From Sutterella wadsworthensis 2_1_59BFAA (GTDB lineage Bacteria; Pseudomonadota; Gammaproteobacteria; Burkholderiales; Burkholderiaceae_F), in contig NZ_JH815514.1 in the NCBI RefSeq assembly GCF_000297775.1, forward strand, positions 1 through 32,242: a DNA stretch of 32,242 nt. The letters run 5' to 3'. Position 1 is the stretch's first letter. Each line of letters begins with the position of its first letter. Shown here in pieces: positions 1 through 32,242 of the stretch. The notes under the pieces are model-generated. The model made no database searches. It was not told the DNA's origin and saw only the letters and a program-made list of their open reading frames with translations. Position numbers and translations under genes: made by a program.

Positions 1-163
1 CTTAGTATGAAAGCGGAAGCGCCGGAAACCAAAAAGAAAAAACACCCCCGGTAGGAATACTCGATTCCTATGTTGATGGGGCATTACTATGGACTCGCCC
101 GGCCTGTGTCCCCGATTGTGTGTGCTGATTCAGGATTAAGGGCAACTCCAAGTATGAAGTGGC

Positions 164-1480
164 TTATGCCTTAGCGATTATCCATCCTCGAGCGGCTTTT
201 TCCTTTTCGACGTCTGCAAGTGTCATCAGCCCATAACGCCTTAACGCGCGAATCCACCGAGGCCGGCGTTGACCATCCTGTTTAAAGACGCCTGTGTAAT
301 CGAACTCTTTGTCGATGTATGGTTTCTGATTCACAACCACCCAGTGGATCAGCAATGCCAGCTTGTGAGCTACTGCCATAACGGCCTTGCAGAATCCCTT
401 GTGCTTCCACCCTCCGAATAGGACGGCAAGATGTGAGCCTTTGGTATGACACGCTGCTTGAGCGCATTCGGTAAGCACCTTTTTGATTAACCTTTGCCCA
501 TGAGGAGTCCTTCCGCTTTTGATTTGTCCGGCCGATTCGTTATTTCCCGGGCATACGCCCAGCCAACGAGCAAAAGCGTGTGGCGAGGAAAAATTTTCTA
601 CGAAGTCCGGTCCGATCATTGACATCAGCAACTGCGCAGATTTTTCACTGACGCCCGGGATAGTCGTCATTAGGCGAATGTTTTGTTTGACTTTCTCGCA
701 CTTCTTCAATTCACGGATGACCGTTTGTTCGAGAGTTTCGATTTCTTTGGTATGCGTCTCGATCAGTCTCAGGATTGATTGGACGATGTCCTTGTTAATT
801 TGGGATAGTTCTCCGGAAACGGCATCCAGGATCTCCTCGATTGATTTTTTGCACAACGGATCAATCATGAGGGCGAGTTCTTCTCGGGGTGCATCTTCCA
901 GAATGCCGGCGATGAGACTTTGGGAGGAAGCGCCGCCGATGTCGGCGAAAGCAACCGTAAATCTGAACCCGGAGTCATCCAGGACTTTCACAAGGCGATT
1001 TTTGAGGCGTTGACGTTCAGCAACAAGCGATTTGATTTGGGACTGAACCAATCTCAGCGAACGGTAAGGTTCTGCTGGAATAAACGAGGCTCGATAGAGG
1101 CCAAGGCGAGCAAGGTTGGCCAGCCATGTGGCATCACTTTTGTCGGTTTTGCGCTTGTCCGAACCACGATTAAAGATTCGCGGATTGATGAGGACTGGAT
1201 GCAAATCAGCTTTTTCAAGATCACGGAAAGGCGCCTTCCAGAAAATGCCGGTGCTCTCCATAAGGATCAAGTCGGCGTTCTGTGAAGAGCACCATTCGGT
1301 AAGTCGTTGTCTACCGGAGTATGTGCCGGTGGATTCGAAGTATTCCTTTTCATGGACCTCGCGCCCTTTGGCGTCGTGCTGAACATGAACGGCGCAAGCG
1401 ACCAGACGATTTTTGTGAACGTCCAGTCCTATCGTGCTGAAGTTGACGGTTGAGAGGTCATCGTTGCATTTGGCACGCAT
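164..1480 (-). CDS. IS110-family transposase (DEDD recombinase)
   Basis: This 438-residue protein catalyses RNA-guided recombination of its own element. The N-terminal RuvC-like DEDD domain shows D20 (in GLDVHK), E75 (in MESTG) and D113/D116 (in KTDKSDA). A coiled linker spans roughly residues 140-265. The C-terminal Transposase_20 domain follows from about residue 270 (TTIPGVSEKSA, then WLGVCPGNNESAG); S316 matches the family's nucleophilic serine. The reading frame is full length with no frameshift, so the copy may be active. The start ATG at 1480 is preceded by GGAGGCAGTT, a good ribosome binding site. Family knowledge: IS110 enzymes use a bridge RNA encoded in the non-coding end, and a candidate lies just upstream. 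Confidence 0.95.
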   Translation of the reverse strand: MRAKCNDDLSTVNFSTIGLDVHKNRLVACAVHVQHDAKGREVHEKEYFESTGTYSGRQRLTEWCSSQNADLILMESTGIFWKAPFRDLEKADLHPVLINPRIFNRGSDKRKTDKSDATWLANLARLGLYRASFIPAEPYRSLRLVQSQIKSLVAERQRLKNRLVKVLDDSGFRFTVAFADIGGASSQSLIAGILEDAPREELALMIDPLCKKSIEEILDAVSGELSQINKDIVQSILRLIETHTKEIETLEQTVIRELKKCEKVKQNIRLMTTIPGVSEKSAQLLMSMIGPDFVENFSSPHAFARWLGVCPGNNESAGQIKSGRTPHGQRLIKKVLTECAQAACHTKGSHLAVLFGGWKHKGFCKAVMAVAHKLALLIHWVVVNQKPYIDKEFDYTGVFKQDGQRRPRWIRALRRYGLMTLADVEKEKAARGWIIAKA

Positions 1481-1518
1481 AACTGCCTCCGATGTATAGT
1501 TGAAGCATGGGGGGCAGT

Positions 1519-1607
1519 CTGCGAGTTAGTAGCCTATGAAGACTTTGTCAACAAGGTCTATTTAGTATTCGAGCAATGACGCTCAGACAGGGGATCGATA
1601 CTCGCAG
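1519..1607 (-). ncRNA. Candidate IS110 bridge RNA region
   Basis: The non-coding end upstream of the transposase has nested inverted repeats. An outer 8-bp stem pairs 1519-1526 with 1600-1607 (CTGCGAGT/ACTCGCAG). Inside are a 7-bp hairpin with loop TCAA (1541-1558, one G-U pair) and a hairpin GAGC/GCTC (1571-1584). A multi-branched RNA at this place, on the 5' side of the transposase, is what IS110-group bridge RNAs look like. The ends of the transcript and the guide loops cannot be fixed by eye. Confidence 0.45.
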
Positions 1608-1673
1608 GCTCATTTTAGAAACGCGAAGGGATCGCACATCCAGCACCGAGCAACTACTGTCCCCCATAAGATT

Positions 1674-1705
1674 TTAGGGCGTACAACCGTGGTTGTACGC
1701 CCTAA
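1674..1705. terminator. Perfect 15-bp inverted repeat between IS110 and the lapA-like gene
   Basis: Arms 1674-1688 and 1691-1705 (TTAGGGCGTACAACC and its complement) are perfect, with only GT between them. It lies 55 bases beyond the stop of the minus-strand gene ending at 1760, so it probably ends that transcript. The T-rich stretch is on the plus-strand side (TTTAATT) and is weak on the minus side, so efficiency on either strand is uncertain. Confidence 0.55.
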
Positions 1706-1759
1706 TTTAATTCCCCGCTTTCATGCGCAGGGGGGTGGCACTAAAGTGCTACACACCTC

Positions 1760-2377
1760 TTAGAAGAGGTCCTTGAAGACGCTCTTGCGGGCGCTGCTTT
1801 CTTCGGCGTCCGCCTTCTTTTCAGCTTCTTCAGCCAGAGCCTGCGTCGGCACGGCGGCGGAAACGGCGGAGGGCAGCGTCTCGACGACGCGCTTTTCCAT
1901 GGCGCCGATCTGCGTCTGGACCTGGGCGGTCAGCTCGCCCTGAGCCCTCTTCTGGTCGTCGAAGAGAGCCTTGTAGCGCTCTTCAGCACGGACGGCCTCC
2001 TGACGGACGGCGGTGAGCGTCTCGTCGGAGCGGGCCGTCATGAGGGCCTCCAGCTTTTCAATGCGCTCGAGCAGAATGCGGTTGCTTTCGGCAAAGCGGC
2101 TCTTTTCGGCGTCGTCAGCCACGGTGCGGGCGTTGCGAGCCTCCTTGTAGGCGGCGCGAAGCTCAAGCGTGACGCTGGCCTGCTGCCAGACCATGTAGAC
2201 GAGCAGCACGAAGACCACCGCGGCGAAACCGCCCACGACGAGAACGCCGAGCGGAGCCTGGATTTCGGTGTAGATCAGGTTGACGGCCGTGACGGTCGAG
2301 AGCGCCGTCCAGTTGATGACCAGAAAGACCGCCATCAGAATGAGGACGAACAGCAGAAAAATGGTACGAATCTTCAT
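1760..2377 (-). CDS. LapA-domain inner-membrane protein with coiled-coil tail
   Basis: The 205-residue protein has two N-terminal membrane segments, about residues 4-24 and 43-64, separated by a short loop rich in small residues. This is the two-helix pattern of LapA/DUF1049 proteins, which are linked to envelope and lipopolysaccharide assembly. Residues about 65-150 are charged and heptad-like, so a coiled coil is likely; the tail is Ala/Glu/Lys-rich. E. coli LapA is about 100 residues, so the long tail is an extension. The ATG at 2377 is chosen because it directly precedes the first membrane helix and has CGGAG seven bases upstream; the frame is open further upstream but without a membrane or binding signal. 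Function is not known beyond the family. Confidence 0.7.
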   Translation of the reverse strand: MKIRTIFLLFVLILMAVFLVINWTALSTVTAVNLIYTEIQAPLGVLVVGGFAAVVFVLLVYMVWQQASVTLELRAAYKEARNARTVADDAEKSRFAESNRILLERIEKLEALMTARSDETLTAVRQEAVRAEERYKALFDDQKRAQGELTAQVQTQIGAMEKRVVETLPSAVSAAVPTQALAEEAEKKADAEESSARKSVFKDLF

Positions 2378-2726
2378 AAGGGCTCCGAAGCGTCCTGCCT
2401 GAAGTGATCGGCAGGACGAAGACGAACTGAGAACGCCGCGCTGCATGCACGGCCCCGCTTCACGGACAACTGTCCCGCGCTCCGCCCCCAAGGCGTCGCC
2501 GGAACGGCGCTATTTCGGGTTCATCATAGCAAATGCACAGTGCGACGAGGCAGGGTAATTGCCCGAAACTCCGTCAAAACGCCTTTGACTGATCGGGATC
2601 CCAATACTATAGTGTTAGGTTAGGCTAATTCTGACGGAGCGCCTCCCGAAGCGCACCCGCCCTTCCCACGCTCCGCCCACGCCCCGTCCGACCGGACGGC
2701 GGCCAACACGACTGAGGCAACATTTC
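2378..2726. other. Divergent intergenic region lapA-like / upp
   Basis: No gene is supported here. It holds a perfect 9-bp hairpin (2391-2399 with 2410-2418) just upstream of the lapA-like ribosome binding site, a possible minus-strand -10 box TATGAT at 2523-2528 (no good -35), the upp promoter at 2585-2613, and a small hairpin CCGTCC/GGACGG (2684-2699) in the upp leader. Confidence 0.6.
2585..2613 (+). promoter_or_regulatory. Sigma-70 promoter of upp
   Basis: The -35 box is TTGACT (2585-2590) and the -10 box TATAGT (2608-2613), with an ideal 17-base spacer. Each box matches consensus at five of six positions. Transcription would start near 2620, leaving a leader of about 105 bases. Confidence 0.7.
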
Positions 2727-3374
2727 ATGCGTACCGATTCCCGCTTTCCCCGTCTTCACATCGTCGACCATCCCCTCATCGAGCACAAGCTCTCCCTGAT
2801 GCGCGACAAAAACACCGGCACGCAGGACTTCCGCACGCTGCTCCATGAAATCGCGCTCCTGATGGGCTACGAAGTCACCCGCGACTTCCCGACGAAGCTC
2901 GAGGACATCGAAACCCCGATCTGCGCGACCAAGTCGCCCATGCTCGTCGAAAAGGATCCCGTCATCGTTCCAGTCCTGCGCGCCGGCCTCGGCATGACCG
3001 ACGGCCTCCTCGCCCTGCTTCCCGCCGCCCGCGTCGGTCACATCGGCGTCTACCGCAACGCCCAGCACGAACCCGTCGAATACCTCGTGCGCCTGCCCGA
3101 CGCTCCCAACAGCAACTACATCGTCGTCGACCCGATGATCGCAACGGGCCACTCCGCCGCCTACGCCATCGAGATCCTCAAGCGACGCGGCGTCAGGGGC
3201 GAGCAGATCCACTTCATGGCGCTCGTCGCCGCCCCCGAAGGCATCAAGGTTCTGAGCGAAGCCCATCCCGACATCGACATCTTCGTTGCAGCCCTTGATG
3301 AAAAGCTCAACGATCGCGCCTACATCGTGCCGGGCCTCGGCGACGCAGGCGACCGAATCTTCGGCACCCTCTAA
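2727..3374 (+). CDS. upp: Uracil phosphoribosyltransferase
   Basis: The enzyme makes UMP from uracil and PRPP, the main pyrimidine salvage step, in the cytoplasm. The 215-residue length is normal. The PRPP-binding loop is [11 protein letters not shown] (residues 133-143), the family's RAGLGM motif sits at 85-90, and the uracil-site C-terminus reads [12 protein letters not shown] (199-210). GAGG lies eight bases before the ATG. The gene stands alone, with its own promoter and a strong terminator at 3396. No uracil permease gene is adjacent, although upp is often paired with one. Confidence 0.95.
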
Positions 3375-3395
3375 CAAGGCGCCTCACCACTTCAG

Positions 3396-3425
3396 GACGG
3401 CTGGACATCCGGCCGTCTTTTTTTT
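3396..3425 (+). terminator. Rho-independent terminator of upp
   Basis: A nine-pair stem GACGGCTGG/CCGGCCGTC (one T-G pair) with loop ACAT spans 3396-3417 and is followed by eight T (3418-3425). Confidence 0.9.
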
Positions 3426-3742
3426 GCCCGCCATTTTCATGATTTTTTTTGACCATAATTTTTACGGGTTTACCCTTGAGTATTGCTATTTGTGAGTATT
3501 TTTGACCGCTTCAACTCCGTACAACTACGCAAAACTACCAAAAATCGGACTCGAAGCCACTCGCCTAGTCTCATTTCATTTGATAAAAGTCAAACTTACA
3601 TAATCCTTAAGGGCGCATCATACGGTCTGACATGATCTGCCGGCTTTCGTCGGCGCTTAGCCCCCCCATAGAACCGGCGCGGACCCTGTCAAGCATCCGC
3701 CCGGATTCCATGAACCAAACAAAGCTCACAAAGGAAAGACAA
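3426..3742 (+). other. Upstream region of frdC
   Basis: This 317-base gap is AT-rich in its first half and holds no convincing gene. Its notable content is the FNR-like box at 3580-3593 and a possible -10 box CATCAT (3616-3621). An in-frame ATG at 3632 and another at 3707 exist but lack a ribosome binding site. Confidence 0.55.
3580..3593 (+). promoter_or_regulatory. FNR/ANR-like binding site upstream of frdC
   Basis: TTGATAAAAGTCAA matches the FNR consensus TTGAT-N4-ATCAA at nine of ten defined bases. A -10-like CATCAT starts 29 bases after the centre of the site, the spacing of a class II FNR promoter (site centred near -41.5). Oxygen-controlled activation would suit a fumarate reductase gene. 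No FNR gene is in the window. Confidence 0.55.
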
Positions 3743-4570
3743 ATGTCTACCCCTGATTCCGTCAAGTACTCCAACACCCCGACCGCGACTGAAAACGTCT
3801 GGGGCGCCGGCCTCAAGGACGCCAAGCGTCAGTCTCCGTCCACGGCTCTCGCCGACGTCGCCCAGTCCGTCACGGGCGTCATCCTCGGCATCTTCCTGTT
3901 CTGCCACATGGCCTTCACGTCCTCCGTGCAGATCAGCAAGGACCTCTTCGCCAACCTGATCAACACCTCCGGCGGCATGTTCATGTTCGCTGAAGAACAG
4001 GCTTGGCTGCACGTCGTCTTCGTCGGCTTCATCACGCTCTGCGTCGTGATCCACGCCTTCTGCGCCCTTCGCCGCTTCCCGACGTCCTACCATCAGCTCC
4101 GTGACATCAAGGCTCACTACAAGATGCTCCGTCATGAAGACACGACGCTCTGGATGGTTCAGCTCGTCACGGCCTTCCTCCTCTTCATCTTCGTGTTCCC
4201 GCACCTCATCTCCATGCTCTGCAACCCGCATGGCTTTGACGTGAACCTGATCGGCGTCCACACCCATCACATGGGCATGATCTACACGTTCGTGTTCCTC
4301 GTCATCACGGAACTCCACGGCATGATCGGTCTGTACCGCCTCGCCGTCAAGTGGGACATCTTCGCCAAGAACCCGGAAACGGACATCATCGACCAGCGCA
4401 ACGGCGACCGCGCCGGTCTTCGTAAGACCTTCCTCTTCATCGCCCTTCTCATGATCGTCTGCGGCACGCTCACCGCCTGGAAGAACTACTCCATCGGCGC
4501 TGAACTGATCGAGAACGGCCAGGAAGCCACGCGTTACGTCCTCGCTGACGAAAACAACTGGTGGAAGTAA
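3743..4570 (+). CDS. frdC: Fumarate reductase diheme cytochrome b subunit
   Basis: FrdC anchors fumarate reductase in the inner membrane and passes electrons from menaquinol through two b hemes to the FrdB iron-sulfur subunit. The 275-residue protein has five membrane helices (about 43-62, 88-110, 136-160, 176-200, 228-247). H55, H104, H154 and H192 are spaced 49, 50 and 38 residues apart, almost exactly as the heme ligands H44, H93, H143 and H182 of Wolinella succinogenes FrdC; ELHGMIGLYRLAVKW (190-204) is a family signature. The start is the ATG preceded by AAAGGAAAGACA; upstream in-frame ATGs lack a binding site. FrdA and FrdB genes do not follow, although frdC normally lies next to them: a terminator comes 60 bases later. 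It could be a solitary or second copy. Confidence 0.88.
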   Translation: MSTPDSVKYSNTPTATENVWGAGLKDAKRQSPSTALADVAQSVTGVILGIFLFCHMAFTSSVQISKDLFANLINTSGGMFMFAEEQAWLHVVFVGFITLCVVIHAFCALRRFPTSYHQLRDIKAHYKMLRHEDTTLWMVQLVTAFLLFIFVFPHLISMLCNPHGFDVNLIGVHTHHMGMIYTFVFLVITELHGMIGLYRLAVKWDIFAKNPETDIIDQRNGDRAGLRKTFLFIALLMIVCGTLTAWKNYSIGAELIENGQEATRYVLADENNWWK

Positions 4571-4624
4571 TCAGTACTCGGGCTGACAGCGAAGTTCTCC
4601 TTCAGCCAACTGAATACTGACCAA

Positions 4625-4664
4625 AAAAGAACTCCCGCGGGACTTGCTCCGGCGGGAGTTTTTT
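4625..4664 (+). terminator. Rho-independent terminator of frdC
   Basis: Stem AACTCCCGC/GCGGGAGTT (4630-4638 with 4652-4660), followed by TTTT and preceded by a run of A, so it could work in both directions. Confidence 0.85.
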
Positions 4665-4678
4665 CATACCCTCTCGGC

Positions 4679-5464
4679 ATGACCACCATCAAATCCACCC
4701 GCACGCCTCTCTGGAGCCGCCTCGCACAGACGCTCGCAGGCGACATACTCTCGGGGCGCCTCCCCGTGGGCAGTCTCCTGCCCACGGAGGCCCAGCTCAT
4801 GAACGACTACGGCATGAGCAGGCACACCGTGCGCTCCGCACTCGCGGAGCTCGTCCATCTGGGGCTCATCAGGCGCTCTCCGCGCCGCGGCACGATCGTG
4901 ACGGGTGACGGACGCGGAGCCGAATTCACGGCCAGCCTCGTCCCGTCGCTCCCTGCCGACGCAGGCGGGCGCACGCTTCTGAGCATCCGCCGCATGATCT
5001 GCGACGAGGACACGGCCGCCCGCACGGGCTTTGCGCTTCTCACCCCGCTCATCACGCTCACCATGCTCACGAAGGGACCCGACGGTCGTGCCGTCGCCCG
5101 CACCGAGCTCTGGGTGCGCGACGCCGCAAGGGACCTCATCCCATACCTCACGCCGCAGAGCCCGCGCTCCGTCCTTGCGCTTCTCGAGGAGCATGCGGGC
5201 GTGCGCTGCCGCTCCATGCACCAGAGCGCCGAAGCCGCCGCACTCGACGAGGCGTGCTCGAAGCTCTTCGGCGTGCCCGAGGGCTCTCCCGCACTCGTCG
5301 TGACCCGCACCTATCTCGACCGCCGTCCGGTGCCGCTCATTCACGCCGTCGAAACGCGCCCCGCCGGCGTCAGGGCCTGCGAGACGGTCTTCCTTCGATC
5401 GACAGCCGCACGGACGGCCGAACATGAGGGCTCACCCGCATCGGAACCTATACCAACGGACTAA
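4679..5464 (+). CDS. GntR-family transcriptional regulator (HutC subfamily, UTRA domain)
   Basis: A 261-residue one-component regulator. Residues 11-75 are the GntR winged helix (LPTEAQLMNDYGMSRHTVRSAL, then the wing RRSPRRGTIV). Residues about 95-240 are a UTRA ligand-binding domain, which in this subfamily senses small metabolites such as histidine intermediates, sugar phosphates or fatty acids; the ligand here cannot be predicted. The start lies only 15 bases after the frdC terminator, with no clear ribosome binding site, so it may be poorly translated or leaderless. It ends 39 bases before the ABC ATPase gene in the same direction, so the two are probably co-transcribed. Confidence 0.85.
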   Translation: MTTIKSTRTPLWSRLAQTLAGDILSGRLPVGSLLPTEAQLMNDYGMSRHTVRSALAELVHLGLIRRSPRRGTIVTGDGRGAEFTASLVPSLPADAGGRTLLSIRRMICDEDTAARTGFALLTPLITLTMLTKGPDGRAVARTELWVRDAARDLIPYLTPQSPRSVLALLEEHAGVRCRSMHQSAEAAALDEACSKLFGVPEGSPALVVTRTYLDRRPVPLIHAVETRPAGVRACETVFLRSTAARTAEHEGSPASEPIPTD

Positions 5465-5503
5465 TCGAAACCGACTTTCGACCGATTTTCTTCGTAGGGC
5501 GAA

Positions 5504-6190
5504 GTGCCTATCATGGCTGACACCGTGATCAAACACCCTCAAGCCATGCTTCAGCTTCGCCTTTCCAACTTCAGTGTCGCCTATCAGGGCATTCCCGCCG
5601 TCGTCAACCTCTCCCTCACGCTCACCGCGGCGACGGTCAATCTTGTAACGGGCGTGATCGGCGCAGGAAAGACCACGCTTCTCAAGGCCCTCTCGGGCAT
5701 GATCGGGCACACGGGCAGCATCGAGCTCACCGAGGGCGCCAGGCGCTTCGGTGCCGATGGCGCGGGCGCCCTGCTCCAGCCCCTTTCGCGCAGCCTCATC
5801 TCCCCCTACATGACGGTCACGCAGTTCCTGCAGATAGGCCTCATGCAGAACACCTGGCAGCTTCCGCCCGATGCAGGCGAACGCGTCACCGACGCACTGG
5901 CCCGCTGCAGGCTCGAGCCCCTCGCACACTCCCCGATCTCCGTCCTCACGCCCGAACAGTACCGCCTCGCCGAGGTCGCGCAGCTCTTCGTACAGCAGCC
6001 GCGCGTCATCCTTCTTGACGAGCCTTCCCGCTGTCTTTCAGCCGAATCGGCGACATCAGTATTAACCTGTATTTCCAAGTGGGTACGAGACACCCGCAAC
6101 ATCGCCGTGGTGGCCGCCGAGGGCGTCATCCCCGCCGCAAACGTCGACCGCATCCTCACGCTTGAGCGCGGCAAGCTCATGAACGCCTGA
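5504..6190 (+). CDS. Degenerate ABC-type ATPase, solitary
   Basis: The 228-residue protein has an ABC nucleotide-binding fold. Walker A is GVIGAGKT (50-57), the Q-loop is Q92, and Walker B is VILLDEP (168-174) with the catalytic glutamate E173. Two essential elements are altered. The LSGGQ signature reads LTPEQ (148-152), and the H-loop histidine is missing (VVAAEG, 202-207). It should bind ATP but may hydrolyse it poorly. No permease or binding protein is near; the gene follows the GntR regulator, so the protein may be regulatory or serve a distant membrane partner. The start is GTG with AGGG five bases upstream; an ATG at 5513 is an alternative. Confidence 0.75.
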   Translation: MPIMADTVIKHPQAMLQLRLSNFSVAYQGIPAVVNLSLTLTAATVNLVTGVIGAGKTTLLKALSGMIGHTGSIELTEGARRFGADGAGALLQPLSRSLISPYMTVTQFLQIGLMQNTWQLPPDAGERVTDALARCRLEPLAHSPISVLTPEQYRLAEVAQLFVQQPRVILLDEPSRCLSAESATSVLTCISKWVRDTRNIAVVAAEGVIPAANVDRILTLERGKLMNA

Positions 6191-6195
6191 TTTTC

Positions 6196-6203
6196 CTAGG
6201 GGC
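6196..6203 (+). promoter_or_regulatory. CCTAGGGG motif upstream of fumarase
   Basis: One of four CCTAGGG(G/A) sites in the window, each intergenic and pointing towards a gene (others at 8351, 12417 and 32087). Function is unknown. Confidence 0.3.
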
Positions 6204-6230
6204 GCATGGAGAAACGTTAAGAACGCCCCC

Positions 6231-6431
6231 GAACCTACCTCCTTATCAAAGGATCCTTGATTCTTGCCCGAACTAAGGCATCCTCCTTATTCAGTCTCCT
6301 TAGAAGGAGGTAGATAATTGGTGATAGAAATCGTCCGCCCGGACCAGTGGCAAAACTTTGTCACAAGGCGGACGCTCATCATGGCCGCCCAACCCCTGCG
6401 GCCGTCACTTACTGAATAAGGCAAAGACATC
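6231..6431 (+). promoter_or_regulatory. Structured leader of the fumarase gene
   Basis: A perfect Shine-Dalgarno AAGGAGG (6304-6310) can pair with three upstream segments: CTACCTCCTT at 6235-6244 (10 pairs with 6304-6313), CCTCCTT at 6282-6288, and CTCCTT at 6296-6301. CTAAGG (6273-6278) can instead pair with CCTTAG (6298-6303), which would occupy the last of these. Downstream a strong hairpin forms: outer stem 6332-6339 with 6367-6374 (CGTCCGCC/GGCGGACG) and inner stem 6347-6364 (GTGGCAAA...TTTGTCAC). ATCAA/TTGAT arms flank GGATCC at 6245-6261. The mutually exclusive pairings suggest translational or attenuation control of fumarase. No known riboswitch class was recognised. Confidence 0.5.
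6318..6419 (+). CDS. Possible 33-codon leader ORF ahead of fumarase
   Basis: A TTG start seven bases after the perfect AAGGAGG opens a 33-residue frame that ends with TAA only 12 bases before the fumarase ATG, in the same frame as fumarase. A GTG one codon later is an alternative start. The peptide begins LVIEIVRPDQW and shows no domain, signal peptide or run of one amino acid. The best ribosome binding site in the region belongs to this ORF, not to fumarase, so it may be a leader peptide coupling translation. It is unproven; the ORF also contains the strong hairpin, so it may simply lie within an RNA element. Confidence 0.35.
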   Translation: MVIEIVRPDQWQNFVTRRTLIMAAQPLRPSLTE

Positions 6432-8081
6432 ATGGCTCAGACTCCCGCATTTAAATATGCGCCCATGTTCCAGACCGGCGAAGACAAGACCGAATACTAT
6501 CTTCTGACGAAGGACCACGTCAGCGTCGGTGAATTCGAAGGCAAGAAGATCCTCAAGGTCGAAGCCGAAGGCCTCACCAAGCTGATCAACCGCGCCTTCC
6601 ACGACGTGAACTTCATGCTCCGTCGCGAACACAACGAACAGGTTGCCAAGATCCTCTCCGACCCTGAAGCCACGGCCAACGACAAGTACGTCGCCCTGAT
6701 GTTCCTCCGCAACGCCGAAACCGCCGCCAAGGGCATCCTCCCGTTCTGCCAGGACACGGGCACGGCCATCGTTCACGGCGAAAAGGGCCAGCAGGTCTGG
6801 ACCGGCTACTGCGATGAAGAAGCCATTTCCAAGGGCGTCTACAAGACCTACACCGAGGAAGCCCTCCGCCAGTCCCAGAACGCTCCGCTCACGATGTACG
6901 AGGAAGTGAACACGAAGTGCAACCTTCCCGCCCAGATCGACATCGAAGCCACCGAAGGCGCCGAGTACAAGTTCCTCTGCGTGGTCAAGGGCGGCGGTTC
7001 CGCCAACAAGTCCTACCTCTATCAGGAAACGAAGGCCGTCCTCAACCCGGCCAAGCTCGTTCCCTACCTCATCGAAAAGATGAAGAGCCTCGGCACGGCC
7101 GCCTGCCCGCCGTACCACATCGCCTTCGTGATCGGCGGCACCTCCGCCGAACGCACGATGCTCACGGTGAAGCTCGCCTCCTGCCACTACTATGACGGTC
7201 TGCCCACCACCGGCGACGAAACCGGCCGCGCCTTCCGCGACGTCGAGCTCGAACAGCAGCTCCTCGAAGAAGCCTGGAAGATCGGCCTCGGCGCCCAGTT
7301 CGGCGGCAAGTACATGGCCCACGACATCCGCGTCATCCGCCTGCCGCGCCACGGCGCCTCCTGCCCGATCGGCATGGGCGTCTCCTGCTCCGCCGACCGC
7401 AACATCAAGTGCAAGATCAACGAAGAAGGCATCTGGGTTGAAAAGCTCGACGACAATCCCGCCCGCCTGATCCCCGAAGAACTCCGCAAGCCGGGTGAAG
7501 CCGGCGGCGTCACCATCGACCTGAACCGCCCGATGAAGGAAGTTCTCGCCGACCTGACGAAGTACCCCGTCTCCACGCGCCTGCTGCTCAACGGCACGAT
7601 CATCGTGGCCCGCGACATCGCCCACGCCCGCATCAAGGAACGCCTTGACCGCGGCGAAGGCCTGCCCGACTACATCAAGAACCATCCAGTCCTCTACGCC
7701 GGTCCCGCCAAGACGCCGGAAGGCTACGCCTGCGGCTCCATGGGCCCGACAACCGCCAACCGCATGGACCCGTACGTTGATCCGTTCCAGGCTGCCGGGG
7801 GCTCCATGGTCATGATCGCCAAGGGCAACCGCACCCAGGTCGTCACCGACGCCTGCAAGAAGCACGGCGGCTTCTACCTCGGCACCATCGGCGGCGTCGC
7901 TGCCGTGCTCTCGAGTGACTGCATCAAGAGCATCGAATGCATCGAGTATCCGGAACTCGGCATGGAAGCCGTCTACCAGATCCGCGTCGAAAACTTCCCG
8001 GCCTTCATCCTGGTCGACGACAAGGGCAACGACTTCTTCCAGCAGCTCAAGCCTGTCACGATCGCCTGCAAGAAGGCCTGA
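6432..8081 (+). CDS. fumA: Fumarate hydratase, class I, [4Fe-4S]
   Basis: The enzyme interconverts fumarate and malate in the cytoplasm. Length (549 residues) and layout match E. coli FumA/FumB. The three cluster cysteines are C106 (FCQDTGTA), C225 (ACPPYHI) and C319 (GVSCS), each one position beyond the E. coli residues 105, 224 and 318. GGTSAERT (235-242) and the C-terminal domain from about residue 380 are intact. Class I fumarases are oxygen-sensitive and typical of anaerobic metabolism; in fumarate respiration the enzyme supplies fumarate from malate. AAGG lies ten bases before the ATG. Its neighbours frdC upstream and dcuB downstream belong to the same pathway. Codon use is strongly biased, as in highly expressed genes. 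Confidence 0.96.
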
Positions 8082-8110
8082 TCTCCGGCTCACTGACTAA
8101 CTGAAGTCAC

Positions 8111-8146
8111 AAGGGCGTCCTTTCATACGAAAGGACGCCCTTTCAC
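8111..8146 (+). terminator. Rho-independent terminator of fumarase
   Basis: AAGGGCGTCCTTTC (8111-8124) pairs with GAAAGGACGCCCTT (8129-8142) around loop ATAC, followed by a short T-rich tail. Confidence 0.85.
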
Positions 8147-8511
8147 TTGGGAAATACCCTTTTAGAGGTTAGGGTTAACCCAAATCCAAATCATCTGAAG
8201 GCGAAAACGGGCGGAGAAGTCACGCGCCGCAGCCCTGCCTCGATGTTCGACACCCCTTCTTACAATTGCTCCCCCATTTTCCACATTCCTTCTCCCGCTA
8301 GGGAAACCCATGAGAAAATCACCCTTGTGCGACAGGATAAGGGAACCGCCCTAGGGGTTTACACCATCAGTAACAAGATTTTTCTGTAAAGAAAAAGGGA
8401 GATCCCCCCGATTTATGTCCATAGGTCAAAAGAAGATCAGAATTATCCCCCCAGAGGTAGAAGAATCGACACAATTAGCAATGTCCTCACAACTTGACTG
8501 CGAGAATTAAC
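8147..8511 (+). other. Upstream region of dcuB
   Basis: 365 bases without a supported gene. It contains a 10-bp palindrome GGGTTAACCC (8172-8181), a CCTAGGGG motif (8351-8358) directly followed by a possible -35 box TTTACA (8359-8364), and runs of purines. No convincing -10 box was found. The 80-codon frame inside it lacks a ribosome binding site and has no recognisable sequence. Confidence 0.5.
8351..8358 (+). promoter_or_regulatory. CCTAGGGG motif upstream of dcuB
   Basis: Same 8-base motif as at 6196, 153 bases before the dcuB start and in the same orientation as the gene. Function is unknown. Confidence 0.3.
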
Positions 8512-9861
8512 ATGCTCGGTTTTGACTTCTGGGCGCAACTGGTCATCGTTCTGGTTGCCCTCTTCTACGGCGCCCGCAAGGGCGGCATGGCCCTCGGCCT
8601 CATTGGCGGCATCGGCCTCATCATCCTCGTCTTCGGCTTCCATCTGAAGCCGGGCAAACCCCCGGTCGACGTCATCCTGACGATTCTGTCCGTGATCTGC
8701 GCCTCCGCCGCCCTCCAGGCTGCCGGCGGCCTCGACTGCCTCCTTCAGATCGCAGAAAAGATGCTCCGCAAGCACCCGCGCGCGGTCTGCTTCCTCGCTC
8801 CGTACCTCTGCTGGTTCCTCGCCCTTCTCTGCGGCACGGGCCACGTTGTGTACACGATGCTCCCGATTATCTACGACGTCGCCATCAAGAACGGCATCCG
8901 TCCGGAACGCCCGATGGCCGCTTCCACCATCGCCTCCCAGATGTCCGTCATCTGCTCGCCGGCCGCTGTTGCCGCCGTGTCGATGATCGCCCTCTGTGAC
9001 GGCTACCTGGTTGGTGGCAAGGCCTTCGGCTTCATCCAGCTCTTCAGCATCACGATCCCGGGCGCCCTCGTCGGCCTCTTCGCGATCTCCGTCTTCTCCA
9101 TGTTCCGCGGCAAGGACCTCGACAAGGACGAAGAATTCCAGAAGCTCATCGCCGATCCCGAACAGCGCAAGTACGTCTACGGCGAAACGACGACCCTCAT
9201 CGGCAAGACCTTCCGTCCCGAACAGTGGGCCTCCCTCTGGATCTTCCTCGCCACGGTTGCTGCCGTCGCCGTCTTCGGCATGTTCCCTGAACTTCGCCCG
9301 ATCATCGGCAAGAAGGCCCTCTCCATGACGCTGATCATCCAGATGTTCATGCTTGCCTGCGGTGCCTTCATCGTGATCTTCTGCAAGACCCGCGCTTCCA
9401 GCATCGGCAAGACCCCGGTCTTCTCCGCCGGCTGCGTCGCCATCACCGCCGTGTTCGGCGTGGCCTGGATGGCTGACACGATGTTTGCCGCTCACCTTGC
9501 CGACCTCAAGGCCGTCATGACCGAAATCGTTCGCCAGTATCCCTGGGCCTACGCTCTCGTCCTGATCCTTACGTCCAAGCTCGTGAACTCTCAGGCTGCC
9601 GCCGTCGCAACCATCGTTCCGGTCGCCCTCTCCATCGGCGTTCCCCCGGGCCTCGTGGTTTCCTGCGCCGCCGCCTGCTACGGCTACTACATCCTGCCGA
9701 CCTACCCGTCCGACCTGGCCGCTCTCCAGTTCGACCGCTCCGGCACGACGCACATCGGCCGCTTCGTGATCAACCACTCCTTCATTCTTCCGGGTCTGAT
9801 CGGCGTGTTGACCGCCACGGCAACGGGCTATGTCCTTGGCCTCATCTACGGTTTCATCTAA
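8512..9861 (+). CDS. dcuB: Anaerobic C4-dicarboxylate antiporter (DcuA/DcuB family)
   Basis: The inner-membrane carrier exchanges fumarate, malate or aspartate for succinate during fumarate respiration. The 449-residue protein is hydrophobic throughout, with a length normal for the family. [21 protein letters not shown] followed by [21 protein letters not shown] is a Dcu signature and is closer to DcuB; the split between DcuA and DcuB is not certain by eye. The central charged loop (about 195-235, [12 protein letters not shown]) matches the cytoplasmic loop of the family. The ATG at 8512 has GCGAG eight bases upstream; a TTG at 8494 is a weaker choice. It lies downstream of fumarase but as a separate unit, with a terminator between them. 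Confidence 0.92.
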
Positions 9862-9935
9862 TCTAAGAACTACACTGAGGACAACAGATGCAACCTGAGC
9901 CGGCAGACCACCGGCTCCGGCCAACAAGCACAGTG

Positions 9936-9969
9936 AAGGGACAATGCGAAAGCATTGTCCCTTTGCATT
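9936..9969 (+). terminator. Rho-independent terminator of dcuB
   Basis: AAGGGACAATGC (9936-9947) pairs perfectly with GCATTGTCCCTT (9952-9963) around a GAAA tetraloop, followed by a T-rich tail. Confidence 0.9.
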
Positions 9970-10147
9970 TTCAGGTCTTCCCCGCCGCCTCCTCGCCCCG
10001 CAGGACCGCCCTTTCCTTCTTTTCCCTCTTTCATTTCCGCCCTATCATCAGACGACCGTCACGCCCCAGGCCCCGCCCGCCAAACGCACGCACGCAAACT
10101 CGCGCCGCTTCTTCAGGCCCCTACATCCATCCCTGCGCATGGACGAC

Positions 10148-10183
10148 AAAAAGGCACGCCTCCCAGCGGGAAAGCGCACCTTT
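10148..10183 (-). terminator. Terminator of the amidohydrolase / response-regulator operon
   Basis: Read on the minus strand, AAAGGTGCGC pairs with GCGTGCCTTT (two wobble pairs) around an inner TCCC/GGGA stem, followed by five T. Plus-strand reading also ends in TTTT, so it may work both ways. Confidence 0.75.
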
Positions 10184-10218
10184 TCTTCAGTTCAGTTTTG
10201 GGATTACTGCAGATTCGC

Positions 10219-10896
10219 TCAGAACCTGCCTGCGGTCTTCACCTTGAAGCCGTGTTCCGACGCCCAGACGGCGAGCTCCACGCGGGAGCGGAACTTGAGC
10301 TTCTTGAGCGTGTGCTTGACGTGAACCTTCACCGTTCCCTCGGAAATGCCCAGGCACTTGGAGATCTCGAGGTTCGAGATCCCCGCGGCCACGTAGCCGA
10401 GCACGTCCTGCTCGCGGCTGGTCAGCTCGCTCACGCGGCGGACCTCCTCGACGGCGTAGGAGTCGCCGCGAAGCTTTTCGGCAAGCGCCGAAGTGACCTT
10501 CTCGCTCACGGCCATGCCGCCCTGCGCGGTCTTCCTGAGCTGTTCGACGAAGTCGCTCGGCGTAATCGTGCGAAGCAGGTAGCCGTTCGCCTCAAGGCGG
10601 ATGGCCCGCATGAGCTGGCCGGAACTGTCAGCCGAGCTCATCACCATCACGACGCGCGTGGCGGGCTGGCGGTACTTGATCTCCTTGAGAAGATCAAGCG
10701 CAGAGTACTCCTCGGCCTCGAGGCTCATCACGACGATGTCGGGGCCGAGCGAGGAAAGGCCGAGGGCCGTGTCGCCCTCGCCCGTCTGGCCGAGCACCTG
10801 AAACTCCCCGGTTGCGTTCAGGAGATCCGCCATCGCCTTGCGAAAGAGCGGATACTCGTCCACGAGCACGACCGAGATCAGCTTGCTCCTGTCCAT
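10219..10896 (-). CDS. NarL/LuxR-type response regulator with a non-canonical receiver
   Basis: A 225-residue DNA-binding regulator. Residues 158-215 are an intact LuxR helix-turn-helix (LTSREQDVLGYVAAGISNLEISKCLGISEGTVKVHVKHTLKKL). Residues about 6-120 have a receiver fold. The phospho-acceptor position (D59 in NarL) is S58 (IVVMSLEA), the conserved lysine 109 is R109 (GYLLRT), and the acidic pair is D13/E14. It probably cannot be phosphorylated in the usual way. No sensor kinase gene is adjacent. It follows the amidohydrolase gene by 11 bases, and its ribosome binding site AAAGGTGG overlaps that gene's stop, so the two are co-translated. The ATG at 10896 is chosen for that site. Confidence 0.85.
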   Translation of the reverse strand: MDRSKLISVVLVDEYPLFRKAMADLLNATGEFQVLGQTGEGDTALGLSSLGPDIVVMSLEAEEYSALDLLKEIKYRQPATRVVMVMSSADSSGQLMRAIRLEANGYLLRTITPSDFVEQLRKTAQGGMAVSEKVTSALAEKLRGDSYAVEEVRRVSELTSREQDVLGYVAAGISNLEISKCLGISEGTVKVHVKHTLKKLKFRSRVELAVWASEHGFKVKTAGRF

Positions 10897-10907
10897 AGCA
10901 ACCACCT

Positions 10908-12176
10908 TTAGTCGAACTGACGAACCGTCTGCCAAAGGAGGTCGGTACCTGTCATGAAATCCTTCATGATCATTTCCTCATGAGGATTGTGCGAGCCGTT
11001 CTGGTTGGCGATGAAGATCATGCCGACGGGAATGCCGGCGGCGCCGATCACGGCGGCGTCATGGCCCGCGCCCGAGGGCAGGCGCATGCACGGAATGCCG
11101 TTGTCTTCGGCGGCCTTGTAGATGCGGTCGGAGAGGGCCTGATCGACGAGACCGGGGGCCGTGTAGAGCGGCTTGTCGAAGTCGAAGCGCACGCCGCGTT
11201 CCTTTTCAAGGGCGGCAGCCTCTTCGAGCAGCAGCTGGTGGAAGCGCTCGCACGTGTCGGCGCTCAGGCTGCGCATGTCAAGCGTGAAGCTCACTTCTCC
11301 GGGAATGACGGAGATGGCGGCGGTCGCACCCGTGCGGATGACGCCGACCGTGAAGACGAGGTCTTCGCCGCGGTCGAGCCATTCCTGCCAGTGATTATCC
11401 ATGCGGCTCAGAAGCGCCGCCGTGGCCATCACGGCGTCATGACGGAACTCCTTGTTCACGGCGCCCGAGTGGGCCGTTTCGCCGTGGCACACCACGTTCT
11501 TGTGGCGGACGTTGCCGCGGATGCCCGTGACGACGCCGACGCGGACCTTGTCGTTGCTCGTGAGCGTCGGACCCTGCTCGATATGCAGTTCGACGAAGCA
11601 GGCGATCTTCTTCAGATCGACGATCGGCGTGCCGGCGGTGAGCTTGCTGGGATCAAGGCCGCAGGCCGAGATGCACTGGCCGAGCGTGATGTCCTCCGTG
11701 CGGTGGCGCAGCATCAGGTCGGACTGCGTCAGGCGGCCCATCATGCCGAGCGAGCCCACGTAGGCCTTGCCGAAGTAGGAGCTTTCCTCGCAGCGCATCA
11801 TGAGGACCGTGTAGTCGCGCTCGAGCTGGACCTGATGGCGGTGCATCCACCAAGCGACCGTGAGCGCGGCGGTCACGCCGGCCAGGCCGTCGTAGTTGCC
11901 GCCCTGCGGAACGCTGTCAACATGGCTGCCGGCAACGAAGGCGGGAAGCGTGCGGTCGCGGCCGGGCATCGTCATCCAGACGTTGCCTGCGTCGTCGGCG
12001 CGGACTTCAAGGCCGATGTCGCGGCCAAGGCCCTGCAGGTAGTGCAGGACGTCCGTCTCAAGCTCGCTGTAGCCCTGACGGGAAACGCCAAGCGTGTCCG
12101 CCGACATGCGGCGGACGGTGTCGAAAATCGCCTTTGCATACTTCAGACCTTCGGTCTGCAGTCCAGTAACTGACAT
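10908..12176 (-). CDS. M20-type Zn-dependent amidase/hydrolase (carbamoylase / allantoate amidohydrolase family)
   Basis: Enzymes of this family remove N-carbamoyl or ureido groups from amino acids or ureides in the cytoplasm, using two metal ions. The 422-residue protein carries the metal ligands H85 (GSHVDS), D96 (NYDG), E131 (CEESS), H198 (ELHIEQG) and H396 (GSHNPHEE). Residues about 212-325 form the inserted dimerisation domain. The substrate cannot be told apart between N-carbamoyl-L-amino acids, beta-ureidopropionate and allantoate. GGAGAC lies eight bases before the ATG. It is the first gene of a two-gene unit with the pseudo-receiver regulator and is divergent from another M20 hydrolase. 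No hydantoinase or allantoinase gene is nearby. Confidence 0.85.
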   Translation of the reverse strand: MSVTGLQTEGLKYAKAIFDTVRRMSADTLGVSRQGYSELETDVLHYLQGLGRDIGLEVRADDAGNVWMTMPGRDRTLPAFVAGSHVDSVPQGGNYDGLAGVTAALTVAWWMHRHQVQLERDYTVLMMRCEESSYFGKAYVGSLGMMGRLTQSDLMLRHRTEDITLGQCISACGLDPSKLTAGTPIVDLKKIACFVELHIEQGPTLTSNDKVRVGVVTGIRGNVRHKNVVCHGETAHSGAVNKEFRHDAVMATAALLSRMDNHWQEWLDRGEDLVFTVGVIRTGATAAISVIPGEVSFTLDMRSLSADTCERFHQLLLEEAAALEKERGVRFDFDKPLYTAPGLVDQALSDRIYKAAEDNGIPCMRLPSGAGHDAAVIGAAGIPVGMIFIANQNGSHNPHEEMIMKDFMTGTDLLWQTVRQFD

Positions 12177-12573
12177 TTGCTGTCTCCTTCATTGTCGGAT
12201 CGTCGTTTTCAGGGCTTCAGGTTGTCTTTTACGTGCACTCTTTCCGGCGCATGCAGTCGGCCCATGTTGGAAATACTACCAAGGGATTACAGCCTACCCC
12301 CTAAGAGAGAGAAGGAAAGCACCATTTCTTTGACACGAGATAAAGGAGCGGGGAGGCTTCACGTTTCTCATGTTGCTTTTAGGCTTGAGGCGTGCGCGAG
12401 TAGGCAAAAAAAACGAACGATCCCTAGGCAGTCCGCCTTACGGTTTATCCTGATGCGGATTTCCACCAAGAGGCACATAATTCTCTTATCGACCTTTGCC
12501 CTCGATTCGCTTTCGCCTTCAATACCCCGAAAGTGATAGAGGACGCACTTTATGGAAATTGAGGAGAAGTCCA
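12177..12573. other. Divergent intergenic region between two M20 hydrolase genes
   Basis: 397 bases with no supported gene. It must hold promoters for both directions. A TTGACA at about 12330 has no matching -10 box. A CCTAGGGA motif lies on the minus strand at 12417-12424 (CCTAGG core 12423-12428 read on the plus strand as CCCTAGGC), 240 bases upstream of the amidase. An A8 run is at about 12405-12412. No operator palindrome was obvious. Confidence 0.5.
12421..12428 (-). promoter_or_regulatory. CCTAGGGA motif upstream of the amidase operon
   Basis: Third copy of the CCTAGGG motif, on the minus strand and so in the orientation of the amidase gene that starts at 12176. Function is unknown. 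Confidence 0.25.
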
Positions 12574-13851
12574 ATGACCTGCACCTGCGCCTACCATGAC
12601 CAGCTGATCGAAATCCGCCGCCATCTTCACACGATGCCGGAGGAAGGCTGGAGCGAATTCACCACGACCGCCTTCATCGTCGGCAAGCTGCGTGAATACG
12701 GCTACGAAGTGCTGCTCGGCAAGAAAGTCATCAATCCCGACAACTGCCTCGGCCGCAACCTCAAGGTTGTTGAAGCCGGCCTCAAGCTCGCCCGCGAGAA
12801 CGGCGTGAGCGAAGAGCTCCTCGCCGAAATGGACGGCCTCACGGGCTGCGTCGGCGTGATGGACACGGGTCGTCCCGGCCCCACGCTCGCCATCCGCTTC
12901 GACATCGACTGCGTCCCCGTCACGGAATCCACCGAAGACTGCCACATCCCCGCTCGCGAAGGCTTCATCTCCAAGCGTCCGGGCCTGATGCACGCCTGCG
13001 GCCACGACGCCCACACCTCCACCGGCCTGGCCGTCGCCCACTGGTTCGCCGACAACGTCGACCAGATGAACGGCAAGATCAAGATCCTCTTCCAGCCGGC
13101 TGAGGAAGGCGTCCGCGGCGCCGCCGGCATGGCCGCCTCCGGCATCCTTGACGACGCCGACTACTTCCTCGGCGCCCACATCGCCATGATGTGCAAGTCC
13201 GGCGAAGTCTCCGTCAACCCCTACGGCTTCCTCTGCACGACGAAGCTCGACGTCACCTACACGGGCCGTCCGGCTCACGCCGGCGTCGAACCCAACGCTG
13301 GCCACAACGCCATGGCCGCCGCCTGCAACGCCTTCGTGCAGTTGCTCGGCATCGCCCGCCACGGCAGCGGCATGACCCGCATCAACGTGGGCCAGCTCGT
13401 TGCCGGCGAAGGCCGCAACGTGATCCCGTCGCACGCCGTCATGAAGATGGAAGTCCGCGGTGAAACCGGCGAAATCAACCAGTACATGTACGATTCCGCC
13501 GTCAACATCATCAAGGGTTGCGCTCTGAGCCAGAACTGCGAGTACACCATCGAGAAGATGGGCGAGGCCGTCGACCTCACCAACGACCCCGAACTCGTCA
13601 AGGTTCTCACGGAAGCCGTCGGCAACGTCGAAGGCATGACCGCCCGTCAGGATCCGATGAACTTCGGCGGCTCTGAAGACGCCACCATCCTCGCCCGTCG
13701 CGTTCAGGCGCACGGCGGCAAGGCTGCGTTCTTCGTGCTCGGCGCCGATCGTCCGTCCGGCCACCACACGGCCAAGTTCGACATCGACGAAAAGGCGCTC
13801 GACAAGGGTCTCGCCGTCTGGGCGAACGCCATCAAGCTGATCCTGAAGTAA
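12574..13851 (+). CDS. M20D amidohydrolase, AbgA-like
   Basis: A cytoplasmic metal-dependent amidohydrolase of 425 residues. MHACGHDAH (139-147) supplies the metal-binding C142, H144 and H147; QPAEEG (174-179) supplies the catalytic glutamate pair. The lid/dimerisation domain is about residues 207-320. Length and the N-terminal RRHLHTMPEEGWSEF match AbgA, the p-aminobenzoyl-glutamate hydrolase subunit, better than the shorter hippurate or indole-acetyl-amino-acid hydrolases. No AbgB partner or AbgT transporter gene is adjacent, so the substrate is uncertain. GAGGAG lies seven bases before the ATG. It is transcribed away from a second M20-type hydrolase and ends in its own terminator. Confidence 0.85.
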   Translation: MTCTCAYHDQLIEIRRHLHTMPEEGWSEFTTTAFIVGKLREYGYEVLLGKKVINPDNCLGRNLKVVEAGLKLARENGVSEELLAEMDGLTGCVGVMDTGRPGPTLAIRFDIDCVPVTESTEDCHIPAREGFISKRPGLMHACGHDAHTSTGLAVAHWFADNVDQMNGKIKILFQPAEEGVRGAAGMAASGILDDADYFLGAHIAMMCKSGEVSVNPYGFLCTTKLDVTYTGRPAHAGVEPNAGHNAMAAACNAFVQLLGIARHGSGMTRINVGQLVAGEGRNVIPSHAVMKMEVRGETGEINQYMYDSAVNIIKGCALSQNCEYTIEKMGEAVDLTNDPELVKVLTEAVGNVEGMTARQDPMNFGGSEDATILARRVQAHGGKAAFFVLGADRPSGHHTAKFDIDEKALDKGLAVWANAIKLILK

Positions 13852-13879
13852 TTCATCAGCAGGTCATCTGACCGAAAGG

Positions 13880-13910
13880 CCGGTCCGCCTGTCGCGGGCC
13901 GGTCTTTTTT
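13880..13910 (+). terminator. Rho-independent terminator of the AbgA-like gene
   Basis: CCGGTCCGC (13880-13888) pairs with GCGGGCCGG (13894-13902, one G-T pair), followed by TC and six T. Confidence 0.88.
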
Positions 13911-14074
13911 GTTTTAAAATACTCGACCTTATCCGCTCCGGCCCATGCGCACAGCACAGAGTTCGCCGGCAGCAGGACCCTCATTCCCAAAGAACACAGG
14001 CGCGCGGCAACGCACCATGAATGCCCGAGAGGCACGGGTTGCCCGGCCGTTTACTGCATATCGAAAGGATCATC

Positions 14075-14809
14075 ATGGCAGGTCATTCCAAGTGGGCCAA
14101 CATCCAGCATCGCAAGGGCCGTCAGGACGCCAAGCGCTCCAACCTCTGGACGAAGCTGGTTCGTGAAATCATCGTGGCCGCCCGCATGGGCGGCGGCGAT
14201 CCGGAGTCCAACTCCCGTCTCCGCCTCGCCCTGATCAAGGCCCGCGGCGGCAACGTGCCCAAGGACACCATCTCCAACGCCATTCTCAAGGGCACCGGCC
14301 AACTCGAAGGCGTCTCCTACGAAGAAATCCGCTACGAAGGCTACGGCATCGGCGGCGCTGCGCTCATCATCGACTGCACGACCGACAACCGCGTCCGCAC
14401 GGTCGCCGACGTCCGCCACGCGCTCACGAAGCACGGCGGCAACCTCGGCACGGAAGGCTCCGTCTCCTTCATGTTCAAGCACATCGGCGAGTTCGTCTTC
14501 GCCCCCGGCGTCACGACCGAAGACGCCGTGATGGAGATCGCCCTTGAAGCCGGCGCCGACGACGTCGTCTCCGACGAAGACGGCTCCATCGAAGTCACGT
14601 GCGAACCGGCCGCCTTCGACGCCGTTTCCAAGGCCTTCGAAGCCGCCGGCATCGAGCCCGTCGTCTCCGAAATCACGTACAAGGCCCTCAACGAAGTCAA
14701 GCTCACCGGCGAAGATGCCGAAAAGATGCAGAAGCTGATCGACGCCCTTGAGGATCTCGACGACGTCCAGCAGGTCTACACGTCCGCCGACTTCGACGAC
14801 GAAGAATAA
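14075..14809 (+). CDS. yebC: YebC/PmpR-family protein
   Basis: This 244-residue protein belongs to a near-universal bacterial family described as DNA-binding transcriptional regulators and, for some members, as ribosome-associated factors helping translation of proline-rich stretches. It starts with the invariant [14 protein letters not shown] and has the three-domain layout and length of the family. GAAAGGA lies five bases before the ATG; the frame is open for 18 more codons upstream without support. In many bacteria yebC precedes ruvC; here it is followed by a terminator and purD. Confidence 0.93.
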
Positions 14810-14830
14810 TCGGACTGCGTCCGATGCCGA

Positions 14831-14865
14831 AGCCCGTTCAGTCACTTGAGCGGGCTTTGCTTTTA
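14831..14865 (+). terminator. Rho-independent terminator of yebC
   Basis: AGCCCGTTCA (14831-14840) pairs with TGAGCGGGCT (14847-14856), followed by TTTGCTTTT. Confidence 0.85.
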
Positions 14866-14879
14866 CCTGGCGCGTCAAG

Positions 14880-14909
14880 GGGACAGCCGGACGCCTCGGG
14901 CGGTACAAT
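14880..14909 (+). promoter_or_regulatory. Probable purD promoter and start of a structured leader
   Basis: A -10 box TACAAT (14904-14909) lies 18 bases after GGGACA (14880-14885), a four-of-six match to the -35 consensus. The leader of about 110 bases then holds two perfect hairpins: TGGGAG/CTCCCA (14967-14982) and CCGGCGC/GCGCCGG (14988-15004). Confidence 0.5.
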
Positions 14910-15027
14910 AGGGCGTTCCCACCGGGAGCTCCGGCATCGACGGAGCACGACAGAATTTCACCTTCCTGGGAGCTCTCTCCCACAACTCCGGCGCCCCGCG
15001 CCGGTCCGTTTCTAAGAGACCATCAAA

Positions 15028-16311
15028 ATGAACCTTCTCGTTGTTGGCAACGGCGGTCGTGAACACGCTCTCGCCTGGCGCCTCGCTCAAAGCGATCGCG
15101 TGACCAAAGTTTTCGTGGCTCCCGGCAATGCCGGCACGGCCCTGACGCCCCGTCTTGAAAACCTTCCGATCACCGACATCGACCAGCTGATCGAATTCGT
15201 CAAGAGCAACAACATCGCCTTCACGGTCGTGGGTCCCGAAGCCCCGCTCGCCGCCGGCATCGTCGACAAGTTCCGCGCCGCCGGCCTGCGCATCTTCGGC
15301 CCGACGAAGGCCGCCGCGCAGCTCGAAAGCTCCAAGGACTTCGCCAAGGCCTTCATGAAGCGTCACAATATTCCGACGGCCGACTACGAATCCTTCACGG
15401 ATCCCGAAGCCGCCCACGCCTACGTCCGCCGCAAGGGCGCTCCGATCGTCGTCAAGGCCGACGGCCTTGCCGCCGGCAAGGGCGTCGTCGTCGCCATGTC
15501 CGAACAGGAAGCCCATGACGCGATCGACATGATGCTCGAAGGCCACACCTTCGGCAACGCCGGCGCCCGCGTCGTGATCGAGGACTTCCTCGACGGCGAG
15601 GAAGCCTCCTTCATCGTGATGGTCGACGGCGAAAACATTCTTCCTATGGCCACCTCCCAGGACCACAAGCGTCTTCTTGACGCCGACCAGGGTCCCAACA
15701 CGGGCGGCATGGGCGCCTACTCCCCGGCTCCCGTCGTCACGCCGGACATTCACGCCCAGGTCATGCGCGAAATCATCCGCCCGACCGTTCAGGGCATGGC
15801 CGCCGACGGCATCCGCTACACCGGCTTCCTCTACGCCGGCCTCATGATCTCGCACGGCGCCGACGGCAAGCCCATCGTCCGCACGCTCGAGTTCAACTGC
15901 CGCTTCGGCGACCCGGAAACGCAGCCGATCATGATGCGCGTCAAGAGCGACTTCTCCGAAATCATCGAAGCCGGCATCGACGGCAAGCTCGACAGCGTTG
16001 AAGTCGAATGGGATCGCCGCACCGCACTCGGCGTCGTCTGCGCCGCCCGCGGCTACCCGGCTCACCCCGAAAAGGGCGCCGTCATCGAAGAGCTGCCTGA
16101 AAACACCGCCGAACAGATGGTCTTCCACGCCGGCACGGCCCTCAACGAAGAAGGCCTGACGGTCGTCTCCGGCGGCCGCGTCCTCTGCGTCGTCGGCCTC
16201 GGCGAATCCATCGCCGCCGCCCAGAAGTCCGCCTACGCCGCCGCGCGTCAGGTGAAGTTCGACGGCATGCAGATGCGTTCCGACATCGGCTACCGCGCCC
16301 TGAACCGCTGA
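15028..16311 (+). CDS. purD: Phosphoribosylamine-glycine ligase (GAR synthetase)
   Basis: Second step of purine synthesis: 5-phosphoribosylamine plus glycine and ATP give GAR, in the cytoplasm. The 427-residue length is standard. The N-terminal GNGGREHAL (7-15) is the PurD signature, the ATP-grasp domain runs from about residue 100 to 290 (GPTKAAAQLESSKDFAKAFM, then TGGMGAYSPAP), and EFNCRFGDPETQ carries the metal and glycine ligands. It is a single-gene unit with its own promoter and terminator; purH, which is next to purD in many proteobacteria, is absent here. The ribosome binding site is weak (AAGAGA). Confidence 0.96.
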   Translation: MNLLVVGNGGREHALAWRLAQSDRVTKVFVAPGNAGTALTPRLENLPITDIDQLIEFVKSNNIAFTVVGPEAPLAAGIVDKFRAAGLRIFGPTKAAAQLESSKDFAKAFMKRHNIPTADYESFTDPEAAHAYVRRKGAPIVVKADGLAAGKGVVVAMSEQEAHDAIDMMLEGHTFGNAGARVVIEDFLDGEEASFIVMVDGENILPMATSQDHKRLLDADQGPNTGGMGAYSPAPVVTPDIHAQVMREIIRPTVQGMAADGIRYTGFLYAGLMISHGADGKPIVRTLEFNCRFGDPETQPIMMRVKSDFSEIIEAGIDGKLDSVEVEWDRRTALGVVCAARGYPAHPEKGAVIEELPENTAEQMVFHAGTALNEEGLTVVSGGRVLCVVGLGESIAAAQKSAYAAARQVKFDGMQMRSDIGYRALNR

Positions 16312-16337
16312 TAGCCCGGATCCGAACGGTCCCACAG

Positions 16338-16372
16338 GGCCGCCTCCCTCTGCGCAGGGTGGCGGCCTTTTT
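16338..16372 (+). terminator. Rho-independent terminator of purD
   Basis: GGCCGCC (16338-16344) pairs with GGCGGCC (16361-16367), with an inner CCCT/AGGG stem, followed by five T. Confidence 0.88.
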
Positions 16373-16440
16373 CATGCCCGCGACATGCAGCTTTCTTGAT
16401 TCGCTCTCCCGCAGGGGATGTCCGAACGGGACAGGCGGGC

Positions 16441-16446
16441 TATACT
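16441..16446 (+). promoter_or_regulatory. Possible -10 box for the 16518-19399 operon
   Basis: TATACT matches five of six -10 positions and lies 72 bases before the first start codon after the purD terminator. The -35 region (ATGTCC at 17-base spacing) is poor. Confidence 0.35.
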
Positions 16447-16517
16447 GAAACCACGGCGGGGGTGCCTTCAGGGCAAAGCCCCGCATCCGACCAACACCGT
16501 TCGACCCAGCCACACAG

Positions 16518-17171
16518 ATGCATCCTGCCTTTCTTTCAAAGCTCCCGGCCCTCCTGGCAGGCGCCCTGCTTCCGCTCGCTCTCGCGGGCGGCGCGCATGC
16601 CGAGAAAATCACCGGCCCGTTCGCCTACCCGACGGGCCTGCTTGACGCGCCGGCCACTCTGACGACGCCGCTCGGCCGCGACGCCCGCATCGGCAAGCCC
16701 CGCATCGTGCTCGAAAGCACCAGGCTCGAGGATCTTGCCGCCATGACGGGCGCAACCCGCCTTTCGGAGGGCGACGGCGTCTTCCGCCGCGACACGCTCT
16801 GCCTCACGGGCACCACCCACGGCAAGCCCATGATCGTCTGGTTCATCGCCACCGACAGCGACTTCGTGACCGAAGCGCAGCTCGAGTGGGCGGGTGAGCG
16901 CACGGTCCCCGAAATCTGCCGCAGGCTCGACGCCGAGCACCTTCCCGTCCAGATCGGCCGCATTGGTCTTGGCATGGAGTCCGCACTCGTTAACGAGCTT
17001 CTCGGCCGCGCCTCCTACAAGGACGAAGCGGGCTGGCACTACTGGTTCAGCCAGCGCTTCCTTCGCAACAAGCGAGGACTGCAGGAGCTCGAGCTCAACT
17101 GGCTGGCCGTTCACTATGACGACGACGGCCTCGTCGACAAGACGTTCTCCTCCCAGGTGACCAACCTCTGA
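16518..17171 (+). CDS. Exported protein of unknown function, possibly BamE-like C-terminus
   Basis: A 217-residue protein with a clear signal peptide: residues 1-28, hydrophobic core LLAGALLPLALAGG and cleavage after AHA. The mature protein would be periplasmic. The sequence IGLGMESALVNELLGRAS followed by WHYWFSQRF and then AVHYDDDGLVDK resembles the strand order of BamE/SmpA-type domains (G-x-S-x3-V-x3-LG, then a WxY strand, then a strand ending in D-x-DG), but no lipobox is present and the resemblance is only suggestive. It is the first gene of the run leading into nadD, which begins nine bases after its stop. Function is not known. Confidence 0.6.
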   Translation: MHPAFLSKLPALLAGALLPLALAGGAHAEKITGPFAYPTGLLDAPATLTTPLGRDARIGKPRIVLESTRLEDLAAMTGATRLSEGDGVFRRDTLCLTGTTHGKPMIVWFIATDSDFVTEAQLEWAGERTVPEICRRLDAEHLPVQIGRIGLGMESALVNELLGRASYKDEAGWHYWFSQRFLRNKRGLQELELNWLAVHYDDDGLVDKTFSSQVTNL

Positions 17172-17179
17172 GCCACCCT

Positions 17180-17872
17180 ATGACCGACAGTCTTGCGCTA
17201 TATTCCGCGCGCCGCGGCCTGGGCATTCTCGGCGGCACGTTCGATCCCGTGCACGCGGGGCACCTCTGTCTGGCCAGAGCGGCGCTCGACGCCGTTCCGC
17301 TCGTGCGCGTCGAGCTCATGCCCGCAGGCGAGCCTTGGCAGAAAAGCCGAATCTCGCCCGGCATTCACCGCTTGAACATGCTTCGCATTGCAGTAGAATA
17401 CGAGCCTCAATGCCGCATCAACACGTCGGAACTCTGCCGAAGCGGTGCAACCTACACCATCGACACGGTCAGCCGGCTTCGCGAGGAGGTCGGGCCCGAC
17501 ATGCCGCTGGTCCTCATCCTCGGCAGCGACCAGTGGTTCAACCTCTCCACCTGGAGGGAGTGGCAGTCGCTCACCGACTTCGTGCACATCGCGTACTGCG
17601 CCAGGGACGGCGTGCGCGAATCCGAAATTCCCGAAAGCCAGGCCCTCTGGGCCGCGCCCCGCATGACCGAGGCGCGAAAGCTCGTCTTCTCGCCTTCGGG
17701 CAGGATCGCCCGCTTCGAAATGGCGCCTCACCGCGCTAGCGCCACCGCCATCCGCCGCACGCTTGCCAGAGAACCCTTTGCCCGCGCCATGTCGTCGCTC
17801 GACGGCTGGCTCGACCCCGGCGTTGCCTCCTACATCCGGACGCACGGACTCTATCAGCCCGCGCGCCATTAA
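17180..17872 (+). CDS. nadD: Nicotinate-nucleotide adenylyltransferase
   Basis: Makes nicotinate adenine dinucleotide from nicotinate mononucleotide and ATP in NAD synthesis. GGTFDPVHAGHL (18-29) is the nucleotidyltransferase motif containing the two catalytic histidines. GSDQWFNLSTWREW (114-127) is the conserved central block, and HRASATAIRRTL near the C-terminus is the ISSTxIR-type phosphate-binding motif. The 230-residue length is slightly longer than E. coli NadD (213). It is followed 13 bases later by rsfS, the usual arrangement. Confidence 0.95.
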   Translation: MTDSLALYSARRGLGILGGTFDPVHAGHLCLARAALDAVPLVRVELMPAGEPWQKSRISPGIHRLNMLRIAVEYEPQCRINTSELCRSGATYTIDTVSRLREEVGPDMPLVLILGSDQWFNLSTWREWQSLTDFVHIAYCARDGVRESEIPESQALWAAPRMTEARKLVFSPSGRIARFEMAPHRASATAIRRTLAREPFARAMSSLDGWLDPGVASYIRTHGLYQPARH

Positions 17873-17885
17873 CCTCAAGTGAAAC

Positions 17886-18290
17886 ATGAACATCGAAGAA
17901 CTCACCCAGCTCGTCGTCAACGCCCTTGAAGACGTCAAGGCCAAGGACATCAAGGTCTTCAACACCGAAGGCCTCACCGACCAGTTCGAACGCGTCGTCA
18001 TCGCTTCGGGCACCTCCAACCGCCAGACCCGCGCCCTCGCCTACTCCGTCTCGCACGAAGTCAAGCAGGCCGGCGGCGACGTTCTCGGCATGGAAGGCCA
18101 GGAAACGGGCGAATGGGTCCTCGTCGACCTCGGCCCCGTCGTCTGCCACTGCCTGCAGCCCAACGTCCGCGACTACTACAACCTCGAAGAGATCTGGGGC
18201 GGCAAGGAAGTCTTCCTGAAGGCCAACGAAGAGTGCGCCTCCCGCCTGATGCCGCATCGTCCGGGCCACATGCCCGAAGACTTCGAATAA
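17886..18290 (+). CDS. rsfS: Ribosomal silencing factor RsfS
   Basis: RsfS (Iojap/YbeB family) binds ribosomal protein uL14 and blocks joining of the subunits when nutrients are scarce. The 134-residue protein shows the family's core: DIKVFNTEGLTDQFERVVIASGTSNRQTRALA, then GEWVLVDLGPVVCHCLQPNVRDYYNLEEIWG. C-terminal residues after about 110 are variable. It lies between nadD and rlmH, three bases before the rlmH start, so translation is probably coupled. Confidence 0.95.
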   Translation: MNIEELTQLVVNALEDVKAKDIKVFNTEGLTDQFERVVIASGTSNRQTRALAYSVSHEVKQAGGDVLGMEGQETGEWVLVDLGPVVCHCLQPNVRDYYNLEEIWGGKEVFLKANEECASRLMPHRPGHMPEDFE

Positions 18291-18293
18291 GTC

Positions 18294-18761
18294 ATGCAGA
18301 TCCGCATCGTGGCCGTCGGCCAGCGCATCACCGAGTGGGCGCAGTCGGCCGTCTCCGACTATCTGTCGCGCTTTCCGCGCGACTTCAGGGTCGAGCTCAG
18401 GGAAATCCGCACCGAGCCGCGCGCAGGCCAGACGCCCGCGCGCCTCATGGCGGCTGAAGCCGAGCGCATCCTCGCCGCCATCGAACCCGACGACTTCGTC
18501 GTCGTGCTTGACGAGCACGGCAAGGATCTCACGACGATGGACCTCGCCAGACACTTCTCGCACTGGCGCGCCGACGGCGAAACGCCCGTCTTCGTGATCG
18601 GCGGCCCCGACGGCCTCGCCCCCGAGGTGAAGGCCAGGGCCAACCTGACGATCCGGCTTTCGTCGATGACCCTGCCGCACGCCTTTGCGCGCGTCATGCT
18701 CTCCGAGCAGATCTACCGCGCATGGTCGATCCTCGCAGGCCATCCCTACCATCGAGCCTGA
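18294..18761 (+). CDS. rlmH: 23S rRNA pseudouridine1915 N3-methyltransferase
   Basis: A SPOUT-class enzyme that methylates pseudouridine 1915 of helix 69 in 23S rRNA of assembled ribosomes. The 155-residue length is exactly typical. FVIGGPDGLAPEVK forms part of the SAM-binding knot, and RLSSMTLPHAFARVMLSEQIYRAWSILAGHPYHR is the C-terminal signature. The usual G-A-DG motif has P in place of A, a minor change. It overlaps no gene and is followed after five bases by maf. Confidence 0.96.
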   Translation: MQIRIVAVGQRITEWAQSAVSDYLSRFPRDFRVELREIRTEPRAGQTPARLMAAEAERILAAIEPDDFVVVLDEHGKDLTTMDLARHFSHWRADGETPVFVIGGPDGLAPEVKARANLTIRLSSMTLPHAFARVMLSEQIYRAWSILAGHPYHRA

Positions 18762-18766
18762 CACCG

Positions 18767-19399
18767 ATGTCCAGCAAAACGATTTTCCTTGCGAGCAAGA
18801 GCCCGCGCCGCCGCGACCTGCTCACACGCCTCGGCTACGACGTTCGCGTCATCGCGAGCAACGCCCATACGCTCATGGCCTTCGAGGGCGACGAAGTCGT
18901 CCTGCCCGACGAGGCGCCCAAGGCCTACGTGCTGCGCACCGCGCGCAACAAGTTCCTTGAGGGCCTCGGCGTCAAGAACGCGGGCGAGTTCGCGGGCGTG
19001 CGCCTGCCCATCGTCGCCGCCGACACCGTCGTGAGCCTCGGCAACGAGATCCTCGGCAAACCCCGCGACTTCGACGAGGCCTGCCTCTTTCTCGAAAAGC
19101 TCTCCGGCCGCACCCACGACGTGCGCACCGCCGTCTACGTCGGCCTCTCCGAAACGGCCTGCGACTGGCGCATTTCGCACTCCACGGTGAGCTTCCGCGA
19201 GCTCACGCACGACGAAATCGAGGCCTACGCCAACAGCGGCGAGCCCTACGACAAGGCGGGCGGCTACGGCATCCAGGGCCTTGCGAGCATCTTCATCTCG
19301 AACATTTCGGGCAGCTACACCGGCATCATGGGACTCCCCGTTTACGAGACGGCCGAGCTCCTCGCCAATGCGGGCCTTCCCGTGTTCAATGCTCAATAA
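18767..19399 (+). CDS. maf: Maf-family nucleotide pyrophosphatase (YhdE type)
   Basis: A nucleotide-sanitising enzyme that hydrolyses dTTP, UTP and modified forms to monophosphates. The 210-residue protein has LASKSPRR (8-15), the ADT motif (in IVAADTVVSLG), and GEPYDKAGGYGIQG followed by GSYTGIMGLPVYETAELL, all typical of the YhdE branch. The ATG at 18767 is chosen because it puts the family's N-terminus in place; an upstream in-frame ATG at 18722 lies inside rlmH. It is the last gene of the operon; ribonuclease G (rng), often next, is absent. Confidence 0.93.
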   Translation: MSSKTIFLASKSPRRRDLLTRLGYDVRVIASNAHTLMAFEGDEVVLPDEAPKAYVLRTARNKFLEGLGVKNAGEFAGVRLPIVAADTVVSLGNEILGKPRDFDEACLFLEKLSGRTHDVRTAVYVGLSETACDWRISHSTVSFRELTHDEIEAYANSGEPYDKAGGYGIQGLASIFISNISGSYTGIMGLPVYETAELLANAGLPVFNAQ

Positions 19400-19415
19400 G
19401 TCGACCTGTTGCAAA

Positions 19416-19459
19416 CAGTCATGAAAAAAGCCCGCTGACGCGGGCTTTTTTCATGACTG
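19416..19459. terminator. Bidirectional terminator between maf and the FKBP gene
   Basis: A perfect 20-bp stem (19416-19435 with 19440-19459) with loop TGAC. The core GCCCGC/GCGGGC is flanked by A6 on one side and T6 on the other, so it can end the plus-strand maf transcript and the minus-strand FKBP transcript alike. Confidence 0.93.
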
Positions 19460-19481
19460 CCGAAGCGGCCTCAATCCGGTC

Positions 19482-19820
19482 TTAGTAGACCTTCACGAGC
19501 TCGACTTCGAAGATGAGCGTAGCGTTGGGCGGAATGCAGCCCGGGACGCCGTAGGCGCCGTAGCCGAGATGAGCGGGGATCGTAAGGCGGCGCTTCTGGC
19601 CTTCGCGCATGCCGACGACGCCCATGTCCCAGCCCTTGATGACCATGCCGACGCCGCAGACGAACTCGAGCGGCTCGCCGCGATCAAGACTGGAGTCGAA
19701 CTTCGTGCCGTCCTCGAGCCAGCCCGTGTAGTGTGCGGCGATCGTATCGCCCTTCATCGCCTGACGGCCGGTGCCTTCGGCGAGTTCCTCGATCTTGAGA
19801 TCTTTCAATTCTTCCTGCAT
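19482..19820 (-). CDS. FKBP-type peptidyl-prolyl isomerase
   Basis: A cytoplasmic cis-trans prolyl isomerase of 112 residues, a single minimal FKBP domain with no signal peptide. Visible active-site elements are AHYTGWLEDGTKFDSSLDRGEPLEF (about 29-53), VIKGWDMGVVGMREGQKRRLTIPAHLGYG (60-88) and the C-terminal strand TLIFEVELVKV. GAGGG lies nine bases before the ATG. It is a single-gene unit, divergent from the pseudo-helicase gene. Its clients are unknown. Confidence 0.93.
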   Translation of the reverse strand: MQEELKDLKIEELAEGTGRQAMKGDTIAAHYTGWLEDGTKFDSSLDRGEPLEFVCGVGMVIKGWDMGVVGMREGQKRRLTIPAHLGYGAYGVPGCIPPNATLIFEVELVKVY

Positions 19821-20193
19821 GGGTGTAGCCCTCGTGTGTAGGTTGCTGATGACACAATCTTACAGCGTCAAGCCGTTGCTCTGGCAACAGGGATGCATTC
19901 GACGTTTCCGCCGTGTACAATGAATGCGCCGTCCGACAAGCCTTCACCGTCGGACGCGATGACCTTCAGCCTGCCATCCCGCAGATCCGCCTCCCTTCGC
20001 ATCAGAGGGCACGCGGAACGGACCGCGGCGCACACCCGCGCGCCCGCAGACACTATTCCTGACAGGCTGCTCCCGCACGCCACAGCGTTTTGGCGGGCAC
20101 ATCCGATTTCGATTCCGCATACACCCAACCGACGCGAAGGGGCGCCCTCTTCTTTTCCGCGCATTCCGTGTCGGCGTGCATTGCTCAAGAACG
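19821..20193. other. Divergent region between the FKBP and pseudo-helicase genes
   Basis: 373 bases. A possible -10 box TACAAT (19916-19921) faces the pseudo-helicase gene, which would give a leader of about 265 bases; long leaders are common for DEAD-box helicase genes. Minus-strand TTGCCA and TGTAAG boxes may serve the FKBP gene. A minus-strand frame (19868-20200) is open but its third-base composition is unlike the neighbours and it has no ribosome binding site. Confidence 0.45.
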
Positions 20194-22323
20194 ATGACAA
20201 AAGACGAAAAAATCTCGAATTTCGAGCGCGTGCTGTCCTGGCTGCCCGAAGCCTTCAAGAGCTGGGCGACCTCCAATCCGTTTCTCTCCAGCACCCTCAA
20301 CGAAGTCCTGAACGAACGCGACACGCGCCTCTCCGGCACGCCCTGCACGTCCCGCCTCAAGACCGCGGTAACGGCCCTGCTGCAGAAGCTTCAGGACCGC
20401 CGCGACAAGAGCGCCGCCCTGATTCTCGCCGCCTCGCGCGAAGCCGAGGAGACCGCCTTCACGCTGGCCTCCCGCATGTCCGAGGGCACCGGCCTCAGGA
20501 TCGCCGCCACGACGGGCGTGCGTGACGGCGCAGGCCTCGCCGCCATCTTTGCCACCGCACCCGACCTCGTCGTCACGAATCCCAAGGTGCTGAAAAAGGT
20601 CTTCGACAAGGGTTTCGTAGCCCCCGAAGCCTTCCGCACGATCCTCGTCGACGGCGCCGAATGGCACGACGTCATGGGCGACACGGACCTCATCGCTTCG
20701 CTCGTCGAGCGCTTTCCCGCCGCCCTCCAGCTGATCGTGACGGGCCCCGTCGTCGTTGAGACAACCGAGGACCCCTACAACGCCATGCTGCACGCCCCCG
20801 CCTACTGCAGGGCGCCCGACGAGGCGGCGCGTGAAACCGCCCCCAAGGAACGCGTGGTACTCGTACCCGAAGAGAAGATGAGCGAGACACTCGCCCGCGA
20901 GGCTGAAAAGACGCCCGTACTCTTCCTGGTCTCGACCCCTACCGAAAGCACCCGCGTCACGGGCCTTCTCAAAGAGGCGGGCATCGCCGCCAAGCGCGCC
21001 ACCGCAACCCAGTCCGCCTCGGCCCGAGAGACGCTCGTCCTCAAGTTCATCGCAGGCCGCGTCGAGCACCTCGTCATGCCGCACTCGGTCATCGGCGAAC
21101 TCGAGCACAATCGCGCCTCCCGCGTGATCCTCACCGACCTCTCAGGTGGTCCCGAACCCTATCTCGAGCATTTGGCCCTGACGGCCGACGGCACGGGCGA
21201 GCTCGTGACGATCGTCACGCCCGAAACGCTTCCGCTCTTTGAAAAGCTCCTCGTCGCCGCCGAAAAGCGCCTGACGCTTGAAAATCCGTACAACCTTCCC
21301 GAGCCCCGCACCGTTATCGGCCAGCTTCTGCGCCGCGAAAAGCTCACGATCCGCACGAAATACGGCCGCACGGCCGAGTCCACCGAGGGCGACAGGGGCG
21401 AGCAGGACGACCGCGGCGAAGGCCGCAGCCGCTGGGAGCGCCGCAAGTCGAAGAACGGCCAGCGCAAGGACAGGAAGGATGGTTTCCGAAAGGACCGCAA
21501 GGACTTCAGAAAGGATGAGCAGGGCAAGACCTTCGGCAAGAAGCCTCGCAAGGCCGCCAAGCCCCACAGGGACGAAGCCCTCCCCGTCGAGGCCGCAGCC
21601 CCCGAAGCCGATGCCGTTATGCAGCCTCAGGCCGCTCCCGCCGAGGGCGCCGCCTCCGAGCAGGCTCAGACCCGCAAGCCGCGCAAGTCCTTCACGGAGC
21701 GCCGCTTCGGCAAGAACCGTCCCTTCAAGCAGCGTCAGGAAGACGCCGCCGAAACTTCCTCCGCACCCGTCGAGGCGCAGGCCGTCCCCGCCGCCGAAGC
21801 CGGAGCCCAGGACAAGTCCCGCAAGGACCATTTCAAGAACTTCCGCCGCAAGTCGCGCAAGTTCCAGAACGGTGAGGGCGAAGCCTCCCGAACGCAGGAA
21901 AAGCCCGTTCAGAACGCAGACTCCGAACAGGCGGCCGCAGGCGACAGGAAGCCTCAGGAAAAGAAGACCTTCGAAAAGAAGCCCTACGAGAAGAAGCCTT
22001 TCGAGAAGAAGCGCGACAGGAAGAAGCCCGCAAGGCAGGACGCCGAGGCAAAGCCCCGCCAGCAGGACTGGGACGACGACAACTTCGGCAATTCGATCCA
22101 CTACCAGCCCAAGCGCCAGAATCTCCGCGGGCTGCCCAGCGACCAGCAGATCCACTGGGAGCCGACGGATCCCTACCATCCGTCCTCCCAGGCCCTCAGC
22201 CTGCCTCAGATCATGCCCGACGAAAACCGCCGCGGCGGCTACGTCAACGGCAATGTGAACGGCAACGTGAAGGGCGGCTTCAACCGAAGCCGCAGGAACT
22301 ACCGCAAGAAGCGCGAGGGCTGA
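20194..22323 (+). CDS. DEAD-box-helicase-derived protein lacking catalytic motifs, with basic repetitive tail
   Basis: A 709-residue protein that aligns by eye with DEAD-box RNA helicases across two RecA-like domains (about 1-185 and 220-345), yet nearly every catalytic motif is changed. Motif I (AQTGTGKT) reads GTPCTSRL (48-55) within ERD...LLQKL, which aligns without gaps. Motif Ia is AASREAEE (79-86). DEAD is DGAE (153-156) in ILVDGAEWHDVMG. SAT is VTG (182-184). Motif V reads MPHSVIGELE (295-304), and motif VI (HRIGRTGR) reads EHLALTAD (325-332), so no arginine finger remains. Residues about 390-709 are a Lys/Arg-rich, low-complexity tail like those of RhlE-type helicases. ATP hydrolysis seems impossible; an RNA-binding scaffold role is inferred. 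The frame is intact with host-like codon use, so this is not a decayed gene. The ATG is chosen over an upstream GTG at 20176. Confidence 0.75.
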   Translation: MTKDEKISNFERVLSWLPEAFKSWATSNPFLSSTLNEVLNERDTRLSGTPCTSRLKTAVTALLQKLQDRRDKSAALILAASREAEETAFTLASRMSEGTGLRIAATTGVRDGAGLAAIFATAPDLVVTNPKVLKKVFDKGFVAPEAFRTILVDGAEWHDVMGDTDLIASLVERFPAALQLIVTGPVVVETTEDPYNAMLHAPAYCRAPDEAARETAPKERVVLVPEEKMSETLAREAEKTPVLFLVSTPTESTRVTGLLKEAGIAAKRATATQSASARETLVLKFIAGRVEHLVMPHSVIGELEHNRASRVILTDLSGGPEPYLEHLALTADGTGELVTIVTPETLPLFEKLLVAAEKRLTLENPYNLPEPRTVIGQLLRREKLTIRTKYGRTAESTEGDRGEQDDRGEGRSRWERRKSKNGQRKDRKDGFRKDRKDFRKDEQGKTFGKKPRKAAKPHRDEALPVEAAAPEADAVMQPQAAPAEGAASEQAQTRKPRKSFTERRFGKNRPFKQRQEDAAETSSAPVEAQAVPAAEAGAQDKSRKDHFKNFRRKSRKFQNGEGEASRTQEKPVQNADSEQAAAGDRKPQEKKTFEKKPYEKKPFEKKRDRKKPARQDAEAKPRQQDWDDDNFGNSIHYQPKRQNLRGLPSDQQIHWEPTDPYHPSSQALSLPQIMPDENRRGGYVNGNVNGNVKGGFNRSRRNYRKKREG
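21958..22017 (+). repeat. Four 15-base tandem repeats in the pseudo-helicase tail
   Basis: The units encode EKKTF, EKKPY, EKKPF and EKKRD (residues 589-608). Similar KDRKD/FRKD repeats occur at about 21466-21516, and a VNGN repeat near 22243-22268. They make the tail strongly basic. Confidence 0.8.
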
Positions 22324-22359
22324 TCCACGAGCGCCCCGCACGCCGACAAGTGTTTACAG

Positions 22360-22396
22360 AAGCGCCGGATGTTTTTACGGACATCCGGCGCTTTTT
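22360..22396 (+). terminator. Rho-independent terminator of the pseudo-helicase gene
   Basis: AAGCGCCGGATGT (22360-22372) pairs with ACATCCGGCGCTT (22381-22393), followed by T-rich sequence. Confidence 0.9.
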
Positions 22397-22470
22397 CTCT
22401 AAAATAGATCTGTTTTACCTACCCGATCGAGTTCGTCCGGCCTCCTCACACGAGGGCCGGCAGCCAGAAA

Positions 22471-22857
22471 ATGTCCGCTTCGCTTCCCGTCCGCAGTCTT
22501 CTCGCCGCCACCGCCGCCATGCTCCTGCTTTCCGCCTGCTCCACCGCCTACTACACGGGCGACACGATCAGCGGCCCCGCCCAGCGCATGAAGCGCGACG
22601 CCGACGGCAACCTGCACGACCCGCTCCTCGACGCTCCGAACCGCTCCCTGATGACGTGCACGTCCGAAGCACCCGTTACGGTGCTCCAGCGCGTGGGCGA
22701 AGTGCCCTTCGCCTGCCCCGACCTCGGCGTCTCCGCCACGCTCGACGAGCTGCGCGACGCCGGATGGCGCATTCTGAGGCTCGACATCGGCGAGGACCTT
22801 GAAAGCGACTCCCACGTGGGCTTCCCCGTCACCGTTCAGGTCCGCAAGCTCTTCTGA
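22471..22857 (+). CDS. Small lipoprotein of unknown function
   Basis: A 128-residue protein with a lipoprotein signal: hydrophobic stretch LLAATAAMLLL and lipobox LLSAC, giving a lipidated C23 after cleavage. The mature part starts STAYYTGDT and contains two more cysteines (in MTCTSEAP and FACPDL) that could form a disulfide in the periplasm. No domain is recognised. The residue after the lipid cysteine is S, which favours sorting to the outer membrane. It lies between a terminator and the aminopeptidase gene, 53 bases upstream of the latter. The ribosome binding site is weak. Confidence 0.7.
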   Translation: MSASLPVRSLLAATAAMLLLSACSTAYYTGDTISGPAQRMKRDADGNLHDPLLDAPNRSLMTCTSEAPVTVLQRVGEVPFACPDLGVSATLDELRDAGWRILRLDIGEDLESDSHVGFPVTVQVRKLF

Positions 22858-22910
22858 TGCGCCCCGCCCTGCGCAGGCTCTTCGGGACTTTCTTCATCTG
22901 AGGCATCGTC

Positions 22911-24716
22911 ATGAACCAATCGAGCGCCGAACGGCTCGGCAAATTTCGACAGACCATGAAGGACCGGGGGCTTGACGCCTGGATCGGCCGCATCGTCGAT
23001 CCGCATCTCTCGGAATACGTTCCCGAACACTGGCAGTCCGTTGCCTGGCTCACGGGCTTCACGGGCAGCACCGCCCGCCTGTGCGTGACGCAGGGCGCTG
23101 CCGCGCTTCTCGTCGACAGCCGCTACTGGGAGCAGGCCGAAGGCGAGCTCGACGGAGCGCCCTTCGAAGTCGTGAGGCTCGGTGCGCCCGACGCCCCCTC
23201 GCAGGAGGCCTGGCTTTCGCAGCATCTCACCCGCGGCCGCGTCGGCCTCGCCCCCGAACTCTGGAGCGAATCGGATGTGCGCCGCATCCGCACATCACTC
23301 GCCGACTGCGGACTTGAGCTCGCGCTCGTCCCCGATCTCTTTGACGACGTCTGGACCCAAGGCCGTCCCGCCCGTCCGCAGACCGCCGTCACCCCGATGA
23401 CGCAGGATTCCTCAACCGTTGCAGACAGGCTCGCCCGAGTCCGCGAAGTGCTTCGCGACCGCGCTAGCGAAGCCCTGTGCCTGCACTCGCTCGACGACAT
23501 CGCCTGGCTCACGGGCTGCCGTGCGGCCGACATCAAATTCAATCCCGTCTTCCTCGCGAGCATGATCGTGACCGACAGCGAGGCCCTTCTCTATACGGAA
23601 GCCTCCAGATTCACGCCCGAACTCCTTGGCGCTCTGGCCGCACAGGGCATCGAAGTTCGAGCACCCGAATCGCTCGCAGGGGACATCTCCGCGCTCTCGA
23701 GGGACCTCGTCTTCATGGCCGACCCCGACCGCCTTCCCGCCTCGATCTTCGGACTCCTCGAGCGCGTCCCCGTCGAGGCGCTCTCGCCCGTCACGCTCAT
23801 GAAGAGCCGCAAGTCCGAGGAGGAGCTCGAGGGCATCCGCCGCGCCATGGTCTCCGACGGCGTCGCGCTATGCGAATTCTACGCGCTGCTTGACGAGCGA
23901 CTCGCCGAAGGCGCCGTGCTCACCGAATCCGACGTCGCGAACATGCTCGACTCAGAACGCGCCGCACGCCCCGACAACAGGGGCCTGAGCTTCGGCACGA
24001 TCTCCGCCTTCGGCCGCAACGCCGCGCTTCCACACTATGCGCCGAAGCGCGAAACGGCCGCAGTCCTCACGGACGGGCTTCTTCTCATCGACTCGGGCGG
24101 GCAGTACGAGGCGGGCACGACCGACATCACCCGCATGACGGCCGTCGGCCGCATCGACGACGACATGAAGCGCGACGTCACGCTCGTGCTCAAGGCCCAC
24201 ATCGCGCTTGCACGCGCCGTCGTTCCCGCAGGCGTCTCGGGCTCGCAGCTCGACGCCATCGCACGCGCGCCCCTCTGGGCCAAGGGCCTCGACTTCGGAC
24301 ACGGCACGGGCCACGGCGTGGGCTGCCGCCTCAACGTCCACGAAGGTCCCTTCCACATCTCCCCGCGTGCAACGAAGACGGGCGAGCTCGGTCTCCAGGC
24401 AGGCATCCTCGTCTCCGATGAACCCGGCCTCTACCGTCCCGGCCACAGGGGCGTGCGCATCGAAAACCTGATCGTCGCCCGCAGGGCTGCGTCCACGGAG
24501 TTCGGCGAATTCCTCGCGTTCGACGTCGCAACGCTCTGCCCGATCGACCTCAGAACCGTCGATGTTTCGCTCCTCACGCCCGACGAAGTGGCCTGGCTCG
24601 ACGATTACCATGGGAAAGTCCTGACCGCCCTTCAAAACGAGGCGCTTTCTACTCGCGCACAGGCATGGCTCAAGGCCCGCACGGTCCCCGCCTTCCGTTC
24701 CAGAAACATTGTGTAA
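22911..24716 (+). CDS. Xaa-Pro aminopeptidase, M24B, large three-domain type
   Basis: A cytoplasmic metallopeptidase that removes an N-terminal residue ahead of proline. The 601-residue length and three domains match the eukaryote-like large aminopeptidase P rather than the E. coli PepP (about 440). Two creatinase-like domains occupy about 1-155 and 170-300, and the pita-bread catalytic domain about 305-535. The five metal ligands are present: D394 (LLIDSGG), D405 (TTDITR), H468 (FGHGTGHGVG), E504 (SDEPGLY) and E518 (VRIENL). GAGG lies seven bases before the ATG. It fits peptide-based nutrition. The gene is followed by the RND operon with its own promoter. Confidence 0.92.
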   Translation: MNQSSAERLGKFRQTMKDRGLDAWIGRIVDPHLSEYVPEHWQSVAWLTGFTGSTARLCVTQGAAALLVDSRYWEQAEGELDGAPFEVVRLGAPDAPSQEAWLSQHLTRGRVGLAPELWSESDVRRIRTSLADCGLELALVPDLFDDVWTQGRPARPQTAVTPMTQDSSTVADRLARVREVLRDRASEALCLHSLDDIAWLTGCRAADIKFNPVFLASMIVTDSEALLYTEASRFTPELLGALAAQGIEVRAPESLAGDISALSRDLVFMADPDRLPASIFGLLERVPVEALSPVTLMKSRKSEEELEGIRRAMVSDGVALCEFYALLDERLAEGAVLTESDVANMLDSERAARPDNRGLSFGTISAFGRNAALPHYAPKRETAAVLTDGLLLIDSGGQYEAGTTDITRMTAVGRIDDDMKRDVTLVLKAHIALARAVVPAGVSGSQLDAIARAPLWAKGLDFGHGTGHGVGCRLNVHEGPFHISPRATKTGELGLQAGILVSDEPGLYRPGHRGVRIENLIVARRAASTEFGEFLAFDVATLCPIDLRTVDVSLLTPDEVAWLDDYHGKVLTALQNEALSTRAQAWLKARTVPAFRSRNIV

Positions 24717-24723
24717 CACTGCT

Positions 24724-24735
24724 TAACCCGGGTTA
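24724..24735. promoter_or_regulatory. Palindrome TAACCCGGGTTA upstream of the RND operon
   Basis: A perfect 12-base palindrome 11 bases ahead of the -35 box of the efflux operon, placed where a regulator could bind. RND operons are usually controlled by a TetR or MarR protein, but no such gene is adjacent. Confidence 0.35.
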
Positions 24736-24746
24736 GCCGAAGACAT

Positions 24747-24775
24747 TTGCCTCTCTTCGGCTTCGCGGCCATACT
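24747..24775 (+). promoter_or_regulatory. Promoter of the RND efflux operon
   Basis: TTGCCT (24747-24752) and CATACT (24770-24775), separated by an ideal 17 bases; each matches four of six consensus positions. Confidence 0.5.
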
Positions 24776-24810
24776 GAAACGCAAGCAAGGAACAATCCAC
24801 CCTCAACGAC

Positions 24811-25905
24811 ATGCGACATACATTCAGTCTTGTCTGCGCCGGCCTTCTGGCGCTCACGCTTCTCGCCGGCTGCGAAAAGACGACGGCCCCAAAGACCGTC
24901 CGCGCGCCCCTTTCTGTTGAAACCCTGACCGTTGAAGCGGCAGACCAGCCCCGCTGGATCACGCTGCTCGGCCAGGCCGAGGGCGGCCGCGAAGTCGAGG
25001 TCAAGTCCCAGGTGAGCGGCATCCTCAAGAAGGTCGCCTTCACGGAAGGCGCCGAAGTGAAGGCGGGCGACGTGCTCTACCAGATCGATCCCGCGCCCTT
25101 CGAAGCCAGGCTGAAGTCGGCCGCGGCGAACACGCGCAGCGCGAAGGCCACGCTTGCAGAAGCTAAAACCAGCTACGAACGCACCCGTGCGCTTTTTGAA
25201 AAGGGCGCCAAGAGCCGTCAGGACCTCGACGAGGCCAACCGCGCGCACCTCGTCGCCTCCTCAGCCTACAACGCGGCGACCGCCTCCGAAAGGGACGCGG
25301 CCATCAGCCTCGAATGGACGACCGTGAGGGCTCCCGCCTCCGGTCTCGTGAGCGACACGCAGTTCAATGAAGGCTCGCTCATCTCCTCGGCAAGCTCCGT
25401 GCTTGCCACGATCACCCAGCACGACGACGTCAGGGTCGTCTTCGCGCCGTCCGCACGTGCGCTCGACGGCGCCGACGTGACGACCGACAATGCGGTCAAA
25501 CTCCGCGACGAGCGCGGCCGCACGCTCTCGGGCAAACTCGACTACGTCGCCCAGTCCGTCAACCCGAAGACGAGCACGCGCCTCATGCGCGTTAGGCTCG
25601 ATGAAGGCTCCGGACTTCTTCCCGGCGACTTCGTGCACGTGGACCTTCAGATCGGCGTACGAGAAAACGCCGTGCGCATCCCGCAGAAGGCCGTGCGCCA
25701 AGAACCCGACGGCACTTACACGGTCTTCGTGTACCAGGACGGCAAAGCCAGGCTCCGGCCCGTCAAGCTCGACCGCTGGGACGGTCCCGACTGGATCGCC
25801 ACCTCGGGCCTCGCCACGGGCGACCGCGTGATCACCAACCAGCTTCTCAAGCTTCGTGACGGCTCCGCCGTGCAGCCCGCCGAAGCTTCCAAGACGGCCA
25901 AGTAG
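24811..25905 (+). CDS. RND efflux periplasmic adaptor lipoprotein
   Basis: The membrane fusion protein links the RND pump to an outer-membrane channel. The 364-residue protein begins with a lipoprotein signal (LLALTLLAGC, C21). A split lipoyl/barrel-sandwich domain (VEVKSQVSGILKKVAFTEGAEVKAGDVLYQIDP, later TVRAPASGLVSD) encloses a helical hairpin (about 95-150). The beta-barrel and membrane-proximal domains follow. The AcrA/MexA/TtgA branch is likely. The gene lies 11 bases upstream of the pump gene. CAAGGAAC upstream is too far to be a good ribosome binding site, so translation may be modest. Confidence 0.93.
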   Translation: MRHTFSLVCAGLLALTLLAGCEKTTAPKTVRAPLSVETLTVEAADQPRWITLLGQAEGGREVEVKSQVSGILKKVAFTEGAEVKAGDVLYQIDPAPFEARLKSAAANTRSAKATLAEAKTSYERTRALFEKGAKSRQDLDEANRAHLVASSAYNAATASERDAAISLEWTTVRAPASGLVSDTQFNEGSLISSASSVLATITQHDDVRVVFAPSARALDGADVTTDNAVKLRDERGRTLSGKLDYVAQSVNPKTSTRLMRVRLDEGSGLLPGDFVHVDLQIGVRENAVRIPQKAVRQEPDGTYTVFVYQDGKARLRPVKLDRWDGPDWIATSGLATGDRVITNQLLKLRDGSAVQPAEASKTAK

Positions 25906-25916
25906 GATCCTGCGCC

Positions 25917-28900
25917 ATGCTCAGCCAGTTCTGCATCCGCCGCCCGATCTTCGCGACGGTCCTCTCGATCATCATCGTGCTCGCGGGCCTCATCGCGCTG
26001 CGCGTTCTTCCGCTCTCCCAGTATCCGGACATCTCGCCTCCGACGGTGCGCATCTCGACCACCTACGACGGCGCCGACGCCCAGACGCTCGCCCGCACCG
26101 TGGCCGCTCCAATCGAGGACCAGCTCTCGGGCATCACAGGCCTGCTCTACTACACGACGAACATCCGAAGCAACGGCGACATGTCGATTTCCTGCGTCTT
26201 TGACGTCGGCACCGACGCCAACGACGCCATGCTCGAAATCAACAACCGCGTCCGCACGGCCGAACGCAGACTGCCAGACGTCGTGCGCAATCAGGGCGTG
26301 AGCGTGCGAAAGCGCTCCGAGGAAAACCTCCTCATGGTCGCGCTCTTCTCGCCCGACGGCAGCATGGCCGCCACCGATCTGGCCGACTACGCGAACCTCA
26401 ACATCGTCGACGAACTCAAGCGCCTGCCCGGCATCGGCGACGTGAGCGTCTTCGGCAACGCGCAGTCCGCCATGCGCATCTGGCTCGATCCCGAAAAGAT
26501 GGGCCTCATGGGCATCACGATCAAGGACGTCGAAAACGCCATCGAGGCCCAGAACGCGCAGCGAAGCGCGGGCCGCGTGGGCACGGCGCCCACAGTGTCC
26601 GAGCAGCAGCTCTACTACACGATCACGACGCCCGGTCAGCTCCTCACCGCCGAGGAGTTCGCCGACATCATCGTCAAGGCTGACGGTCCCGACAAGCTCG
26701 TGCGCATGAAGGACATCGCCACGACCGAAATCGGCAAGCGCTCCTACGAGTTCCGCGTCGACATCAACGGCACGCAGGGCGTCAACGTCGGCGTCTACCT
26801 GCAGACGGGCGCCAACGCCATGGCGGCCGCCGAGGCCGTCAAGGCCCGCATCGTCGAGCTCGCCGCCCAGTTCCCCGAAAACAAGATCGACTACATCATC
26901 ACCGACGACACGTCGATCTTCGTGGGCGCCTCCCTCAACGAGGTCTACCACACGCTGTTCGAGGCAGGCATCCTCGTGCTCCTCGTCGTCTTCGTCTTCC
27001 TGCAGAACTGGCGCGCCACGCTCATCCCGATGCTCGCAGTGCCCGTGTCGCTCATCGGCACGATGGCGGGCCTCTGGCTCTTCGGCTTCTCGCTCAACAC
27101 GCTGACGCTCTTCGCGATGACGCTCTCGATCGGCATCGTGGTCGACGATGCCATCGTCGTGCTTGAGAACGTCGAGCGTCTCATGCGCACCGAGGGCCTC
27201 GGCCCCTACGAGGCGGCCCAGAAGGCCATGAAGGAGGTCTCGGGCGCACTCGTCGCCATCGTGCTCGTGCTCGCCTCCGTCTTCATCCCCGTCGCCTTCC
27301 TCGGCGGCATCGCAGGCGAGCTCTACCGCCAGTTTGCCGTGACGGTCGCCCTGTCCGTCGTGCTCTCGGGCTTCGTCGCCCTGACGCTCACGCCGGCGCT
27401 CTGCGCGATCCTTCTCAAGGAAAGGAAGCCCGAAGAGCGCAAGAACAGGTTCTTCCAGGCCTTCGACCGCGGACTCGCGTCCTTCACGCTCAGGTTCCTC
27501 AAGCTCGTCAAGGCGGCGCTGCGCCACCGCGTGATCACCGCAGGCCTGCTCGTCGCCGTGACGGCCGGCTGCTGGCAGATGCTCGAGCACACGCCAACCT
27601 CCTTCATTCCGCGCGAGGACCAGGGCATCGTGCGCATCTCGGTCCAGCTCCCCGAAGGCGCGGCCTTCCCCCGCACCGAGGCCGTCTCGACCGAAATCCT
27701 CGAGCACCTCAAGAAGAACGACGCCGTGCAGAGCGTCGTGACGATGGTGGGCTACGACACGATGAGCGGCGACGTCCGCAGCAACGCATCGACCTTCATC
27801 CTGAAGCTCAAGCACTGGGACGACCGCAAGGAGACCGCCGAGGAGATCCAGAAGGACCTCCAGAAGTACGTCGCCTCCCACCCCGACATCAAGGGCGTGG
27901 CTGCGCTGCCTGCGGCCATCAAGGGCCTTGGCTCCACGAACGGCTTCTCGGGCTATATCCTCTCGCACGGCAACGACAATCCGCTCGTGCTGCAGAACGT
28001 CGCCGAAAACTTCCTCGACGCCCTTCAGGACCGCCCCGAGCTTACGGGCCTGCGCAGCTACCTGACGGCCGACACGCCCCAGCTCAAGCTCTACGTTGAC
28101 CAGACCAAGGCGATTGCGCTCGGCGTGGACGTCGACGACATCTACGACACGATCTCCCATCTGATGGGCAGCAAGTACGTCAACGATTTCACCCGCAACG
28201 GCAAGATCTACCGCGTGGTGGTTCAGGCCGCTCCGCAGTTCCGTTCGACGCCCGAGGACATCGGGTCGGGCTACGTGCGCTCGAGCTCGGGTGAAATGGT
28301 GCCCATCTCGGCGCTCGTGCGCACCGAGCGCACGTCCGGTGCGGCGGCCCTCGCCCGCATGAACGGCTACCTCGCCGCTCAGTTCAGCGGCGCGGCCGCT
28401 CAAGGCGTCTCGTCGGGCGACGCCATCAGGATCGTCGAGGAAACCGCCCGTGAAGTGCTTCCCGAAGGCTACACGATCGAATGGGTCGGTCAGGCCTACC
28501 ACGAAAAGCGCATCGGCGCCTCGTCCGCCACGGCCTTCGGCTTCGGCATCCTGATGATGTTCCTCATCCTCGCCGCCCTCTACGAGCGTTGGTCGCTGCC
28601 GATCGCCGTCGTGCTGGCCGTCCCGTACGCCTTCCTCGGCGCCATGACCGCCATCTGGCTGCGCGGCACGCCCAACGACATCTACTTCCAGATCGGTCTA
28701 CTCGTGCTCATCGGCCTCACGGCCAAGAACGCCATTCTGATCGTGGAGTTCGCGGCCCAGAAGATGGAGGAGGGAATGGGTCCCTTCGACGCCGCCATTG
28801 AGGCCGCGGGTCTTCGCTTCCGCCCGATTCTGATGACGTCCTTTGCATTCGTGCTCGGCGTCGTGCCGCTCATCATCGCGACGGGCGCAGGCGCGGGGGC

Positions 28901-29018
28901 CCGCCACTCCATGGGTACGGGCGTCTTCGGCGGAATGCTCGCCGCCACCTTCATCTCGACCATCTTCGTGCCGGTGTTCTTCACCTGGTTCGCGAGGAAG
29001 TCGTCGAAGAAGCGCTGA
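25917..29018 (+). CDS. RND multidrug efflux transporter, HAE1 family
   Basis: A 1,033-residue inner-membrane proton/drug antiporter of the AcrB/MexB type. It has 12 membrane helices with two large periplasmic loops (about 34-340 and 560-870). The proton relay residues D410 and D411 are in TM4 (GIVVDDAIVVLENV), and the TM10 lysine is present in GLTAKNAILIVEF. The N-terminus CIRRPIFATVLSIIIVLAG and the LPLSQYPDISPPTVRI block are typical. With the adaptor gene it makes two-thirds of a tripartite pump; no outer-membrane factor gene follows, so a TolC homologue elsewhere must be used. Substrates cannot be predicted from sequence alone; multiple drugs or bile salts are plausible. Confidence 0.96.
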   Translation: MLSQFCIRRPIFATVLSIIIVLAGLIALRVLPLSQYPDISPPTVRISTTYDGADAQTLARTVAAPIEDQLSGITGLLYYTTNIRSNGDMSISCVFDVGTDANDAMLEINNRVRTAERRLPDVVRNQGVSVRKRSEENLLMVALFSPDGSMAATDLADYANLNIVDELKRLPGIGDVSVFGNAQSAMRIWLDPEKMGLMGITIKDVENAIEAQNAQRSAGRVGTAPTVSEQQLYYTITTPGQLLTAEEFADIIVKADGPDKLVRMKDIATTEIGKRSYEFRVDINGTQGVNVGVYLQTGANAMAAAEAVKARIVELAAQFPENKIDYIITDDTSIFVGASLNEVYHTLFEAGILVLLVVFVFLQNWRATLIPMLAVPVSLIGTMAGLWLFGFSLNTLTLFAMTLSIGIVVDDAIVVLENVERLMRTEGLGPYEAAQKAMKEVSGALVAIVLVLASVFIPVAFLGGIAGELYRQFAVTVALSVVLSGFVALTLTPALCAILLKERKPEERKNRFFQAFDRGLASFTLRFLKLVKAALRHRVITAGLLVAVTAGCWQMLEHTPTSFIPREDQGIVRISVQLPEGAAFPRTEAVSTEILEHLKKNDAVQSVVTMVGYDTMSGDVRSNASTFILKLKHWDDRKETAEEIQKDLQKYVASHPDIKGVAALPAAIKGLGSTNGFSGYILSHGNDNPLVLQNVAENFLDALQDRPELTGLRSYLTADTPQLKLYVDQTKAIALGVDVDDIYDTISHLMGSKYVNDFTRNGKIYRVVVQAAPQFRSTPEDIGSGYVRSSSGEMVPISALVRTERTSGAAALARMNGYLAAQFSGAAAQGVSSGDAIRIVEETAREVLPEGYTIEWVGQAYHEKRIGASSATAFGFGILMMFLILAALYERWSLPIAVVLAVPYAFLGAMTAIWLRGTPNDIYFQIGLLVLIGLTAKNAILIVEFAAQKMEEGMGPFDAAIEAAGLRFRPILMTSFAFVLGVVPLIIATGAGAGARHSMGTGVFGGMLAATFISTIFVPVFFTWFARKSSKKR

Positions 29019-29037
29019 TCAGGAAAGGCTCCACGCA

Positions 29038-29070
29038 AATTGGCTGCCCCTTACGGGGCGGCCAATTTTT
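29038..29070. terminator. Terminator between the RND operon and the ABC importer
   Basis: AATTGGCTGCCCC (29038-29050) pairs with GGGGCGGCCAATT (29055-29067, one T-G pair) around TTAC, followed by T on the plus strand. On the minus strand the tail is weaker, so it may only partly serve the converging ABC operon. Confidence 0.82.
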
Positions 29071-29101
29071 CTTTGCGGTTCTGCAGCGGTTCCACTGAAC
29101 G

Positions 29102-29890
29102 TCAGCCGAGCAGCATCTTGTCGGAAACGCCGTCGCCGGCCTTCTCGAAGAACTGCAGGAGGTCCACGGCAGTGAGCTTCGCCTTCTCCTCGCCCCTGAC
29201 GTCAAGGATCGGACGGCCGTCGTGCATCATGATGAGGCGGTTGCCGTAGCGGAGAGCGTCACGCATGTTGTGCGTGATCATGAGCGTCGTGAGCTGCTGT
29301 TCGGTCACGAGCTTTTCGGTAAGTTCAAGCACCTTGGCGGCGGTCTTCGGGTCGAGTGCGGCCGTATGTTCGTCAAGCAGCAGGAGCTTGGGACGCACGA
29401 GCGTGGCCATCAGCAGCGTGAGCGCCTGACGCTGACCGCCCGAGAGCAGGCCCACATGGGCCGTCATGCGGTTCTCAAGGCCGAGGCCGAGCATCTTGAC
29501 GAGCTCCGTGAAGTAGGCCGTCCTGTCCGCACGGTCGCTCCAGCGCAGCGTCTGGCTGCGGCCGCGGCGGTCGGCGATGGCAAGGTTTTCGGAAATCATC
29601 ATGCCTGCGGCCGTGCCGCGCATCGGATCCTGAAAGACGCGGCCGATGAAGGCGGCGCGCTTGTACTCGGGCATTCTGGAGACATCGACGCCGTCGATGA
29701 GAATGGAGCCGGAGTCGATCGGGAACGCGCCCGCGATGGCATTGAGCGTCGTGGACTTGCCCGCGCCGTTCGAACCGATCACGGTGCAGAAGTCACCGTC
29801 CTCGAGCGTGAACGAGACGCCTCGCAGCGCCTTCTTTTCATTGGCCGTGCCGGCGAAGAAAGTCTTGGTGACGTTTTTGAGTTCGAGCAT
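29102..29890 (-). CDS. ABC importer ATP-binding protein (TrpX/PF04392-type system)
   Basis: The 262-residue ATPase powers the importer formed with the two upstream genes. All motifs are intact: Walker A GSNGAGKST, Q-loop FQDP, signature LSGGQRQ, Walker B LLLLDEHTAALDP and H-loop ITHN. The DEH form of Walker B is typical of this subfamily. AAGGA lies eight bases before the ATG. It is the last gene of the operon, 30 bases after the permease gene. Confidence 0.92.
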   Translation of the reverse strand: MLELKNVTKTFFAGTANEKKALRGVSFTLEDGDFCTVIGSNGAGKSTTLNAIAGAFPIDSGSILIDGVDVSRMPEYKRAAFIGRVFQDPMRGTAAGMMISENLAIADRRGRSQTLRWSDRADRTAYFTELVKMLGLGLENRMTAHVGLLSGGQRQALTLLMATLVRPKLLLLDEHTAALDPKTAAKVLELTEKLVTEQQLTTLMITHNMRDALRYGNRLIMMHDGRPILDVRGEEKAKLTAVDLLQFFEKAGDGVSDKMLLG

Positions 29891-29920
29891 TTTTTCTTTC
29901 CTTCGTGTTCAGTTCACAAG

Positions 29921-30805
29921 TCAGGCGCGGGCGCGCAGGCCGGCCATCTTTTCCTTGATGAGCGGGAGTGCCAGCGCAATGGCGACGAGCACGGCGGTAA
30001 AGAGCTTGAGGTCGTTGGGCGGCATGCCCATTTCAAGCACGAATGCAATGACGAGTCGGTAGATGATGGAGCCGAGAATCACGGCGGCGAGGCTCGTCTT
30101 GAACGTCTTAGGGGAGAAGAGCACCTCGCCGATGATGACGGAGGCAAGACCGATCACGATCGTGCCCACGCCCATGCCGACGTCGGCGAAGCCGTTGGCC
30201 TGAGCGACGGTGGCGCCCGAGAGAGCGACAAGGCCGTTCGAGATGACGAGGCCGAGAACGACCATCGTGTTGGTGTTGATGCCTTGGGCGCGGGCCATCT
30301 GCGGATTGAAGCCTGTGGCGCGCACGGCGGTGCCGAGCTCCGTGCCGAAGAACCAGTAGATCACCACAGCGATGGCGACTGCGAAGACGAGGCCGACGAC
30401 GAGGCCGCTCATGGCGACGGAAAGGCCGAGGCTGTTTTCAAGAATCGTGAAGACCGTCTCATTCTGCAGAAGACCGACGTTGGACTTGCCCATCACGTGC
30501 AGGTTCACGGAATAGAGGCCGATCATCGTCAGAATGCCGGCGAGCAGCGCGGGAATGCGGAGCTTCGTCGTCAGCAGGCCGGTGACGCCGCCCGCGAGCG
30601 AACCCGCGACGAGCGCCAGAACAAAGGCGGCGGGCAGACCGAGTCCCGCCGTGATGGCGGTGGCGGCCACGGCCGCGCCCAATGGGAACGAGCCTTCGAC
30701 CGACAGGTCGGCGATGTCGAGAATTCGGAAGGTCAGGAAGACGCCGAGCGCGAGAACGGACCACTGAAGTCCCTGGCCGACGGTCGAGAGAATGAGATCA
30801 AGCAT
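29921..30805 (-). CDS. ABC importer permease (BPD_transp_2 family)
   Basis: A 294-residue inner-membrane protein with about eight to ten hydrophobic helices and the branched-chain-type permease fold. The DIADLSVEGSFPLGAAVAA segment and GTELGTAVRATGFNPQMARAQGIN, the likely coupling helix facing the ATPase, are family marks. AAGGAAA lies before the ATG. It is separated from the binding-protein gene by 170 bases that contain a terminator-like hairpin, so it may be expressed below that gene. Confidence 0.92.
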   Translation of the reverse strand: MLDLILSTVGQGLQWSVLALGVFLTFRILDIADLSVEGSFPLGAAVAATAITAGLGLPAAFVLALVAGSLAGGVTGLLTTKLRIPALLAGILTMIGLYSVNLHVMGKSNVGLLQNETVFTILENSLGLSVAMSGLVVGLVFAVAIAVVIYWFFGTELGTAVRATGFNPQMARAQGINTNTMVVLGLVISNGLVALSGATVAQANGFADVGMGVGTIVIGLASVIIGEVLFSPKTFKTSLAAVILGSIIYRLVIAFVLEMGMPPNDLKLFTAVLVAIALALPLIKEKMAGLRARA

Positions 30806-30898
30806 GAAATTTCCTTTTCTAGGTACGCTCGGCGGTTCGGGTTGCCGATTGTTTTTTAAGTAGGAGCGCCGGCGGAATCTGTTCCTGCCGGCCTATTC

Positions 30899-30951
30899 AA
30901 AAAAATGCGGAGCTCCGCAGACGCCGTACCGGCGTCCCCGACAAGCTCCGC
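30899..30951 (-). terminator. Intra-operon terminator-like hairpin
   Basis: Read on the minus strand, GCGGAGCT (30951-30944) pairs with AGCTCCGC (30914-30907), with a nested GACGCC/GGCGTC hairpin (30936-30920) inside, followed by seven T (30905-30899). It lies between the binding-protein gene and the permease gene. Confidence 0.75.
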
Positions 30952-30975
30952 TCTAGGCGCGGCCTCCTTCAGAGG

Positions 30976-31968
30976 CTACTGAAAAAGCACTGCGCCCTTC
31001 TTGAGTTCGTCCGGAATCGTGATGCCGATCGCGGCTGCCGTCTTCATGTTGAAGACCGGCGTGCCGTTGGCCACGTGCTGGACGGGCATCTCGGCCGGCT
31101 TCTTCTTGCCGTCGAGAATGTCGGCGCCCATCTGGCCCGTCATGCGGCCAATTTCGTAGTAGTCGACCGAGATCGAACCGAGACAGCCCGCTTCGGTCAT
31201 GCCGCGCTCACCCGCAATGACGGGGATCTTGGAGGGGTTGGCGACCTTGGCGAGGGCGGGAATGGCGCTGGCAAGCACGTTGTCCGTCGGCAGCCACATG
31301 CCCTGCACCTTGCCGTTGAGGCTGGCAGCGGCCTGCTGGATGTCGTTGACGTTGGAGACCGTGGCCTCGAGCACCTGCACGCCGCGCTTTTCGGCGGCCT
31401 TCTTGAAGATGTCGACCTGGTACTTGGAGTTGATTTCGCTGGAGTTGTAGATCGTGCCGACGGCCTTGGCGTCGGGGACGAGCTTGAGAAGAAGTTCGAG
31501 CTGGGCCTCGATCGGACCGAGGTCGGAGACGCCCGTGACGTTGCCGCCGGGCTGTTCGTCGGACTTGACAAGCTTGGCAGCGACGAAGTCGGTGATGGCG
31601 GTCGCAACGATCGGCGTGCCCTTGGCGGTCGTGGCCACGGCCTGGGCGGCGGGCGTCGCGACGGCGAAGATCAGCTTGTCCTTGTTGGAGACGAAGCGGG
31701 TGGCGATGTTGTGCAGATTCGACTGGTCGCCCTGGGCGTTCTGGAAGTCGATCTTGATGTTGACGCCGTCCTTGTAGCCGCGTTCGGCAAGCGCGTCCTT
31801 GACACCCTTGGTGCAGGCGTCGAGGGCGGAGTGTTCAACGAGCTGGACGATGCCCACGGGCACGAGTTCGGACTTGGCGGGCTCCTTGTCGCCGCAGCCC
31901 GCGAGTGTCAGCGCGGCAGCGACGGAAAGCGCGATGGCGCTGCGGCGCGTAATCTTGGAAATCTGCAT
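30976..31968 (-). CDS. ABC importer substrate-binding lipoprotein (PF04392, TrpX-like)
   Basis: A 330-residue periplasmic binding protein anchored by lipid: the signal ends in the lipobox LTLAGC (C25). The mature start VPVGIVQLVEHSALDACTKGVKDAL is the signature of the TrpX-like family, predicted in some Gram-positives to bind tryptophan or related aromatic compounds; other members have unknown ligands. The two-lobed fold is complete to the C-terminus. AGGGG lies before the ATG. It is the first gene of the importer operon, in the order binding protein, permease, ATPase. Confidence 0.92.
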   Translation of the reverse strand: MQISKITRRSAIALSVAAALTLAGCGDKEPAKSELVPVGIVQLVEHSALDACTKGVKDALAERGYKDGVNIKIDFQNAQGDQSNLHNIATRFVSNKDKLIFAVATPAAQAVATTAKGTPIVATAITDFVAAKLVKSDEQPGGNVTGVSDLGPIEAQLELLLKLVPDAKAVGTIYNSSEINSKYQVDIFKKAAEKRGVQVLEATVSNVNDIQQAAASLNGKVQGMWLPTDNVLASAIPALAKVANPSKIPVIAGERGMTEAGCLGSISVDYYEIGRMTGQMGADILDGKKKPAEMPVQHVANGTPVFNMKTAAAIGITIPDELKKGAVLFQ

Positions 31969-32024
31969 GGGGTCACCCCTGAGTAATGAAAGTCGAATGC
32001 CAGGGCTTGTAGCCCGAGGATGTT

Positions 32025-32049
32025 AATTTCGATTATACGAACCGAAATT
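32025..32049 (-). promoter_or_regulatory. -10 box with overlapping inverted repeat, ABC importer operon
   Basis: A perfect minus-strand TATAAT (32037-32032) is flanked tightly by TTCG/CGAA (32028-32031 and 32038-32041), and more widely by AATTTCG (32025-32031) and CGAAATT (32043-32049). The -35 box is poor. A repressor or activator binding here would control the promoter; this is inferred from position only. Confidence 0.5.
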
Positions 32050-32088
32050 TGCCGTCTTCCGCCCTCTAATTCCTTTTACTTAAAGCAA

Positions 32089-32096
32089 ATCCCCTA
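32089..32096 (-). promoter_or_regulatory. CCTAGGGG motif upstream of the ABC importer
   Basis: Fourth copy of the motif, on the minus strand and so pointing to the binding-protein gene, about 120 bases from its start. Confidence 0.3.
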
Positions 32097-32242
32097 GGCA
32101 CATGAAGCTCGCTCAAAAGATGCGCAAATCTTTTTTCCCACCCTGCCCGACGCTTCGAAGTCGCATAAAAAAAGGTTCATCTCGGAAGTCCGTGGAACGC
32201 GGCCTTGACTTTTAAGAAAAAGTCTGGTCGGCTCCCTCCAAG

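Follow-up and report, generated by a model that had tools for sequence, protein, structure and literature searches.

A likely DEAD-box pseudohelicase in Sutterella, probably derived from RhlE and perhaps retained as a tail-docked scaffold

An open reading frame of Sutterella wadsworthensis 2_1_59BFAA very probably encodes a pseudohelicase, a DEAD-box protein with two RecA-like domains predicted from its sequence and with nearly all catalytic motifs lost. The window, which is the whole 32,242-nucleotide stretch of DNA analysed here, carries it on the forward strand. The best overall explanation, to which we give a probability of about 0.6, is that an ancestral RhlE-type DEAD-box RNA helicase turned into a pseudohelicase in Sutterella, at its syntenic slot, and now acts as a scaffold docked through its tail. 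To judge by sequence and model, the residues for ATP binding and hydrolysis and the motif VI arginines are gone while the two-RecA fold is kept. The gene and its core are as follows.

20194..22323, + strand: putative rhlE-derived pseudohelicase, 709 aa (open frame, homology, synteny)
20194..21333, + strand: two predicted RecA-like domains, residues 1-380, catalytically eroded (AlphaFold2, Foldseek, dN/dS)

An earlier note on this DNA had described an uninterrupted 709-codon frame with host-like codon use over a DEAD-box core. The frame is indeed open throughout, between the ATG at 20194 and a stop codon that ends at 22323, and orthologues align from the same start. GC3 is 0.83 in the core and 0.85 in the tail, inside the range of 0.81-0.91 spanned by five neighbours. 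Pfam DEAD matches residues 56-180 of the protein (E 3.3e-4, 20.9 bits against a cut-off of 26) and NCBIfam DbpA residues 29-397 (E 1.4e-8, 33.7 bits against a cut-off of 524), with further NCBIfam matches to CshA (E 7.5e-6) and RhlE1 (E 5.3e-5). Among PDB sequences, CshA (5ivl) matches over 29-370 at E 2.9e-6 and DbpA (7pli) at E 1.3e-5. Judged by sequence, the likeness to DEAD-box helicases is above chance, though every curated cut-off is missed. Structure prediction, a check that the note had proposed, points the same way. AlphaFold2, run on residues 1-400 with a 12-row alignment, predicts two RecA-like domains (pLDDT 82, pTM 0.80), in a model that is not independent of motif-retaining RhlEs, which make up 5 of the 12 rows. 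Foldseek with this model found 1053 PDB chains with E no higher than 0.001 (best E 4.6e-19; Dbp2 8arp, TM 0.72, rmsd 3.9), many of the top rows having TM 0.43-0.57 and a large rmsd. Among the best 50 of the 1053, the named chains are DEAD-box proteins and the others are chains of large complexes, spliceosome and ribosome-assembly, unnamed in their titles. The core from S. wadsworthensis DSM 14016 gave a weaker model, again with a DEAD-box fold (pLDDT 76, pTM 0.53; 841 chains within the same E limit). It is hardly conceivable that the helicase likeness is spurious: the Pfam and NCBIfam matches do lie under curated cut-offs, but NCBIfam, PDB sequence, predicted fold and synteny are all concordant.

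To follow the catalytic motifs, we scored 63 motif residues with the syntenic RhlE of Dakarella massiliensis as reference. The window protein keeps 14 of them, and the changes in motifs I, II, III and V and in the motif VI arginines that the note had listed hold up. The other five outgroup RhlEs keep 61-62 of 63 relative to this sixth. The Q motif reads NPFLS where the Dakarella protein has TPVQQ, motif Ia ASREAE for PTRELA, and motif Ib NPKV for TPGR. The remaining motifs were located by alignment.

20335..20358, + strand: motif I remnant, GTPCTSRL for AQTGTGKT (GSPGSGKI in the G056 orthologue)
20650..20661, + strand: motif II remnant, DGAE for DEAD (DEAE in G056)
20743..20751, + strand: motif III remnant, GPV for SAT
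21076..21105, + strand: motif V remnant, MPHSVIGELE for ATDIAARGLD
21160..21189, + strand: motif VI remnant, YLEHLALTAD for YVHRIGRTGRAG

The P-loop GxGKT, DEAD at motif II, SAT at motif III and HRxGRxxR are all absent. The Utp25 paper recognises a pseudohelicase by sequence, structure and function. The first two features are present, as vestigial motifs in the sequence and, in the predicted model, a helicase-like structure; for the third, a biological role without catalysis, the purifying selection described below is indirect support.

The same slot was compared across 12 Sutterella genomes. Its protein keeps most motifs in two and is eroded in ten, S. wadsworthensis included, and these ten retain 12-18 of the 63 residues. 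The two exceptions, G060 and G061, keep 48 each, with motifs I ANTGSGKT, II DEGD, III SAT and VI HRVGRTSR, and are also fast-evolving (39-40% identity to the Dakarella reference). The eroded proteins form two clades, B (G056, G058 and the window, G000) and C (G052-G055, G057, G059 and G062). The counts are 12 in G056 (GSPGSGKI, DEAE), 12 in G058 and 14 in the window for clade B, and for clade C 18 in G054, 17 in G055, 16 in G052, 14 each in G059 and G062 and 13 each in G053 and G057, read from an alignment that is uncertain in places at 15-20% identity and in which G054 fits badly from motif IV onward. Of the seven clade C proteins, six keep GxGK and none shows DEAD at motif II, with VDEF just past the aligned column in G062 such that DE could survive in a shifted alignment; HRxGRxxR is kept in 0/10 eroded proteins. 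The P-loop remnants are GxGKT in G052, G053, G054 and G055, GSGKI in G057 and G056, and GAGKL in G062; G057 still has ARGL at motif V. G056 still combines GSGK with DEAE, so clade C appears to have lost motif II independently of the loss of motifs I and II in the window and G058.

At the level of clades, we asked whether there was one decay or two, and neither of the two trees that we built gives a supported order of the three clades. With flanking proteins, the best tree joins A+B without support (40/4.6) and the alternatives are not rejected (AU p 0.49 and 0.49); with rpoB added, A+B is again joined without support (68/48) and the alternatives again stand (AU p 0.23 and 0.32). The L001-type paralogue rows of a quick tree place clade A outside the others (SH-aLRT 96), pointing to B+C.

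It could be argued that the protein is still nucleotide-dependent with altered motifs, at least in the species that keep a P-loop. GxGK-type P-loops in G052-G055, G057, G062 and G056 fit this, as does Pfam DEAD scoring over its cut-off for four relatives (L127, L134, L135 and L138). However, the P-loop lysine is gone from the window protein, and motif VI HRxGRxxR is missing from every eroded genome. We find such an activity improbable.

The descent of the gene was addressed through its locus. The slot rlmH-maf-(fkbp)-X-lipoprotein-pepP is filled in 12/12 Sutterella genomes (group g1), with X between maf and the lipoprotein-like gene, followed by pepP, in each. An fkbp gene is matched beside it in 8/12, the exceptions being G053, G059, G060 and G061. 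In the window the neighbours are:

19482..19820, - strand: presumed FKBP-type peptidyl-prolyl isomerase
22471..22857, + strand: presumed small lipoprotein-like gene
22911..24716, + strand: presumed pepP-like aminopeptidase

In Mesosutterella/Dakarella (g15) and in group g4, a motif-intact RhlE occupies this slot in the six genomes read (G044, G045 and G048 of g15; G011, G013 and G015 of g4); no ORF was listed there for the g4 stretches G012 and G014. From a slot shared with the motif-intact RhlE of sister genera and a shared tail profile, we infer a canonical RhlE as the ancestor of the window gene. A quick tree puts G060/G061 within a 13-row clade together with the g15/g4 syntenic RhlEs (SH-aLRT 96), but their branch measures 1.56 and pairs with the long row L041, a placement that carries a long-branch warning. 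A genus-specific duplication as the origin is out, since both RhlE types already exist in sister genera, the L001-type in 9/10 g15/g4 genomes searched.

Several other features of the locus were recorded. In G054 and the six g15/g4 stretches read (L057, L091-L096) the fkbp neighbour matches as a tandem pair or triplet, in the window as a single copy. An acrB-like neighbour in G056 (L066, 9750-12000) matches in several pieces and may be broken or misassembled. At 164-1480 of the window (- strand) lies an ORF for a putative IS110-type transposase. Rfam at gathering scores gave no match in 19300-23000, and the sole sigma-70-like site found in 19800-22500 is downstream of the ORF.

Selection on the eroded core is best read in the closest pair of orthologues, G052/G055. 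Its dN/dS there is 0.146 (bootstrap 0.10-0.21; 0.140 in a second cut), against 0.009 for the core of the motif-intact L002-type paralogue, and the middle and tail of the same protein give 0.228 and 0.087. Compared with a motif-intact helicase the eroded core changes faster, and it is far from neutral where dS is readable. Nor is its value peculiar, as pepP (0.115) and nadD (0.110) of the same pair are similar; the other neighbours give 0.016 (purD), 0.011 (lipo), 0.040 (rlmH) and 0.060 (maf). The dN/dS test on orthologues that the earlier note had called for thus came out as purifying, not neutral, in relatives. For the window itself, paired with G056, the core gives 0.22 (bootstrap 0.00-0.33; second cut 0.239, 0.15-0.34) and the tail 0.070, rough values at a near-saturated dS of 1.6-1.9; dS with G058 was not computable. 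With dS saturated or nearly so in the window pairs, the clean result comes from another clade. The L001-type core gives 0.086 in G000/G056, and L001-type cores share 90% (G000/G056) and 91% (G000/G058) identity, compared with 51% and 61% for the pseudohelicase cores. Identity in G052/G057 is 30% for the pseudohelicase core (dN/dS 0.43, 0.00-0.62) and 93% for the L001-type (0.060). In G060/G061, where motifs are mostly kept, dN/dS is 0.086 for the core, 0.28 for the middle and 0.36 (0.14-1.08) for the tail. Purifying selection on the core is equally compatible with a new enzymatic role.

The same data bear on whether this is simply a dying gene, redundant with a second RhlE and drifting towards loss. 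Its core dN/dS is about 15 times that of the motif-intact paralogue in G052/G055 and about 3 times in G000/G056, as such a gene might show. Frames of orthologues, which the note had made a further test, are uninterrupted in 11/12 genomes, over 599-1293 codons; the twelfth, from a dog-gut MAG (G058; L016/L130), has an in-frame stop between core and tail, and this may be an assembly fault, as there are ambiguous bases nearby. Set against decay are those unbroken frames, the bootstrap range of the closest pair, the retention of a C-terminal FGNSIHY in all 12 genomes, and a conserved block in clade C that is strong nowhere else in the family. Loss in progress seems quite improbable to us.

Beyond the core, the protein continues into a basic region and a conserved end.

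21331..21354, + strand: RREKLTIR, short motif at the core end (alignment)
21355..22071, + strand: K/R-rich variable linker, presumably disordered (composition)
22072..22113, + strand: conserved tail motif DDDNFGNSIHYQPK (tail comparison)
22156..22224, + strand: conserved tail motif WEPTDPYHPSSQALSLPQIMPDE (tail comparison)

LTIR follows the core in 10/12 Sutterella genomes; G060/G061 have LTVK at a different spacing, perhaps by chance, and no LT[IV][RK] was matched in the five outgroup RhlEs examined. The middle part of the linker is 34% identical to that of G056, with dN/dS 0.47. What had been described as a long RhlE-like basic tail is there as a K/R-rich region, and the description can be refined: the tail carries conserved motifs and, in two of the three pairs measured, has been preserved better than the core. 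Pfam and NCBIfam gave no match to the window protein's tail. A profile of it matches in 23/67 family genomes, made up of 12/12 in g1, 5/5 in g15, 5/10 in g4 and one weak match among 9 in g2. With up to 21 candidates scored per genome, it matched in 2/300 genomes of the order, both of the same family. In g4, FGNSIHY is altered to FGNR in G011 and G015 and was not found in G013.

Clade C proteins are longer, at 889-1293 aa (the start of G054 being uncertain). LTIR in them is preceded by a stretch whose net charge is -24 to -109 and followed by a conserved block. This block, RRTLTIR...ITEPLSSNTVELRAAQ...LTHQMVG (L057, L059-L063, L134-L138), is matched strongly in 7/67 family genomes, and there in this protein alone. 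We considered it as a docking motif common to other proteins (RRTLTIR...ITEPLSS...THQ) and rejected this, all seven strong matches being clade C pseudohelicases. A further 12 rows, taken up to E 0.1, match weakly, at best with E 1.9e-4 (G032).

The note had also proposed looking for RhlE paralogues, and motif-intact ones, active to judge by their motifs, do exist in Sutterella genomes. Two motif-intact DEAD-box paralogues were found in 10/12 and one in the other two. The L001-type RhlE occurs in 11/12 and was not seen in the G055 assembly; the L002-type likewise occurs in 11/12 and was not seen in G056, which is 79% complete. As the L001-type is also found in 9/10 g15/g4 genomes searched (not in G014), the redundancy is older than the decay. 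A further possibility is that the pseudohelicase regulates an active paralogue, its core pairing with the L001-type RhlE or competing for that protein's partners. The presence of the L001-type in 11/12 genomes of the genus is consistent with this, and pseudoenzymes have been reported as activators, inhibitors, switches or scaffolds (PMC9539457). However, the two share no tail, the profile matching once in each of the 12 Sutterella genomes, and the G055 assembly has the pseudohelicase where the L001-type was not seen. We regard a regulatory role as unlikely.

We return to the tail-docked scaffold, which, taken as a function, has in our judgment an even chance of being right. Selection for a non-enzymatic job, as the earlier note suggested, is supported by the predicted RecA folds and the purifying selection on the core in relatives. 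The window protein would no longer unwind RNA or hydrolyze ATP, and catalysis would fall to the RhlE and DeaD-like paralogues whose motifs are intact. Its core would be a folded platform for binding proteins and its conserved tail would dock onto a partner. Motifs Ib and V contact RNA in DEAD-box proteins, and because both are changed here, the RNA-binding role that had been suggested looks unlikely through the old helicase surface; through the basic tail it is possible. RNase E may be named as one candidate partner because the C-terminal region of Pseudomonas aeruginosa RhlE2 is reported to be necessary and sufficient for RNA-dependent RNase E interaction (PMC11964227), a contact that maps to the N-terminal part of RNase E. 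This is a guess by analogy and a doubtful one. RhlE2 resembles our protein as an RhlE type with a partner-binding C-terminal region, but it is described there as an RNA helicase, and the likeness drawn here is one of description.

PriA is a DNA helicase and not a DEAD-box protein. That of Deinococcus radiodurans is reported in PMC4504706 as a bacterial helicase without ATPase that keeps contact with its partner, DnaB, much as we propose, with the difference that its case was demonstrated by biochemistry. Utp25/Def, a pseudohelicase of the SSU processome, likewise has a predicted DEAD-box-like fold with vestigial motifs and was proposed as a helicase cofactor or scaffold; in contrast, it is eukaryotic and essential, its disordered part is N-terminal, and its motifs were tested by mutation (PMC9539457), whereas the window protein is known from sequence and prediction. 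The same 2022 paper names only one pseudohelicase known to its authors before their own Utp25, the D. radiodurans PriA. The Mesosutterella/Dakarella RhlE (L091-L093, L131-L133) shares the slot (checked for L091-L093), the two-RecA plan and an FGNSI[HN]Y tail, but has intact catalytic motifs and, in G044 and G045, no LTIR match.

Reports of a bacterial DEAD-box pseudohelicase were not found among CC-licensed PMC papers, and ours would be one of few examples in bacteria of a helicase kept for a purpose other than catalysis. Annotation by domains alone would overlook some of its orthologues, since two of eight relatives scanned, from S. wadsworthensis DSM 14016 (L136) and G059 (L137), had no Pfam match up to E 0.1. 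For the family as a whole, we would put at even odds a natural series, with living intermediates, that leads from active helicase to scaffold: catalysis was lost stepwise, the ATPase motifs probably at least twice, and docking borne by the tail, with newly evolved motifs, became the function. Because motif-intact, partial and nearly motifless proteins occupy one slot, the order of losses is testable, as is a role that survives without catalysis. In RhlE proteins, a role in docking through the tail would thereby be told apart from helicase activity.
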